DNA from: Bacillus spizizenii TU-B-10 | Lineage (GTDB): Bacteria; Bacillota; Bacilli; Bacillales; Bacillaceae | Direction of reading: 5' to 3' | Assembly (NCBI RefSeq): GCF_000227465.1 | Contig: NC_016047.1 | Span: forward strand, 511,001-575,000 | Length of the DNA stretch: 64,000 bases | Part shown: positions 1 through 64,000 of the stretch, piece by piece | Layout: each line of letters begins with the position of its first letter | Position numbering within the stretch: the stretch's first letter is position 1 | The notes under the pieces: generated by a model | The model's database searches: none | Told to the model about the DNA's origin: nothing | What the model saw: only the letters and a program-made list of their open reading frames with translations | Position numbers and translations under genes: made by a program

Positions 1-3000
1 TCAGCTATTCGAAGAGACTGCCCAGCGCCACAAAGACCGCCCGGCTGTTACATATAACGGCCAGTCGTGGACGTACGGCGAGCTGAATGCGAAGGCGAAC
101 CGTCTTGCCCGGATTCTGATCGACTGCGGTATCAGCCCGGATGAGCGCGTCGGCGTTCTCACGAAGCCGTCGCTGGAAATGTCCGCCGCGGTGCTCGGCG
201 TCTTAAAGGCGGGAGCGGCGCTTGTACCGATTGATCCTGACTATCCGGATCAGCGGATTGACTATATTTTACAAGACAGCGGTGCGAAGCTTCTCTTGAA
301 ACAGGAAGGCATCGCAGTGCCGGACAGCTATACGGGAGAGGTCATTCTTCTTGATGGCAACCGTACGATTCTGAGCCTGCCGCTTGATGAAAACGATGAG
401 GAAAATCCAGAGACGGATACAAACGCCGAGAACCTGGCGTACATGATTTACACGTCTGGAACGACCGGACAGCCGAAGGGTGTCATGGTCGAGCACCATG
501 CGCTTGTGAACCTGTGCTTCTGGCACCACGACGCGTTCAGCATGACAGCGGAGGACCGCAGTGCGAAGTACGCGGGCTTCGGATTCGACGCCTCCATTTG
601 GGAGATGTTCCCGACCTGGACGATCGGCGCCGAGCTTCACGTCATAGATGAAGCCATCCGACTTGATATCGTTCGCCTGAACGACTATTTCGAAACGAAC
701 GGCGTAACGATCACCTTCCTGCCGACACAGCTGGCGGAACAGTTCATGGAGCTTGAGAACACATCACTCCGCGTATTGCTGACAGGCGGAGACAAACTGA
801 AGCGTGCCGTGAAACAGCCGTACACGCTCGTTAACAACTACGGGCCGACTGAAAATACGGTCGTTGCCACAAGTACAGAGATCAATCCGGAGGAAGGCTC
901 GCTTTCCATCGGGCAGGCGATCGCCAATACGAGAGTGTACATTCTTGGCGAGGGCAATCAGGTACAGCCGGAAGGTGTAGCCGGAGAGCTTTGCGTGGCG
1001 GGACGCGGATTGGCGCGAGGCTATCTGAATAAAGAAGACGAAACCGCGAAGCGGTTTGTCGCTGATCCGTTTGTGCCGGGTGAACGCATGTACCGCACCG
1101 GCGATTTGGTGAAATGGGTGAACGGCGGCATCGAATACATCGGCCGGATCGACCAGCAGGTCAAGGTCCGCGGCTACCGGATCGAGCTCTCAGAAATCGA
1201 AGTCCAGCTCGCCCAGCTTTCTGAGGTGCAGGATGCGGCGGTAACAGCTGTCAAAGATAAAGGCGGCAATACAGCGATCGCGGCGTACGTCACACCGGAA
1301 ACAGCTGACATAGAAGCATTAAAGTCTTCGTTGAAAGAAACCCTGCCGTACTACATGATTCCGGCGTTCTGGGTGACGCTGAACGAGCTTCCAGTTACGG
1401 CAAATGGAAAGGTTGACCGCAAAGCCTTGCCTGAGCCGGACATCGAAGCGGGAAGCGGAGAATACAAAGCGCCGACAACGGATATGGAAGAGCTGCTTGC
1501 CGGCATCTGGCAGGACGTGCTCGGCATTTCGGAGATCGGTGTCAGCGACAATTTCTTCTCACTCGGCGGAGATTCCATCAAAGGAATCCAAATGGCGAGC
1601 CGCTTGAACCAGCACGGCTGGAAGCTGGAAATGAAAGATCTCTTCCAGCATCCGACGATCGAGGAGCTGACCCAATACGTGGAGCGTGCCGAAGGCAAAC
1701 AGGCAGACCAAGGGCCTGTGGAGGGCGAAGTCATTCTGACGCCGATTCAGCGCTGGTTCTTTGAAAAGAACTTCACGAACAAGCACCACTGGAACCAATC
1801 AGTGATGCTTCACGCCGCGAAGGGCTTTGATCCTGAACGGGTGGAGAAAACGTTGCAGGCGCTGATCGAACATCATGACGCGCTCCGTATGGTCTACCGT
1901 GAGGAAGACGGAGAGATCATTCAAGCATACAAACCAATCGGCGAAAGCAAGGTCAGCTTCGAAATCGTGGATCTGTACGGCACTGATGAAGAGATGCTGA
2001 AAAGCCAGATCAAGATTCTTGCGGAAAGGCTGCAAAGCAGTCTCGATCTGCAAAACGGACCGCTTCTGAAGGCGGAGCAATACCGTACGGAAGCTGGCGA
2101 TCACCTGCTCATCGCTGTACACCATCTCGTGGTCGACGGCGTATCATGGCGGATTTTGCTTGAAGATTTTGCTTCAGGCTACGTGCAGGCTGAAAAGGAA
2201 GGGAGCGTTGTCTTCCCGCAAAAAACAAATTCCTTCAAGGATTGGGCGGAAGAACTGGCGGCATTCAGCCAATCAGCAGAACTTTTACAGCAGGCTGAAT
2301 ACTGGTCGCAAATTGACGCTGAACAGGTTTCTCCTGTGCCGAAGGACTACGAAACAGAGCAGCGGATCGTCAAGCATACATCATCTGTAATTTGTGAATT
2401 AACGGAAGAGGACACTAAACATCTCTTAACGGATGTTCATCAGCCATATGGAACCGAGATCAATGATATTCTTCTCAGCGCGCTCGGTTTAACGATGAAA
2501 GAATGGACAGACGGTGCCAAAATCGGCATTAACCTGGAGGGACACGGACGGGAGGACATCATCCCGAATGTGAATATCTCCAGAACGGTCGGCTGGTTTA
2601 CGGCACAATATCCTGTTGTGCTCGACATGTCTGAAGCAGATGCCTCAGCCGTGATCAAAACAGTCAAAGAAAACCTGCGCCGCATTCCGGACAAAGGTGT
2701 TGGCTACGGCATTCTCCGTTATGTCACAGAAACAGCGGAAACAAAGGGCTTCACGCCAGAGATCAGCTTCAACTATTTAGGCCAATTCGACAGTGAGGTA
2801 AAAACCGACTTCTTTGAGCCGTCCGCTTTCGATATGGGGCGCCAAGTAAGCGAGGAATCAGAAGCACTGTACGCTTTAAGCTTCAGCGGCATGGTCAGAA
2901 ACAGCCGGTTTGTGCTTTCTTGCTCCTACAATGAGAAGGAGTTTGAAAGAGCTACAGTCGAGGAGCAAATGGAACGGTTTAAAGAAAATCTTCTGATGCT

Positions 3001-3121
3001 GATCCGCCATTGTACGGAAAAAGAAGAGAAGGAATTCACGCCAAGCGACTTCAGTGCTGAAGACCTTGGAATGGACGAGATGGGCGATATCTTTGACATG
3101 CTTGAGGAGAATTTAAAATAA
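1..3121 (+). CDS. srfAB: Surfactin synthetase subunit 2, C-terminal module (partial, 5' end outside window)
   Basis: The reading frame is open from base 2, so this is the 3' part of a longer gene. Domains in order: adenylation (about 2-1430, with YTSGTTGQPKG, NNYGPTEN and YRTGDL cores), peptidyl carrier (LGGDS, phosphopantetheine serine codon at 1574-1576) and epimerisation (HHLVVDG near 2120). I aligned the A domain to GrsA by eye and read the ten-residue pocket code as DAWFLGNVVK, a known leucine code. A-PCP-E ending a subunit matches the third module of SrfAB, which adds D-leucine. The stop is followed after 36 bases by srfAC in the same operon. It acts in the cytoplasm as part of the surfactin assembly line. 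comS lies in the first module of srfAB and is therefore upstream of this window. Confidence 0.96.
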   Translation, partial: QLFEETAQRHKDRPAVTYNGQSWTYGELNAKANRLARILIDCGISPDERVGVLTKPSLEMSAAVLGVLKAGAALVPIDPDYPDQRIDYILQDSGAKLLLKQEGIAVPDSYTGEVILLDGNRTILSLPLDENDEENPETDTNAENLAYMIYTSGTTGQPKGVMVEHHALVNLCFWHHDAFSMTAEDRSAKYAGFGFDASIWEMFPTWTIGAELHVIDEAIRLDIVRLNDYFETNGVTITFLPTQLAEQFMELENTSLRVLLTGGDKLKRAVKQPYTLVNNYGPTENTVVATSTEINPEEGSLSIGQAIANTRVYILGEGNQVQPEGVAGELCVAGRGLARGYLNKEDETAKRFVADPFVPGERMYRTGDLVKWVNGGIEYIGRIDQQVKVRGYRIELSEIEVQLAQLSEVQDAAVTAVKDKGGNTAIAAYVTPETADIEALKSSLKETLPYYMIPAFWVTLNELPVTANGKVDRKALPEPDIEAGSGEYKAPTTDMEELLAGIWQDVLGISEIGVSDNFFSLGGDSIKGIQMASRLNQHGWKLEMKDLFQHPTIEELTQYVERAEGKQADQGPVEGEVILTPIQRWFFEKNFTNKHHWNQSVMLHAAKGFDPERVEKTLQALIEHHDALRMVYREEDGEIIQAYKPIGESKVSFEIVDLYGTDEEMLKSQIKILAERLQSSLDLQNGPLLKAEQYRTEAGDHLLIAVHHLVVDGVSWRILLEDFASGYVQAEKEGSVVFPQKTNSFKDWAEELAAFSQSAELLQQAEYWSQIDAEQVSPVPKDYETEQRIVKHTSSVICELTEEDTKHLLTDVHQPYGTEINDILLSALGLTMKEWTDGAKIGINLEGHGREDIIPNVNISRTVGWFTAQYPVVLDMSEADASAVIKTVKENLRRIPDKGVGYGILRYVTETAETKGFTPEISFNYLGQFDSEVKTDFFEPSAFDMGRQVSEESEALYALSFSGMVRNSRFVLSCSYNEKEFERATVEEQMERFKENLLMLIRHCTEKEEKEFTPSDFSAEDLGMDEMGDIFDMLEENLK

Positions 3122-3157
3122 AACGCAAGGGAATTACAGAAGGCGGGAGCGAAGCAT

Positions 3158-6100
3158 ATGAGTCAATTTAGCAAGGATCAGGTTCAAGATATGTATTACC
3201 TATCGCCGATGCAGGAAGGGATGCTGTTTCATACCATCCTGAATCCCGGCCAGAGCTTTTACCTTGAACAAATCACGATGAAAGTAAAAGGCAGCTTGAA
3301 TATCAAATGTCTTGAAGAAGGCATGAATGTGATCATGGACCGGTACGATGTATTTCGTACCGTGTTCATTCACGAAAAAGTAAAAAGACCTGTCCAAGTC
3401 GTATTGAAAAAACGGCAGTTTCATATAGAAGAAATCGATTTGACACACTTAACGGACAGCGAGCAAACAGCCAAAATCAATAAATACAAAGAACAGGATA
3501 AGATCAAGGGTTTTGATTTGACGCGGGATATTCCCATGCGGGCAGCCATTTTCAAAAAAGCTGAAGAAAGCTTTGAATGGGTGTGGAGCTACCACCACAT
3601 TATTTTGGACGGCTGGTGCTTCGGCATCGTCGTGCAGGATCTGTTCAAGGTATACAATGCCCTGCGTGAACAAAAGCCGTACAGTTTGCCGCCTGTCAAA
3701 CCGTATAAAGACTATATCAAGTGGCTTGAAAAGCAGGATAAACAAGCATCACTGCGTTACTGGCGAGAGTACTTAGAGGATTTTGAAGGACAGACGACGT
3801 TCGCGGAGCAAAGAAAGAAACAAACAGACGGCTACGAGCCGAAAGAACTGCTCTTCTCACTGCCGGAGGCGGAAACAAAGGCCTTTACCGAGCTTGCTAA
3901 ATCGCAGCATACCACTTTGAGTACAGCACTTCAGGCAGTCTGGAGCGTATTGATCAGCCGTTATCAGCAGTCTGATGATTTGACCTTCGGCACAGTCGTT
4001 TCTGGGCGTCCCGCGGAAATCAAAGGTGTTGAACATATGGTCGGGCTGTTTATCAACGTTGTCCCAAGACGTGTGAAACTGTCTGAGGATATCACATTTA
4101 ACGGTTTGCTCAAGCAGCTGCAGGAGCAATCGCTTCAGTCTGAGCCGCATCAATATGTGCCGCTCTATGACATCCAAACACAGGCCGATCAGCCAAAACT
4201 GATTGACCATATCATTGTCTTTGAAAATTATCCGCTACAGGATGCAAAAAATGAAGAAAACAGTGAAAACGGCTTTGATATGGAGGATGTACATGTTTTT
4301 GAGAAGTCGAATTATGATCTTAACCTGATGGCTTCCCCGGGGGATGAGATGCTGATTAAGCTAGCCTATAACGAGAATGTGTTTGATGAGGCGTTTATCC
4401 TGCGCCTGAAATCTCAGCTTCTCACATCGATTCAGCAGCTTATCGAAAAGCCGGATCAGCCTGTCAGCACGATCAATCTCGTTGACGACAAGGAGAGAGC
4501 GTTTCTGCTTACTGGCTTAAACCCGCCGGCTCAAACTCATGAGGCAAAGCCTCTGACGGAGTGGTTCAAGGAAGCGGTGAACGTCAATCCGGATGCACCG
4601 GCGCTTGCGTATTCCGGCCAGACGCTTTCCTATCGCGAATTAGATGAGGAAGCAAACCGCCTTGCACGCCGATTGCAAAAGCAAGGCGTGGGCAAAGGCT
4701 CCGTTGTAGCGTTGTACACGAAGCGTTCACTTGAACTGGTGATCGGCATTCTCGGCGTATTAAAGGCAGGAGCGGCTTATCTGCCGGTTGATCCAAAGCT
4801 GCCTGAGGACCGAATTTCATATATGCTGACTGACAGTGCGGCAGCCTGTCTGCTGACACATCAGGAGATGAAAGAAAAAGCGGCTCAGCTGCCGTATACA
4901 GGAACAACGCTCTTCATCGATGATCAAACACGATTTGCAGAACAGGAAAGCGACCCAGCAATCGCGATTGAACCCGATGATCCGGCATATATCATGTACA
5001 CGTCCGGCACAACCGGAGAGCCGAAGGGCAATATCACCACTCATGCCAATATTCAAGGATTGGTCAAGCACGTAGACTACATGGCATTTTCTGAAAAAGA
5101 TACGTTCTTATCTGTTTCGAATTATGCCTTTGACGCGTTTACCTTTGATTTCTACGCTTCAATATTAAATGCGGCAAGGCTCATTATCGCAGATGAACAT
5201 ACGCTGCTTGATACAGAACGGCTCACAGATTTGATCCAGCAGGAGAATGTCAATGTCATGTTTGCGACAACTGCTCTATTTAATCTTCTCATAGATGCGG
5301 GAGAGGATTGGATGAGAGGGCTTCGCTGCGTGTTATTTGGCGGAGAGCGTGCGTCTGTGCCTCACGTCAGAAAAGCGCTGCGAATCATGGGGCCGGGCAA
5401 GCTGATTAACTGCTACGGGCCGACTGAGGGAACGGTGTTTGCGACCGCTCACATCGTGCATGATATACCGGATTCCATCTCCTCATTGCCGATCGGAAAG
5501 CCGATCAGCAATGCCAGTGTTTATATTCTCAACGAGCAAAACCAGCTCCAGCCATTCGGGGCGGTCGGTGAACTGTGCATCAGCGGAATGGGCGTATCTA
5601 AAGGGTATGTAAACCGTCATGACCTGACGAAGCAAAAGTTTATCACGAACCCTTTCAAACCGGGAGAAATGCTTTACCGCACAGGGGACTTAGCACGCTG
5701 GCTGCCGGACGGAACGATTGAATATGCTGGCCGGATTGACGACCAGGTCAAAATACGCGGACACCGGATTGAGCTTGAAGAAATCGAAAAGCAGCTGCAG
5801 GAATATCCAGGTGTGAAAGATGCGGTCGTGGTGGCAGATCGCCATGAGTCTGGCGATGCATCAATCAACGCCTACCTCGTGAGCCGGACGCAGCTTTCAG
5901 CTGAAGGTGTAAAGGCGCACCTGAAAAAACAGCTTCCTGCTTACATGGTGCCGCAAACTTTTACTTTCTTGGACGAGCTTCCTTTAACGACAAACGGGAA
6001 GGTCAATAAACGTCTGCTGCCAAAACCGGATCAGGATCAGCTGGCGGAAGAATGGATCGGGCCACGAGATGAGACGGAAGAAACGATCGCACAAATCTGG

Positions 6101-6985
6101 TCTGAGGTTCTTGGCAGACAGCAGGTCGGCATTCATGATGATTTCTTTGTGCTTGGTGGGCACTCCTTGAAGGCAATGACCGCCGCTTCCCGCATCAAGA
6201 AAGAGCTCGGGATTGATCTCCCGGTAAAGGTTTTGTTTGAAGCGCCGACGATCGCCAGTATTTCAGCGTATTTGAAAAACGGGGGCTCAGATGGATTGCA
6301 GGATGTAACAATAATGAATCCCGATCAGGATCAGATCATTTTCGCATTCCCGCCGGTCTTGGGCTATGGCCTTATGTACCAAAATCTGTCCAGCCGCCTG
6401 CCGTCATACAAGCTGTACGCCTTTGATTTTATTGAGGAGGAAGACCGGCTTGACCGCTATGCGGATTTGATTCAGAAGCTTCAGCCGGAAGGGCCTTTGA
6501 CACTGTTCGGGTATTCAGCGGGGTGCAGCCTGGCGTTTGAAGCTGCCAAAAGGCTTGAGGAACAAGGACGCATTGTTCAGCGGATCATCATGGTGGATTC
6601 CTATAAAAAACAAGGTGTCAGTGATCTGGACGGACGCACGGTTGAGAGTGATGTTGAAGCGTTGATGAATGTCAACCGGGACAATGAAGCGCTCAACAGC
6701 GAAGCCGTCAAACAAGGCCTCAAGCAAAAAACACACGCTTTCTACTCTTACTACGTCAACCTGATCAGCACAGGCCAGGTGAAAGCGGATATTGATCTGC
6801 TGACTTCTGGCGCTGATTTTGACATGCCGGAATGGCTTACATCGTGGGAAGAGGCAACAACAGGTGCTTATCGTGTGAAAAGAGGCTTCGGAACACACGC
6901 TGAAATGCTGCAGGGCGAAACTTTAGATAGGAATGCAGGGATTTTGCTCGAATTTCTTAATACACAAACCATAACGGTTTCCTAA
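3158..6985 (+). CDS. srfAC: Surfactin synthetase subunit 3, termination module C-A-PCP-TE
   Basis: This 1275-residue protein adds the last leucine and cyclises surfactin. Domains: condensation (1 to about 440, HHIILDG near residue 146), adenylation (about 470-960, YTSGTTGEPKG, NCYGPTEG), carrier (LGGHS, Ser1003) and thioesterase (GYSAG with Ser1120, Asp1147 in MVDS, His1247 in GTHAEM). The triad residues and length agree with the structurally characterised SrfA-C. My pocket reading is DAFFLGCVF plus the invariant lysine, a hydrophobic leucine-type pocket. The start ATG at 3158 follows a purine-rich AGGCGGGAGC site. It is co-transcribed with srfAB upstream and srfAD downstream, 27 bases after its stop. 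No frameshift or missing catalytic residue was seen. Confidence 0.97.
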   Translation: MSQFSKDQVQDMYYLSPMQEGMLFHTILNPGQSFYLEQITMKVKGSLNIKCLEEGMNVIMDRYDVFRTVFIHEKVKRPVQVVLKKRQFHIEEIDLTHLTDSEQTAKINKYKEQDKIKGFDLTRDIPMRAAIFKKAEESFEWVWSYHHIILDGWCFGIVVQDLFKVYNALREQKPYSLPPVKPYKDYIKWLEKQDKQASLRYWREYLEDFEGQTTFAEQRKKQTDGYEPKELLFSLPEAETKAFTELAKSQHTTLSTALQAVWSVLISRYQQSDDLTFGTVVSGRPAEIKGVEHMVGLFINVVPRRVKLSEDITFNGLLKQLQEQSLQSEPHQYVPLYDIQTQADQPKLIDHIIVFENYPLQDAKNEENSENGFDMEDVHVFEKSNYDLNLMASPGDEMLIKLAYNENVFDEAFILRLKSQLLTSIQQLIEKPDQPVSTINLVDDKERAFLLTGLNPPAQTHEAKPLTEWFKEAVNVNPDAPALAYSGQTLSYRELDEEANRLARRLQKQGVGKGSVVALYTKRSLELVIGILGVLKAGAAYLPVDPKLPEDRISYMLTDSAAACLLTHQEMKEKAAQLPYTGTTLFIDDQTRFAEQESDPAIAIEPDDPAYIMYTSGTTGEPKGNITTHANIQGLVKHVDYMAFSEKDTFLSVSNYAFDAFTFDFYASILNAARLIIADEHTLLDTERLTDLIQQENVNVMFATTALFNLLIDAGEDWMRGLRCVLFGGERASVPHVRKALRIMGPGKLINCYGPTEGTVFATAHIVHDIPDSISSLPIGKPISNASVYILNEQNQLQPFGAVGELCISGMGVSKGYVNRHDLTKQKFITNPFKPGEMLYRTGDLARWLPDGTIEYAGRIDDQVKIRGHRIELEEIEKQLQEYPGVKDAVVVADRHESGDASINAYLVSRTQLSAEGVKAHLKKQLPAYMVPQTFTFLDELPLTTNGKVNKRLLPKPDQDQLAEEWIGPRDETEETIAQIWSEVLGRQQVGIHDDFFVLGGHSLKAMTAASRIKKELGIDLPVKVLFEAPTIASISAYLKNGGSDGLQDVTIMNPDQDQIIFAFPPVLGYGLMYQNLSSRLPSYKLYAFDFIEEEDRLDRYADLIQKLQPEGPLTLFGYSAGCSLAFEAAKRLEEQGRIVQRIIMVDSYKKQGVSDLDGRTVESDVEALMNVNRDNEALNSEAVKQGLKQKTHAFYSYYVNLISTGQVKADIDLLTSGADFDMPEWLTSWEEATTGAYRVKRGFGTHAEMLQGETLDRNAGILLEFLNTQTITVS

Positions 6986-7012
6986 ATGAAGTGTGAAAGG
7001 AGGAGACGGCCA

Positions 7013-7741
7013 ATGAGCCAACTCTTCAAATCATTTGATGCGTCGGAACAAACGCAGCTCATCTGTTTTCCATTTGCCGGCGGCTACTCGGCATCGTTTC
7101 GCCCTCTCCATGCTTTTTTGCAAGGGGAATGTGAGATGCTTGCTGCCGAGCCGCCGGGACACGGAACGAATCAAACGTCAGCTATTGAGGATCTCGAAGA
7201 GCTGACCGATTTGTACAAACAAGAATTGAACCTTCGTCCTGATCGGCCGTTTGTGCTGTTTGGACACAGTATGGGCGGAATGATCACCTTCAGGCTGGCG
7301 CAAAAGCTGGAGCGGGAAGGCATCTTTCCGCAGGCGGTTATCATTTCTGCGATACAGCCGCCGCATATTCAGCGGAAGAAAGTGTCCCATCTGCCTGATG
7401 ATCAGTTTCTCGATCATATTATCAAATTAGGAGGGATGCCTGCGGAGCTTGTGGAAAATAAGGAGGTCATGTCCTTTTTCTTGCCTTCCTTCAGATCAGA
7501 TTACCGGGCCCTTGAACAATTTGAGCTTCACGATCTGAGCCCGATCCAATCACCTGTTCATGTCTTTAACGGGCTTGATGATGAAAAATGCATACGGGAT
7601 GCGGAAGGCTGGAAGAAGTGGGCGAAAGACATCACATTTCATGAATTTGACGGCGGGCACATGTTTCTGCTGTCACATACGGAAGAAGTGGCAGAACGGA
7701 TTTTTGCGATATTGAATCAGCATCCGATCATTCAATCGTGA
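7013..7741 (+). CDS. srfAD: Type II thioesterase of the surfactin operon
   Basis: A 242-residue alpha/beta hydrolase of the external (type II) thioesterase family. It removes wrong acyl groups from mis-primed carrier domains and supports surfactin yield. The nucleophile elbow GHSMGG places the catalytic serine at residue 86, and the C-terminal GGHMF supplies the catalytic histidine. The frame extends upstream to an ATG at 6986, but the AAAGGAGGAG site sits just ahead of the ATG at 7013 and the resulting length is the family length. It is the last gene of the srfA operon and is followed at once by a strong terminator. Confidence 0.95.
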
Positions 7742-7743
7742 TC

Positions 7744-7777
7744 AAAAGCGGACAGCGCTGGCTGTTCCGCTTTTTTG
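7744..7777 (+). terminator. Rho-independent terminator of the srfA operon
   Basis: Inverted repeat AAAGCGGACAGC / GCTGTTCCGCTTT with a four-base loop and a T run, three bases after the srfAD stop. It separates the operon from ycxA. Confidence 0.85.
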
Positions 7778-7798
7778 TATGGAATGTCAATTTTTACA

Positions 7799-7807
7799 TG
7801 ATATAAT
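7799..7807 (+). promoter_or_regulatory. Extended -10 promoter of ycxA
   Basis: TGATATAAT is a perfect extended -10 (TGn plus TATAAT) 33 bases before the ycxA start. No good -35 is visible at 17 bases, which extended -10 promoters can tolerate. It implies that ycxA is transcribed separately from srfA. Confidence 0.6.
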
Positions 7808-7840
7808 AGTCGCAATACTCAAATAAAGGCAGGTCGAAAC

Positions 7841-9067
7841 ATGCACGCGTCTCCCAAGATGAAATGGTTTGTATTGCTGTTTACGTTTGTTTTCGCCATC
7901 GGAATGAACTCATTCAGAAATTCCTTTCAATTTTTTATGCTGCCGATGGCGGATACCTTCCATGCCGATAGGTCGCTGATCTCGGTTTCAGTCAGCATTT
8001 TTATGATTACAACGGGCATCGTTCAGTTTTTTGTCGGTTTTTTTATTGACCGGTTCAGCGTCAGAAAAATTATGGCGCTCGGAGCTGTTTGTATCAGCGC
8101 AAGCTTTTTGGTGCTTCCGTATTCACCGAATGTTCATGTGTTTTCTGCCATTTACGGAGTGCTCGGCGGAATTGGCTATTCGTGTGCAGTCGGCGTGACG
8201 ACCCAGTATTTCATCAGCCGCTGGTTTGACACACACAAAGGCCTGGCGCTCGCTATTTTGACCAATGCCAACTCAGCGGGCCTGCTGTTGCTCTCGCCCA
8301 TTTGGGCCGCGGCTCCGTATCATGCCGGCTGGCAAAACACCTATACCCTATTGGGCATCGTCATGGCGGCAGTTCTGCTGCCGCTCCTTGCCTTCGGGAT
8401 GAAACACCCGCCACATGTGCAAGCGCCGTCAGTGAAAAAATCTTATGACTGGCGGGGATTTTGGAACGTGGTAAAGCAGTCTCGTCTTATTCATATCCTT
8501 TACTTCGGCGTGTTTACATGCGGATTTACAATGGGAATCATTGATGCTCATCTCGTTCCGATGCTGAAGGATGCACATGTCTCTCATGTCAACGGAATGA
8601 TGGCCGCGTTCGGGGCGTTTATTATCATTGGCGGATTACTGGCAGGCTGGCTGTCAGATCTCCTCGGCAGCAGAAGCATGATGTTATCCATCTTATTTTT
8701 CATTCGGCTGCTCAGCCTGATTTGCCTGCTCATTCCCATTCTCGGAATCCATCACAGCGAACTTTGGTACTTCAGTTTTATCCTGTTATTCGGGCTCAGT
8801 TACACAGGTGTGATCCCGCTGACGGCGGCGTCTATTTCAGAAAGCTATCAAACAGGATTGATCGGCTCGCTGTTAGGCATCAATTTCTTTATTCATCAGA
8901 TCGCCGGGGCTCTCAGCGTGTATGCTGGCGGGTTGTTTTTTGACATGACCCATGATTATCTGCTGATTGTTGTTGTGTGCATCGTGTTTGTAGGTGTATC
9001 GGCTGGAATGGAGCTGGTGCCGTTTTTAGATAAACAGAAGGCAAAAGAAACGCATCAATCAATATAA
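7841..9067 (+). CDS. ycxA: Major facilitator superfamily transporter YcxA
   Basis: A 408-residue membrane protein with about twelve hydrophobic segments and the MFS loop 2-3 pattern (FFIDRFSVRK), plus the matching GWLSDLLGSRS after segment 8. The family includes monocarboxylate and oxalate/formate-type permeases. From memory, YcxA has been linked experimentally to surfactin export; its position directly after srfAD fits this, but the sequence alone does not show the substrate. The start ATG at 7841 follows AAAGGCAGG. It has its own promoter and shares a bidirectional terminator with ycxB. Confidence 0.88.
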   Translation: MHASPKMKWFVLLFTFVFAIGMNSFRNSFQFFMLPMADTFHADRSLISVSVSIFMITTGIVQFFVGFFIDRFSVRKIMALGAVCISASFLVLPYSPNVHVFSAIYGVLGGIGYSCAVGVTTQYFISRWFDTHKGLALAILTNANSAGLLLLSPIWAAAPYHAGWQNTYTLLGIVMAAVLLPLLAFGMKHPPHVQAPSVKKSYDWRGFWNVVKQSRLIHILYFGVFTCGFTMGIIDAHLVPMLKDAHVSHVNGMMAAFGAFIIIGGLLAGWLSDLLGSRSMMLSILFFIRLLSLICLLIPILGIHHSELWYFSFILLFGLSYTGVIPLTAASISESYQTGLIGSLLGINFFIHQIAGALSVYAGGLFFDMTHDYLLIVVVCIVFVGVSAGMELVPFLDKQKAKETHQSI

Positions 9068-9101
9068 AAGGATCAGCACTGTCAGCGCTGATCCTTTTTG
9101 A
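9068..9101. terminator. Bidirectional terminator between ycxA and ycxB
   Basis: GGATCAGC and GCTGATCC arms flanked by A and T runs. The 3' end of ycxB, including its stop codon, is encoded inside the stem. Confidence 0.8.
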
Positions 9102-9639
9102 ATTTTACTTTTTTTGTTTCGGTATGATTAAGGATAATTCCTCGGAATCTGTTCATCTCCTCTTTGGAATGAAAAAAATGTTTTGGTATCGCAATATATT
9201 GGCTGCTGGATGTATTGATCCGGAAAATATTCTTATATTCGAAAACAGCCGTGATTTCATTCCAATTAAAAATAAGGTCATACTTTTTAGAACATATACG
9301 GATTCCTTCTTGATTGAGGGTATACGTTCTTTTGGATTTGATCCGTTCGTTCTTCTTGTATGCTCTGAAAAACTTTACATATAGAAGAAGGAGGAGCAGC
9401 AGTGTAAACAAAACAGACATCACGATAATGAAAATACTATTCATAAACAAGTTAAGCGCTTCGCTGCCATAAACAATACGGGGCCATCCGTTAATGAAAT
9501 GAACTGCAGCAAAAATGGCGCAAAACAATATAAAGTAAAAGAATGAGATTTTTCCGAGTTGATAAAAAAAGATTTCTCTTACGTCTTTAAAAGTAATCTC
9601 TCCTGGAAGATTAATACTTTCACTAGCATATTGAGTCAT
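9082..9639 (-). CDS. ycxB: YcxB family membrane protein of unknown function
   Basis: A 185-residue protein with two hydrophobic segments (about residues 30-50 and 65-90) followed by a basic cytoplasmic tail with the YcxB-like pattern (residues IFNWNEI and IPKHFF). This is the founding member of the YcxB-like domain family, whose function is not known. The ATG at 9639 follows an AAGG site. It lies 53 bases downstream of ycxC with no terminator seen between, so read-through from ycxC is possible. Confidence 0.8.
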   Translation of the reverse strand: MTQYASESINLPGEITFKDVREIFFYQLGKISFFYFILFCAIFAAVHFINGWPRIVYGSEALNLFMNSIFIIVMSVLFTLLLLLLLYVKFFRAYKKNERIKSKRTYTLNQEGIRICSKKYDLIFNWNEITAVFEYKNIFRINTSSSQYIAIPKHFFHSKEEMNRFRGIILNHTETKKVKFKKDQR

Positions 9640-9692
9640 ACGGTAACCTTACACCTCAAACCATGTTTTTCCTACCAGTCTAGCATAATTTC

Positions 9693-10631
9693 TCATTTTT
9701 TTGCAGGGGCCCTATGGCGATTTGTCTTTTTCTGCAGATTGGTATTGCTCCCCAGCACGCCAATAATAATACAAACCGCTCCGGCAAGATGATACCAGGC
9801 CAGGCTTTCGTTTAGAATCACCACTCCTGCAATCATCGTCACGATGGTAGACATATGATTAAAAGCGCTCATTTTAAACGCCTCAATCCGCGATAGCGTA
9901 TAGTTGGACAAAAACGAAGTGACGAGTGAAGACAGCACGCCCAAATATACAATCGCGAGAACAAAATCGGGCTCCCGGAATGGCTGAACATAAGTGCCGA
10001 CAGTTCCAGCCGCTCCGTGGCGCACAAGGGCGATGGCGTTGAAGGCGACAAAGCCGATCGCTGACATGATGTAAGTGAGCTCGGTCAGCTTGAACCGCTG
10101 CGTCATTTTTCTGGCAGCGGTATTGTACATCGCGGAGGACAAAGCGGACAGCAGGATCAGCAGAGATCCTTTTAAGCTGGCTGATTCCACGTCAACGCCT
10201 TTCATCACAAAAATAAACATGACGCCGGCAACGGATAAAACCGTAAAGCCCTTCTGCGTCCATGTCGAGCGTTCCTTTAAAACATAGGCGGCAAGGACCA
10301 TCGTGAAAATCGGAATCGCTGCCTGAATAATCCCCGCTTCAGAGGAGGAGGAGTACACAAGGCCGAATGCCTGAAAGCTGAAAAACAATGCCGGATACAG
10401 CAGGGCGAGCGGCAAAATGGCAATGACGTCCTTTACACGGATTGATAGCTTTACCCAGCCGAATAAGACCGGTACAGTGGCAGCGGCAAACGCAATGGTG
10501 AACCGGTGTGCCAGAATATCAAACGGTTCAGCTGTTTGCAGTGCGATTTTTACGAATAGAAAGGATAAACCGATAATGAACGAATATAAGATAGCCGCCA
10601 TATAAGCGGATGCTTGCTGATTTTTAACCAT
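9693..10631 (-). CDS. ycxC: EamA/DMT-family transporter YcxC
   Basis: A 312-residue protein with ten predicted membrane segments arranged as two EamA repeats, the hallmark of drug/metabolite transporters (RhaT/YdcZ group). The substrate is unknown. It is divergent from ycxD, a MocR regulator. MocR regulators often control the adjacent divergent transporter, so YcxD is the likely regulator. A TTGTAC-17-TACAAT promoter on this strand overlaps the ycxD promoter completely. Confidence 0.88.
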   Translation of the reverse strand: MVKNQQASAYMAAILYSFIIGLSFLFVKIALQTAEPFDILAHRFTIAFAAATVPVLFGWVKLSIRVKDVIAILPLALLYPALFFSFQAFGLVYSSSSEAGIIQAAIPIFTMVLAAYVLKERSTWTQKGFTVLSVAGVMFIFVMKGVDVESASLKGSLLILLSALSSAMYNTAARKMTQRFKLTELTYIMSAIGFVAFNAIALVRHGAAGTVGTYVQPFREPDFVLAIVYLGVLSSLVTSFLSNYTLSRIEAFKMSAFNHMSTIVTMIAGVVILNESLAWYHLAGAVCIIIGVLGSNTNLQKKTNRHRAPAKK

Positions 10632-10680
10632 AATGGGAGGTGCTCCTTTATCTGAATTGCAGCGCCGGTCGCTTTATTTT

Positions 10681-10710
10681 ATTGTATGGCTGTGACCAGA
10701 ACGGTACAAT
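10681..10710. promoter_or_regulatory. Fully overlapping face-to-face promoters of ycxC and ycxD
   Basis: On the plus strand TTGTAT (10682-10687), 17 bases, TACAAT (10705-10710) drives ycxD. On the minus strand TTGTAC (10709-10704), 17 bases, TACAAT (10686-10681) drives ycxC. Each -35 overlaps the other -10, so only one polymerase can be bound at a time. Confidence 0.7.
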
Positions 10711-10738
10711 GAGAAAAACAATGAACTGTACCGGTACA
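10701..10738. promoter_or_regulatory. Candidate YcxD operator: direct repeat CGGTACA, second copy in a 12-base palindrome
   Basis: CGGTACA occurs at 10702-10708 and 10732-10738, exactly 30 bases apart (about three helical turns). The second copy is half of the perfect palindrome TGTACCGGTACA (10727-10738). MocR regulators such as GabR bind direct repeats across their own promoter, so this is the expected place and form. Confidence 0.55.
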
Positions 10739-10754
10739 AAACAGGGGGAGAAGC

Positions 10755-12089
10755 ATGGAGAAATATATGAGTCTTTTAACGAGGATAGAGGAGATGATGC
10801 AAAGCAGCGCCTATCAAGAAGGAGACAGGCTCCCGTCCATCCGTCAGCTGTCCGCCCGCTGCCAAGTCAGCAAAAGCACAGTGATCCGCGCGCTGCAGGA
10901 GCTGGAAAAGCGCCACCTCATCTACTCGGTTCCGAAAAGCGGCTATTATATTGTGAAAAAGACGGGAAAATCAAAAAGCGGGCAGCCGGGCCCCATCGAC
11001 TTTGCCACTTCTGCACCGGACCCCGAGGTGTTTCCATATCTTGATTTTCAGCACTGCATCAACAAAGCGATTGATACATACAAAAATGATTTGTTTATTT
11101 ATGGAACGCCAAAGGGGCTTCCATCACTCATCCGCGTACTCCGAAAGCTGCTGGCCAATCAGCAGGTATTTGCGGATGAACGGCATATTTTCATCACATC
11201 AGGTGTTCAGCAGGCGTTGTCCCTGCTTTGTGCAATGCCGTTTCCAAATGGGAAAGAGAAGATCGCCATTGAACAGCCGGGCTATCATTTGATGATTGAA
11301 CAGCTTGAGACGCTTGGGATTCCTGCTATCGGAGTGAGAAGAACAGAAGAGGGGCTAGATATAGCCGAGGTCGAGCGGCTGTTTCAGACAGAATCGATCA
11401 AATTTTTTTATACGATGCCGCGCTTCCATAACCCGCTTGGCTGCTCTTTGTCAGAGCGAGATAAACAAGAGCTTGTGAGACTGGCAGAAATGTATGATGT
11501 CTATCTCGTTGAGGATGATTATCTCGGTGATTTGGAGGAAAATAAAAAGGCAGATCCGCTGTACGCATATGATCTGTCCTCGCATGTCATTTATTTGAAA
11601 AGCTTCTCGAAAATGATGTTCCCCGGCCTTCGCGTGGGGGCCGCTGTTTTGCCGGATGCGCTGGCTGACACGTTTCACACGTACAAAAAGCTGAACGACA
11701 TCGACTGCTCGATGATTTCTCAAGCAGCGTTGGAGATTTATCTGAAAAGCGGCATGTACGGCAGGCATAAGGAGAAGATCCGCGCTTCCTATAAGGAACG
11801 GTCACTGAGGCTTCATCAAGCCATCCAAACACATAGGCAGCTTGGAAGCGGCCGCTTTACGTTCTCCAGCGGGCAGGCACCCTGCATGCACACCCATCTG
11901 GTGCTTCCTCGGGATCTGCCAGCCTCAAGGGTGATTCAAAGGCTGAAAAAACAAGGGGTTCTCCTTGAGGCGATAGACCGTCATTATTTATCAGATTATC
12001 CGAAAGAAAATCTATTAAAAATCAGTATTTCCAATGTGAAAACGGAAGATATTGAGCATGGCGTCAAGCTGCTGATGAGCCACTTATAA
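10755..12089 (+). CDS. ycxD: MocR-type (GntR plus aminotransferase) transcriptional regulator YcxD
   Basis: A 444-residue fusion of an N-terminal GntR winged helix (about 1-70; RLPSIRQLSARCQVSKSTVI) and a fold-type I aminotransferase-like domain. The lysine in YLKSFSKMMFPG would hold pyridoxal phosphate. Family members sense PLP-linked ligands and regulate a neighbouring gene. The ATG at 10755 follows GGGGGAG. The gene is divergent from ycxC, with which it shares overlapping promoters. Its 3' end overlaps the converging sfp gene by six bases with no terminator between them. Confidence 0.88.
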   Translation: MEKYMSLLTRIEEMMQSSAYQEGDRLPSIRQLSARCQVSKSTVIRALQELEKRHLIYSVPKSGYYIVKKTGKSKSGQPGPIDFATSAPDPEVFPYLDFQHCINKAIDTYKNDLFIYGTPKGLPSLIRVLRKLLANQQVFADERHIFITSGVQQALSLLCAMPFPNGKEKIAIEQPGYHLMIEQLETLGIPAIGVRRTEEGLDIAEVERLFQTESIKFFYTMPRFHNPLGCSLSERDKQELVRLAEMYDVYLVEDDYLGDLEENKKADPLYAYDLSSHVIYLKSFSKMMFPGLRVGAAVLPDALADTFHTYKKLNDIDCSMISQAALEIYLKSGMYGRHKEKIRASYKERSLRLHQAIQTHRQLGSGRFTFSSGQAPCMHTHLVLPRDLPASRVIQRLKKQGVLLEAIDRHYLSDYPKENLLKISISNVKTEDIEHGVKLLMSHL

Positions 12090-12758
12090 AAGCGCTTCGT
12101 ACGAGACCATTGTGATATCCTCGGGGAAATCGTGGTGCGCGGCGCACACAGCCATTTTGTAGGCGGGATCCACCTCATAGGTTTTGATATAGCACGGTGT
12201 ATGGCTGTCCGGAAGCTCAATGGATACTTGCCCGTCCTGGTGCAGGCGCACTGAAAAGGAATCAAGCGGAAGCGATAAGCCTTTGCCTTCCTGTTTGATA
12301 AAGCTTTCTTTCATTGACCATAGATGATAAAAATAGTCTGTCTGCTCGTCCTTATTTTTTGCCAAAAGGTCGCTGTACTCTGTTTTTGAAAAGAAGCGTT
12401 TGGCGATCTCAAGGCTGATCGGTTTCATTTTTTCAATATCGATGCCAATCGGCTGTGAATCAAACGCACAAACGACCCAGCGGCCAGAGTGAGAAATGTT
12501 GAAATGGGCGTTAGGAAGATCAGGGATGCAGGGCTTCCCGTATTCCTGCGCGCCGAAGCGGATGTCGGCTTTGTCCAGCTGATACTGTCCGCTGATGACT
12601 GAGCGAACGAGCACATCTCCCAGCAGGGTGCGGTGAGCATCTTCTTTATGATAAAATCTCCGGCATTTCTCCCGTTTTTCAGGCGATATGAAAGACATTA
12701 ACCGTTCAGTCTCTTCCTGTGAAAGCGGGCGGTCCATATACATTCCGTAAATCTTCAT
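12084..12758 (-). CDS. sfp: 4'-phosphopantetheinyl transferase Sfp, full length
   Basis: A 224-residue Sfp-type transferase. It moves 4'-phosphopantetheine from coenzyme A to carrier-domain serines of SrfA and other non-ribosomal peptide or polyketide synthases. The Mg-binding residues are present: Asp107 and Glu109 in IGIDIEKM, and Glu151 with Lys155 in WSMKESFIK. The ATG follows GGAGGATCTAGA. Strain 168 is known to carry a frameshifted, shortened sfp; here the frame is unbroken to the family length, so holo-synthetase formation and surfactin production are expected. yczE follows upstream of it on the same strand. Confidence 0.97.
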   Translation of the reverse strand: MKIYGMYMDRPLSQEETERLMSFISPEKREKCRRFYHKEDAHRTLLGDVLVRSVISGQYQLDKADIRFGAQEYGKPCIPDLPNAHFNISHSGRWVVCAFDSQPIGIDIEKMKPISLEIAKRFFSKTEYSDLLAKNKDEQTDYFYHLWSMKESFIKQEGKGLSLPLDSFSVRLHQDGQVSIELPDSHTPCYIKTYEVDPAYKMAVCAAHHDFPEDITMVSYEALL

Positions 12759-12834
12759 TCTAGATCCTCCGTCTGCAAAAGATTGTCAAAACCATCCTAT
12801 CATACTTCAACAAGACTCATATAGAGGAGAAAAT

Positions 12835-12866
12835 AAAAAAACAAAGCCGAGGCGGCTTTGTTTTAG
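12835..12866. terminator. Terminator after yczE
   Basis: ACAAAGCCG / CGGCTTTGT stem with a three-base loop, flanked by A and T runs. It overlaps the yczE stop codon and lies upstream of sfp on the minus strand, so sfp needs its own promoter or read-through. Confidence 0.75.
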
Positions 12867-13510
12867 TGTATAGGCGGAGATGCTTTCACAGCGGCTGTCC
12901 GCCTTGCCACAGCATAATTCAGCAGCTGGATTGACTGGGGCAATGAAAAGCGCAAAATGAGTCCGGTGAGGATGGCGGTCAAAATAGTGCCAAAACCGAT
13001 CGGGCCGCCCATGCCCCATGCCGCAAATAAAATTGTTATTTCCATGCCGTTCCGCACCCATTGCACATTCCAGCCGGTTTTTTCTGTAATCAGCATCATC
13101 AGTGAATCACGCGGCCCCGCGCCAAGGCCTGCTGATACATAAACACCGACGCCGTAGCCGATCAGGAGCACACCGAGAGAGAAGACGATGACGGAGCCCG
13201 TGTAGGTCGAGGGGGCAGGCAGAATGAAATTGAAAAAATCTATAAATATACCAATGAGCACCATATTCAGGATCGCCCCAATTTTTGGCCAAGCCCTCGT
13301 AAACAATGACGTTAATCCGACGATGAGCGCTCCAATAATGATGGACCACTGGCCGACGGTAAGCCCGAAGTGCTGAAACAGGCTGTAATGAAATGCATCC
13401 CACGGACTAATGCCGAGTGCTTTTCCTTCTATCGTCAGGGATACACCAAAAGCCAAAATGATCAAACCGGCAAAATAAAATGTCCAGCGCAGAACAAGTT
13501 CTTGCTTCAC
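12863..13510 (-). CDS. yczE: YczE family integral membrane protein
   Basis: A 215-residue protein with about five membrane segments, of the YczE/YitT-like family (DUF6198). Its biochemical role is unknown. In B. amyloliquefaciens, yczE next to sfp is reported as needed for polyketide production, which gives a functional reason for this pairing. The ATG at 13510 follows an AAGGGACC site. In strain 168, as I recall, tcyC comes next; here about 1 kb of extra DNA with a broken rap/phr module intervenes. Confidence 0.88.
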   Translation of the reverse strand: MKQELVLRWTFYFAGLIILAFGVSLTIEGKALGISPWDAFHYSLFQHFGLTVGQWSIIIGALIVGLTSLFTRAWPKIGAILNMVLIGIFIDFFNFILPAPSTYTGSVIVFSLGVLLIGYGVGVYVSAGLGAGPRDSLMMLITEKTGWNVQWVRNGMEITILFAAWGMGGPIGFGTILTAILTGLILRFSLPQSIQLLNYAVARRTAAVKASPPIH

Positions 13511-13595
13511 GTGAGGTCCCTTCTTTCGTAAAAATCAGTCGATTGTCATTGTAGCACATCTGACAGAAGGGCGGAATAGGCGAAAGGGGCTCAAC

Positions 13596-13631
13596 AAAAA
13601 AACAGGGCGCCTGTGGCAGCCCTGTTTTGGT
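13596..13631 (-). terminator. Terminator downstream of the phr gene
   Basis: ACAGGGC / GCCCTGT stem immediately beyond the phr stop, followed on the minus strand by a T run. Confidence 0.75.
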
Positions 13632-13754
13632 TTAAATATTTATTGCCTTTTCTGCTACTTGAAATGAGTCTGACTCGTTAGCGTATGATCCTGCATTTAA
13701 TAAACCAGCAAAAAGGAAACCAATCAAAGCGGTGCTGATAATAAGTTCTTTCAT
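13632..13754 (-). CDS. Pre-Phr signalling peptide, apparently intact, next to a broken rap
   Basis: A 40-residue ORF beginning MKELIISTALIGFLF: a short basic start, a hydrophobic signal segment to about residue 25, then a hydrophilic tail ending QVAEKAINI. This is the layout of Phr precursors. The tail lines up with the PhrG (VAEKMIG) and PhrK (VAERPVG) ends, where the mature peptide starts after the alanine, so the predicted exported peptide is EKAINI. The ATG overlaps the ancestral rap stop (TAATG), as in rap-phr operons, with a GGAG site eight bases ahead. The upstream rap is frameshifted, so the peptide would lack its own partner. Confidence 0.7.
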   Translation of the reverse strand: MKELIISTALIGFLFAGLLNAGSYANESDSFQVAEKAINI

Positions 13755-14641
13755 TATAGCGACTCCGTAACTTTTAGTATTTGAGTTTGGGCATTTATAG
13801 TCCTCTTTAAGAAATTCCTTCCTTCGGTAAATTTCCTGTTTCAAAATGAAAGTCACCTATTTTTTCTGTTAATTCTGCATATTCAGACCATAGACGTTTC
13901 TTTTCCAAATATTTAAGGCTGCGCTCCACTTCTTTCTCATTATACTCTTCATAAATTGAATAAATGATTGTTAATTTTGCTTTATATTCTTCTTCATTAC
14001 AATGCAAGGCTAGTTTTAATGCTTTTTCATAAAATAAATGTGCTTCATCCAGTTTAGAAGATTGATAAAGCACATTTGCCATCATATATAATGTCCTAAT
14101 ACTATTAGCTGTGTTCATGTGATCTTTCATTTCTAATGCTCTTCTGAAAAAATACTCAGCATCTGTAAGATTTCCACCTCTTGTTGATACCAGTCCTAAG
14201 TTATGGTGGATTACCCCGATAATCCTATTTGCTTGTTTTCCTTTCAAATGTTCAGCCTTGTGTAAAGCTTCTCGATAATAATGGATTGCCTCTACATATT
14301 CTTTTTGATCAAATTCATACATTCCACGGAAAAATAATGAATAATATTTAAGAAGACCAGTAAGCCTTTTTTGGTGGTTTTCAATTTTCTCAAGCAGTTC
14401 TGAGATGCTTGGTCGCTCATATTTTTTCTCTGGCGGTTCTAAGGAGTCTAACATCAATTGGTGACCGAAAACACATAAGAGAATAATAGAGAAGTAAATC
14501 TTGATCCTCTTCCATTGCCTTTATTTCTAGCTCAACCTCTGCCTTTAAAACTTCGGCATCAGGTACACTAAATTGACGAATCATCTTATACCATTCGTTA
14601 ATTTTAACGCCTACGTGTGATGATGGTACTGCTGACCCCAT
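13754..14641 (-). pseudogene. Degenerate Rap (response regulator aspartate phosphatase) gene with at least two frameshifts
   Basis: Two overlapping frames together spell a Rap protein. The first (14641 down to 14417) begins [20 protein letters not shown], nearly identical to RapC, then leaves the Rap frame after LYYSLMCFR. The second (to 13807) resumes as [11 protein letters not shown] and carries the TPR repeats. RapC reads EFRHQLMLDYLEPL at this junction, so one extra base at about 14464 explains the break. The second frame stops early at 13807; the typical C-terminus NAQTQILKVTESL follows in another frame and ends at 13754. No Shine-Dalgarno precedes the ATG. The segment looks more AT-rich than its neighbours. 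Rap proteins dephosphorylate Spo0F or block ComA; this copy should be non-functional. Confidence 0.85.
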
Positions 14642-14664
14642 ATCATTTGCAATATGATGCTTGT

Positions 14665-14681
14665 CCGCAAAAAAACCGCAA
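14665..14681 (-). promoter_or_regulatory. Two ComA-like half-sites upstream of the broken rap
   Basis: On the minus strand TTGCGG occurs twice with an 11-base period (14681-14676 and 14670-14665). TTGCGG is the ComA half-site. Only 23 bases separate the second copy from the rap ATG, against 65 bases between the second box and the start of rapC, and no -10 or ribosome site fits there. Part of the promoter may have been deleted. Confidence 0.5.
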
Positions 14682-14713
14682 ACTTCTAGGAGTTATTACT
14701 AGATCTTATAAAA

Positions 14714-14753
14714 GAAAAAACCCAAAACGGCATTCGTTTTGGGTTTTTTTAAG
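14714..14753. terminator. Terminator of the tcyABC operon
   Basis: AAACCCAAAACG / CGTTTTGGGTTT stem with a T run on each strand, just beyond the tcyC stop. Confidence 0.85.
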
Positions 14754-14756
14754 ATT

Positions 14757-15500
14757 TTACAGCGGGTTCAAAATCCGGTTCAAGAACCGCTGCGTCCGTT
14801 CTTCCTTTGGTGCGGAGAAAATTTGCTCCGGCGGTCCCTGTTCCACGATGACGCCGCCGTCGATGAAGATGACTTCATCCGCCACATCCTGGGCGAATTT
14901 GATTTCGTGAGTTACGACGACCATGGTCCAGCCTTCGTTGGCCAAATCCTTGATAACCTTCAGCACCTCTCCGACAAGCTCGGGATCAAGCGCTGAGGTC
15001 GGTTCGTCAAACAGCATGAGCTCAGGCTGAATCGCCAATGCACGGGCGATGCCGACGCGCTGCTGCTGGCCGCCGGAGAGCTGGAACGGATATAAATCCA
15101 TTTTGTCCTTCAATCCGACTTTTTCAAGAAGCTGAATCGCTTCTTTTCTGACTTCCTCTTTGTTCCGTTTTTGCACCTGAACAGGACCCTCCATCACGTT
15201 TTCAAGGGCTGTGCGGTGCGGGAACAGGTGATACGCCTGGAATACCATTCCGGATTTCCGGCGCAGCTTTAGGATATCTGCCTGTTTCACTTTTTTGGAG
15301 AAATCGATGGAGAAATCATCAAATGCAAGCTCCCCGCGATTCGGAATCTCCAGCGCGTTCAGGCAGCGGAGCAGCGTCGTTTTCCCTGAACCTGAAGGCC
15401 CAAGTATGGCGATGACTTTCCCTTTTTCAATCTTCATATCTATCTTTTTTAAAATTTCATTTTCACCGAATGATTTGTTTAATCCTTTAACGGTAAGCAT
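14757..15500 (-). CDS. tcyC: Cystine ABC transporter ATP-binding protein
   Basis: A 247-residue ABC ATPase of the polar amino acid group. Walker A is GPSGSGKTT, the signature is LSGGQQQR and Walker B is [12 protein letters not shown]. It powers L-cystine uptake with TcyA (binding protein) and TcyB (permease). The frame runs further upstream to 15608, but [11 protein letters not shown] at 15500 matches family starts and has an AGGAGG site; the longer form would overlap tcyB by about 90 bases. It is third and last in the operon and ends in a strong terminator. Confidence 0.94.
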
Positions 15501-15513
15501 ACTCGGAACCTCC

Positions 15514-16218
15514 TTATTTGGCCACGTAGCGGTCAAGACGCCGTTCGATGACATGCTGGACGAGTGAAAGCAGGAAGCAGATAATCCAATAAATAAAGGC
15601 TGCTTCAATATAGATCACTAAAATCTGATCAAGATTCCGCGCGCCGATTTCCTGAGCTTTTCTGAACAGCTCAGCGACCAAAATCTGAGAGGCAAGGGAT
15701 GTATCTTTGATCAGGCTGATAAAGGTATTGGATAATGGCGGGATCGACACACGAAACGCCTGCGGCAAAATGACGCGGAACAGCGTTTTCTGATGTGTCA
15801 TGCCAATTGTGTAGCCGGCTTCCCATTGCCCTTTCGGCACGGATAAAATAGATGCCCGAATGATTTCAGATGCATAGGCGCCGACGTTTAATGAAAAGGC
15901 GATAACTGCGCTTGGAAATGGATCTAATGTGATGTTAAAGGCCGGGAACAGATAGAAAATGATGAACAATTGAACGAGAAGAGGAGTGCCCCGTATCGCG
16001 GATACGTATATGCTGAACACCCATCTCAAAGGTCTCACTTTCGACATTCTGGCAAGCGCCGTAATCAGCGCCAGTATCATTCCGAATATAAAGGAAAGAA
16101 TGGTAAGGGGAATCGTATAGTAGATTCCCCCTGAAAGTATCGGCCAGAATGACTGCTGCACCAGATCCCACGGGATCGCCGTGCCAAGCGTCAATGCCGG
16201 CAGATTATTTAGAAACAT
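15514..16218 (-). CDS. tcyB: Cystine ABC transporter permease
   Basis: A 234-residue polar amino acid permease of the HisMQ type with about five membrane segments. The EAA loop is visible ([10 protein letters not shown] region and the preceding EIGA). It forms the membrane channel of the TcyABC L-cystine importer. Its start overlaps the end of tcyA by 14 bases, which suggests translational coupling. tcyC follows after 13 bases. Confidence 0.93.
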
Positions 16219-17011
16219 CTTCGTCGAACCATTTTTTAGAAATTTTAGAAAGAGTCCCGTCCTCTTTCATTTCTTTTAAAGCTTTGTTGACTTGATCAAC
16301 AACCTCGCCGCTTCCTTTGCGGAACGTGAAGTACGTTTCCTGAGGATCGCCTGTTTCAAACGCGATTTTCACGTTTTTGTTGCCTGATGTTTTTAAGTAG
16401 TTCAATACGGCAAGCTTATCGTTGTATGTCATATCGACGCGGCCTTGCTGGATCAATTGAAGGGATTGTGCCAAGCCTTCAACACCTTCTACTTTCGCGC
16501 CGGCATCTGTAGCTAATTTGTTGTAGTTGCTTGTCAGTGATTGAGCTGATGTTTTTCCTTTTACATCTGCTTCGGACTTAATATCGTTGTTGTCTTTTTT
16601 CGTCACGACAACGGCTCTTGATGTTGTGTATTTATCTGAGAAATCATATTTGTCTTCACGATCTGTTTTTCCGACTTGGTTGGCAATGACGTCAAACCGT
16701 TTGGAATTCAGGCCGGCAAACATGCTGTCCCATTGCGTTTCCTTAAAGTCGACTTTCAGTCCCAGGCGTTTTGCGACTTCTGTGATGACTTCCACATCAT
16801 AGCCAGTCAGCTTGTCAGTGTCTTTGTCGTGGTAAGTGAACGGTTCATATGTTCCTTCCGTACCGACTGTCAGCACACCTTTTTTCTTAATAGAAGCCCA
16901 AAGATCGCCATCTTTGGCGTTATCTTTTGACTGATTGTCATTTCCTGCTCCGCAAGCTGCGAGAACGGCAATGCTTACGACCATGAATAAAGCCAATAAT
17001 GCTTTTTTCAT
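16205..17011 (-). CDS. tcyA: Cystine ABC transporter substrate-binding lipoprotein
   Basis: A 268-residue extracellular solute-binding protein, family 3. The N-terminus is a lipoprotein signal (MKKALLALFM, lipobox LAAC), so it is anchored outside the membrane by the lipid on that cysteine. The domain starts VGTEGTYEPFTYHD, typical for amino acid binders. The frame opens at a GTG at 17023, but the GGGG site lies inside that stretch and favours the ATG at 17011. It is first in the operon, with a TTGACT-16-TATCCT promoter upstream. Confidence 0.93.
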   Translation of the reverse strand: MKKALLALFMVVSIAVLAACGAGNDNQSKDNAKDGDLWASIKKKGVLTVGTEGTYEPFTYHDKDTDKLTGYDVEVITEVAKRLGLKVDFKETQWDSMFAGLNSKRFDVIANQVGKTDREDKYDFSDKYTTSRAVVVTKKDNNDIKSEADVKGKTSAQSLTSNYNKLATDAGAKVEGVEGLAQSLQLIQQGRVDMTYNDKLAVLNYLKTSGNKNVKIAFETGDPQETYFTFRKGSGEVVDQVNKALKEMKEDGTLSKISKKWFDEDVSK

Positions 17012-17070
17012 CTTATTCCCCACTTTTCTGGTTGATTTTATTGAAATAAAAAATTAGCTTACAAATCTAA

Positions 17071-17098
17071 AGGATAACTTTTTTTTAGTATGAGTCAA
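17071..17098 (-). promoter_or_regulatory. Candidate promoter of tcyABC
   Basis: On the minus strand: TTGACT (17098-17093), 16-base spacer, TATCCT (17076-17071), about 60 bases before the tcyA start. Confidence 0.5.
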
Positions 17099-17126
17099 GT
17101 ATTTGGTTTTCATAAGGCAAAATCTT

Positions 17127-17999
17127 TTAAAACAAATCCAAAAATTGCTGTACCGGTTTTGGCAAATAACTGTCTGTTCTCCACATGACTGCTGGTGTCA
17201 TAATGAAGGGATTGTTTTCGATATGGACGGTGTGAACGTGGTTTCTCATATGGACGGGAATCATCGTGACGGGCAGAATGGACGCGCCGAATCCGGATGA
17301 GACGAGACTGAGCAAAGTTGCGGAATCGTGGCATTCGCAAACAATGCGCGGCTCCAGATTCAAACGATGAAATTCATTCATGACCTGATTATAGACGCCT
17401 TTTCCGTTGACAGGCCGCAGCAGAATCAGCGGAAAGGAAGGAATGTCCTCCATTTTAATGGTGTCACCGCACGGATACCCGGCTTCTTCTGAAAGCACGA
17501 GCACACATGGAATGTCATCAAGCTGTTTGAATTGAACTGTATCGCTTTTGATCAGTGTCGTCGTGACCGCAGCATCGATTTGACGGCTTTCCAGCAGCTC
17601 TAACAGTGTCGCAGGCTCATTCTCCCAAATATTAAAGGTGAGGTGCGGGTATCTCTCTTTGATCTGTGTTACTTTTTCAAGCATCAGAGCCGCGCAATAA
17701 ATCGTTGAACCCACTGCCAGCGTGCCGGCTACCTCCTCCTTCAGCTCTTGTACCTCGATGACGGCATCCTCAAACCTATGCAGAATCTCCTTGGCTCTTT
17801 TCAGAAAAACAGTTCCTTCATATGTAAGCGTCATTTGTTTTTTCTTATTCCGGTCAAACAGAACAACACCTAGCTCATCCTCCAGCTGTTTCAGCTGCCT
17901 GCTTAAAGGCGGCTGCGCCATGTGGAGTTTTTTGGCGGCGGACGTGATTTTCTGTTCTTGGGCAATGGTAATGAAATATCGAAGCTGGCGAATGTCCAA
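17127..17999 (-). CDS. bsdA: LysR-type regulator of the bsdBCD operon
   Basis: A 290-residue LysR regulator with an N-terminal winged helix (residues 1-60, MDIRQLRYFITIAQEQK, then TSAAKKLHMAQPPLSRQLKQ) and a periplasmic-binding-like effector domain. BsdA (YclA) is known to activate bsdBCD in response to phenolic acids such as salicylate. It is transcribed divergently from bsdB. The start is a TTG with AGGAGG nine bases ahead. A T-N11-A dyad lies in the intergenic region. Confidence 0.92.
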   Translation of the reverse strand: MDIRQLRYFITIAQEQKITSAAKKLHMAQPPLSRQLKQLEDELGVVLFDRNKKKQMTLTYEGTVFLKRAKEILHRFEDAVIEVQELKEEVAGTLAVGSTIYCAALMLEKVTQIKERYPHLTFNIWENEPATLLELLESRQIDAAVTTTLIKSDTVQFKQLDDIPCVLVLSEEAGYPCGDTIKMEDIPSFPLILLRPVNGKGVYNQVMNEFHRLNLEPRIVCECHDSATLLSLVSSGFGASILPVTMIPVHMRNHVHTVHIENNPFIMTPAVMWRTDSYLPKPVQQFLDLF

Positions 18000-18018
18000 A
18001 AGAAAGTGCCTCCTAACT

Positions 18019-18033
18019 ATACCTTTTAGGTAT
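18019..18033. promoter_or_regulatory. LysR-type T-N11-A dyad, likely BsdA binding site
   Basis: ATACCT-TTT-AGGTAT is a perfect dyad containing T-N11-A (18020 to 18032). It lies between the bsdA start and a bsdB promoter (TTAACA 18045-18050, 17 bases, TATATC 18068-18073), so it is centred about 55 bases before the inferred bsdB transcription start. Confidence 0.6.
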
Positions 18034-18044
18034 TAAATATAGAT

Positions 18045-18073
18045 TTAACAGATATTTTTCATATGGATATATC
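18045..18073 (+). promoter_or_regulatory. Candidate bsdBCD promoter
   Basis: TTAACA, 17-base spacer, TATATC. It is moderately weak, as expected for an activator-dependent promoter, and the LysR dyad sits just upstream. Confidence 0.5.
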
Positions 18074-18124
18074 AGGAGTATGATGGAAATGAAAGCAGAA
18101 TTCAAGCGTAAAGGAGGGGGCAAA

Positions 18125-18703
18125 GTGAAACTCGTTGTCGGAATGACAGGGGCAACAGGGGCTATTTTCGGGGTCAGGCTGCTGGAGTGGCTGAAGGCGG
18201 CCGAAGTAGAAACCCATCTCGTCGTGTCTCCTTGGGCTAACGTCACGATCAAACACGAAACAGGCTATACCTTAAAAGAAGTAGAACAACTTGCCACATA
18301 CACGTATTCGCATAAGGACCAGGCGGCAGCCATTTCAAGCGGGTCGTTTGATACCGATGGCATGATTGTTGCGCCATGCAGCATGAAATCTCTCGCAAGC
18401 ATTCGCACCGGGATGGCGGATAATCTGCTGACGCGTGCGGCGGATGTCATGCTCAAGGAGAGAAAAAAACTCGTCCTCTTAACGAGAGAGACGCCTTTGA
18501 ACCAGATTCATCTCGAAAATATGCTAGCGCTTACGAAAATGGGTACCATCATTCTTCCTCCGATGCCGGCATTTTATAATCAGCCGAGCAGCTTAGAGGA
18601 AATGGTTGACCATATTGTATTCAGAACGTTGGACCAATTCGGCATTCGCCTTCCTGAAGCGAAACGCTGGAATGGGATTGAAAAACAAAAAGGAGGAGCT
18701 TGA
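18125..18703 (+). CDS. bsdB: Flavin prenyltransferase of the hydroxyarylic acid decarboxylase system (UbiX family)
   Basis: A UbiX/Pad1-type flavin prenyltransferase that makes prenylated FMN for the UbiD-type decarboxylase BsdC. The N-terminal VGMTGATGAIFGVRLLEW is the family FMN-binding start, and APCSMKSLASI with the later LTRETPLN are further family motifs. I chose the GTG at 18125 because an AAAGGAGGGGG site lies just ahead and UbiX proteins start at this point. An ATG at 18089 in the same frame would add 12 residues and is the start I remember from public annotation. It is the first gene of bsdBCD and overlaps no neighbour. Confidence 0.9.
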   Translation: MKLVVGMTGATGAIFGVRLLEWLKAAEVETHLVVSPWANVTIKHETGYTLKEVEQLATYTYSHKDQAAAISSGSFDTDGMIVAPCSMKSLASIRTGMADNLLTRAADVMLKERKKLVLLTRETPLNQIHLENMLALTKMGTIILPPMPAFYNQPSSLEEMVDHIVFRTLDQFGIRLPEAKRWNGIEKQKGGA

Positions 18704-18705
18704 TC

Positions 18706-20127
18706 ATGGCTTATCAAGATTTCAGAGAATTTCTCGCTGCCCTTGAAAAAGAAGGACAGCTGCTAACAGTGAATGAAGAGGTAAAGCCGGAGCCGGATAT
18801 AGGGGCTGCAGCACGCGCAGCCAGCAATCTTGGCGATAAAAGCCCCGCGCTCTTATTTAATAACATTTATGGCTATCACAACGCGCAAATTGCGATGAAT
18901 GTGATCGGCTCCTGGCCGAACCATGCAATGATGCTGGGCATGCCGAAAGACACGCCGGTGAAAGAACAGTTTTTTGAATTTGCGAAACGTTATGACCAGT
19001 TTCCGATGCCAGTCAAACGTGAGGAATCAGCGCCGTTTCATGAAAATGAAATCACAGAAGATATCAATTTGTTCGATATACTGCCTCTTTTCAGAATTAA
19101 CCAAGGAGACGGCGGTTACTATCTAGACAAAGCATGTGTCATTTCCCGCGATCTTGAAGATCCTGAGAATTTCGGCAAACAAAACGTCGGGATTTACAGA
19201 ATGCAGGTCAAAGGAAAAGACCGCCTTGGCATTCAGCCTGTGCCGCAGCACGATATTGCGATCCATCTGCGTCAAGCTGAAGAACGCGGCATCAATCTTC
19301 CGGTCACCATTGCGCTCGGCTGTGAGCCGGTCATAACAACGGCGGCATCGACTCCGCTTCTTTATGATCAATCAGAATACGAAATGGCAGGCGCAATTCA
19401 AGGTGAACCATATCGCATCGTGAAATCTAAGCTGTCTGATCTTGATGTTCCATGGGGCGCTGAAGTAGTGCTTGAAGGTGAAATCATTGCCGGAGAGCGT
19501 GAATATGAAGGCCCGTTCGGTGAGTTCACAGGCCATTATTCCGGCGGACGCAGCATGCCGATTATTAAAATTAAACGAGTGTATCATAGAAACAATCCGA
19601 TTTTTGAACATTTATACTTAGGCATGCCTTGGACAGAATGCGATTACATGATTGGCATTAACACTTGTGTGCCGCTTTATCAGCAGTTAAAAGAAGCGTA
19701 TCCGAATGAAATTGTGGCTGTGAACGCCATGTACACACACGGTTTGATCGCGATTGTTTCCACAAAAACACGCTATGGCGGATTTGCGAAAGCAGTCGGC
19801 ATGCGCGCGCTCACAACACCGCACGGACTCGGCTACTGCAAAATGGTCATTGTCGTTGACGAGGATGTCGATCCATTCAATCTGCCGCAGGTCATGTGGG
19901 CGCTTTCGACCAAAATGCATCCGAAGCACGATGCGGTCATCATTCCAGACTTATCTGTCCTGCCGCTTGACCCGGGATCTAATCCATCAGGAATCACTCA
20001 CAAAATGATTCTTGACGCCACTACACCGGTTGCGCCGGAAACAAGAGGCCATTATTCACAGCCGCTTGATTCACCATTAACAACGAAAGAATGGGAACAA
20101 AAACTAATGGACTTAATGAATAAATAA
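18706..20127 (+). CDS. bsdC: Phenolic acid decarboxylase BsdC (UbiD family)
   Basis: A 473-residue UbiD-type, prenyl-FMN-dependent non-oxidative decarboxylase acting on hydroxyarylic acids such as 4-hydroxybenzoate and vanillate. The active-site region EYEGPFGEFTGHYSGG holds the catalytic Glu/Arg network typical of UbiD enzymes. The ATG at 18706 has AAGGAGGAGC ahead; the frame also has a TTG at 18700. It lies two bases after bsdB and 16 bases before bsdD, in one operon under BsdA control. Confidence 0.94.
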   Translation: MAYQDFREFLAALEKEGQLLTVNEEVKPEPDIGAAARAASNLGDKSPALLFNNIYGYHNAQIAMNVIGSWPNHAMMLGMPKDTPVKEQFFEFAKRYDQFPMPVKREESAPFHENEITEDINLFDILPLFRINQGDGGYYLDKACVISRDLEDPENFGKQNVGIYRMQVKGKDRLGIQPVPQHDIAIHLRQAEERGINLPVTIALGCEPVITTAASTPLLYDQSEYEMAGAIQGEPYRIVKSKLSDLDVPWGAEVVLEGEIIAGEREYEGPFGEFTGHYSGGRSMPIIKIKRVYHRNNPIFEHLYLGMPWTECDYMIGINTCVPLYQQLKEAYPNEIVAVNAMYTHGLIAIVSTKTRYGGFAKAVGMRALTTPHGLGYCKMVIVVDEDVDPFNLPQVMWALSTKMHPKHDAVIIPDLSVLPLDPGSNPSGITHKMILDATTPVAPETRGHYSQPLDSPLTTKEWEQKLMDLMNK

Positions 20128-20143
20128 GAAAAGGATGATCGAA

Positions 20144-20371
20144 ATGCATATATGTCCTCGTTGCGATTCGAAAAAGGGAGAAGTCATGAGCAAATCGCCT
20201 GTAGAAGGCGCATGGGAAGTTTATCAGTGTCAAACATGTTTTTTCACATGGAGATCCTGTGAGCCGGAAAGTATTACAAATCCGGCGAAATACAATCCAG
20301 CGTTTAAAATTGATCCGAAGGAAACAGAAACAGCAATTGAAGTTCCGGCTGTGCCGGAACGAAAGGCTTGA
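20144..20371 (+). CDS. bsdD: BsdD, small zinc-ribbon subunit of the decarboxylase system
   Basis: A 75-residue protein with a Cys-X2-Cys pair at the start (HICPRC) and a second in the middle (CQTCFFTW), which suggests a zinc ribbon. Proteins of this family accompany UbiX/UbiD pairs in phenolic acid decarboxylation; the exact role of the D subunit is not settled. The ATG at 20144 follows AAAAGGATG. Confidence 0.9.
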   Translation: MHICPRCDSKKGEVMSKSPVEGAWEVYQCQTCFFTWRSCEPESITNPAKYNPAFKIDPKETETAIEVPAVPERKA

Positions 20372-20376
20372 TCAGC

Positions 20377-20832
20377 GTGAACTGTATGTCAGACCGCCTC
20401 TTTGAGCTGCTTGACGGGAATCGCTTGAATGAGAAGCAGCATGAGGCTTTCGTTCTGCAAACGGTAGCGGAGGACGGCTGGCCGCACGCCGCTATGATCA
20501 GCGCGGGAGAAATCATCGCTCTGAGCCGAACAGATATCCGAATCGCTCTGTGGAAAAACACAGCGACTGCAGCCAACATCCTTCGCACAGGAAAAGCGCA
20601 GTTCACGGCATGGTGGAAGGGAGCCGCTCATTATGTGAAGCTGCAATGCGAGCCTTTGCCGCCTCTGAAAGAAGCCGAATATGACAGAGACCGTTTTGCC
20701 TGCCGCATCGTTTCAATGAAGGAGGATGTGGCGAAATATGCTGGTTTGACTTCTGGTGTCCGTATCCAGCTTCACAGCCCTGAAGAGGTGCTGAACAGAT
20801 GGGAAAAGACGCTTGAGGAATTAAAACGGTAA
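20377..20832 (+). CDS. yclD: YclD, pyridoxamine 5'-phosphate oxidase-like protein
   Basis: About 151 residues. The pattern of alternating strands (AFVLQTVAEDGWPHAAMISAG, IRIALWKNTATAANIL and a later C-terminal helix) resembles the split-barrel FMN-binding fold of pyridoxamine phosphate oxidase-like proteins. Function is unknown. Possible starts are TTG 20368, GTG 20377 and ATG 20386; AAAGG at 20362-20366 fits the GTG best. It begins five bases after bsdD, so it probably belongs to the bsd transcript, which ends in the terminator that follows. Confidence 0.75.
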   Translation: MNCMSDRLFELLDGNRLNEKQHEAFVLQTVAEDGWPHAAMISAGEIIALSRTDIRIALWKNTATAANILRTGKAQFTAWWKGAAHYVKLQCEPLPPLKEAEYDRDRFACRIVSMKEDVAKYAGLTSGVRIQLHSPEEVLNRWEKTLEELKR

Positions 20833-20837
20833 TATCG

Positions 20838-20868
20838 AAAGCCTGACGCCATGCGTCAGGCTTTTATT
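20838..20868 (+). terminator. Terminator of the bsdBCD-yclD operon
   Basis: GCCTGACGC / GCGTCAGGC with a three-base loop and a T-rich tail. Confidence 0.85.
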
Positions 20869-20899
20869 TTATATAATGAAAACAAAGGGGGCGTGAGAA

Positions 20900-21745
20900 A
20901 TGGAACGTACGGGAATCTGTCACTCAGACGGTTTTGATTTATCTTATCGAATCGAGGGAGAGGGCGCACCCATTCTTGTGATCGGAAGTGCGGTTTACTA
21001 CCCGCGTCTTTTTTCCTCAGATATCAAACAGAAATATCAATGGATATTTGCTGATCACAGAGGATTTGCCAAGCCAAAGCGGGAATTGCGGACAGAAGAT
21101 CTGAGGCTTGAAGCCGTTTTGGCCGATATTGAAAGGCTGAGAACGTCTCTTCAGCTTGAGGATGTGGTCATCTTGGGTCATTCTGGACACGCATTTATGG
21201 CTTTAGAATATGCCAGGACATATCCTGAACATGTCCGGAAGGTTGCGCTTTTCAACACTGCACCTGATAACAGTGAAGCAAGACAGCGAAAAAGTGAATC
21301 GTTTTTCATGGAGACAGCCAGTCTTGAGAGAAAAAAACGCTTTGAAAAAGATATCGTGAATTTGCCGCTGGACATCAAAAAAGATCCCGAGAGACGCTTT
21401 GTGCACATGTGTATTCGCGCTGAAGCGAAAAGCTTTTATCAAGAGCGGCCGCATGCTGCTGCTTTATGGGACGGTGTTTTCACGAATATGCCGATTATTG
21501 ATGAATTATGGGGGCATACATTTGCCCAGCTTGATCTTATTCAGAGGTTAGCTGATGTTCAAGTGCCGGTTTACATCGGCTTAGGAAGATATGATTATCT
21601 AGTTGCGCCTGTTACACTCTGGGATGCTGTTGCCGGTTTATATCCCCATGTGGAGAAGGTTATTTTTGAGAAGAGCGGCCATCAGCCGATGCTGGAAGAA
21701 CCGCAAGCCTTTGATCAAAGCTTCAGCAAATGGATGGACAAATAA
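20900..21745 (+). CDS. yclE: Alpha/beta hydrolase YclE
   Basis: A 281-residue cytoplasmic alpha/beta hydrolase. The nucleophile elbow is GHSGH (ILGHSGHAFMALEYA), and the C-terminal KSGHQPMLEEP carries the catalytic histidine. The substrate is unknown. The ATG at 20900 follows AAAGGGGGCG. A TATAAT at 20872 lies just upstream but lacks a convincing -35. Confidence 0.85.
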   Translation: MERTGICHSDGFDLSYRIEGEGAPILVIGSAVYYPRLFSSDIKQKYQWIFADHRGFAKPKRELRTEDLRLEAVLADIERLRTSLQLEDVVILGHSGHAFMALEYARTYPEHVRKVALFNTAPDNSEARQRKSESFFMETASLERKKRFEKDIVNLPLDIKKDPERRFVHMCIRAEAKSFYQERPHAAALWDGVFTNMPIIDELWGHTFAQLDLIQRLADVQVPVYIGLGRYDYLVAPVTLWDAVAGLYPHVEKVIFEKSGHQPMLEEPQAFDQSFSKWMDK

Positions 21746-21784
21746 AAAAACAGCCCGCAGATCAAAATCCGCGGGCTGTTTCTT
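21744..21784. terminator. Bidirectional terminator between yclE and yclF
   Basis: ACAGCCCGCGGAT-type arms (CAGCCCGC and GCGGGCTG) with A and T runs on either side of converging genes. Confidence 0.85.
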
Positions 21785-21785
21785 A

Positions 21786-23264
21786 TTATAAGACCCCTTT
21801 CATCGCGCGTTTGATAATCGGCGAAAGCAGCAGGAGAATGCCGCCAAGTACGATAGATATCAAACCGATGGTACCGAAGTAGGTTGTTTCAGGAATTTTA
21901 TCAAATAATCCGGCTACTTGGGCATTGATCGCTTGGGCTGCTGCGTTAGTCAGAAACCACATACTCATTGTCTGTGCAGAGAATGCAGCTGGCGCCAGTT
22001 TCGTTGTTACGGATAAACCGACTGGAGACAGACACAGCTCTCCAAGCACGACAAGCAGGAAGCTGAGAACGAGCCAAAGCGGGCTTACGAGTGCTTCTTT
22101 TCCTTGCATTGCAGGGAAAACCATAATGATAAATGACAAGCCAGCTAGAATAATTCCGATTGAGAATTTCACTGGCGTGGACGGCTGGCGTTTGCCAAGC
22201 TTCATCCATAGCCACGCAAAAATTGGCGCAAAAATGACAACAAACAATGGATTTAATGATTGGAACCAAGATGACTGAAGTTCTAATCCACCCAATGAAA
22301 GCCTTATGCGTTCATCAGCGTAAACCGCAAGAATGGTCGCTCCCTGTTCCTGAATGGCCCAGAACATGACAGCACCGATAAACAAAGGGATGTAAGCGGC
22401 AAGACGAGATTTTTCTGTTTTGTCCGCTTTTTTGCTTGTAAACATGATGATGAAATAAACAATAGGAATCAAAATACCGAGAATACTTACAAGGTTGATG
22501 AAACCATTGATCGTCAGCATGCCTGTTTGTACAGAGAAAATCACTGCGATTGCCACAATGATAACACCGATTCCAGTACCAATCGCAGATTTTTTAGACA
22601 GCGGATTCGGCACATTTGAGCCTGCAAGCCCGAGGTTATTCTTTCTTGTCAGAGCAAATACGATAAGTCCGAGAAGCATTCCAACAGCGGCAGCTCCGAA
22701 GCCGAGATGATAGTTGTACTTCTGTCCGAGTGTTCCGACAATTAACGGCGCAAGTAAACCGCCAAGGTTAATCCCCATGTAGAAAATACTAAAACCTGAG
22801 TCGCGGCGCGGGTCTTCTTTCGTGTAAAGATCTCCAACCACGCTTGAAACGTTTGGTTTTAATAAGCCTGTTCCGATAATGATAAGCACCATGCTGATAT
22901 AGAATGCTGTCGCGCTGCCCGGATAGGCGAGTGCAATGTGGCCGAACATAATGAATATGCCGCCGTAAAACACGGTGTTTGCGGTTCCGAATACCCGGTC
23001 AGCAAGCCATCCGCCAATAATAGTGGACATGTATACGAGAGATCCGTAAATCGACATAATGGCAACTGCTGTGCCTTTGTCAAAGCCAAGCCCTCCGTTT
23101 ACCGTCTCTGTATACAGATAGTAAAGCAAGATTGCTCTCATACCATAGTAAGAGAAACGCTCCCAAAATTCGGTGAAAAATAGTGTAAATAGTCCTCGCG
23201 GGTGACCAAAGAACCCTTTTTGCGGGACGCTTTTAATGATACTTTCGTTATCAATCGAAGCCAT
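21786..23264 (-). CDS. yclF: Proton-dependent di-/tripeptide transporter (POT family)
   Basis: A 492-residue POT/PTR2 transporter with about fourteen hydrophobic segments. The PTR2 motif is visible near the start (FFTEFWERFSYYGMRAILLYY contains ExxERFxYY), and FSIFYMGINLG matches the second family signature. It takes up small peptides with protons. The frame opens at a TTG at 23273, but AAAGGG lies only a base from it and suits the ATG at 23264. A TTGACA-17-TATGAT promoter lies upstream. Confidence 0.92.
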   Translation of the reverse strand: MASIDNESIIKSVPQKGFFGHPRGLFTLFFTEFWERFSYYGMRAILLYYLYTETVNGGLGFDKGTAVAIMSIYGSLVYMSTIIGGWLADRVFGTANTVFYGGIFIMFGHIALAYPGSATAFYISMVLIIIGTGLLKPNVSSVVGDLYTKEDPRRDSGFSIFYMGINLGGLLAPLIVGTLGQKYNYHLGFGAAAVGMLLGLIVFALTRKNNLGLAGSNVPNPLSKKSAIGTGIGVIIVAIAVIFSVQTGMLTINGFINLVSILGILIPIVYFIIMFTSKKADKTEKSRLAAYIPLFIGAVMFWAIQEQGATILAVYADERIRLSLGGLELQSSWFQSLNPLFVVIFAPIFAWLWMKLGKRQPSTPVKFSIGIILAGLSFIIMVFPAMQGKEALVSPLWLVLSFLLVVLGELCLSPVGLSVTTKLAPAAFSAQTMSMWFLTNAAAQAINAQVAGLFDKIPETTYFGTIGLISIVLGGILLLLSPIIKRAMKGVL

Positions 23265-23302
23265 GTCAGCCAAACCCTTTCTTAAAAAAGTGTATTATAA
23301 AA

Positions 23303-23331
23303 ATCATATTCTTATATAATACTTGTGTCAA
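23303..23331 (-). promoter_or_regulatory. Sigma-A promoter of yclF
   Basis: On the minus strand TTGACA (23331-23326), 17 bases, TATGAT (23308-23303): a near-consensus promoter 38 bases before the yclF start. Confidence 0.75.
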
Positions 23332-23420
23332 TATAATTTATACTCATTTCAAATAGTTCCATAATGGAAAAATTATAAATGTATAAAAATAGTGATTTCA
23401 TCCTAATTATTAAGTCCTTT

Positions 23421-23441
23421 TTTGTAAGGTTTGCTTACAAA
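23421..23441. promoter_or_regulatory. Inverted repeat in the yclG leader
   Basis: TTTGTAA-N7-TTACAAA forms a perfect 7-base-arm dyad about 100 bases before the yclG start. It could be an operator; no regulator can be named from the sequence. Confidence 0.4.
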
Positions 23442-23543
23442 ACTATTCCTTTATATTTTTTTAATAAAATTTTAGAGAAATGTACAAGCGGATCGGGCCT
23501 TTGTGAGTATCATGATAGTAATCATAGAGAAGGAGGCTCGCAA

Positions 23544-25298
23544 TTGGCTGAATTCATATTAAATGCGGCGGATTTCGGTATCTCAGGAGATGGTAAAACG
23601 GATTCAACAGAACTGATTAATCAATGCCTCAGTACGGCTGTTTCGAAAGGATATCATACTGTCTGGTTTCCAAAGGGAACATATTTAGTAGACGGAACGC
23701 TTGGAGGAGATCCCAATCAGAAGTTTCGAAATGCCGGGATTATTGTTCCCGGCAACCTTGAGATTGTGATGGACCCCGAGTGTATCATCAAAGTGATCCC
23801 GAACAGTTCGTGGGGTTATTCCGCATTTTATGTAGGCAAGCAAGAGAATATAACCATTTCCGGGGGACAACTTATCGGTGAACGCGATGAGCATACGTAT
23901 GCGTCCGCAGGAATAAGATCAACCCATGAATGGGGCTTTGGCATTTGCATTGAAGGATGCTCGAATGTTGTCATTGATGATGTCAAAATTTCTGATTTTA
24001 CCGGGGACGGGATCATTGTCAGTCCGAGGGGATTAAAGACAAATCATGATTATCGAACGTCAGAGCAAATTATCATCCGCCGCTGTGAGGTTCGGCGGTC
24101 GAGAAGAAATAATATTTCCATTACCGGATGTGATATGGTCACGGTGGAGGACTGCGTGATTGCAGATGCCGGAACGGGGAATGGAACAGCACCGAGATTC
24201 GGAATAGACATAGAAGGATATGGAGAAGGTGATATTGATTATGAAGAACCGATCAATGTATCCATTCGCAATAACCATTTTATCGGGAACGTTTCAAGTT
24301 CTGTTACCAATTTTAACGGGTACGGCATTTCAATAGAAGGAAACCACTCAGACAATACGATCAGTTATGGGTATGGAACGCAAACGGTAATTAAAGGAAA
24401 TATTCTCAGACGGGCGGGAGGCGCTGCTGCTGCGCCTAGAGTTGGGATTACCGGACTCGGTGTGTCACAAGGAAAAGAGAGCAGTGATGCGGTCATCGCA
24501 GGCAATCTCATTACCGGGTTTTCAACCGGGATTGATGTCAGGGGAAAGAGCGTTCTTGTCACGAACAATAAAATCAGCAACTTTGAAAACACAGGGATAT
24601 TGGTTTATCAGTCTTCCGACGTAAAGGTAGATGGCAACCAGATTCAAAACGGACTGTCTGAAACAAGGCGCAGTACCGGCCTTCGCGCAGTGCTGTCAGA
24701 TGATAGCGCATTTCTGAATAACTGCCTCATTCAAGTCATTGACGGCGTGAACATTTCCGGAGGCGATATGATCATTAAAGATAATGTGCTGAGAAAATTC
24801 AGCCGGGGGATCTGGATCGCTCAAGGAAACGCGGTGATTGAAGGAAATACACTGAATCCTGACGCGTTTGAAGCAGCCCCAGAATCATATGCTGTTTCTG
24901 TTACAAACAATGCTAGCGCTATCATCAAAAACAACACATGTAAAGAGTTTAAAAATTACCCGATTTACTGTTCCACAAGTGCGAAAACCTCAATTATCGG
25001 CAACCATTTCGAGAGATCTCCGCTTTTGGTTACCATCTATATCAACGCCGGTGTGCATGAAATTTTTGATAACACCATTTCAGTCAACAGAACAGCCGGA
25101 AATCCGATTGTCATTTATATCAACGGTTCTGCAGGCTCTATCATCTCTGGAAACACCATCAATAACCTCTCCGCAGGCACGGCGACAGCTATTCAAACAA
25201 ACACCTCAACCAATTCCAAAATCATCGGCAATCGAATCTTCAAAGGAACCATCAACAGACATAGCAGCGATACAGCAGACGGCAATATTATCGCTTGA
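23544..25298 (+). CDS. yclG: YclG, parallel beta-helix (pectate lyase-like) protein
   Basis: About 584 residues from a TTG start preceded by GAAGGAGG; the frame itself is open back to 23379 but that stretch has no ribosome site. The N-terminus (LNAADFGISGDGKTDST) is the classic start of Pectate_lyase_3 / tailspike-like beta-helix proteins. Repeats of the type 'I.GN.I..' and 'V.DC.I.' recur throughout (ITISGGQLIG, VTVEDCVIA, VIAGNLITGF, IIKNNTCKEF). Such folds bind or cleave polysaccharides. No signal peptide is apparent with the TTG start, so location is uncertain. Function is unknown. Confidence 0.82.
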   Translation: MAEFILNAADFGISGDGKTDSTELINQCLSTAVSKGYHTVWFPKGTYLVDGTLGGDPNQKFRNAGIIVPGNLEIVMDPECIIKVIPNSSWGYSAFYVGKQENITISGGQLIGERDEHTYASAGIRSTHEWGFGICIEGCSNVVIDDVKISDFTGDGIIVSPRGLKTNHDYRTSEQIIIRRCEVRRSRRNNISITGCDMVTVEDCVIADAGTGNGTAPRFGIDIEGYGEGDIDYEEPINVSIRNNHFIGNVSSSVTNFNGYGISIEGNHSDNTISYGYGTQTVIKGNILRRAGGAAAAPRVGITGLGVSQGKESSDAVIAGNLITGFSTGIDVRGKSVLVTNNKISNFENTGILVYQSSDVKVDGNQIQNGLSETRRSTGLRAVLSDDSAFLNNCLIQVIDGVNISGGDMIIKDNVLRKFSRGIWIAQGNAVIEGNTLNPDAFEAAPESYAVSVTNNASAIIKNNTCKEFKNYPIYCSTSAKTSIIGNHFERSPLLVTIYINAGVHEIFDNTISVNRTAGNPIVIYINGSAGSIISGNTINNLSAGTATAIQTNTSTNSKIIGNRIFKGTINRHSSDTADGNIIA

Positions 25299-25334
25299 AA
25301 AAAAGCGCCCCGCTTTAGGGGTTCTTTTTTTTCG
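25297..25334. terminator. Terminator between yclG and yczF
   Basis: GCCCC / GGGGT-type short hairpin with an A run before it and a T run after it. The yczF stop lies inside the T run. Confidence 0.6.
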
Positions 25335-25536
25335 ATTTATAGATCACGTACATTTCTCTCACTAATATGAAAACAAAAAATAAAAGTACGACCCATTCTG
25401 CAAACGTCGTCATCTTAAAGCTGGACACATTGTTATAAATGGCTTTTGTCAAACTGAAACCTTGAAGCATGTCCATAAAAACAGAAATGGTTAATAAACA
25501 AATCAGTATGACCCCTGTCACGCCTAATATCTTCAT
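25315..25536 (-). CDS. yczF: YczF, small membrane protein
   Basis: A 73-residue protein with two hydrophobic segments (residues about 2-22 and 45-65) and a basic C-terminal tail (YKSKKKNP). Function is unknown. The ATG at 25536 follows a GGAGGGTGATG site. It is convergent with yclG and divergent from gerKA. Confidence 0.75.
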   Translation of the reverse strand: MKILGVTGVILICLLTISVFMDMLQGFSLTKAIYNNVSSFKMTTFAEWVVLLFFVFILVREMYVIYKSKKKNP

Positions 25537-25661
25537 GCTTCATCACCCTCCACTTTTAGTGTCTATCTTTATCGGAGAAGTTATACCGCAGCCATCAGCA
25601 TGCATAATCTGAACTCCAAAAGGAAGAATATGAGAAAATAACTAGGAAAGGTATTTTGTGT

Positions 25662-27296
25662 ATGCCTTTATTTTCTAAGCAAAAGGAAAAGACCGATTCG
25701 AAAGATAAACAGAAAACAGAAGAAAAGAATCAGGATCAGCAGCAAGAAAATGAAAGACCGGTTCTCGTTTCCGCAAGTTTGGCAAAAAATATAGCGGAAA
25801 CGAAGAAGGAGGTCGGAAGCAGCTCGGACGTCATCATTCGCGAGATTAAAATTGGGGAGCAGGATCGTATCCATCTAGCTGTTATTTATATTGCAGGGCT
25901 GGTCGATAATAACACGATCCATGAATCGTTAATCGAGCCTTTGGTACAGGATGAGTCTATCCAAAACCCTCATCCGATCCAGCAGATTCTTGAAAAAACG
26001 CTCCCGTTAGGCGGAGTGAAAGCGGAAAAGAGCTGGGACAAGCTTTTTTCTGAATTAATGCTCGGCAATGCGCTCGTTTTTGCTGATGGCTATGATGAAG
26101 CACTTATCTGCAGCACTCAAGGGGGCGAGCAGCGCTCCATTCAAGAGCCGAGCACCCAGGTGTCCTTCCGCGGCCCGCGCCAAGGATTTACAGAGTCTCT
26201 TCAAACTAATATTTCCATGATCCGCCGATACATCAAAAATCCGAATGTATGGGTAGAGAAAATGAAAATCGGGTCTGTAACCCACACGGATGTCGCGCTC
26301 ATGTACATTCATGGCATTTGTGATGAAAAGGTGCTGAAGGAAGTGAGGCAGCGCCTGAAAAAAATCGACATAGACAGTATTTTAGAATCCGGATATATCG
26401 AGCAGCTGATTGAAGATGAAACCTTTACGACGTTTCCGACCATGTATCATACAGAACGCCCTGATGTTGTAGCGGGAAATCTGTTAGAAGGAAGATTTGC
26501 GATCGTTGTGGACGGAACACCGTTTGTGCTTATTGCCCCGGCCTTATTTGTTCAATTCTTTCAGTCTGTTGAAGATTACTATTCGCGTTTTGACATTGCG
26601 ACAAGCATACGGGTTCTGCGGGTTTTAGTCTTTTTTATTTCACTCGTGGCTCCGGCTGTTTACGTGGCAGCCACGACGTTTCACCAGGAAATGATCCCGA
26701 CGCAGCTGTTAGTCGTCATTGCAGCCCAGCGGGAAATTGTCCCGTTTCCAGCTGTCGTCGAAGCACTTACGATGGAGGTTGCTTTTGAGATTCTCAGAGA
26801 AGCCGGTGTCAGGCTGCCGCGTGTCGTCGGCTCGGCAGTATCGATCGTAGGTGCGCTTGTTATCGGACAGGCTGCTGTACAGGCTGGTATCGTCTCTCCG
26901 GCCATGGTCATTATCGTTGCGGTCACCGCGATTGCCAGCTTCGCGACACCGGCTTTCGCCATGGCGATTTCAGCCCGTCTCATTCGATTTATCTTTATTA
27001 TTGCGTCCTCTATTATGGGGTTTTACGGGCTGATTTTAGGCATTATTATGATGTTTGTCCATTTATGCAGCCTGCGCTCATTCGGTGTTCCTTATATGTC
27101 GCCGCTCGCTCCTTTTTCATCTCAAGGGGTAAAGGACACATTGTTCAGGGTGCCATGGTGGGCTGATGAAAAAAGGCCGGAATCAATCAGCAAGCAAGAT
27201 AAGGTGCGGCAGGGGGATGATCAACGCCCAGAGCCTGACGGTTCACGCGGAATGGTGAACAAAGATTTGGAAGAAGGGGATCAGAATGGTACGTAA
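25662..27296 (+). CDS. gerKA: Spore germination receptor subunit A
   Basis: A 544-residue GerA-family subunit. The first 40 residues are lysine/glutamate-rich, then comes a hydrophilic domain to about residue 320, then four or five membrane segments, then a short hydrophilic tail. GerK is the germinant receptor that responds with GerB to asparagine, glucose, fructose and potassium; it sits in the spore inner membrane and is made in the forespore. The frame opens at TTG 25656, but AGGAAAGG favours the ATG at 25662. Its end overlaps gerKC by 11 bases. Confidence 0.94.
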   Translation: MPLFSKQKEKTDSKDKQKTEEKNQDQQQENERPVLVSASLAKNIAETKKEVGSSSDVIIREIKIGEQDRIHLAVIYIAGLVDNNTIHESLIEPLVQDESIQNPHPIQQILEKTLPLGGVKAEKSWDKLFSELMLGNALVFADGYDEALICSTQGGEQRSIQEPSTQVSFRGPRQGFTESLQTNISMIRRYIKNPNVWVEKMKIGSVTHTDVALMYIHGICDEKVLKEVRQRLKKIDIDSILESGYIEQLIEDETFTTFPTMYHTERPDVVAGNLLEGRFAIVVDGTPFVLIAPALFVQFFQSVEDYYSRFDIATSIRVLRVLVFFISLVAPAVYVAATTFHQEMIPTQLLVVIAAQREIVPFPAVVEALTMEVAFEILREAGVRLPRVVGSAVSIVGALVIGQAAVQAGIVSPAMVIIVAVTAIASFATPAFAMAISARLIRFIFIIASSIMGFYGLILGIIMMFVHLCSLRSFGVPYMSPLAPFSSQGVKDTLFRVPWWADEKRPESISKQDKVRQGDDQRPEPDGSRGMVNKDLEEGDQNGT

Positions 27297-28509
27297 ACGT
27301 GTATTAACCGTCCTCATGCTTTTGAGCGTGATTGTGCTGCCCGGCTGCTGGGATAAGCGGGAACTGACGGACCTTGCGATTATCTCGGCGATTGGCATCG
27401 ATCGGACGAACGAAGGCAACTACGTGCTACATTTTCAAATTATCAATCCCGGAAATGTTGCCGGCGGGCTTCAGGGAGGCGGTGCTGGAGACAGGCCGCC
27501 TGTATCCGTTTATTCAATTGAAGGCGACAACATGACGGAAGCGCTCAGAAAAGCCTCCATGAAAGTATCCCGGCGGCTTTACTTTGCCCATACCAATCTC
27601 GTTGCGATCAGTGAAAAGCTGGCGAGAGAGGAAGGCTTGGATTTTGTGTTAGATAATCTTGATCGCGACACAGAATTCAGGACAACGGCCACAGTTGTCA
27701 TCGCTCATAAAACGAAAGCGGAAAACATCGTGAAAATCCTGACGCCGATTGATAAAATCCCGTCAAATAAAGTCAATAAAACACTCGATTTCACGGAGGC
27801 GCAATACGGACGGGTGGTCAAAACCAATATTCAGGACGTCCTGAAACAACTTGCCACCAACACAAGAGCACCGGTTATCCCGGGATATATGATGATTGGC
27901 GACGAAAAAAAAGGAATCAGCATGGAAAACACGCAGGCGACAGATCCGAAAGCCATTCTTCAGGCAGACGGTTTGGCGGTTTTTAATAAGTCAGGCCATT
28001 TAAAGTATTGGATCGAGGATAAAGAAAGCGTTGGAGCTGTCTGGCTTATGAACAAGGTTCAGCATACGTTTATTAATGCTGATTGGGACAAGACAAAGGA
28101 CGCGGTCAGCTTACAGGTCACTCATCAAACCACAAAGCTCGTACCTGAGATGCGGAACGGACGTCCGCACATCCACGTGCGTGTGGCGGTTGAAGGAATT
28201 ATAGATGCTGTCAAATACCCTTTCCAATTGTCTGATCCAAAGGTACTGTCTGCCATTGAAAAAGCTCTCAACAAAGAGTTGGAAAAGGAAATCACCAACA
28301 CTGTGAAAATGGTCAAGAAGAATAAAATTGACTTTATCGGATTTGGTGACACGATATACAGAAAGTATCCGAAGCAGTGGGAAAAAATGAAAGACACTTG
28401 GGATAAAGAGTATTTGCCCGAACTGCCAGTCGATGTGAAGGCAGAGACGTATATCAGAAGAACGGGATTGCGCAACAATCCAATCCAACACCAGCTTGAA
28501 GATGAATAG
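27286..28509 (+). CDS. gerKC: Spore germination receptor lipoprotein subunit C
   Basis: A 407-residue GerC-family lipoprotein. The signal ends in the lipobox LPGC, and the following WDKRELTDLAII is the family start after the lipidated cysteine. It is the outer-face subunit of the GerK complex. The ATG follows AAGAAGGGGATC and overlaps the gerKA stop. The operon order A-C-B, rather than A-B-C, is the known gerK order. Confidence 0.94.
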   Translation: MVRKRVLTVLMLLSVIVLPGCWDKRELTDLAIISAIGIDRTNEGNYVLHFQIINPGNVAGGLQGGGAGDRPPVSVYSIEGDNMTEALRKASMKVSRRLYFAHTNLVAISEKLAREEGLDFVLDNLDRDTEFRTTATVVIAHKTKAENIVKILTPIDKIPSNKVNKTLDFTEAQYGRVVKTNIQDVLKQLATNTRAPVIPGYMMIGDEKKGISMENTQATDPKAILQADGLAVFNKSGHLKYWIEDKESVGAVWLMNKVQHTFINADWDKTKDAVSLQVTHQTTKLVPEMRNGRPHIHVRVAVEGIIDAVKYPFQLSDPKVLSAIEKALNKELEKEITNTVKMVKKNKIDFIGFGDTIYRKYPKQWEKMKDTWDKEYLPELPVDVKAETYIRRTGLRNNPIQHQLEDE

Positions 28510-28533
28510 GTCTGGAGAAAGGGGACATGCCAG

Positions 28534-29658
28534 GTGGAAAAAGCCAAAATCAGCATAAGACAGCTGTTTGTCATGGTTATTATTTTTGAGCTGGGCAGCT
28601 CCTTATTGATTACACCGGGTTCAATGGCGGGCAGGGATGCTTGGATAGCGGTTCTATTGGGCTGTGCGGCCGGTTTGTTTCTTTACTATTTGTATCAAGG
28701 CATTTATCAATGTTACCCCGAATCTTCACCGAAAGAATATATGGATGATATGCTCGGAACCAAGCTGAGCTGGCTGTTTTCATTTCTGTATATCCTGTAC
28801 TTTGCCTATATTGCAGCACGGGTGCTGCGGGATTTTGGGGAAATGCTGTTGACGTTTGCTTATCATGATACACCGATTCTGATTGTGAACGCTTTATTAA
28901 TGATTGTTAGCATATATGCCGTCAGAAAAGGAATTGAAGTGCTCGCACGTGCGGCTGAGCTTCTTTTCGGAGCCATGTATTTACTGGGCGCTCTCGGCCT
29001 TGTGCTGATTATTGTCTCGGGTTCCATAGATACGCAGAATTTAAAACCGGTTTTAGAAGACGGCATTGTTCCTGTCATTCACTCTGTTTTCACACAGACC
29101 ATGTACGTTCCGTTTGGTGAAGTTGTTTTATTTGTGATGATATTCCCTAATCTTAATGACCGAAAAGATGTAAAGAAAGTGGGAATGGCTGCCATAGCCA
29201 TCAGCGGATTGGTTGTGGCGCTTACCGTGGCGATTAATATTAGCGTGCTTGATGTTGATCTTACACTCAGATCCCAGTTTCCGCTTTTAAGTACGATTCA
29301 GACGATTAAGGTTGAAGAATTTCTAGACCGTCTCGATGTCTTTTTTATGCTGGCGCTGATCATCGGCGGTTTCTTCAAGGTCAGCCTCTACTTATACGCA
29401 GTGGTGGTGGGCGCGTCCACGCTCTTTAAGGAAAAGAACCCTTCTCAATTGGCATATCCGATGGGACTGGGTATCTTAATCCTTTCCATTACCATCGCGA
29501 CTAATTTTTCGGAGCATCTGAACGAAGGCCTGAAGGTGGTGCCGCTGTATATTCATTTGCCCTTTCAGCTTTTATTTCCGCTTTTCTTGTTTATAATAGC
29601 CGTTTGGAAAAAGAAGCGAAGAGAGAAATCAAAGGGATCAGAAAAAAAGAAACAATAA
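28534..29658 (+). CDS. gerKB: Spore germination receptor permease-like subunit B
   Basis: A 374-residue membrane protein with about ten segments, of the GerAB/APC-superfamily germinant receptor group. This subunit is thought to bind the germinant. It starts at a GTG (28534) with GAAAGGGGAC upstream; an ATG at 28526 is out of frame. It is the last gene of gerKA-KC-KB and is followed by a terminator. Confidence 0.92.
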   Translation: MEKAKISIRQLFVMVIIFELGSSLLITPGSMAGRDAWIAVLLGCAAGLFLYYLYQGIYQCYPESSPKEYMDDMLGTKLSWLFSFLYILYFAYIAARVLRDFGEMLLTFAYHDTPILIVNALLMIVSIYAVRKGIEVLARAAELLFGAMYLLGALGLVLIIVSGSIDTQNLKPVLEDGIVPVIHSVFTQTMYVPFGEVVLFVMIFPNLNDRKDVKKVGMAAIAISGLVVALTVAINISVLDVDLTLRSQFPLLSTIQTIKVEEFLDRLDVFFMLALIIGGFFKVSLYLYAVVVGASTLFKEKNPSQLAYPMGLGILILSITIATNFSEHLNEGLKVVPLYIHLPFQLLFPLFLFIIAVWKKKRREKSKGSEKKKQ

Positions 29659-29692
29659 AAAGAGCGGGGGGATGCAGCCACCGCTCTTTTTA
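29655..29692 (+). terminator. Terminator of the gerK operon
   Basis: AAAGAGCGG / CCGCTCTTTTT stem with a loop of about ten bases, just after the gerKB stop. Confidence 0.8.
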
Positions 29693-29722
29693 TGTTCACT
29701 TCTATATAAAAGGGGGATATAG

Positions 29723-29760
29723 GTTGCGCCCCTGTCTGCACTGGCAGAGGCGCGCTTTTG
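29723..29760 (-). terminator. Hairpin after yclH
   Basis: GCGCC-CTG / CAG-GGCGC arms lie immediately beyond the yclH stop on the minus strand. The U tail is weak. Confidence 0.5.
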
Positions 29761-30441
29761 TTATACGACTGCGACGTTTTCCTTCACAGTAAAGCTTCCT
29801 CTTGAAAGCCTGATGTTGATGTCTGATACTTTTGCAATTTGCTCATCGTGCGTTACCATGATGACGCATTTATTTTCCTTGTGCGCCAGATCTTGAAAGA
29901 GCCGCACGATTTCTTTTGATGTATCCTCATCAAGGTTTCCAGTCGGTTCATCAGCTACGATGAGATCCGTGTCACAGCAGAAAGCTCTTGTAATCGATAC
30001 CCGCTGCTGCTGTCCGCCGCTTAATGTCAGCACTTTTTGACGAGCTTGTTTTTCACTGATGCCAACCTTCTGCAGCATTTCCAGCGCATACGCTTCTTTG
30101 TTCTTTTCTTTAGAACCTGTGATTTCCATGGCGGTTGTGACGTTCTGCAGAGCCGTCATATATGGAAGCAGGTTGTACGCCTGAAAGACAATTGATACAT
30201 ATTGATTTCTGAAATTTGTTAAGCCGATTTTGGAAACCGCTTTTCCATCGTAAAGGATCGTTCCTTCTTTTGGTGCGTCAAGTCCGCCTGCCAGAGACAG
30301 GAAAGTGGTTTTCCCTGTCCCTGATGTGCCGACAATTGTATAGAATTTTCCTTTTTGAAAGCTGATGTTGATATCCTGAAACAATGGCTGGCTTTTGTCT
30401 TTATACCAGTAGCCGACTTGTTGAAATTCTAATAAGCTCAT
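29761..30441 (-). CDS. yclH: ABC exporter ATP-binding protein YclH
   Basis: A 226-residue MacB/LolD-type ATPase. Walker A is GTSGTGKT, the signature LSGGQQQR, Walker B LIVADEPTGNLD and the H-loop MVTHDEQ. It pairs with the FtsX-type permease YclI 15 bases upstream. The pair is divergent from the two-component system yclJK, which probably controls it. The substrate is unknown. Confidence 0.9.
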   Translation of the reverse strand: MSLLEFQQVGYWYKDKSQPLFQDINISFQKGKFYTIVGTSGTGKTTFLSLAGGLDAPKEGTILYDGKAVSKIGLTNFRNQYVSIVFQAYNLLPYMTALQNVTTAMEITGSKEKNKEAYALEMLQKVGISEKQARQKVLTLSGGQQQRVSITRAFCCDTDLIVADEPTGNLDEDTSKEIVRLFQDLAHKENKCVIMVTHDEQIAKVSDINIRLSRGSFTVKENVAVV

Positions 30442-30456
30442 AGGTTTCGCCTCTTT

Positions 30457-31923
30457 CTATTCTTGTTTTGTCAATATCGTTTTCGGATGGAGCCGCAGTA
30501 CTGAAATAGACGGCAGCAATGTTGCAATGATGGCGATTAAGATGCCGATTCCGCCAAGAACAAGCATGTCGTTCATAGAAACCGCGACGTTCAGTGAATC
30601 GATAACGTTCGCGTTTGCTGAGCTGTGGCCGAACATTCCGCCGCCCATGCCGCCACCGCCGCCAGGCATTTGTCCGTTTGCGGTTTGCGTTGAATCAGTT
30701 GATGAACTGATCTGCTGGGATAAAAGCTGATTGCCGAGCTGGTTCGCGACTAGATTTCCCGTTACCGATGCAAGGCCGATTGCGATAACGGCCACGATCA
30801 GAATCTCAGTTAAGAACTGTCCGATCAATTTCCAGCGTTTTTCACCGATGGCCATTAACACGCCCATCTCATATTTGCGCTCTCTGATTGACATCATGAC
30901 AATCAGGCCGAGAATGACAGCGCCTGCCACTGATACAAGATATACGACGTTTTTAGAGAAAGAAGCTACATTTTCAATCGGGCCGACCATTTGCTGGTAA
31001 AGCTGATCGTTTGTATTCAGTGTGTACGTATCGAAGTCAATTGATGTTTTCTTCGCTGCTTTTACGAAACTGTCCATATTTTTCGCATCGTCCATATAGT
31101 AAACAGCTGAGTCAATCGTATTTTTATAGTCGTCACCTTTCAGCGCTGCTGTTGCTGTGTAAGGCGTGTAAAGCTTGTTGTAAGGATTTAAGAAAGAGAA
31201 ATTTTGGGCTTGGTCGTCGCCTGAAGACGTTGTTTTATAGATACCGACAATCTTCAGCTTCACTGTTGTATCTTCGTCTGTTGCTGATTCAATTGTGATC
31301 GAATCTCCAATGCTTACATCATTTTCTTCCGCTAATGTTTCGTTAATCACTGTTACCTTTTTGCCGACATCAGATTTTGTAATTGCGCGTCCGTCAGTGA
31401 TTTTTGAATCTCCGTCAGAGAAATCATCGACTAACGCTGTGCTGATGACACCTTCAATCGAAAGATCGGCTTGAACCATTTGCGGTCCGCCTTGTCCGCC
31501 GCCTTGGCTGTTTTTAGCATTTGAGCTTGAACTGCTTGAGCTGGAATCACTTGAACTAGAGCTTGAGCTTTCAATCGCATCAAAGTTTCCCGCGTTGGCT
31601 GAAGCTGATGTGATGTAGTTGTAGCTCTTCACATGATCAAGTGCAGCAAGCTTGTTTGCATCAGACACTGTGATCGGTGTTGATTCGAAGCTGCGTTTTT
31701 CTCCGCTGTCCTGCTGTTTTTCCATTTGCTTTTGGCGGTCAACTTGAAGCGTTACGCTTCCGCCGAGCTCCTGTCTGGCCAGTTCGCTTGATTTTTGTGC
31801 TGCGGACTGGATGGTGAGGCCTGACAGAACAAAGACACATATGACTGTAAACACAAATAATTGCAATAACGTTTTTCCCTTTTTAGCCTTCATATTCCAA
31901 AAGGCCCGTTTGATAAAGTTCAT
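30457..31923 (-). CDS. yclI: ABC exporter permease YclI (MacB/FtsX family)
   Basis: A 488-residue permease with the MacB layout: one N-terminal membrane helix, a large extracytoplasmic domain (about residues 45-310), then three C-terminal helices. The extracytoplasmic part contains a serine-rich run around residues 117-135, followed by GGGQGG. A second low-complexity segment rich in Gly, Met and His (PGGGGGMGGGMFGHSS) sits in the loop between the last helices. These look like flexible linkers. The ATG follows GGAGGAACATAA. The intergenic region toward yclJ holds an OmpR-type direct repeat. Confidence 0.88.
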   Translation of the reverse strand: MNFIKRAFWNMKAKKGKTLLQLFVFTVICVFVLSGLTIQSAAQKSSELARQELGGSVTLQVDRQKQMEKQQDSGEKRSFESTPITVSDANKLAALDHVKSYNYITSASANAGNFDAIESSSSSSSDSSSSSSSSNAKNSQGGGQGGPQMVQADLSIEGVISTALVDDFSDGDSKITDGRAITKSDVGKKVTVINETLAEENDVSIGDSITIESATDEDTTVKLKIVGIYKTTSSGDDQAQNFSFLNPYNKLYTPYTATAALKGDDYKNTIDSAVYYMDDAKNMDSFVKAAKKTSIDFDTYTLNTNDQLYQQMVGPIENVASFSKNVVYLVSVAGAVILGLIVMMSIRERKYEMGVLMAIGEKRWKLIGQFLTEILIVAVIAIGLASVTGNLVANQLGNQLLSQQISSSTDSTQTANGQMPGGGGGMGGGMFGHSSANANVIDSLNVAVSMNDMLVLGGIGILIAIIATLLPSISVLRLHPKTILTKQE

Positions 31924-32009
31924 TTATGTTCCTCCGTATAGGTATTTTTATTGATAAGACCGCCTGTGGGGCGAACCCGCTTGTTGATAAATTAATAGTA
32001 GTCCAAAGG

Positions 32010-32026
32010 TATGAAAAAACTATGAA
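32010..32026. promoter_or_regulatory. TATGAA direct repeat, likely YclJ binding site
   Basis: TATGAA occurs at 32010-32015 and 32021-32026, an 11-base period typical of OmpR/PhoB-type regulators. It lies between the divergent yclI and yclJ genes. On the other strand it reads TTCATA-N5-TTCATA. Confidence 0.55.
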
Positions 32027-32135
32027 CAATCTATTTCTAGTCGATGAAATAAAAACTAACAATTGTGAAACACAAAACCTTCTGTATAAAATGGTGCTAA
32101 TATATAAAAAAGCGTCAAAACAACCGGAGGATATA

Positions 32136-32819
32136 ATGAAAATATTAATGATAGAAGATAATGTTAGTGTATGTACGATGACGGAGATGTTCTTTTTTAA
32201 GGAAGGTTTTGAAGCGGAATTCGTTCATGACGGATTAGAGGGATACCAGCGTTTTACGGAGGAAAGTTGGGATCTGATCATTTTGGATATCATGCTTCCA
32301 TCCATGGACGGCGTGACCATCTGCAGAAAAATAAGAGAGACAAGCACGGTGCCGATTATCATGCTGACTGCCAAAGACACTGAATCAGATCAGGTCATCG
32401 GTTTTGAGATGGGAGCGGACGATTATGTCACAAAGCCGTTCAGTCCGCTGACATTGGTTGCCCGCATCAAAGCCGTCATCAGAAGATACCAGGCGACAGG
32501 CAAGGCGGTCATTGATGAAGATATGATCGAATCGGAATGCTTTACAATTAATAAGAAGACGAGAGAAGTATTTTTAAACGGAGAGCCTGTAGAAAACCTC
32601 ACGCCGAAGGAATTCGATCTGCTTTATTACCTTGTCCAAAACCCGCGGCAGGTGTTCTCCAGAGAACAGCTGCTTGAGCAGGTATGGGGCTATCAGTTCT
32701 ACGGAGATGAACGAACGGTTGACGTTCATATTAAACGGCTGCGGAAAAAGCTTGCCAGCGAAGACAAGTCTTTCCTATACACTGTGTGGGGAGTAGGGTA
32801 TAAATTTGATGAAGATTAA
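32136..32819 (+). CDS. yclJ: Two-component response regulator YclJ (OmpR family)
   Basis: A 227-residue regulator: receiver domain (acidic pair in MIEDN, phospho-acceptor Asp in LIILDIMLPSMDG, Lys in VTKPF) and a C-terminal winged helix (LTPKEFDLLYYLVQNP). It pairs with YclK. The frame is open back to 31926, but CCGGAGG precedes the ATG at 32136 and the domain begins there. From memory, yclJK is induced by oxygen limitation through ResD. Confidence 0.93.
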   Translation: MKILMIEDNVSVCTMTEMFFFKEGFEAEFVHDGLEGYQRFTEESWDLIILDIMLPSMDGVTICRKIRETSTVPIIMLTAKDTESDQVIGFEMGADDYVTKPFSPLTLVARIKAVIRRYQATGKAVIDEDMIESECFTINKKTREVFLNGEPVENLTPKEFDLLYYLVQNPRQVFSREQLLEQVWGYQFYGDERTVDVHIKRLRKKLASEDKSFLYTVWGVGYKFDED

Positions 32820-34227
32820 ATATTTATATCAGCTGCTGCTGAGCCATATCAGCATTTTGATTTTAGCGTTTGTCATTATCATTTCTCTGTTTTCCCACTT
32901 TGTAAAAGAGTTTGCCTATCAAAACAAAGTAGAGGAATTAACGTCATATGCGGTGCAGATCGCAAACGAATTCCAAGCCGGCCAGGTTGACATGCGCAGA
33001 CTGTATCCGTATCAGGATATTTTAAGCACAAGAAAGACACAGTTTATCATCTTTAATGAAGAGCAGCAGCCTTATTTTCTTCCTGAAGGCTTTCACCATC
33101 AACCAAGGGAAAAGCTGAAGAAATCAGAATGGAATAAGCTGAAAAAAGGGCAGACTGTCATGATCAGGGCAGATGGCCGTTTTGATGATGAAGTGTCCCT
33201 TGTGGCGCAGCCTATATTTGTTCAGAACGAATTTAAAGGCGCCGTTCTACTGATTTCTCCGATCAGCGGCGTTGAACAGATGGTCAATCAAGTCAACCTC
33301 TATATGTTTTACGCTGTGATCAGCACGCTCGTCATTACCATTCTCGTCAGCTGGCTTCTGTCCAAATTCCATGTCAAACGGATCCAAAAGCTGAGAGAAG
33401 CGACGGATAAAGTGGCTTCCGGCGATTATGACATCCACTTGGAAAACAGCTACGGGGACGAAATTGGCGTGCTGGCGTCTGACTTTAATATCATGGCGAA
33501 AAAATTAAAGCAATCAAGGGATGAAATCGATCGCCTTGAGAAGCGGAGAAGGCAGTTTATCGCAGACGTATCACATGAATTAAAAACACCGCTGACGACG
33601 ATCAACGGTTTGGTTGAAGGGCTGAACAGCCATACGATTCCTGAGGATAAGAAGGATAAATGCTTCTCGCTTATCAGTGAGGAAACGAAGCGCATGCTGC
33701 GGCTCGTAAAAGAAAATCTGGATTATGAAAAAATCAGATCCCAGCAAATTACCTTGAATAAGCTTGATGTTCCGCTGATCGAGGTTTTTGAAATCGTGAA
33801 AGAGCACTTGGAGCAGCAGGCGGAAGAAAAACAAAACAAGCTGATGATCCAGGTAGAGGATCACGTCATCGTTCATGCCGATTACGACCGATTCATTCAA
33901 ATCCTCGTCAACATTACGAAAAACAGCATCCAATTTACGCAAAACGGTGACATTTGGCTGCGCGGAATAGAAGGATATAAAGAGACGATTATCGAAATCG
34001 AAGATACGGGAATCGGCATTTCAAAAGAGGATATTGAGCATATTTGGGAGCGGTTCTACAAAGCTGATATTTCAAGAACGAACACGGCATACGGGGAATA
34101 CGGACTCGGTCTCTCCATCGTTAAGCAGCTCGTTGAAATGCATCAGGGCACAGTAGAAATCAAGAGTGAAAAAGGAAAAGGCACAAAATTCATCATCCGC
34201 CTTCCTTTAACGGCAAAACAGAAATAA
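32806..34227 (+). CDS. yclK: Two-component sensor histidine kinase YclK
   Basis: A 473-residue kinase with two membrane helices (about 10-30 and 165-185) enclosing an extracellular sensor domain, then HAMP, HisKA (phospho-acceptor in DVSHELKTPLT) and HATPase (NITKNSIQFT, DTGIGI, GLGLSIV). The start may be TTG 32806 or ATG 32809. It overlaps the end of yclJ by 14 bases, which indicates translational coupling. Confidence 0.93.
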   Translation: MMKIKYLYQLLLSHISILILAFVIIISLFSHFVKEFAYQNKVEELTSYAVQIANEFQAGQVDMRRLYPYQDILSTRKTQFIIFNEEQQPYFLPEGFHHQPREKLKKSEWNKLKKGQTVMIRADGRFDDEVSLVAQPIFVQNEFKGAVLLISPISGVEQMVNQVNLYMFYAVISTLVITILVSWLLSKFHVKRIQKLREATDKVASGDYDIHLENSYGDEIGVLASDFNIMAKKLKQSRDEIDRLEKRRRQFIADVSHELKTPLTTINGLVEGLNSHTIPEDKKDKCFSLISEETKRMLRLVKENLDYEKIRSQQITLNKLDVPLIEVFEIVKEHLEQQAEEKQNKLMIQVEDHVIVHADYDRFIQILVNITKNSIQFTQNGDIWLRGIEGYKETIIEIEDTGIGISKEDIEHIWERFYKADISRTNTAYGEYGLGLSIVKQLVEMHQGTVEIKSEKGKGTKFIIRLPLTAKQK

Positions 34228-34229
34228 TA

Positions 34230-34268
34230 TACAGGGCGGCGGCATCTCAAATGCATCCGCCTTTTTTT
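34230..34268 (+). terminator. Terminator of yclJK
   Basis: GGCGG / CCGCC stem, extended by GGCAT...ATGC-like pairing, with a T run. Confidence 0.75.
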
Positions 34269-34286
34269 GCATACCGCTTCGGTTTA

Positions 34287-34352
34287 TTGCGTGCTCCCGA
34301 AACAAAGATTGCGTGTTTTTCGGGTTGGGACGGTCTGTAAACATGATAAAAT
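34287..34352 (+). promoter_or_regulatory. ComA boxes and promoter of rapC
   Basis: TTGCGT-N4-CCGAAA (34287-34302) and TTGCGTGTTTTTCGGG (34309-34324) resemble the ComA consensus TTGCGG-N4-CCGCAA. They are followed by an extended -10 TGATAAAAT (34344-34352). No -35 is visible, as expected for an activated promoter. Confidence 0.7.
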
Positions 34353-34389
34353 ATGACATAAACAGTTTTTGATGGGAGAGGGTGAAGGA

Positions 34390-35538
34390 ATGAAGAGCGG
34401 GGTAATTCCTTCTTCAGCGGTCGGTCAAAAAATTAACGAGTGGTACAAATATATCCGCACATTCAGCGTACCGGATGCCGAAGTGTTAAAAGCTGAAATC
34501 CAGCAGGAACTGAAACACATGCAGCACGATTCCAACTTGCTGCTTTATTATTCACTAATGGAATTCCGCCACCAGCTTATGCTTGATTATCTAGAGCCGT
34601 TAGAGAAATTAAATATCGAAGACCAGCCGAGCCTGTCTGAATTATCAAGAAACATTGACAGCAACCAGGCAGATCTCAAAGGGCTGCTTGACTATTATGT
34701 GAATTTTTTCCGCGGAATGTATGAGTTTGATAAGCGGGAATTTATTTCTGCCATTACATATTATAAACAGGCGGAGAAAAAGCTTTCCTTTGTCGCAGAC
34801 CATATTGAACGGGCTGAATTCTATTTTAAAATCGCGGAAGCCTATTATTATATGAAGCAAACGTACTTTTCACTGATCAATATAAAAAACGCCTATGAAA
34901 TTTACGTGGAGCAGGAAACCTATAATGTGAGAATCATTCAGTGCCATTTCGTGTTCGGGGTCAACCTGATGGATGAAAGGAATTTCGAACAAGCCGCACG
35001 CCATTTCAAATTGGCGCTCGATATGGCCGAAGCAGAACAAAAAGCCCAGCTGGTCGGAAGAGCATATTACAACCTTGGATTATGCTATTACAATCAAGAC
35101 CTTCTTGACCCTGCTATTGACTACTTTGAAAAAGCGGTCTCCACGTTTGAAAGCAGCAGGATCATCAATTCGCTGCCGCAAGCATATTTTTTAATCACCC
35201 TGATTTATTATAAGCGGGGAAAACATGATAAAGCTTCGGCATATCACAAGCGGGGCTATGAATATGCTAAAGAAACAGACGATGCAGACTACGCGATAAA
35301 ATTCGAGTTTTTACAATCCCTATATCAGGATCAGCCCAATGAAGAAGGAATCGAACGATGTTTCCAATACTTAAAAAATAAAAATATGTACGCTGATATA
35401 GAGGATTTAGCCCTAGAAGTAGCAAAATATTACTATGAACAGAAATGGTTTAAACTGTCTGCTTCCTACTTTCTACAAGTTGAAGAGGCAAGAAAACAAA
35501 TACAAAGGAGTGAAGGTTTGTATGAAATTGAAATCTAA
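34390..35538 (+). CDS. rapC: Response regulator aspartate phosphatase RapC
   Basis: A 382-residue Rap protein: an N-terminal three-helix bundle ([20 protein letters not shown]) followed by about seven TPR repeats. RapC binds ComA and blocks its DNA binding; the PhrC pentapeptide binds the TPR domain and releases ComA. The frame opens at 34369, but GAAGGA favours the ATG at 34390. It overlaps phrC by 17 bases and has ComA boxes upstream, giving a feedback loop. Confidence 0.96.
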   Translation: MKSGVIPSSAVGQKINEWYKYIRTFSVPDAEVLKAEIQQELKHMQHDSNLLLYYSLMEFRHQLMLDYLEPLEKLNIEDQPSLSELSRNIDSNQADLKGLLDYYVNFFRGMYEFDKREFISAITYYKQAEKKLSFVADHIERAEFYFKIAEAYYYMKQTYFSLINIKNAYEIYVEQETYNVRIIQCHFVFGVNLMDERNFEQAARHFKLALDMAEAEQKAQLVGRAYYNLGLCYYNQDLLDPAIDYFEKAVSTFESSRIINSLPQAYFLITLIYYKRGKHDKASAYHKRGYEYAKETDDADYAIKFEFLQSLYQDQPNEEGIERCFQYLKNKNMYADIEDLALEVAKYYYEQKWFKLSASYFLQVEEARKQIQRSEGLYEIEI

Positions 35539-35644
35539 GTTGTTTGTTATTTGTTTGGCCGCAGCCGCGATTTTTACAGCGGCTGGCGTTTCTGCTAATG
35601 CGGAAGCACTCGACTTTCATGTGACGGAAAGAGGAATGACGTAA
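35522..35644 (+). CDS. phrC: PhrC precursor, competence and sporulation factor (CSF)
   Basis: A 40-residue precursor with a signal peptide (MKLKSKLFVICLAAAAIF) and C-terminal ERGMT, the known mature CSF pentapeptide. It is secreted, trimmed, re-imported by the oligopeptide permease and inhibits RapC. The ATG lies inside the rapC 3' end, preceded by AAAGGAG. Confidence 0.96.
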   Translation: MKLKSKLFVICLAAAAIFTAAGVSANAEALDFHVTERGMT

Positions 35645-35645
35645 G

Positions 35646-35688
35646 AAACAACACCCCTTCTCATCGTGAGAAGGGGTGTTTCTTTTTT
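35646..35688 (+). terminator. Terminator of rapC-phrC
   Basis: AACACCCCTTCTCA / TGAGAAGGGGTGTT, a perfect 14-base stem with a three-base loop and a T run. Confidence 0.9.
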
Positions 35689-35742
35689 AAAACATCGCCG
35701 CAAGATGTAGACCTTACGGCGCTCGCAGAGACGGTCAGCAGC

Positions 35743-35850
35743 TTAGAAGCCGCCAAAAAACGCAGTCCCTACGATAATTAAAAGAATAAACAATACAACG
35801 ATCAAAGCGAAAGAATTGCCGTAACCGCCGCAGTTAGAATATCCTGACAT
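35743..35850 (-). CDS. YjcZ-family small hydrophobic peptide (35 residues)
   Basis: A short ORF starting [19 protein letters not shown] and ending GTAFFGGF: a Gly/Tyr-rich head and one membrane helix. This is the pattern of the YjcZ/SscA-type sporulation peptides. Strain 168 carries yczM and yczN of this type at this position; I cannot say which one this corresponds to. The ATG has a strong GGGAGGTGA site nine bases ahead. Location in spore or membrane is inferred from the family. Confidence 0.8.
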
Positions 35851-35963
35851 AAGGCTTCACCTCCCTATGAAGGATACTATAAGGTATGCAGAAACGATCA
35901 GCTTGGCAGGGATAAGAGTGGACAAGAGAAAAAATGAACAATTCGGCTATGATTCAGATCGTA

Positions 35964-36002
35964 TCAAAAATAGCGGACGCTTGCGCCCGCTATTTTTGTA
36001 TA
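35964..36002 (-). terminator. Terminator after yclM
   Basis: AAAATAGCGG / CCGCTATTTTT arms with a GCGCAAGC-like inner stem, immediately beyond the yclM stop. It can act in both directions. Confidence 0.8.
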
Positions 36003-37367
36003 TTAAGAGATCAGCACGCCAGCGAAAAATTCCTGGTATAACGCTTGAACGGCTTTTCTTTCTTCGGCTTCTTTCACGCCGAACATCATGCTTACCTCAG
36101 AAGAGCCCTGGTTGATCATTTCAATATTCACCTTTGCCTCTGATAATGCTTTGGCCGCTCTTGCCGTTGTGCCGACATTGTGGCGCATCGCTTCTCCTAC
36201 AACCATAATCAGTGCGAGGTGATGCTCGACAATCACTTCGTCGGCGTGCAGATCCTCTTGAATCCGTTTAATGACGCTGCGTTCAGTGGCGGTATCCATT
36301 TGACCCTCCCGAAAGATGATGGTCATGTCATCAATTCCCGATGGAACATGCTCATACGTTAAACCGTGTTCCTCCAGGATTTGAAGGGCCCTGCGGCCAA
36401 AACCGATTTCTCTGTTCATGAGATACTTGCTGATATAAATGCTGCAAAAACCGGTATCGCTGGCAATGCCGACGACAGGCCCGTTTGTGTTACTCCGCTT
36501 GCTGACGACGCGGGTGCCTTCGGCTGAGGGGTTGTTCGTATTTTTGATCTGAACAGGAATCCCCGCTCTGAATGCCGGAATGAGCGCTTCATCATGAAAC
36601 ACTGAAAAGCCCGCGTAGGAAAGCTCTCGCATCTCTCTGTATGTCAGCTCGCTGATTTCTTTTGGATTCTCAACGTAGGAAGGATTGACAGAGTACACTG
36701 CGTCCACGTCCGTAAAGTTTTCGTATAAATCCGCTTGAAGCCCGTTGGCAAGAATCGAGCCGGTAATATCAGAACCGCTCCGTGAGAATGTGATCACATC
36801 GCCAGCCTCGCTGAATCCGAAAAAACCGGGAAAAATGATGAGACCGTCACGTTCCCGAAGACGATAGAGGTTTTGATAGGATTCAGGAAGTACTTGCGCG
36901 TTGCCGGGTTCATTTGTCACAAAAAGGCCGGCATCCTTCGGGTTGACATATTCCGCTTTGACGCCTTTATGGCGGAAATAGGCGGCGATCAGCTTGGCGT
37001 TATTATCCTCCCCGCTGGCTTTAACTGCGTCAAGATACTGCTCGGGATTGCTTTTATCTCCTTCTAAAAGCGTAAACAGATCATCGCGGATTTTTTCGAT
37101 AATGCTTTGCTCTAGCTGAAGCTCATTTGCGATGAGGGCATACCGTTCCACAACAGCTTCCGCCAGTTCAGGGGCGCTGCCTGATGCCAAATATTGTTCT
37201 GCACATGCGATTAAGAGATCAGTCACTTTCGTATCCTCAGCATAGCGTTTTCCCGGAGCTGAAACGACAACAGCTTTCCGTGCCGGGTCTGAGGTTACGA
37301 TGTGAAACACCTTTTCAAGCTGGGCGCCTGAAGCGAGTGAGCTGCCTCCGAATTTAACGACCTTCAT
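36003..37367 (-). CDS. yclM: Aspartokinase III
   Basis: A 454-residue aspartate kinase, monofunctional. The N-terminal KFGGSSLASG is the kinase nucleotide motif, the middle FSRSGSDITGSILA binds substrate, and two ACT domains fill about residues 300-454. It phosphorylates aspartate at the head of the lysine/threonine/methionine pathway. In B. subtilis this isozyme is known to be inhibited jointly by lysine and threonine. It is also called thrD. The ATG follows AGGAGATG, and a TTGATT-17-GATAAT promoter lies upstream. Confidence 0.94.
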   Translation of the reverse strand: MKVVKFGGSSLASGAQLEKVFHIVTSDPARKAVVVSAPGKRYAEDTKVTDLLIACAEQYLASGSAPELAEAVVERYALIANELQLEQSIIEKIRDDLFTLLEGDKSNPEQYLDAVKASGEDNNAKLIAAYFRHKGVKAEYVNPKDAGLFVTNEPGNAQVLPESYQNLYRLRERDGLIIFPGFFGFSEAGDVITFSRSGSDITGSILANGLQADLYENFTDVDAVYSVNPSYVENPKEISELTYREMRELSYAGFSVFHDEALIPAFRAGIPVQIKNTNNPSAEGTRVVSKRSNTNGPVVGIASDTGFCSIYISKYLMNREIGFGRRALQILEEHGLTYEHVPSGIDDMTIIFREGQMDTATERSVIKRIQEDLHADEVIVEHHLALIMVVGEAMRHNVGTTARAAKALSEAKVNIEMINQGSSEVSMMFGVKEAEERKAVQALYQEFFAGVLIS

Positions 37368-37413
37368 GTTTACATCTCCTAATGTTTAAAATTTTCACAC
37401 AAATTTAGTAATT

Positions 37414-37442
37414 ATTATCTCTCTTTCAGTCCTGTAAATCAA
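37414..37442 (-). promoter_or_regulatory. Promoter of yclM
   Basis: On the minus strand TTGATT (37442-37437), 17 bases, GATAAT (37419-37414). The 180 bases between it and the yclN promoter hold nothing I can identify. Confidence 0.6.
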
Positions 37443-37623
37443 GAGGGAATTTCTTTCTGTCGTGAACATTTGTATTTTCCACAAGGAATAATGTCAGGTG
37501 TGTTGACCGTATACATGCGTTCTGAAGATAAATATGGTAAACAACCTAACGATTTGGGATGGAAAATGATTAGAATGATTAGTAAAATTAAATACATGAC
37601 TAGGTTAATATTTTGAAAGAATA

Positions 37624-37675
37624 TTGACTAACACTAGAAAAATGGTAATATGTAAATGATAATGATAATCAATTA
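37624..37675 (+). promoter_or_regulatory. Promoter and Fur box of yclNOPQ
   Basis: TTGACT (37624-37629), 16 bases, TAATAT (37646-37651) with an upstream TG. Directly downstream, TGATAATGATAATCAATTA (37657-37675) matches the Fur box TGATAATNATTATCA well. Iron-loaded Fur would cover the transcription start. Confidence 0.8.
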
Positions 37676-37752
37676 CTATATGGCCATATTGTTTTGAGTC
37701 CTTGCGGAGTAGGAGATACGTTCTTTTTGCTGTAAGGATGTAAGGAGGCAGC

Positions 37753-38703
37753 ATGAAGTTACGTTACTTATTTATTCTACTTATCATATTAGCAGTCACA
37801 TCTGTATTTATCGGCGTAGAAGATCTGTCGCCGCTTGATCTCTTCGATTTAAGCAAACAAGAGGCGTCAACGCTGTTTGCAAGCCGTTTGCCGCGATTGA
37901 TCAGCATTGTCATCGCGGGATTAAGCATGAGCATCTGCGGTTTGATTATGCAGCAGATCAGCAGAAATAAATTCGTGTCACCGACGACGGCGGGCACGAT
38001 GGATTGGGCTCGGCTCGGCATTTTAATTTCCTTGCTGCTGTTCACATCCACCAGTCCTTTAATGAAAATGCTGGTCGCGTTCGTCTTTGCCCTTGCAGGA
38101 AATTTTCTGTTTATGAAAATCCTTGAAAGAATCAAGTTTAACGACACCATCTTTATTCCGCTTGTCGGTTTAATGCTCGGGAATATCGTCAGTTCAATCG
38201 CGACATTTATCGCATATAAATATGACTTGATCCAGAATGTGTCATCATGGCTCCAAGGAGACTTCTCTTTAGTGGTAAAAGGAAGATACGAGCTTCTTTA
38301 TCTGAGTATTCCGCTCGTTATCATTGCCTATGTGTATGCGGATAAATTCACATTGGCCGGTATGGGAGAAAGCTTTTCTGTCAACCTCGGCCTGAAGTAC
38401 AAACGGGTTGTGAACATCGGGCTCATTATCGTGTCCCTGATCACGTCTCTTGTCATTTTGACTGTCGGTATGTTGCCGTTTCTCGGTTTAATCATCCCGA
38501 ATATTGTCTCGATTTACAGAGGAGACAATCTGAAGAACAGCCTGCCGCACACGGCGCTATTGGGAGCGGTTTTTGTGCTCTTTTGCGATATACTGGGCAG
38601 AATCATTATCTTCCCTTACGAAATCTCGATTGGCCTGATGGTCGGAATCATCGGCAGCGGCATTTTCCTGTTTATGCTGTTAAGGAGAAAAGCGTATGCG
38701 TAA
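37753..38703 (+). CDS. yclN: Petrobactin ABC transporter permease YclN
   Basis: A 316-residue FecCD-type permease with about nine membrane segments and the conserved GMLPFLGLIIPNIV motif that contacts the ATPase. With YclO, YclP and YclQ it imports ferric petrobactin and related precursors, as shown experimentally for B. subtilis. The ATG follows TAAGGAGGCAGC. Fur box upstream; it overlaps yclO by eight bases. Confidence 0.93.
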   Translation: MKLRYLFILLIILAVTSVFIGVEDLSPLDLFDLSKQEASTLFASRLPRLISIVIAGLSMSICGLIMQQISRNKFVSPTTAGTMDWARLGILISLLLFTSTSPLMKMLVAFVFALAGNFLFMKILERIKFNDTIFIPLVGLMLGNIVSSIATFIAYKYDLIQNVSSWLQGDFSLVVKGRYELLYLSIPLVIIAYVYADKFTLAGMGESFSVNLGLKYKRVVNIGLIIVSLITSLVILTVGMLPFLGLIIPNIVSIYRGDNLKNSLPHTALLGAVFVLFCDILGRIIIFPYEISIGLMVGIIGSGIFLFMLLRRKAYA

Positions 38704-39643
38704 CCAGATGAAAATTGCGTTGCTCGTTGTTTTAGCCATCGTATGTATTGGCTTGTTTCTGTTTTATGACTTAGGCAATTGGGATTACACCTTGCCGAGA
38801 AGAATCAAAAAGGTCGCTGCCATTGCGCTGACTGGGGGAGCGATTGCGTTTTCGACCATGATCTTTCAAACGATTACGAACAACCGCATCCTGACGCCGG
38901 GCATCTTGGGCCTTGATTCTCTCTACATGCTGATTCAGACCGGCATTATCTTTCTGTTCGGTTCTGCGAATATTGTCATCATGAATAAAAACATCAACTT
39001 TATCATCTCTGTTCTGCTGATGATACTGTTTTCCCTTGTTCTGTATCAGATCATGTTCAAGGGAGAGGGGAGAAATATCTTTTTCCTTCTGCTCATCGGA
39101 ATCGTGTTTGGCACGTTGTTCAGCAGCCTGTCTTCCTTTATGCAGATGCTGATTGATCCGAATGAGTTCCAAGTTGTGCAGGACAAGATGTTTGCCAGCT
39201 TTAACAACATCAATACGGATTTGTTATGGCTCGCGTTCATCATCTTCCTGCTGACAGGCGCTTATGTCTGGCGTTTTACAAAGTTTTTCGACGTGCTTTC
39301 TCTCGGACGCGAGCACGCCGTGAATTTGGGCATCGACTACGACAAAGTGGTGAAGCAGATGCTGATCGTGGTTGCGATCCTTGTTTCTGTTTCGACTGCG
39401 CTAGTCGGGCCGATTATGTTCTTAGGCCTTCTTGTCGTCAACTTGGCGAGAGAATTCCTGAAAACGTATAAGCATTCATACTTAATCGCAGGCTCCGTTT
39501 TCATCAGCATCATTGCGCTGGTCGGAGGGCAGTTTGTGGTTGAGAAAGTGTTTACCTTCTCAACGACGCTGAGCGTCATTATTAATTTTGCCGGCGGGAT
39601 TTATTTTATCTACTTGCTGTTAAAGGAGAATAAATCATGGTAG
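38696..39643 (+). CDS. yclO: Petrobactin ABC transporter permease YclO
   Basis: A 315-residue FecCD-type permease, second half of the heterodimeric channel. About nine hydrophobic segments; the family motif is present as GPIMFLGLLVVNLAREF. It overlaps yclN and yclP at its ends, which suggests coupled translation in the iron-regulated operon. Confidence 0.93.
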   Translation: MRNQMKIALLVVLAIVCIGLFLFYDLGNWDYTLPRRIKKVAAIALTGGAIAFSTMIFQTITNNRILTPGILGLDSLYMLIQTGIIFLFGSANIVIMNKNINFIISVLLMILFSLVLYQIMFKGEGRNIFFLLLIGIVFGTLFSSLSSFMQMLIDPNEFQVVQDKMFASFNNINTDLLWLAFIIFLLTGAYVWRFTKFFDVLSLGREHAVNLGIDYDKVVKQMLIVVAILVSVSTALVGPIMFLGLLVVNLAREFLKTYKHSYLIAGSVFISIIALVGGQFVVEKVFTFSTTLSVIINFAGGIYFIYLLLKENKSW

Positions 39644-40395
39644 AGGTCAAAAATGTAAGCAAACAATATGGCGGGAAAGTGGTCCTTGAAGAGACGTCAG
39701 TCACGATTCCAAAAGGCAAAATTACCTCGTTTATCGGTCCTAACGGCGCCGGCAAAAGCACGCTGCTGTCTATTATGAGCCGCCTGATCAAAAAGGATTC
39801 CGGCGAGATTTTCATAGACGGACAAGAGATTGGAGCCTGCGACAGCAAAGAGCTTGCCAAAAAAATGAGCATTTTAAAGCAGGCGAACCAAATCAATATC
39901 AGGCTCACCATCAAAGACCTCGTCAGCTTCGGCAGATTTCCGTACTCACAGGGCCGGCTGACAGAGGAAGACTGGGTTCATATCAACCAGGCGCTAGGCT
40001 ACATGAAGCTTGAAGACATTCAGGACAAATACCTGGATCAGCTGAGCGGCGGACAGTGCCAAAGGGCGTTTATCGCAATGGTCATTGCCCAAGACACAGA
40101 TTATATCTTTCTGGATGAGCCGCTGAACAATCTGGATATGAAACATTCAGTTGAAATTATGAAATTGCTGAAACGATTGGTAGAGGAGCTTGGAAAAACG
40201 ATCGTGATCGTCATTCACGATATCAATTTTGCTTCTGTCTATTCGGACCATATCGTAGCTTTGAAAAACGGCCGAATCGTAAAAGAGGGGCCGCCTGAAG
40301 ACATGATAGAAACCTCTGTGCTTGAGGAAATCTATGATATGACTATCCCGATTCAGACGATTGATAATCAAAGAATAGGTGTTTATTTTTCTTAA
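39637..40395 (+). CDS. yclP: Petrobactin ABC transporter ATPase YclP
   Basis: A 252-residue siderophore-type ABC ATPase: Walker A GPNGAGKST, signature LSGGQCQRAFIA, Walker B YIFLDEPLNNLD and H-loop VIHDINFA. It drives uptake through YclN/YclO. It overlaps the end of yclO by seven bases and precedes yclQ by 21. Confidence 0.94.
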   Translation: MVEVKNVSKQYGGKVVLEETSVTIPKGKITSFIGPNGAGKSTLLSIMSRLIKKDSGEIFIDGQEIGACDSKELAKKMSILKQANQINIRLTIKDLVSFGRFPYSQGRLTEEDWVHINQALGYMKLEDIQDKYLDQLSGGQCQRAFIAMVIAQDTDYIFLDEPLNNLDMKHSVEIMKLLKRLVEELGKTIVIVIHDINFASVYSDHIVALKNGRIVKEGPPEDMIETSVLEEIYDMTIPIQTIDNQRIGVYFS

Positions 40396-40416
40396 TATAT
40401 AGAAGAGGTGAAGAGC

Positions 40417-41373
40417 ATGAAAAAGTTCGCATTACTATTCATCGCTTTGGTGACGGCAGTTGTCATTTCTGCATGTGGAAACCAAAGCACAAGCAGCAGC
40501 AAAGGTTCTGATTCAAAGAATGAACAAATCACAGTGAAACACCAGCTGGATAAAAACGGCACAAAAGTACCAAAGAACCCTAAAAAAGTTGTTGTATTTG
40601 ATTTTGGAAGCTTAGACACGTTAGATAAACTCGGTCTTGATGATAAAGTCGCAGGCTTGCCGAAACAAGCCCTTCCAAAGTATCTGTCTAAATTCAAGGA
40701 TGACAAATATGCTGATGTAGGAAGCTTAAAAGAACCAGACTTCGAAAAAGTGGCGGATTTAGACCCTGATCTGATCATTATTTCAGGAAGACAATCTGAG
40801 TCTTACAAAGAATTCTCTGAAATTGCACCGACGATTTACCTTGGCGTAGACACAGCGAAATACATGGAATCATTTAAATCAGACGCAGAAACCATCGGTA
40901 AGATCTTTGATAAAGAAGACGAAGTGAAAGATGAACTCGCAACAATTGATCATTCAATTGCGGATCTTAAGAAAAAAGCTGAAAAGCTTAACAAAAACGG
41001 TCTTGTCATTATGGCGAACGACGGAAAAATCAGCGCGTTCGGTTCTAAATCAAGATACGGCCTGATCCATGACGTATTCGGCGTAACACCGGCTGATAAA
41101 AACATCAAAGCGTCTACTCACGGACAAAGTGTTTCTTACGAGTACATTTCAAAAACAAACCCGGATTACCTGTTTGTCATTGACCGCGGTACAGCGATCG
41201 GTGAAACATCATCTACTAAACAAGTCGTTGAAAATGATTATGTGAAAAACGTAAACGCAGTGAAAAATGATCATGTCGTCTACCTTGATTCTGCTACTTG
41301 GTACTTATCAGGAGGCGGACTTGAGTCTATGACGCAAATGATTAAAGAAGTGAAAGACGGTTTAGAGAAGTAA
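40417..41373 (+). CDS. yclQ: Petrobactin-binding lipoprotein YclQ
   Basis: A 318-residue siderophore-binding protein (FpuA/FepB type). It starts with a lipoprotein signal, MKKFALLFIALVTAV, and lipobox SAC. A serine-rich linker follows, then the periplasmic-binding domain. It captures ferric petrobactin outside the cell. The frame opens at 40408, but GAAGAGGTG favours the ATG at 40417. It is the last gene of the Fur-regulated operon. Confidence 0.94.
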   Translation: MKKFALLFIALVTAVVISACGNQSTSSSKGSDSKNEQITVKHQLDKNGTKVPKNPKKVVVFDFGSLDTLDKLGLDDKVAGLPKQALPKYLSKFKDDKYADVGSLKEPDFEKVADLDPDLIIISGRQSESYKEFSEIAPTIYLGVDTAKYMESFKSDAETIGKIFDKEDEVKDELATIDHSIADLKKKAEKLNKNGLVIMANDGKISAFGSKSRYGLIHDVFGVTPADKNIKASTHGQSVSYEYISKTNPDYLFVIDRGTAIGETSSTKQVVENDYVKNVNAVKNDHVVYLDSATWYLSGGGLESMTQMIKEVKDGLEK

Positions 41374-41415
41374 ACAAAAAAGAGCCTCCGCTTAAAAGCG
41401 GGGCTCTTTTTTTAT
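41373..41415. terminator. Bidirectional terminator between yclQ and ycnB
   Basis: AAAAGAGCC-CCGCTT / AAGCGG-GGCTCTTTTT stem flanked by A and T runs between converging genes. Confidence 0.85.
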
Positions 41416-41418
41416 GGA

Positions 41419-42837
41419 TCAGCGTGCAGGCTGCTGTTCGGCAGGGCGCTGAGGTTTCTTTAATGTAAAGGATAGAAGGAAGCCGGCAAGCGCAATGCAG
41501 GCTGCCACGATAAATGCGGCGTTCATGCCGTGCAGGGCGGCATGCTTCACATTTGTCGTGCCTGCGTGAGCCGCCTGGTTGCTCATGACGGATACCAATA
41601 GTGCAGTTCCGATTGAGCCGCCGACTTGGCGAATCGTATTGTTCATCGCTGTTCCGTGCGGGATCAGGTGGCGCGGCAGCGCGTTGATTCCGGCTGTCGT
41701 CACCGGCATCATGATCATAGCGGTACCTAAGAGACGAACGGTGTATAAAACGACAATCCAAGCGAGTGACGTATGGTCAGTCAGCTGCATAAACGGCAGT
41801 GATGTCAGGAAGATGATACAGAAACCTGCAATCGCGAGGCCTCTTCCGCCGACACGGTCAAAAATTCTTCCGATAATCGGTGACATGAAGCCCATCACAA
41901 TGGCTCCTGGAAGAAGCATAAGACCTGTATCAAAGGCTGTAACGTCTCTGACGGTTTGTGTATAAAGCGGCAGGATGGTTTCCGTACCGATCAATAAGGC
42001 AAAGACAAGTGTTCCCAGCAGGGTTGTTAAGCTGAAGACACCAAATGTAAATACGCGGAATTCCAGCATCGGTTTTTCAAGCTTCATTTGTCTTGTGATG
42101 AACAGGAGCAATGCGATGACACCCACCAGCAATGAAATCAAGACGGTTGAACTGGTCCAGCCGTAAGAGCCGACGCTTGAGAAGCCGTACAGAAGGCCGC
42201 CGAATCCAAATGTCGAAAGGATCACTGATAAAATATCAATCTTAGTTTTTCTTAAAGTCGTCACGTTCTTCATCAGGATGCTGGCAAGAATTAAATCAAT
42301 CACAGCAAACGGAAGAATGATATAAAACAATGATCTCCAAGAGAAAGCTTCGACTGCCCATCCGGAAAGAGTCGGTCCGATCGCAGGCGCGAACGAGATG
42401 ACCAATCCGACCATACCCATAGCCTGGCCGCGCTTTTCAATCGGAAAGATCGTCAGGAATACGGTCTGCATGAGCGGCATCATAATGCCGGCCCCGGCCG
42501 CTTGAATGATACGTGCTGTAAGCAGAACCGGGAAGTTCGGCGCGAATGCCCCGACAATTGTTCCGGCAGTGAAAATGCTCATTGCTGTGATAAGCAGCGT
42601 CCTGCTCGTGAATTTCTCAATTAAAAACGCGGTAATCGGAATTAAAATCCCGTTGGTTAACATAAATGAAGTTGTCAGCCATTGCGCTTGGTTGGCATCT
42701 ACATTGAAATCCCTCATAATATGGGGAAGTGCAGTAATTAACAGCGTTTGATTCAAAATCGCGACAAACGCCCCGGCTAATAAAATGCCGACAATGACAG
42801 AACGGTTAAAAGGTTTTGGTTCGATACTTTTGTCCAA
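41419..42837 (-). CDS. ycnB: Multidrug MFS transporter YcnB (DHA2/EmrB family)
   Basis: A 472-residue protein with about fourteen membrane segments. LNQTLLITALPHIMRDF near the N-terminus is the DHA2 motif D1 region, and AGAGIMMPLMQTVFLTIFP is the antiporter region. It is probably a proton-coupled drug exporter. It follows ycnC by 19 bases in one operon, so YcnC is the likely repressor. Confidence 0.9.
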   Translation of the reverse strand: MDKSIEPKPFNRSVIVGILLAGAFVAILNQTLLITALPHIMRDFNVDANQAQWLTTSFMLTNGILIPITAFLIEKFTSRTLLITAMSIFTAGTIVGAFAPNFPVLLTARIIQAAGAGIMMPLMQTVFLTIFPIEKRGQAMGMVGLVISFAPAIGPTLSGWAVEAFSWRSLFYIILPFAVIDLILASILMKNVTTLRKTKIDILSVILSTFGFGGLLYGFSSVGSYGWTSSTVLISLLVGVIALLLFITRQMKLEKPMLEFRVFTFGVFSLTTLLGTLVFALLIGTETILPLYTQTVRDVTAFDTGLMLLPGAIVMGFMSPIIGRIFDRVGGRGLAIAGFCIIFLTSLPFMQLTDHTSLAWIVVLYTVRLLGTAMIMMPVTTAGINALPRHLIPHGTAMNNTIRQVGGSIGTALLVSVMSNQAAHAGTTNVKHAALHGMNAAFIVAACIALAGFLLSFTLKKPQRPAEQQPAR

Positions 42838-42856
42838 TACATATCCCTTCTTTTCT

Positions 42857-43735
42857 TTAAGTAATTAACAGTGTTTTTAACATCGAAACGGGCTGTGTTA
42901 AAACACCGGTTTGTTCCAGATAGCCAATCAGTGATTTGAGCAAAAAAGCGCGGGGTTCTTCCTTCTTCGCTTCTTCCTCCAGCATGGCGGCTGCGGATGT
43001 CAGTTCATCTACGTCAAAGTCTGCGGCGGGCAGGGAAGAGATGCCATTATGTAATTCCTTCAGGCTTTCCGACAATAGGGCTGATTTATCCTTTGGCTTG
43101 TAGGAGGATGCTGAATGAATGTAAAGCTCGATGGCTTCGGGCGGAAGGAGAGACTGCCGGGTTTCCTTGTTTTTGACAATCTGATTGAGGGTGCTGATGA
43201 TAAACTCTGCGATCGGGTCAAGCTCAAGCGGTTTTTCCTCTATTTTGATCAGCATTAAAAACTCACGCATCATGCCGTGAAGAATGATGACCAGATCCCA
43301 CACAAACGGAAGAATGCTTTCTCCATACGCCTGGATCAGCGAATCACGGTGCCAGCAAATAATCGTTGACCTGGTCTGATGGATATGCTGTTTAACCCGG
43401 TTATTATGAAGCTTGGGATTTCCGTAGGTCAGCATATTGAAAAACTGCTGATTCCGCCTGAAGCCTTCCAGCTCCATTTTGACCTTTTGCGTCAAACGCT
43501 CCTCCGGTGTCAGGGCGGTATTCTCCTGAAGTCTTGAGGCCGCGGCCACCATTTGTTTCTGGTTAAATGACAGCAGCTCCAAAAGCAGATCTTCCTTAGA
43601 TTGAAACAGCTTATATATCGAAGCTTTTGACATCTTACATTCTTCTGCGATCGCCTGCATGGAAACCGACATAAAATCCTTTTCCGAAAAAAGCTTTCGC
43701 GCAGCTAACAAGATATCTGTTTTTTTATCAAGCAT
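42857..43735 (-). CDS. ycnC: TetR-family regulator YcnC
   Basis: About 292 residues from the ATG at 43735, which has GAAGGAAG ahead. The frame is open to 43819 but no ribosome site serves that start and it would place the operator inside the gene. The TetR helix-turn-helix is clear: [20 protein letters not shown] and then [18 protein letters not shown]. The C-terminal ligand domain is unlike common subfamilies. It is followed by ycnB, an exporter, which it probably represses along with itself. Confidence 0.88.
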
Positions 43736-43771
43736 CTCATGGCTTCCTTCTTTCTTGAACATTAGAAAACC

Positions 43772-43794
43772 CATTGGTTCACAGAAAACCAATG
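43772..43794. promoter_or_regulatory. Palindromic operator in the ycnCB leader
   Basis: CATTGGTT-N7-AACCAATG, a perfect 8-base dyad, lies between the promoter and the ycnC start. It is probably the YcnC autoregulation site. Confidence 0.6.
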
Positions 43795-43809
43795 AGTAAC
43801 AATGAAAAA

Positions 43810-43839
43810 ATTTTACCAAATAAACTAAATAGAAGTCAA
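43810..43839 (-). promoter_or_regulatory. Promoter of ycnCB
   Basis: On the minus strand TTGACT (43839-43834), 18 bases, TAAAAT (43815-43810). Transcription would start near 43803, just before the palindrome. Confidence 0.6.
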
Positions 43840-43861
43840 TGGATTTTAACCGGACAATCGA

Positions 43862-43890
43862 AAGGCCTGCCGGAAAATCCGACAGGCCGG
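43862..43890 (-). terminator. Terminator after ycnD
   Basis: GGCCTGTCGGA / TCCGGCAGGCC stem on the minus strand just beyond the ycnD stop, followed by TTTCGATTG, a weak U tail. Confidence 0.55.
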
Positions 43891-43897
43891 GTGAGGC

Positions 43898-44647
43898 TTA
43901 TTTTTCAACTTTAAATCCTTGTTTCTCAAGCATTTCACGGATGTGCGGATAGTACAGCCGCTCATAATAGGAAGCGATGCCTTGTGACCAATTTCTTGTT
44001 TCTTTACCGTTTGTCCGCTTATTCATATATTCAGACATTTGCTCATCATATGCCTGAATGTGAGAAGTCAGCTCATCTTGATTCAAATATGTTTCCTGAT
44101 GATTGACTGCTTCCTTCGGAAGGCGCGGTTTTTTCGCTGAACGGTCAGCTGGATGGCCGATGACAAGGCCGGATACAGGGAACACGTATTTCGGAAGCTC
44201 AAGCAGTTCGATCAGCTCTTGAGGGTTTCCGCGAACCGCACCGATCGGAACCGTGCCAAATCCAAGTGATTCAGCCGCTGCTGTCGCTGTGCCGAGGGCG
44301 ATACCAGCGTCTACAGCACCGACAAGAACAGACTCTAAGCCATTTGTGATCTCCATTTTGAAATCATTCAGATCTTCAAGCGCGATTTTGGCGCGGTTGA
44401 AGTCTGCGCAGAACAGCAAGAAAACAGGAGCCTGGTCAATCCAAGGCTGTCCGCCTGCCAGCTCGGAGATTTTCTTTTTGCGCTCTTTATCCTGTACTGT
44501 GATCACAGTCACTTGCTGCCCGTTGATAGAAGTTGGGGCAGATTGCACCGCTTGAATGATTTGGTCTAATTGTTCCTGAGCTACAGGTTCATCTGTATAG
44601 CTGCGAATCGAGCGGTGGTCTGTTAATGATTTGATGACTTCATTCAT
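43898..44647 (-). CDS. ycnD: NAD(P)H-dependent FMN reductase / nitroreductase-like YcnD
   Basis: A 249-residue NfrA-type flavoprotein. The start MNEVIKSLTDHRSIRSY with the later SINGQQVTVI is the nitroreductase FMN-binding pattern. From memory it is called NfrA2 and works as an FMN or nitro-compound reductase. The frame extends to 44695, but GGAAAGGGTG favours the ATG at 44647. It follows ycnE by 16 bases, so ycnE-ycnD form an operon. Confidence 0.9.
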   Translation of the reverse strand: MNEVIKSLTDHRSIRSYTDEPVAQEQLDQIIQAVQSAPTSINGQQVTVITVQDKERKKKISELAGGQPWIDQAPVFLLFCADFNRAKIALEDLNDFKMEITNGLESVLVGAVDAGIALGTATAAAESLGFGTVPIGAVRGNPQELIELLELPKYVFPVSGLVIGHPADRSAKKPRLPKEAVNHQETYLNQDELTSHIQAYDEQMSEYMNKRTNGKETRNWSQGIASYYERLYYPHIREMLEKQGFKVEK

Positions 44648-44663
44648 ATGGGACACCCTTTCC

Positions 44664-44951
44664 TTACTCGCTAAGCTCTGTGCGGACAACATCAAGAGGA
44701 GCGCTCAGCAGTTCTTTTCCTTTTGCTACAAATCCTTGGAAATGCGCGGTTTCATTGTGGAATTTCATCGCCGCTTCATCTTTCCATTGTTCGAGCATTA
44801 CAAATGTATTTTCTTCGCCTACTTTTTCAAATAGGTCATATTGCGCGTTGCCTTCCTCAGCTCTTGAATGCTGAACAAGCGATTGCGCCTCGCTCAAAAA
44901 TTCCTCGCGTTTTTCTGGTTTTACTTTGATGTAAGCTTGTAATACGATCAT
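44664..44951 (-). CDS. ycnE: YcnE, antibiotic biosynthesis monooxygenase (ABM) domain protein
   Basis: A 95-residue ABM-type protein (VLQAYIKVKPEKREEFL at the start, then FVMLEQWKDEAA). Small ABM proteins are dimeric beta-barrels that act on quinone-like compounds. GGAGGAGAT precedes the ATG at 44951. It is first in the ycnE-ycnD operon and divergent from the ArsR gene yczG. From memory, ycnDE is induced by thiol-reactive electrophiles, which fits an enzyme pair acting on quinones. Confidence 0.88.
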   Translation of the reverse strand: MIVLQAYIKVKPEKREEFLSEAQSLVQHSRAEEGNAQYDLFEKVGEENTFVMLEQWKDEAAMKFHNETAHFQGFVAKGKELLSAPLDVVRTELSE

Positions 44952-44984
44952 GTCAATCTCCTCCATCGTTATGCTGAATTTATT

Positions 44985-45002
44985 GTTCGAATTTCATCGA
45001 AC
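44985..45002. promoter_or_regulatory. Inverted repeat GTTCGA-N6-TCGAAC upstream of ycnE
   Basis: A perfect 6-base dyad at 34 bases before the ycnE start. On the minus strand it falls between a weak TTACAG and AACAAT, 18 bases apart. The divergent ArsR regulator YczG is the natural candidate to bind it. Confidence 0.5.
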
Positions 45003-45056
45003 TAACTGTAACATGTAATCAAAATGAGGTAAAGGAAAAACCCTTAAATAGTAAAA

Positions 45057-45085
45057 TTGTCATTCTAATTGTTGTGTGATACATT
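45057..45085 (+). promoter_or_regulatory. yczG promoter predicting a leaderless transcript
   Basis: TTGTCA (45057-45062), 17 bases, TACATT (45080-45085) with TG at 45077-45078. Transcription would start six or seven bases on, at or next to the A of the yczG ATG (45092). Confidence 0.5.
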
Positions 45086-45091
45086 TGTGTC

Positions 45092-45406
45092 ATGAACATT
45101 CCAAACCATCCAGAAACAGAAACGTTGCAGCTGACAAAGGTCCTTCACGCACTGAGTGATCCGCTTCGTTTAGAGCTCGTAAAGCAATTAGCTGGAGCGA
45201 AAGAAAAAACGTGCGGCACCTGTGCGGATGTACAGGTTGCCAAATCGACCTTGTCACATCATTTTAAAGTATTGAGAGAATCAGGCATCGCTCAAGTTCG
45301 TATAGAAGGAAAGCGCCGGTATTATTCGCTTCGCGCTGAAGACCTCGAAAAGGCATTTCCGGGCCTGCTTGAAGCCGTGCTGAATGTGGACCAGGACCGC
45401 TGGTGA
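45092..45406 (+). CDS. yczG: ArsR-family regulator YczG
   Basis: A 104-residue ArsR winged helix ([18 protein letters not shown], recognition helix near [17 protein letters not shown]). A pair of cysteines, CGTC, lies at about residues 38-41; in this family cysteines may bind metal or react with electrophiles. The ATG at 45092 has no recognisable Shine-Dalgarno and a stop (TGA 45077) closes the frame upstream, so the mRNA may be leaderless. It is divergent from ycnE-ycnD, its likely target. Confidence 0.88.
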
Positions 45407-46906
<1,500 letters not shown>

Positions 46907-46952
46907 AAGAGAAGTCAGAATGGTAAGAAAATAGCGACAGGGGGACATACAC

Positions 46953-48263
46953 ATGAGTCAAACAACAGCAAGCATCACGACTGCCCAGTGGCAGCAAAAA
47001 CGGGATCAATTCGTGTCCAAAGGTGTGAGCAACGGCAATCGCAGTCTGGCGGTAAAAGGAGTAGGGGCTGAGCTGTACGATTTGGATGGCCGGAGATTTA
47101 TTGATTTTGCAGGCGCCATCGGAACGTTAAATGTCGGACACTCGCATCCGAAGGTCGTTAAGGCTGTGAAGCGGCAGGCGGAGGAGCTGATTCACCCGGG
47201 TTTCAATGTCATGATGTACCCGTCTTATATCGAATTAGCGGAAAAACTGTGCGGCATTGCACCGGGCGGCCATGAGAAAAAAGCGATCTTTCTGAACTCA
47301 GGAGCGGAAGCGGTCGAAAACGCTGTAAAAATTGCCAGAAAGTATACAAAGCGCCAAGGGGTTGTCTCGTTTACACGCGGGTTTCATGGGCGCACGAATA
47401 TGACGATGAGCATGACGAGCAAGGTAAAACCTTATAAATTCGGCTTCGGACCTTTTGCGTCAGAGGTTTATCAAGCACCATTCCCCTATTATTATCAGAA
47501 GCCGGCCGGCATGAGTGATGAAAGCTATGATGACATGATCATCCAAGCGTTCAATGATTTCTTCATCGCATCAGTCGCGCCGGAAACGGTCGCATGTGTC
47601 GTGATGGAGCCTGTACAGGGAGAAGGCGGCTTTATTATTCCTTCGAAACGATTTGTGCAGCATGTCGCATCTTTTTGCAAAGAACACGGCATTGTTTTTG
47701 TGGCTGATGAAATTCAAACGGGTTTTGCCAGAACAGGCACCTATTTCGCAATTGAACATTTTGATGTTGTTCCTGATCTGATCACGATTTCTAAATCACT
47801 TGCAGCGGGATTGCCGTTAAGCGGTGTGATCGGCCGTGCGGAAATGCTTGATGCAGCAGCGCCAGGGGAGCTGGGCGGCACGTATGCCGGCAGCCCGCTC
47901 GGGTGCGCGGCGGCTTTGGCTGTCTTGGATATTATTGAAGAAGAAGGGCTGAATGAGCGTTCTGAAAAAATTGGCAAAACGATTGAAAACAAGGCGTATG
48001 AGTGGAAACAAGAATTCCCGTTCATCGGTGACATCCGCAGACTCGGAGCAATGGCCGCAATCGAAATCGTCAAGGATCCTGACACGCGTGAGCCTGATAA
48101 AGCGAAAGCGGCAGCAATCGCGTCGTATGCGAATCAAAACGGATTGCTTTTGCTGACTGCGGGAATTAATGGCAATATCATCCGCTTTCTGACGCCGCTC
48201 GTCATCTCAGACAGCCTTCTGAATGAAGGACTCAGCATCTTGGAGGCGGGCCTGCGAGCTTAA
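46953..48263 (+). CDS. gabT: 4-aminobutyrate aminotransferase
   Basis: A 436-residue class III aminotransferase. It moves the amino group of GABA to 2-oxoglutarate, giving succinate semialdehyde. The PLP lysine lies in [16 protein letters not shown], and the acidic residue contacting PLP in [15 protein letters not shown]. The ATG follows AGGGGGAC. gabD, the next step, follows in the same operon, controlled by the divergent GabR. Confidence 0.95.
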
Positions 48264-48331
48264 TTATTGGAAAGAAAACGGCTGGGTCTGCTATCATTTT
48301 AAGTAATCATGAAAAGAAAGGAATGTTCAAT

Positions 48332-49720
48332 ATGCCAGATCAATTAACGGTCTACAACCCGGCTACGGGCGAGGAGATCAAAACGATTCCTCAGCAATCA
48401 GCCAAAGAAGTAGAAGAAGCCATTGAACGTTCACATCAAGCGTTTAAAACGTGGTCTAAAACATCAGCGAACGAAAGAGCGTCTCTTTTGAAAAAATGGT
48501 ATGAGCTGATTGTTGAACATAAAGAAGAACTTGCAGATTTAATTACAAAGGAAAACGGAAAACCGTATCAGGAAGCGGTCGGCGAGGTCCTGTACGGCGC
48601 AGGCTATATCGAATGGTTTGCAGAGGAAGCGAAGCGTGTGTACGGAAGAACTGTGCCTGCTCCGACAACCGGTAAACGAATTGTCGTCACACGCCAGCCA
48701 GTCGGCCCTGTTGCTGCCATCACGCCTTGGAATTTCCCGAATGCGATGATTACACGCAAAGCGGCACCTGCTCTTGCTGCCGGCTGTACGTTTATCATCA
48801 AGCCGGCGCCGGACACACCGCTGTCTGCCTATGAGCTTGCGCGCCTCGCATATGAAGCGGGCATTCCGAAGGACGTTCTTCAGGTAGTCATCGGCGATGG
48901 AGAAGAAATTGGAAATGTGTTCACAGGCAGTCCGAAAATCCGCAAAATCACGTTCACAGGATCAACGCCGGTAGGGAAAATCCTCATGAAAAATAGTGCG
49001 GACACCGTGAAACATGTTTCCATGGAGCTCGGCGGACATGCCCCGCTGATCGTGGATGAAGATGCAAATATAGACCTTGCCGTTGAACAGGCGATGGTGT
49101 CTAAATACCGAAACGCGGGCCAAACATGCGTATGTGCGAACCGCCTGATCGTCCATGAATCCATCAAAGATGAATTTGCGGCGAAACTGAGCGAGCAAGT
49201 GTCTAAGCTAAAAGTCGGAAATGGACTTGAAGAAGGCGTCAATGTCGGCCCGATTATCAACAAAAGAGGCTTCGAAAAAATTGTCAGCCAAATTGATGAT
49301 GCGGTTGAAAAAGGTGCGAAAGTTCTCGCTGGGGGCACGTATGACCGAAACGATGACAAAGGCTGCTACTTCGTCAACCCGACAGTACTCGCAGATGTCG
49401 ATACGTCCATGAATATCATGCATGAGGAAACATTCGGCCCGGTTGCACCGATCGTCACGTTTTCTGATATTGATGAAGCGATTCAGCTTGCCAACGATAC
49501 ACCGTACGGCCTGGCTGCTTACTTCTTCACAGAAAACTACCGCCGCGGCATCTATATTTCCGAAAACCTTGAGTACGGGATTATCGGCTGGAATGACGGC
49601 GGACCATCAGCGGTTCAAGCGCCATTCGGCGGAATGAAAGAAAGCGGCATCGGCCGCGAAGGCGGTTCGGAAGGCATCGAGCCTTATCTTGAAACAAAAT
49701 ATATGTCCATCGGTTTGTAA
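48332..49720 (+). CDS. gabD: Succinate-semialdehyde dehydrogenase
   Basis: A 462-residue NAD(P)-dependent aldehyde dehydrogenase that oxidises succinate semialdehyde to succinate. The catalytic cysteine is in [11 protein letters not shown] and the general base glutamate in ELGGHAP. An in-frame ATG at 48323 touches the AAAGGA site, so the ATG at 48332 is more likely and gives the usual length. A terminator follows. Confidence 0.95.
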
Positions 49721-49732
49721 AAGAATGCAAGC

Positions 49733-49770
49733 TCCTGAGAGTTGCCGGATCTTCCGGCAGCTCTTTTTGC
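49733..49770 (+). terminator. Terminator of gabTD
   Basis: GAG-TTGCCGGA / TCCGGCA-CTC stem with a three-base loop and a TTTTT tail. Confidence 0.8.
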
Positions 49771-49778
49771 TGTTCCGG

Positions 49779-49809
49779 CGAATAAACCCAGCCATTCCAG
49801 ACAAAATAA
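49779..49809 (+). promoter_or_regulatory. Candidate forespore (sigma-G type) promoter of glcU-gdh
   Basis: CGAATA (49779-49784), 17-base spacer, CAAAATAA (49802-49809), close to the sigma-G pattern (GAATA and CATAnTA). glcU-gdh is known as a forespore operon. Confidence 0.5.
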
Positions 49810-49843
49810 CAGCAAATACATTTTGAAAGAAGGTTCCCCAACA

Positions 49844-50707
49844 ATGGATTTATTATTGGCTCTTCTCCCGGCTTTGTTTTGGGGGAGCATTGTTCTCTTC
49901 AATGTGAAATTAGGCGGCGGGCCGTACAGCCAGACACTGGGAACGACGATCGGGGCGCTCATTGTTTCTATCGTTATTTACTTTTTTGTTCAGCCCGTTC
50001 TGTCACTGCGGATTTTTATTGTTGGAATCGTATCCGGCTTATTTTGGTCACTTGGGCAGGCCAACCAGCTGAAAAGCATTGAATTGATGGGTGTATCTAA
50101 AACAATGCCGATTTCCACAGGAATGCAGCTCGTTTCCACATCGTTGTTCGGTGTGATCGTGTTCCGCGAATGGTCAACACCGATTGCGATTACGCTTGGC
50201 ATTCTCGCTCTGATCTTTATCATTGTGGGAATCATTCTCACATCTTTGGAAGATAAGAAGGATAAAACAGAGGGCGAGCCAAGCAACTTGAAAAAGGGCA
50301 TTTTGATTCTCCTTGTCTCGACTCTTGGTTATTTGGTTTATGTCGTCGTGGCTAGATTGTTCAATGTGTCCGGCTGGTCCGCGCTGCTGCCACAGGCGAT
50401 TGGCATGGTGGTTGGGGGGTTAGTTTTAACCTATAGACACAAACCCTTTAACAAATATGCGATCAGAAATATTCTCCCAGGATTAATCTGGGCAGGCGGA
50501 AATATGTTTTTGTTTATTTCTCAGCCGAGAGTCGGTGTCGCAACAAGCTTTTCTCTCTCTCAAATGGGAATTGTCATTTCAACGCTCGGCGGCATTTTCA
50601 TCCTGCGTGAAAAGAAAACAAAACGCCAGCTTATTGCGATTGCCATAGGGATTGCACTGATTATTGCGGCCGCTGTATTTTTAGGAATCGCCAAAACGAA
50701 TTCATAA
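49844..50707 (+). CDS. glcU: Glucose uptake protein (GRP transporter family)
   Basis: A 287-residue membrane protein with ten hydrophobic segments of the GlcU/RbsU sugar transporter family. It imports glucose by proton symport. The ORF is open from 49742, but GAAGG and the family start point to the ATG at 49844 (MDLLLALLPALFWGSIV). It is followed by gdh, so imported glucose can be oxidised directly. Expressed in the developing spore. Confidence 0.93.
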   Translation: MDLLLALLPALFWGSIVLFNVKLGGGPYSQTLGTTIGALIVSIVIYFFVQPVLSLRIFIVGIVSGLFWSLGQANQLKSIELMGVSKTMPISTGMQLVSTSLFGVIVFREWSTPIAITLGILALIFIIVGIILTSLEDKKDKTEGEPSNLKKGILILLVSTLGYLVYVVVARLFNVSGWSALLPQAIGMVVGGLVLTYRHKPFNKYAIRNILPGLIWAGGNMFLFISQPRVGVATSFSLSQMGIVISTLGGIFILREKKTKRQLIAIAIGIALIIAAAVFLGIAKTNS

Positions 50708-51511
<804 letters not shown>

Positions 51512-51555
51512 ACAAAAAAAGCGACCCAGACATGACATCTGGATCGCTTTTTTAT
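51512..51555. terminator. Bidirectional terminator between gdh and ycnI
   Basis: AAAAGCGA-CCAGA / TCTGG-TCGCTTTTTT stem with A and T runs between converging genes. Confidence 0.85.
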
Positions 51556-52169
51556 TACGCACGCTTTTTCTTTACAAGCGCTGCTATAGATAAAATAATG
51601 GCTGCCGCAGACAGCACAATCGCTGTGATGTCCAGAGCAGAAGAGCCCGATTCTTTGGAATCGTCCTCTGTTTTCGTAGCACCGTGCTCATCTGTCACTT
51701 GCTTTGCAGCGGTGATGTTTGTAATGGAATGAGGCGTATCCGCATCCTCGTCACCTGTCCACTCGACAATGCTGCCGTCTTTGTAATATTGGTATGCGTC
51801 CCAAGCTGCTTCCTCCGCTTTGTCAGGGTTTTTGGCAACAAAGGTAAACCGCTGGAACTGTCCTTCCTGAATGCCGCCGTCAGTCGCTTCCCACGTCACG
51901 GACACTGATTTGTCGTCGTGTTTCTGGGTGGATACCTTCCAGCCCGGAATTGGCTCGTATTGCTGGAATTCAACATCCTTCGGCATTTTGAGGACAACCT
52001 TTGTTGTCGGCTGATTTTTCTCAGAAGGAACCTTCATCGTATAAGTTTCCCAAGAGCCTGCAGCGGATTCAGCAGGCTTTACCGTAACGTGCGCACTGGC
52101 AGGGGCCGTAAAGAATAAGAGAGAGCCAACGATAGCCGGACATAGTGTGAATGCAATTTTCTTCAACAA
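51555..52169 (-). CDS. ycnI: YcnI, copper-binding membrane-anchored protein (DUF1775)
   Basis: 204 residues from a TTG start at 52169 preceded by AAAGGAG. It has a signal peptide (ending TAPASA), a DUF1775 domain beginning with histidine after cleavage (HVTVKP), an acidic, Ser/Thr-rich linker, and a C-terminal membrane helix with a KKKR tail. An N-terminal histidine after the signal is a copper-binding feature; YcnI is reported to bind Cu(II). It is last in the ycnK-ycnJ-ycnI operon, so it probably delivers copper outside the cell to YcnJ. Confidence 0.88.
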   Translation of the reverse strand: MLKKIAFTLCPAIVGSLLFFTAPASAHVTVKPAESAAGSWETYTMKVPSEKNQPTTKVVLKMPKDVEFQQYEPIPGWKVSTQKHDDKSVSVTWEATDGGIQEGQFQRFTFVAKNPDKAEEAAWDAYQYYKDGSIVEWTGDEDADTPHSITNITAAKQVTDEHGATKTEDDSKESGSSALDITAIVLSAAAIILSIAALVKKKRA

Positions 52170-52182
52170 TTCAAACACTCCT

Positions 52183-53808
52183 TTAATGGGTCTTTGTAAA
52201 CATGATATTGATTTCGTTAAAGTCTCCGGTCAGCCCGTGGACTTTGATCTTCCAGTTTCCCTTTTCATTAATGGATAGGTTTTCATCCTGAAAGACGCCT
52301 TTTGTTTTCTCTTTTAATTGAAACGTGCTTTTGTTTTCTCTGCCTGACAGGCCTGTTTTATAAATGGTTAACGTGATTTGCTGGATGTTTTTCACCGGTT
52401 CGCCGTTATGGTCAGTGACCCGCAGCTCAAATTCGTTTTTCCCTGGTTGGTTCGGGCTGATGCTGAGAGACACGCTTTGTCCGTTCTCAATCGCTTTCGT
52501 TTGGAAGAACGGTTCCGGCGCCGGCTCAGGCGGGCTTGGCAGGCTTGTAAACACGGCCGCTGTGATCAATACAGCGATGCCGATTGCCCATTCCATTTTG
52601 AGCGTTCGGCTGATTCCTGTGCGGCGCTGCTTTCTGGTGAGCAGAAAATGAAGCGCGCCTAAGACCAGCATCAACACAAACAGTCCGCTTTTTACTATAA
52701 GAGCTTGGCCGTACGCTGTATGGAACAGCGAATCCATTGATCGAATGATGAAAAATCCATTGAGCAAGCCTGAAAACAAAATGACGCCGACTGCAGTAAG
52801 CGCCCATGGGGAGAACCGGCTTACCGTTTCCCATGCGAGCGTTTTGTCAGGCTGCCTCCATTCTTTTGCGAGCAGCAAAACGAGTGCTGCTATTCCGCCA
52901 ACCCAGATGGAAGCGGAAGATAAATGAAGGAAATCCATCAAAATGCCGACCGCTTTTTCTTCAACGACAGCAGCATGTCCGGTAAACGCTTTGGCAAGCA
53001 GGAGGCCGAAAAAGAAAATGAGCGGCGCTGTCCAATAGCCAAAGGACGAAAAGCGTTTTTTGCGTATCACAGGGATCGCAGACAGTGCAAGCAGCACGTA
53101 CAACAGGGCCTGTATGATCCAAATGGTGCCGCCTGCTGTCTCAAACAGAGTTTCTCTGATGTAGCCCGGCTGGAAGGCGCTGCCCCAGCCGCCGCCCGCG
53201 TTCGCTTTTGTCTGAATGGGAAGCTGAAGCAAAAGCACCAGCCCCAATGCAGTGATCGAGACGATCAGGATACGTCTCGTCCGTTTGGCGAGTTGTTCTG
53301 GATCTCCTTTATACCAGAAGAGATGGAAGAAAACCGTCCCGATAAACAGAGATAAGGCTGTATACAGAATCGCGCGGTCTGCGGCTGTTGCCGGATTCAG
53401 CGCTGAACCGGCGGCTTTTTGGCTGCTGAATCCGCCGTCCGCTTTCCCGATGCTGAACGGAATGACGCCGGAAACCGGATGCCCGTCCGCGGACACGGCA
53501 TTCCATTCCGCTCTGTACACATCATGCGGCAGATTCTTTTTCAGCTTCACTGTCATGATGTGATGATTATCTTTTTTGATTTCAGTCTTATCTGTATCCA
53601 CCCGATCGCCGTTTGAATTATAGACTTTAATGTAATGAAATCCTTCTTCAACCGGTTCATTAAATTCGATTTCCACCTGTGAAGGGGCGCTTTTTAATTC
53701 GCTGTTTTCACCAGGTGAAGATTTGACAATATAGGCGTGAGCAAAGCTTGTTTTCGGCAGGAAAACAAGAAAAAGCAGAAGGATGATCCACCATCTGTTT
53801 CGCTTCAT
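52183..53808 (-). CDS. ycnJ: Copper importer YcnJ (CopC-CopD fusion)
   Basis: A 541-residue fusion: signal peptide, then an extracellular CopC domain starting with histidine (HAYIVKSSPGENSEL), then an eight-helix CopD membrane domain, then a C-terminal extracellular beta domain resembling YtkA. Deletion is known to cause a copper-limited phenotype, so it acts in copper uptake. The ATG at 53808 is second of two adjacent ATGs, with AAGGTGG upstream. It lies between ycnK and ycnI. Confidence 0.92.
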   Translation of the reverse strand: MKRNRWWIILLLFLVFLPKTSFAHAYIVKSSPGENSELKSAPSQVEIEFNEPVEEGFHYIKVYNSNGDRVDTDKTEIKKDNHHIMTVKLKKNLPHDVYRAEWNAVSADGHPVSGVIPFSIGKADGGFSSQKAAGSALNPATAADRAILYTALSLFIGTVFFHLFWYKGDPEQLAKRTRRILIVSITALGLVLLLQLPIQTKANAGGGWGSAFQPGYIRETLFETAGGTIWIIQALLYVLLALSAIPVIRKKRFSSFGYWTAPLIFFFGLLLAKAFTGHAAVVEEKAVGILMDFLHLSSASIWVGGIAALVLLLAKEWRQPDKTLAWETVSRFSPWALTAVGVILFSGLLNGFFIIRSMDSLFHTAYGQALIVKSGLFVLMLVLGALHFLLTRKQRRTGISRTLKMEWAIGIAVLITAAVFTSLPSPPEPAPEPFFQTKAIENGQSVSLSISPNQPGKNEFELRVTDHNGEPVKNIQQITLTIYKTGLSGRENKSTFQLKEKTKGVFQDENLSINEKGNWKIKVHGLTGDFNEINIMFTKTH

Positions 53809-53842
53809 CACTCAGACACCACCTTCCGCTGTATATGTTGTG

Positions 53843-54415
53843 TTATTTCTTGGTGCAGGTGCAGCGTTTTTTTCTGTCTTGAAGCATGTCTTCCAGCGCC
53901 TGGTCGAAGGTGCGGACGGCTCCGCCGAATCCTTTTCGAAACCGTTCGGCATGGTCGAGTGTCGCAAACGGAATCGCCTGAGGCTGGCAGCAGTGCAGGT
54001 TTAGTTCAGCATTTACGACGAAATAAGCCGAACCGGCACTGACTGTTGTGTGTAACAGAAAATCTCTGCAAATCAAGTGTGAAACCTCTTCCGTTTTATC
54101 TGCGTACCGCAAAAACGCACAATGTGCGCAGCATAGCTGTTCAATGTCTTGGTTTACCGTAATCAGCTGAACCGAATGGGCTTGATTGACCGGCTTCAGA
54201 CAATAGCTGCACATATGATCCGCTTGAGGTGTTCGGGCTGGGAGCGTGATGCCGCCGGCTGTTTTAATGACCTGATTTGACTGAACAAGCTGATTGACAT
54301 CTCTGTATACTGTCATTTCTGAAACACCGAACCTTGCGCTGATATCAGAAATTCTGAGCGCGCCTTCTTCTTTCAGCCACTTCAGGATGTGTTGCTGTCT
54401 ATTAATCGGAAGCAT
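53843..54415 (-). CDS. ycnK: Copper-responsive repressor YcnK (DeoR HTH plus NosL domain)
   Basis: A 190-residue fusion: a DeoR-type winged helix (ILKWLKEEGALRISDISARF, then VSEMTVYRDV) and a NosL-like copper-binding domain with CSYC, CCAHC and a methionine/cysteine-poor core. The cysteines around residues 70-75 and 110-115 could bind Cu(I). YcnK is known to repress ycnJ when copper is sufficient. It is first in the operon. Confidence 0.92.
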   Translation of the reverse strand: MLPINRQQHILKWLKEEGALRISDISARFGVSEMTVYRDVNQLVQSNQVIKTAGGITLPARTPQADHMCSYCLKPVNQAHSVQLITVNQDIEQLCCAHCAFLRYADKTEEVSHLICRDFLLHTTVSAGSAYFVVNAELNLHCCQPQAIPFATLDHAERFRKGFGGAVRTFDQALEDMLQDRKKRCTCTKK

Positions 54416-54539
54416 TCATACATCCCCTCCAAATAAGATCTATTTAAGCGTAGAGGATTTTAGAGACAGAGACAAGTAAGCTGATGATAAAAAATGTGAA
54501 AATGTGTTGAACAGCAACAAAACGAAACAGAAGGGACTC

Positions 54540-54548
54540 TGGTATAAT
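54540..54548 (+). promoter_or_regulatory. Extended -10 promoter of ycnL
   Basis: TGGTATAAT, a perfect extended -10, 32 bases before the ycnL start. No good -35. Confidence 0.55.
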
Positions 54549-54580
54549 AGACATATGGAATGGAAAGTGAGGAATACCCT

Positions 54581-54934
54581 ATGAAAGAAACACGATGCCC
54601 GAACTGCGGCAAAACTTTGACAGGCGACATGGTCAGATCATCAAATGTGCCTTGTCAATTTCGCTGCGGACACTGCCGGGAACGGCTTCATGAATATAAA
54701 GTATCAGCTCCGATTATGCTGGTGTCATTAGCAGTCATCGTGCTGCTCATTTATCTTTTGCTGCTTCTCCGCAATGCGGCAGGCACAATGCTGCCGGCCG
54801 TACAGCACGTGCCGATGGCTGTTTTTGCGCTTGTGTGTGCCTATCCCGTTTTCATTGTGAGTGAGCGGATGATCGCCAAGTACGTGATTCAAAACGGAAA
54901 CATTATTTATAGAGGAAAGAGAAAAGGCTCCTGA
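54581..54934 (+). CDS. ycnL: YcnL, zinc-ribbon membrane protein of unknown function
   Basis: About 117 residues. The N-terminus has two Cys-X2-Cys pairs (CPNC and CGHC), a zinc ribbon, followed by two hydrophobic segments (SLAVIVLLIYLLLLL and MAVFALVCAYPVFIV) and a basic tail. The frame opens at 54560, but GAGGA favours the ATG at 54581. The CXXC pairs next to a copper operon invite a metal role, but nothing proves it. Confidence 0.78.
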   Translation: MKETRCPNCGKTLTGDMVRSSNVPCQFRCGHCRERLHEYKVSAPIMLVSLAVIVLLIYLLLLLRNAAGTMLPAVQHVPMAVFALVCAYPVFIVSERMIAKYVIQNGNIIYRGKRKGS

Positions 54935-54955
54935 TATCAGGGGTCTTTTTATTTT
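54924..54955 (+). terminator. Terminator after ycnL
   Basis: GGCTCCTGAT / ATCAGGGGTC imperfect stem with a T run; its first bases overlap the ycnL stop. Confidence 0.55.
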
Positions 54956-54962
54956 TAAAAAA

Positions 54963-54982
54963 TTGTCACACCCTTGTGCCAA
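54963..54982 (+). promoter_or_regulatory. MtlR operator upstream of mtlA
   Basis: TTGTCACA-CCCT-TGTGCCAA fits the described MtlR site TTGNCACA-N4-TGTGNCAA exactly. Confidence 0.75.
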
Positions 54983-55012
54983 AGTCCTCTTTACTTTCAA
55001 TTGTATAGGGAC

Positions 55013-55028
55013 TGTAAGCGTTTTAACA
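55013..55028 (+). promoter_or_regulatory. cre site (CcpA) of the mtl operon
   Basis: TGTAAGCGTTTTAACA matches the cre consensus TGWAAGCGYTWNCW closely. A possible -10 TATAGG lies just upstream at 55004-55009, so CcpA would block near the transcription start. Confidence 0.7.
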
Positions 55029-55106
55029 TAGAGTCAAAGGGAAGCATAATTCTCTGAACATCTTTTTATATCTTACAGCGACAAACAAAACAGGGAGGGT
55101 TTATAT

Positions 55107-56540
55107 ATGCAGCAAGAACAGCAGCAAGGCGGCATGAAAGTGAAAGTGCAGCGCTTCGGCAGTTATTTGAGCGGAATGATCATGCCGAATATCGGCGCGT
55201 TTATCGCGTGGGGCATCATTACAGCGCTGTTTATTCCGGCGGGATGGTTTCCGAATGAACAGCTGAATACACTTGTCAGCCCGATGATCACATATTTACT
55301 GCCGCTTTTGATAGCGTATACAGGCGGAAAAATGATTTACGACCACCGCGGCGGAGTCGTCGGGGCAACAGCGGCAATCGGGGTGATTGTCGGGTCGGAT
55401 ATTCCAATGTTTTTAGGTGCAATGATCATGGGGCCGCTTGGCGGATACCTCATTAAACAGACGGATAAATTGTTCAAGGATAAAGTCAAACAAGGCTTTG
55501 AAATGCTCATCAACAACTTTACGGCAGGGATTGTCGGCGCGGCTTTAACGATTCTCGCGTTTTACGCCATCGGCCCAGTTGTCCTGACGTTAAACAAATT
55601 GCTGGCGGCCGGTGTGGAAGTTATTGTACACGCTAATTTACTGCCTGTAGCCAGCGTTTTTGTGGAACCGGCGAAAGTGTTGTTCCTAAACAACGCCATT
55701 AACCATGGAATCTTAAGCCCGATCGGAATCGAGCAGGCAGCCCAAACGGGAAAATCAATTCTGTTTTTAGTAGAAGCCAACCCTGGACCGGGACTCGGCA
55801 TTTTGCTGGCGTACATGTTCTTTGGTAAAGGTTCTTCAAAATCAACGGCTCCCGGAGCGGCGATCATTCATTTCTTCGGCGGGATTCACGAGATTTACTT
55901 CCCGTACATTTTGATGAAACCGGCCCTGATTCTGGCAGCTATTGCCGGCGGAGCAAGCGGACTCTTAACGTTCACGATCTTTAATGCCGGACTTGTCGCA
56001 GCATCGTCACCGGGAAGCATTATCGCATTGATGGCGATGACGCCAAGAGGCGGCTACTTCGGCGTATTGGCGGGTGTATTGGTCGCTGCGGCTGTTTCGT
56101 TCATCGTATCAGCAGTGATCCTGAAATCTTCAAAAGCAAGCGAAGAAGACCTCGCTGCCGCAACTGAAAAAATGCAGTCCATGAAGGGGAAGAAAAGCCA
56201 AGCAGCCGCAGCTTTAGAAGCGGAACAAACCAAAGCTGAGGAAGCATCTGAGCTGTCTCCTGAAAGCGTAAATAAAATTATCTTTGCATGTGATGCGGGA
56301 ATGGGATCGAGCGCCATGGGAGCATCCATCTTAAGAAACAAAGTGAAAAAAGCAGAGCTTGACATCAGTGTGACCAATACGGCCATTAACAATCTGCCAA
56401 GCGATGCTGACATTGTCATCACCCACAAAGATTTAACAGATCGCGCAAAAGCAAAGCTGCCGAACGCGACGCACATATCAGTGGATAACTTCTTAAACAG
56501 CCCGAAATATGACGAGCTGATTGAAAAGCTTAAAAAGTAA
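55107..56540 (+). CDS. mtlA: PTS mannitol-specific EIICB component
   Basis: A 477-residue membrane permease (EIIC, residues about 15-345, with the substrate motif region GGIHEIYFPY) and a C-terminal cytoplasmic EIIB domain whose phosphocysteine is in FACDAGMGSSAMG. It takes up mannitol and phosphorylates it to mannitol 1-phosphate. GGGAGGG precedes the ATG. First gene of mtlA-mtlF-mtlD, under MtlR and CcpA. Confidence 0.96.
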   Translation: MQQEQQQGGMKVKVQRFGSYLSGMIMPNIGAFIAWGIITALFIPAGWFPNEQLNTLVSPMITYLLPLLIAYTGGKMIYDHRGGVVGATAAIGVIVGSDIPMFLGAMIMGPLGGYLIKQTDKLFKDKVKQGFEMLINNFTAGIVGAALTILAFYAIGPVVLTLNKLLAAGVEVIVHANLLPVASVFVEPAKVLFLNNAINHGILSPIGIEQAAQTGKSILFLVEANPGPGLGILLAYMFFGKGSSKSTAPGAAIIHFFGGIHEIYFPYILMKPALILAAIAGGASGLLTFTIFNAGLVAASSPGSIIALMAMTPRGGYFGVLAGVLVAAAVSFIVSAVILKSSKASEEDLAAATEKMQSMKGKKSQAAAALEAEQTKAEEASELSPESVNKIIFACDAGMGSSAMGASILRNKVKKAELDISVTNTAINNLPSDADIVITHKDLTDRAKAKLPNATHISVDNFLNSPKYDELIEKLKK

Positions 56541-56564
56541 TCTCATAGAAAGAGAGTGATACTC

Positions 56565-56996
56565 ATGCAAGTACTCGCAAAGGAAAATATTAAACTCAAC
56601 CAAACGGTATCTTCAAAAGAAGAAGCCATCAAAATGGCGGGCCAGACGCTGATTGACAACGGCTATGTGACAGAGGATTACATTAGCAAAATGTTTGAAA
56701 GGGAAGAAACGTCTTCTACGTTTATGGGGAATTTCATTGCCATTCCACACGGCACCGAAGAAGCGAAAAGCGAGGTGCTTCACTCAGGAATCTCAATTAT
56801 ACAGATTCCTGATGGTGTCGAGTACGGAGAAGGCAACACGGCAAAAGTGGTATTCGGCATTGCGGGCAAAAATAATGAGCATTTAGACATTTTGTCTAAC
56901 ATCGCCATCATTTGTTCAGAAGAAGAAAATATTGAACGCCTAATCTCTGCTAAAAGCGAAGAAGATTTGATCGCCATTTTCAACGAGGTGAACTGA
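56565..56996 (+). CDS. mtlF: PTS mannitol-specific EIIA component
   Basis: A 143-residue cytoplasmic EIIA of the fructose/mannitol family. The phospho-histidine is in AIPHGTEEAK. It relays phosphate from HPr to MtlA. The ATG at 56565 follows AGAGAGTGAT; an ATA-type start at 56556 reads in frame but has no site. It is 24 bases after mtlA and one base before mtlD. Confidence 0.94.
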   Translation: MQVLAKENIKLNQTVSSKEEAIKMAGQTLIDNGYVTEDYISKMFEREETSSTFMGNFIAIPHGTEEAKSEVLHSGISIIQIPDGVEYGEGNTAKVVFGIAGKNNEHLDILSNIAIICSEEENIERLISAKSEEDLIAIFNEVN

Positions 56997-56997
56997 C

Positions 56998-58119
56998 ATG
57001 ATCGCCTTACATTTCGGTGCGGGAAATATCGGGAGGGGGTTTATCGGCGCACTGCTTCACCACTCCGGCTATGATGTGGTGTTTGCGGATGTGAACGATA
57101 CGATGGTCAGCCTCCTCAATGAAAAACGGGAATACACAGTGGAGCTGGCAGAAGAGGGGCATTCATCAGAGGTAATCGGTCCGGTCAGTGCCATCAATAG
57201 CGGCAGTCAGCTGGAGGAGCTGTATCGGCTGATCAATGAGGCGGCGCTCATCACAACAGCAGTTGGCCCGAACGTGCTGAAGCTGATTGCTCCGTCTATC
57301 GCAGAAGGGTTAAGACGAAGAGACGCTTCAAACACACTGAATATCATTGCCTGCGAAAATATGATTGGCGGGAGCAGCTTCCTGAAGAAAGAGATATACA
57401 GCCATTTAACAGAAGCTGAGCAGGAGTCCGTCAGTGAAACGGTCGGTTTTCCGAATTCCGCCGTTGACCGGATCGTGCCGATTCAGCATCATGAAGATCC
57501 GCTCAAAGTATCGGTTGAACCATTTTTTGAATGGGTCATTGATGAATCAGGCTTTAAAGGAAAAACACCAGTCATAAACGGCGCGCTATTTGTTAATGAT
57601 CTGACGCCGTACATCGAAAGAAAGTTGTTTACAGTCAACACCGGACACGCGGTGACAGCGTATGTCGGCTATCAACGCGGACTCAAAACGGTCAAAGAAG
57701 CAATCGATCATCCGGAAATCCGCCGTGTCGTTCATTCGGCGCTGCTTGAAACCGGTGACTATCTCGTCAAAACGTATGGCTTTAAGCAAACCGAACACGA
57801 ACAATATATCAAAAAAATCATCGGACGCTTTGAAAATCCATTCATTACGGACGATGTAACCCGCGTGGCGAGATCACCTCTCAGAAAACTGGGAGAGAAT
57901 GATAGACTCGTAGGCCCGGCAAAGAAAATAAAAGAGCCGAACGCACTGGCGGAAGGGATTGCCGCAGCATTGCGCTTCGATTTCACCGGTGACCCTGAAG
58001 CGGTTGAACTGCAAGCGCTGATCGAAGAAAAAGGATACAGCGGCGTGCTTCAAGAGGTGTGCGGCATTCAGTCCCATGAACCGCTGCACGCCATTGTTTT
58101 AAAGAAACTCAATCAATAA
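56998..58119 (+). CDS. mtlD: Mannitol-1-phosphate 5-dehydrogenase
   Basis: A 373-residue NAD-dependent long-chain polyol dehydrogenase. The N-terminal HFGAGNIGRGFIG is the NAD-binding glycine loop and KLFTVNTGHAVTAY the catalytic region with lysine. It converts mannitol 1-phosphate to fructose 6-phosphate for glycolysis. Last gene of the operon, with a terminator after it. Confidence 0.96.
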   Translation: MIALHFGAGNIGRGFIGALLHHSGYDVVFADVNDTMVSLLNEKREYTVELAEEGHSSEVIGPVSAINSGSQLEELYRLINEAALITTAVGPNVLKLIAPSIAEGLRRRDASNTLNIIACENMIGGSSFLKKEIYSHLTEAEQESVSETVGFPNSAVDRIVPIQHHEDPLKVSVEPFFEWVIDESGFKGKTPVINGALFVNDLTPYIERKLFTVNTGHAVTAYVGYQRGLKTVKEAIDHPEIRRVVHSALLETGDYLVKTYGFKQTEHEQYIKKIIGRFENPFITDDVTRVARSPLRKLGENDRLVGPAKKIKEPNALAEGIAAALRFDFTGDPEAVELQALIEEKGYSGVLQEVCGIQSHEPLHAIVLKKLNQ

Positions 58120-58123
58120 CCGA

Positions 58124-58158
58124 CCACCCGTGACACAATGTCACGGGCTTTTTTTACC
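58124..58158 (+). terminator. Terminator of the mtl operon
   Basis: CCCGTGAC / GTCACGGG stem with a five-base loop and T run. Confidence 0.85.
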
Positions 58159-58172
58159 ATCTCGCAATCTAG

Positions 58173-58193
58173 TATAATAGAAAACGCTTACGA
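58173..58193 (+). promoter_or_regulatory. Candidate -10 and cre-like site of ycsA
   Basis: TATAAT at 58173-58178 followed at once by GAAAACGCTTAC, which resembles cre. No convincing -35. Confidence 0.4.
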
Positions 58194-58215
58194 CAACAGG
58201 GGAAGGAGAATGACG

Positions 58216-59274
58216 ATGAAACAATTTGAGATTGCGGCAATACCGGGAGACGGAGTAGGAAGAGAGGTTGTAGCGGCTGCTGAGAAAGTGCTTCATACAG
58301 CGGCTGAGGTGCACGGAGGTTTGTCATTCTCATTCACGGCTTTTCCATGGAGCTGTGATTATTACATGGAGCACGGCGAAATGATGCCTGAAGACGGAAT
58401 ACATACGCTTACTCAATTCGAAGCGGTTTTCTTGGGGGCGGTCGGAAATCCGAAGCTGGTCCCCGATCATATTTCGTTATGGGGGCTGCTGCTGAAAATC
58501 CGGAGGGAGCTTGAGCTCTCCATTAATATGAGACCCGCCAAACAAATGGCGGGTATTACGTCGCCGCTTCTGCATCCAAATGATTTTGACCTCGTGGTGA
58601 TTCGCGAGAACAGTGAAGGTGAATACAGTGAAGTCGGCGGACGCATTCACAGAGGCGATGATGAAATCGCCATTCAGAATGCCGTATTTACGAGAAAAGC
58701 AACAGAGCGTGTCATGCGCTTTGCCTTCGAATTGGCGAAAAAACGGCGCGGCCATGTGACAAGTGCGACAAAGTCTAATGGCATTTATCACGCGATGCCG
58801 TTTTGGGATGAGGTCTTTCAGCAGACTGCCGCTGATTATAGCGGAATCGAAACGTCATCCCAGCATATTGATGCGTTGGCCGCTTTTTTTGTAACGCGTC
58901 CGGAAACGTTTGACGTCATTGTGGCGAGCAACCTGTTCGGTGATATTTTAACCGACATCAGCTCAAGCCTGATGGGAAGTATCGGTATTGCGCCGTCTGC
59001 GAACATCAACCCGTCCGGCAAATATCCGTCCATGTTCGAACCGGTTCACGGCTCAGCTCCCGACATTGCCGGCCAGAGCCTTGCCAATCCAATCGGCCAG
59101 ATTTGGACAGCAAAGCTGATGCTTGACCATTTCGGAGAGGAAGAACTGGGAGCAAAGATCCTGGATGTGATGGAGCAAGTAACAGCTGACGGCATCAAAA
59201 CACGCGACATTGGCGGACAAAGCACAACGGCTGAGGTTACGGACGAAATCTGTGCGCGTTTAAGAAAACTTTGA
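58216..59274 (+). CDS. ycsA: Tartrate dehydrogenase / isopropylmalate dehydrogenase family YcsA
   Basis: About 352 residues of the beta-decarboxylating dehydrogenase family (isocitrate/isopropylmalate/tartrate). The start EIAAIPGDGVGREV and the cofactor region FEPVHGSAPDIAGQ are conserved; RENSEGEYSEVGGR carries substrate-binding residues. It resembles tartrate dehydrogenase/decarboxylase or D-malate dehydrogenase most. GGAAGGAGA precedes ATGs at 58210 and 58216; the second has better spacing. Its 3' end overlaps the converging hydrolase gene by 15 bases. Confidence 0.9.
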   Translation: MKQFEIAAIPGDGVGREVVAAAEKVLHTAAEVHGGLSFSFTAFPWSCDYYMEHGEMMPEDGIHTLTQFEAVFLGAVGNPKLVPDHISLWGLLLKIRRELELSINMRPAKQMAGITSPLLHPNDFDLVVIRENSEGEYSEVGGRIHRGDDEIAIQNAVFTRKATERVMRFAFELAKKRRGHVTSATKSNGIYHAMPFWDEVFQQTAADYSGIETSSQHIDALAAFFVTRPETFDVIVASNLFGDILTDISSSLMGSIGIAPSANINPSGKYPSMFEPVHGSAPDIAGQSLANPIGQIWTAKLMLDHFGEEELGAKILDVMEQVTADGIKTRDIGGQSTTAEVTDEICARLRKL

Positions 59275-59868
59275 TGAAACAGGGCGGGGCAGTTTTTCTG
59301 CCTCGTTTTTTATGATGGAAAGCGTTTTGAAGAAGAGTGCCCTGTCAAAATAAACCGACTCAGGATTGGCAAAGCCATGAAGAGCATCGAATTGATAAAT
59401 CTCCAAATCGGGATGCTGTTTTTCCCTCAGTTTTTTGATAAGAACCGCAACATCAAACGACGGTTCATATGGAGGGAAAAACAATAGGACCGGGCAGGCT
59501 GGCACGTGATGAAGAGAATCGCGTATCCGGGAACCGTAATAACAAACAGCTCCGCTCACCTCAGGCATACTGCTGCATTTCCATGCGATCGTCGCGCCCG
59601 CACTGAATCCAATCACAAAGATGCGCCGTCCCGCGTTTTGCCTGATCACGTTCTGAATGATGCTTTCTCCTGTTTTCAGCCGTTCATGTTTTGTAAACTG
59701 TTCGTATGCTGTTTTTTCCTCTTGCAGTGAGTAGACTTCACCATCTCCGAGCAGGTTGGGCGTTATCACATCATATCCAGCCATTTTGATCAGCCGGCCC
59801 ATCTTTTTCATATGGATGTTTACACCGTATATTTCGTGTGCGAGAATGATGAGCGGTTTTTGGGACAT
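59260..59868 (-). CDS. Dienelactone hydrolase-like alpha/beta hydrolase
   Basis: About 202 residues from an ATG with AAAGGAG seven bases ahead. The opening LIILAHEIYGVNIHMKKMG is the dienelactone hydrolase family start (HE[IA]xG), and the nucleophile elbow is GFSAGA, with serine in place of the cysteine of true dienelactone hydrolases. LHGFANPE carries the catalytic histidine. The substrate is unknown. It may correspond to yczH of strain 168, which I cannot confirm. In 168 I recall sipU lying next to ycsA; no signal peptidase gene is present here. Confidence 0.75.
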   Translation of the reverse strand: MSQKPLIILAHEIYGVNIHMKKMGRLIKMAGYDVITPNLLGDGEVYSLQEEKTAYEQFTKHERLKTGESIIQNVIRQNAGRRIFVIGFSAGATIAWKCSSMPEVSGAVCYYGSRIRDSLHHVPACPVLLFFPPYEPSFDVAVLIKKLREKQHPDLEIYQFDALHGFANPESVYFDRALFFKTLSIIKNEAEKLPRPVSSKFS

Positions 59869-59952
59869 AACAGGCTCCTTTTGCGTTTTTTCCATTATAT
59901 CCTATCGTTGAGCTGTAGGCTGATATATAATAGTCAAAAAAGGAGAAAAAGA

Positions 59953-60345
59953 ATGAATTCATTATCTTTGCCTCACCGCTATCCGTTTTTGTTTATTGAT
60001 GGCGTGACGGAAAGCGAGCCCGGCAAACATGCGGCCGCATATAAACTGATCAGTGAGAACGACTGGTTTATCACTGACACGCAAACAGAAATACCGTTTT
60101 CACTAGTGATTGAAGCACTTGCGCAAACAGCGGCTTTTACAGGGATTACAGATGAGAACAGCTTGGGGTTATTGTCTTCTGTGAAGAAAGCGGAAAAGCT
60201 GGGCGCGGCCGTGCCCGGTGACCGGCTTGATCTTTTGTTTGAAGTCACGCGCAATCGGCGCGGGTTTGTGTTTGGACATGCCGAGGCGTCAGTAGGCGGG
60301 CAGCCTGTTGCTGAAGCTGAAATCGGCATTTATATTGAAAAATGA
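59953..60345 (+). CDS. ycsD: YcsD, FabZ-like hotdog-fold dehydratase
   Basis: A 130-residue hotdog protein. HRYPFLFIDGV contains the catalytic histidine of FabZ-type 3-hydroxyacyl-ACP dehydratases, and FSLVIEALAQTAAF the glutamate helix. It is smaller than FabZ and its substrate is unknown. The frame extends upstream to 59812, but AAAGGAG points to the ATG at 59953. Confidence 0.85.
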   Translation: MNSLSLPHRYPFLFIDGVTESEPGKHAAAYKLISENDWFITDTQTEIPFSLVIEALAQTAAFTGITDENSLGLLSSVKKAEKLGAAVPGDRLDLLFEVTRNRRGFVFGHAEASVGGQPVAEAEIGIYIEK

Positions 60346-60379
60346 AAAAAACCTTCACAACGATTTGTGAGGGGTTCTA
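60344..60379. terminator. Bidirectional terminator between ycsD and the 54-residue ORF
   Basis: CCTTCACAA / TTTGTGAGG arms with an A run before and a T-rich stretch after, between two converging genes. Confidence 0.7.
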
Positions 60380-60544
60380 TTATTTCGTATCGTAATCCCG
60401 TTCGCTCTGTGAGTCATCTCTTTGCTGGCGTTTGTGTTTTTCATCATTCATATTTTCCTTCAGCTCTTCATTCGGAATCGGATCGGTTAAGTCGTTGTGT
60501 TCGGGGTTTTCATTTGGCCGGTTTTGCTGTTTTCTTTCTGTCAT
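60380..60544 (-). CDS. Small hydrophilic protein of 54 residues, unknown function
   Basis: A short ORF beginning MTERKQQNRPNENPEHNDL and ending QSERDYDTK, very rich in Asn, Asp, Glu, Lys, Gln and Arg, with no hydrophobic core or cysteine. It is probably disordered. A GGTGAGGTG site lies seven bases before the ATG, and a terminator follows the stop, so it looks like a real gene rather than chance. Similar small charged proteins are common in spores. I do not recognise it. Confidence 0.65.
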   Translation of the reverse strand: MTERKQQNRPNENPEHNDLTDPIPNEELKENMNDEKHKRQQRDDSQSERDYDTK

Positions 60545-60676
60545 GTTTAATCACCTCACCGTTTGTTTTCCTCTTATCAGCGCACCTCAAACATGTGAAA
60601 TCGCTTTTTTGTTCCGCTGGGTATAATGTATTAGAATAGAAGGAAGAACAACTAAAAGGCAAAGAGAGGTACATAT

Positions 60677-61426
60677 ATGTCTATTCAAAGAGAAGATGTA
60701 GATATCAAGCTGATCGCAATTGATATGGATGGAACGCTGCTTAATGACGAGCAGCTGATCTCGGATGAAAACCGTAAAGCCATTCGTGAAGCCGAGGATA
60801 AGGGCGTGTACGTGGTGATCAGCACGGGCCGGACACTGATGACGTGCCGGGAGCTGGCGGAATCGCTGAAGCTGTCATCCTTTTTAATCACGGCAAATGG
60901 CAGCGAAATATGGGATTCGAATTTTAATTTGGTGGAACGCAAGCTGCTCCATACAGATCATATTCAAATGATGTGGGATTTGCGGAATAAGCACAACACC
61001 AATTTCTGGGCTTCTACGGTGAATAAGGTATGGAGAGGCGAGTTCCCGGAAAATATTACGGACCATGAATGGCTCAAATTCGGCTTTGACATTGAGGATG
61101 ACGACATCCGAAACGAAGTGCTGGAGGAGCTGAGAAAAAACAAAGAGCTCGAAATCACAAATTCAAGCCCGACAAACATTGAAGTCAACGCGCTTGGCAT
61201 CAACAAAGCCGCAGCGCTTGCGAAGGTTTCTGAAAAACTCGGCTTTACGATGGAGAATGTGATGGCGATGGGTGACAGCCTTAATGACATCGCGATGATC
61301 AAAGAAGCGGGTCTGGGCGTCGCGATGGGCAATGCGCAAGACACCGTGAAAGAAACGGCTGATTGGATCACGGATACAAATATTGAGGATGGTGTCGCTA
61401 AGGCGATTCGCCATTGGGTACTATAA
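60677..61426 (+). CDS. ycsE: HAD-superfamily phosphatase YcsE (Cof type)
   Basis: A 249-residue Cof-type HAD hydrolase: motif I IDMDGTLLND (nucleophile and acid aspartates), motif II STGR, motif III lysine and motif IV MGDSLNDIAM. From memory, YcsE is one of the enzymes that dephosphorylate 5-amino-6-ribitylamino-uracil phosphate in riboflavin synthesis. AAAGAGAGG precedes the ATG. A TATAAT lies at 60622-60627 upstream. Confidence 0.9.
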   Translation: MSIQREDVDIKLIAIDMDGTLLNDEQLISDENRKAIREAEDKGVYVVISTGRTLMTCRELAESLKLSSFLITANGSEIWDSNFNLVERKLLHTDHIQMMWDLRNKHNTNFWASTVNKVWRGEFPENITDHEWLKFGFDIEDDDIRNEVLEELRKNKELEITNSSPTNIEVNALGINKAAALAKVSEKLGFTMENVMAMGDSLNDIAMIKEAGLGVAMGNAQDTVKETADWITDTNIEDGVAKAIRHWVL

Positions 61427-61462
61427 AAAAAGGGAGTCCTAAGATGGACTCTCTTTTTTTAG
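61425..61462 (+). terminator. Terminator after ycsE
   Basis: AAAGGGAGTCC / GGACTCTCTTTTTT stem, loop of about six bases, T run. Confidence 0.8.
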
Positions 61463-61511
61463 TTTGGCAGGTTTTCTTGTGGGACCATGGTAGGTTTTCT
61501 GACAAAAGTAT

Positions 61512-61540
61512 TTCACAAACTGATATGATTGAATTATAAT
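61512..61540 (+). promoter_or_regulatory. Promoter of the ycsF operon
   Basis: TTCACA (61512-61517), 17 bases, TATAAT (61535-61540): one mismatch in -35, perfect -10. Confidence 0.7.
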
Positions 61541-61569
61541 GAACCAAAGTTCAAAAATTCGGAATAGTC

Positions 61570-61586
61570 GTTCCGAATTTCGGAAC
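61570..61586. promoter_or_regulatory. Perfect dyad GTTCCG-N5-CGGAAC, likely operator of the ycsF operon
   Basis: The dyad lies about 25 bases after the expected transcription start. An extra TTCGGAAT half-site precedes it at 61557-61564. The IclR-type regulator KipR, encoded downstream in this operon in strain 168, is the likely ligand. Confidence 0.6.
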
Positions 61587-61631
61587 AATAAATACATAAA
61601 GCATATCGTATGCTTTGGCAGGAGGGATTCT

Positions 61632-62405
61632 GTGTTTCAGATTGATTTGAACTGTGATTTAGGAGAAAGTTTCGGAGCCTATACGATAGGCCTTGACCAA
61701 GATATTTTAGAGTATGTCACATCAGCGAACATCGCATGCGGATTTCATGCAGGAGATCCCGGTGTCATGCGGAAAACCGTCGCGCTTGCGGCAGAAAAAG
61801 GCGTGAAAATCGGCGCACATCCGGGCTTGCCGGATTTACTCGGCTTTGGGCGCCGCAATATGGCGATTTCTCCTGAGGAAGCGTATGATCTCGTCGTCTA
61901 TCAAATTGGCGCGCTCTCTGGTTTTCTAAAAGCAGAGGGACTTCACATGCAGCACGTCAAGCCGCATGGCGCTTTATATAATATGGCGGCAGTCGATCAA
62001 AAGCTGTCGGACGCTATCGCGAAAGCTGTCTATAAGGTTGATCCTGGCCTGATTCTTTTCGGTCTTGCTGAGAGCGAGCTCGTAAAAGCGGGAGAACGGA
62101 TCGGACTTCAGACGGCAAATGAAGTGTTCGCCGATAGAACATACCAAGCGGACGGCACGCTGACACCGCGCTCCCAGCCGGACGCACTCATTGAAAGTGA
62201 TGATGCCGCTGTCACCCAGGTGATCAAAATGGTGAAAGAAGGGGCGGTCAAATCTCAGCAAGGGCATGATGTGTCATTAAAAGCAGATACCGTTTGCATC
62301 CATGGAGATGGAGCCCACGCGCTGACATTTGCGCAAAAAATCAGAAAAGAGCTCAAAGCGGCAGGAATTGAAGTGACAGCTATTTCAGCACAGAAGTCAA
62401 CATAA
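61632..62405 (+). CDS. pxpA: 5-oxoprolinase subunit A (LamB/YcsF family)
   Basis: 257 residues from a GTG with AGGAGG nine bases ahead; the frame is open back to 61539. The start [14 protein letters not shown] is the LamB/YcsF family signature. PxpA (YcsF) with PxpB and PxpC (KipI and KipA, outside the window) hydrolyses 5-oxoproline to glutamate with ATP. First gene of the operon. Confidence 0.93.
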
Positions 62406-62419
62406 AGGAGGAACAATAG

Positions 62420-63634
62420 ATGGGGCAACAGAAAAAAACAGCAGAAAAAAAAGCGGGCAGCTGGTCATTGCTGATGGGTGCTGCCTTTTTAATGGCCACT
62501 TCGGCGATCGGCCCAGGTTTCCTGACACAAACCGCAACATTCACAAACACACTCGCGGCAAGCTTCGGTTTTGTCATCTTAATCTCTATTATTTTAGATA
62601 TTTTCGCCCAAACCAATGTTTGGCGCATTATCGCTGTGTCTGGAAAACGCGGTCAGGAAATTGCGAATATGGTGCTTCCGGGACTGGGGTATTTCATCGC
62701 CATTCTCGTCGTGCTTGGCGGACTAGCTTTTAATATCGGGAATATCGGAGGTGCCGGTCTCGGACTCCAAGTGCTGTTCGGCATTACACCAGAAACAGGC
62801 GCTTTGATCAGTGCTGTCGTTGCCATTTTCATCTTTTTAATCAAAGAAGCAGGAAAAGCGATGGACCGCTTTACGCAAATTGCGGGCTTTGCCATGATCA
62901 TCTTAACGCTGTACGTCGCAATCACGTCTGCACCGCCAGTCGGACAGGCTGTGGCAAACACCTTTGCCCCTGAACAAATCAGTATATTCGCAATTGTAAC
63001 ACTAGTCGGCGGGACAGTTGGCGGATACATCACGTTTGCTGGGGGACACCGCTTACTGGATGCTGGCATTAAAGGAAAGGAAGCGATTCCGCAGGTGACA
63101 AAAAGCTCGGTTGCCGGAATTTTAATTACATCTGTTATGCGAATTGCCCTTTTCTTAGCTGTGCTCGGCGTTGTTTCAAAAGGCCTGCATATTGACGAAA
63201 GCAACCCGGCGGCCTCAGTGTTCCAGCTGGCAGCGGGAAATGTCGGTTATAAAATTTTCGGATTGATCATGTGGTCTGCGGCCATTACCTCTGTTATCGG
63301 GGCAGCTTATACGTCTGTTTCGTTCTTTAAAACCTTTTCTCCGAAAATTGAAAGGAATTCACGCGGCATTATTATCGGCTTTATCGTGATTTCTACGTTA
63401 GCTTTTGTCACAATCGGACAGCCTGCGAAAATTCTCGTGCTTGTCGGATCACTAAATGGCTTAATTCTGCCGATTGCGCTAGGAACGCTGCTTATTGCCG
63501 CATATAAGAAAAAGATTATTGGTGATTATAAGCATCCGCTTTGGCTGACCGTTTCAGGTGCACTTGTTGTGGTCGTAATGGCGATTATGGGAGTCTACAC
63601 GTTATTTACACAACTTCCTCAATTGTGGAGCTGA
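62420..63634 (+). CDS. ycsG: NRAMP-like transporter YcsG
   Basis: A 404-residue membrane protein with about eleven hydrophobic segments. ATSAIGPGFLTQTATF near the start resembles the first helix of NRAMP proteins (which carry DPGN there), but the metal-binding Asp and Asn are absent, so it probably does not move divalent metals. Its place between pxpA and ycsI suggests a role in importing 5-oxoproline or a related compound; that is inference. AAAGGAGG precedes the ATG. Confidence 0.88.
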   Translation: MGQQKKTAEKKAGSWSLLMGAAFLMATSAIGPGFLTQTATFTNTLAASFGFVILISIILDIFAQTNVWRIIAVSGKRGQEIANMVLPGLGYFIAILVVLGGLAFNIGNIGGAGLGLQVLFGITPETGALISAVVAIFIFLIKEAGKAMDRFTQIAGFAMIILTLYVAITSAPPVGQAVANTFAPEQISIFAIVTLVGGTVGGYITFAGGHRLLDAGIKGKEAIPQVTKSSVAGILITSVMRIALFLAVLGVVSKGLHIDESNPAASVFQLAAGNVGYKIFGLIMWSAAITSVIGAAYTSVSFFKTFSPKIERNSRGIIIGFIVISTLAFVTIGQPAKILVLVGSLNGLILPIALGTLLIAAYKKKIIGDYKHPLWLTVSGALVVVVMAIMGVYTLFTQLPQLWS

Positions 63635-63639
63635 TAAAG

Positions 63640-64000
63640 GTGGAGCAATTAAACAAAATGGCGCCGAAGGATGTGCGCGCCTTGATACGAGAGGGAAAAA
63701 TAACCGGGCCGACTGCAGGAATGTCCGGCGGCTATGCCCAAGCGAATCTTGTGATTTTGAAGAAAGACCTTGCGTTTGACTTCCTGCTGTTTTGCCAGCG
63801 GAATCAAAAACCCTGTCCTGTGCTGGATGTGACAGAAGCGGGTTCGCCAGTGCCATCGCTGGTCGCGCCGGATGCTGATATCAGAACGGACTTTCCAAAA
63901 TACCGTATTTACAGGCAGGGTATCTTGACGGAAGAAGTATCTGATATTACGCCATACTGGGAGGATGACTTTGTCGGCTTTCTGATCGGATGCAGTTTCT
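63640..64000 (+). CDS. ycsI: YcsI, DUF1445 / D-glutamate cyclase-like protein (partial, 3' end outside window)
   Basis: The frame is open from a GTG at 63640 to the window end, giving the first 120 residues. TGPTAGMSGGYAQANLVIL and FLLFCQRNQKPCPVLDVTE are the family hallmarks of DUF1445 (UPF0317), whose vertebrate relative is D-glutamate cyclase acting on 5-oxo-D-proline. This fits the 5-oxoproline operon. TGGAG lies nine bases before the GTG; an in-frame ATG at 63658 is an alternative. Confidence 0.88.
   Translation, partial: MEQLNKMAPKDVRALIREGKITGPTAGMSGGYAQANLVILKKDLAFDFLLFCQRNQKPCPVLDVTEAGSPVPSLVAPDADIRTDFPKYRIYRQGILTEEVSDITPYWEDDFVGFLIGCSF

Follow-up and report, generated by a model that had tools for sequence, protein, structure and literature searches.

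A decayed rap gene next to a still-open phr between tcyC and yczE in Bacillus spizizenii TU-B-10

Alongside the surfactin genes and the sfp locus of Bacillus spizizenii TU-B-10 lies an interval, bracketed by two minus-strand genes, tcyC (ending at 14757) and yczE (starting at 13510), in which the remains of a rap gene are joined to a small phr, and the question arises as to what this insert is, how it came to lie here and whether any part of it still works. The window that was analysed (64,000 nucleotides, G000:C1:511001-575000; positions below are counted within it) forms part of a single 4,207,222-base contig. We read the locus, with a probability of roughly 0.85, as a rap pseudogene and a still-open phr derived from an AT-rich rap-phr pair that was inserted in an ancestor of the B. 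subtilis subclade. The rap relic has a GC content of 33.9%, as against about 50% for yczE and tcyC; Even-Tov et al. (PMC5199041) recognise mobile raps by two features, of which low GC is one. The sfp gene (12084-12758 of the window) reads through, with 224 amino acids. A scan for terminator-like sites found two (shuffle mean 1.4), and in both B. tequilensis and Bacillus sp. SKDU12, which carry relics of this insert too, a hairpin similar to the one after tcyC adjoins the relic:

14715..14749, minus strand: terminator-like hairpin directly after tcyC (terminator-site scan)
13602..13614, minus strand: terminator-like hairpin after phr (terminator-site scan)

The receptor half of the pair survives in three pieces, each of them in a different reading frame:

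14417/14418..14641, minus strand: N-terminal piece of the rap relic, a 3-helix bundle of RapH_N type (ORF list, tblastn, Pfam)
13807..14457, minus strand: linker and TPR piece of the rap relic, in another frame (ORF list, tblastn, Pfam)
13754..13825, minus strand: C-terminal tail of the rap relic, in yet another frame (tblastn, alignment with relatives)

The earlier note on this DNA had proposed a decayed rap in two overlapping minus-strand frames, and both are present: a frame of 74 amino acids, which matches the RapH_N domain expected of a Rap protein (Pfam PF18801, E 7.2e-24), and an overlapping one of 216 amino acids, in which (at 13810-14457) the TPR repeats expected of such a protein are recognised (TPR_2, 1.8e-14; TPR_12, 5.6e-14), though it is 81 codons short. 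With the RapC of the window as tblastn query, the TPR piece (3e-28) and the N-terminal piece (2e-23) were recovered in different frames. The C-terminus had likewise been placed in a further frame with its stop overlapping the start of phr, and this holds: the tail comprises the last ~23 rap codons (ending in ...NAQTQILKVTESL), and its TAA shares one base with the start codon of phr at 13754 (TAATG), the adjacency of a Rap-Phr cassette and one shared by all five related pairs outside the tcyC-yczE interval. On the other hand, the N-terminal segment is not nearly identical to RapC, as had been supposed; an identity of 73% over 55 residues rules out so close a kinship, and the piece is closer to L008, another Rap of the genome (83% over 59 residues), and, at 83% as well, to the homologues from B. 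halotolerans and B. atrophaeus. Elsewhere in the genome, two identical 4,122-base stretches some 60 kb apart (L005 and L006, G000:C1:215874-219995 and 276351-280472; both outside the window) each carry a 377-codon rap without an evident phr, the N-termini of which are 80% like that of the relic. Furthermore, short rap matches with internal stops (L015, L017 and L018; G000:C1:3277967-3278218 and 2163676-2164232) are probably two more rap relics in the same genome.

What separates the gene from a working receptor is a series of lesions, two of which can be placed on the sequence as follows:

14643..14644, minus strand: junction at which 36-53 bases of relatives are absent (alignment with 7 other rap loci)
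14266..14280, minus strand: YYREA motif, site of the missing 81 codons (alignment with relatives)

Just before the rap start, 36-53 bases are missing in comparison to all seven aligned rap loci (38-39 in comparison to five of the seven), and the lost stretch includes the ribosome site (GAGGGAGG- or AAGGAGG-type in most of the seven) and probably held part of the promoter as well; the earlier note had rightly remarked on the lack of a ribosome site and had left this 5' loss unexplained. The frame changes near 14464, as the note had also claimed (tblastn with RapC, alignment), after the 3-helix bundle, and a second time before the C-terminal tail. Between two TPR motifs, moreover, 81 codons are lost in frame (81 gaps in 290 positions in comparison to all four open relatives), a loss which that note had not described. 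In these four relatives two YYR[KE]A motifs stand exactly 81 codons apart, and in a comparison with the B. halotolerans gene the window follows the first copy on the upstream side (50/60 bases) and the second on the downstream side (50/75). This agreement between deletion length and inter-motif distance, with the matches switching from one copy to the other, is the pattern that recombination between the motifs would leave. A working Rap would be encoded in one uninterrupted frame of about 370-390 codons, preceded by a ribosome site; nothing of the kind is found here, and the gene is a pseudogene. We suggest that a deletion 5' of rap removed its ribosome site, that a frame change followed the 3-helix bundle segment, that the 81 codons were lost in frame (probably by recombination between the similar DNA of the two TPR motifs) and that a second frame change arose ahead of the tail, so that a working receptor could no longer be produced.

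The signal half, by contrast with the receptor, is still open (a point which the earlier note had not made), and a candidate promoter lies before it:

13632..13754, minus strand: phr, open, with a signal-peptide-like start and the C-terminus AEKAINI (ORF list, Phr search, alignment)
13812..13839, minus strand: match to a sigma-H-like promoter, some 85 bases ahead of phr (-35/-10 consensus matched exactly, spacer 10)

The encoded Phr has 40 amino acids and a hydrophobic start, and scores 17.6 bits against the NCBIfam PhrK family (cut-off 35). Seven of the eight Phrs of its family end in AEKAINI, and the broken copy of SKDU12 in AEKAINM. The mature peptide of PhrG is EKMIG, and by analogy that of the present Phr would be a secreted hexapeptide, EKAINI. 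A precursor ending in VAEKMIG is present in the genome of the window. If this predicted cut site is right, the peptide would carry lysine in second position, in line with the rule for Phr peptides (arginine, or lysine, second) set out in PMC5199041. No cognate Rap was found in the genome of the window; the Phr search of this genome returned the tcyC-yczE place and no second one, and no phr candidate listed beside its other raps (a list that missed some phr genes) ends in EKAINI. As to expression, the spacer of the sigma-H-like match is of 10 bases and the usual sigma-H spacer of 11-12. Exact matches to the consensus (RNAGGAWWW + RNNGAATWW, from PMC8510167) occur twice in the 64 kb, both strands included, and of 300 pieces of 200 bases drawn at random from the window one scores 22 or more (null median 17). 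The same site scores 22 in B. tequilensis, the score at that position is 21 in G028, and the SKDU12 relic reaches 16. We propose that phr may be transcribed from this promoter of its own.

As the origin of the pair bears on its present state, we searched 44 genomes of the genus with the Phr query and obtained eight places in seven genomes at E 1.2e-5 or better, five weaker places (E 0.6-0.98) being set aside as chance. Three of the eight are the tcyC-yczE places of the window, of B. tequilensis (G038) and of SKDU12 (G014, contig 10). In four others an open rap of 376-378 codons accompanies phr, i.e. in B. halotolerans (G009), B. atrophaeus (G003), G028 and a second SKDU12 contig (G014 contig 13, L148; 5,368 bases); by sequence, the solved structure nearest to the B. 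halotolerans Rap is RapH (8.1e-92). The remaining one (G002; L151, ~5812-5869) has an open phr and a rap with TAG at codon 17, the listed frame starting at codon 20, and perhaps represents another receptor loss. AEKAINI-type pairs lie near LXG-domain genes in four of the five loci (L147, L148, L149 and L150; called by domain scan for L147, which is a fragment, L149 and L150, and for L148 from its resemblance to annotated LXG genes), and the one neighbour scanned at L151 is not LXG; the pair may thus travel with these polymorphic toxin modules. Viral contigs scanned with the TPR piece gave six pattern matches and no relative. Matches were found in 13 records of phages and 15 of plasmids, the matches listed all falling within the N-terminal stretch (query 668-1029, 60-90% identity); since none covers 80% of the query, no recent mobile source was found, and with the L148 contig as plasmid query no record covered 80% either.

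The distribution of the insert was followed through the same interval in other species (one genome per species). A YczE-like match was present in 43 of the 44 genomes, the gap was measured at 30 YczE loci, and the 19 at which tcyC adjoins yczE constitute the comparable intervals; ten loci had no TcyC match in the stretch examined, and a match at L063 (24% identity) was set aside. Three of the 19 hold rap-phr relics (the window, B. tequilensis and SKDU12), five a dispersed repeat (G005, B. inaquosorum G011, G035, G036 and G039) and eleven are bare (101-147 bases); these include every outgroup in which the gap could be read (B. halotolerans, B. mojavensis, B. atrophaeus, B. velezensis and B. siamensis). 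The dispersed repeat (e.g. L158:4160-4340 in G035) has a core of about 140 bases and matches in 38 of the 44 genomes, many of them with 10-26; the genome of the window has copies elsewhere, and the match within the window itself is confined to bases 1-46 of the query (the terminator by the repeat). The relics have the same junctions and are each cut differently: B. tequilensis keeps about the last 34 rap codons and an open phr, and SKDU12 about 18 rap codons and a phr with TGA. The module is accordingly not strain-specific, as it had been thought to be. The G035 genome, which we take to be strain 168 (its sfp match stops at residue 161, as expected there), has no rap in the interval and no Phr match, in agreement with what the earlier note had said of that strain. 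In a tree built from five genes that flank the interval (14 taxa, 3,574 columns, with sfp matched only partly in G035) the genome of the window stands beside N13C7 and G035 (support 89; the latter pair 95), whereas B. tequilensis and SKDU12 (64) stand beside G005 (81); other inner nodes reach 70-100, and B. halotolerans and B. mojavensis branch outside with full support. The relics consequently occupy two places on this tree. The simplest and most likely reading is one gain before the radiation and about three complete losses, i.e. the AT-rich pair would have been inserted between tcyC and yczE in an ancestor of the subclade and later lost piecemeal, including on the line to 168. In the choice left by the earlier note (a module gained and then lost, or ancestral and deleted in 168) the evidence leans towards an ancestral gain with later loss, with the amendment that in the window it is the receptor that was lost, while phr remains.

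Other accounts of the locus have to be set against this reading. Two lesions consist of a single frame change each, such as an error of sequencing or assembly in an otherwise working rap might produce, but the losses of 81 codons and of 36-53 bases cannot be single-base miscalls and exclude base-calling error as the explanation; with the genome in a single 4.2 Mb contig, we give error next to no chance. That the module reached the genome of the window and the B. tequilensis/SKDU12 line by separate insertions, or through exchange among species at a later time, would fit its patchy occurrence (its nearest tree relatives, N13C7 and G035, are without it), and support inside the clade is moderate enough (64-95 at inner nodes) to leave room for exchange. 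The junctions, however, are the same and the terminator similar, and identity over the rap tail, phr and yczE to the window (91.6% for B. tequilensis, 88.3% for SKDU12) falls slightly short of the values for the flanking genes (94.6% and 93.6%), as shared descent predicts; we consider both separate insertion and later exchange improbable and retain the single ancestral gain.

The same weighing applies to phr, which may have been retained, with its own sigma-H promoter, after separate receptor losses in at least two Bacillus species, as a selected orphan signal: loss of the receptor would be tolerated or favoured, and secreted EKAINI would act on another, non-cognate Rap of the same cell or on neighbours with the cognate receptor. 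Its being open both in the window and in B. tequilensis speaks for this, as does the B. tequilensis deletion, which removed most of rap but left phr in place together with its GGAGG and the sigma-H-like site; conversely, the SKDU12 copy in tcyC-yczE, where phr has TGA, has lost the sigma-H-like site too (score 16, as above). Neighbours of the required kind would exist, open cognate pairs being carried by G009, G003, G028 and SKDU12. Between the window and B. tequilensis, half of the eight changes in phr are silent (four, with four replacements) and AEKAINI is unchanged, but in a neutral simulation selection was not significant (P 0.13 for four or fewer replacements without a stop; P 0.057 with AEKAINI also kept). 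The rap gene, moreover, exceeds phr in length about ninefold and would by chance alone be expected to break first; phr of the window has a weaker ribosome site (GGAGT in place of GGAGG) and encodes an acidic residue in third position (K to E), and a good sigma-H-like site is absent from four of the five other pairs (scores of only 18-19). We regard a kept signal as improbable and prefer the reading in which phr has outlived rap: as the genome yielded no cognate Rap, phr is most likely without a selected function, and would linger because it is a small target.

In comparison to known systems the locus adds a further case of a mobile rap in decay, one in which the signal half has outlived the receptor. 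With Rap-Phr cassettes (RapH, Rap3T and RapF, by sequence) it shares the RapH_N bundle, the TPR repeats and a phr overlapping the rap stop, and with mobile raps the low GC; unlike the working Rap phosphatases of the B. subtilis group, its receptor lies in three frames and has lost the 5' end and 81 codons. The predicted pheromone would resemble those of PhrG type (EKMIG) in its ...VAEK... context and its lysine in second position, and would differ in having (as the putative EKAINI) six residues and another C-terminus. RapB, RapD and RapJ of strain 168 are orphan raps, and likewise consist of half of a rap-phr pair; whereas in these it is the receptor that stands alone, here the signal is without its receptor. 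PMC5199041 counts three orphan raps in strain 168 and describes the horizontal transfer of rap-phr pairs, and the domain layout of Rap is given in PMC3601957. How selection can favour the acquisition of a further Rap-Phr pair is explained in PMC4771773, the consulted passages of which contain nothing on loss of the receptor with the signal kept. In the open-licence literature that was searched, neither this relic nor any orphan phr was found described; EKAINI gave no Rap-Phr paper by title among the matches listed, and the words 'orphan' and 'pseudogene' are absent from the main text of PMC8044106 and PMC10075063.

The contents of the gap beside sfp, in the much-studied surfactin locus, are now explained. 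Three species hold three different truncations of one insert, two of them with an open phr, from which stages of loss can be read, and the locus offers a small and testable case of a signal gene without its receptor that is either kept or merely lingering.
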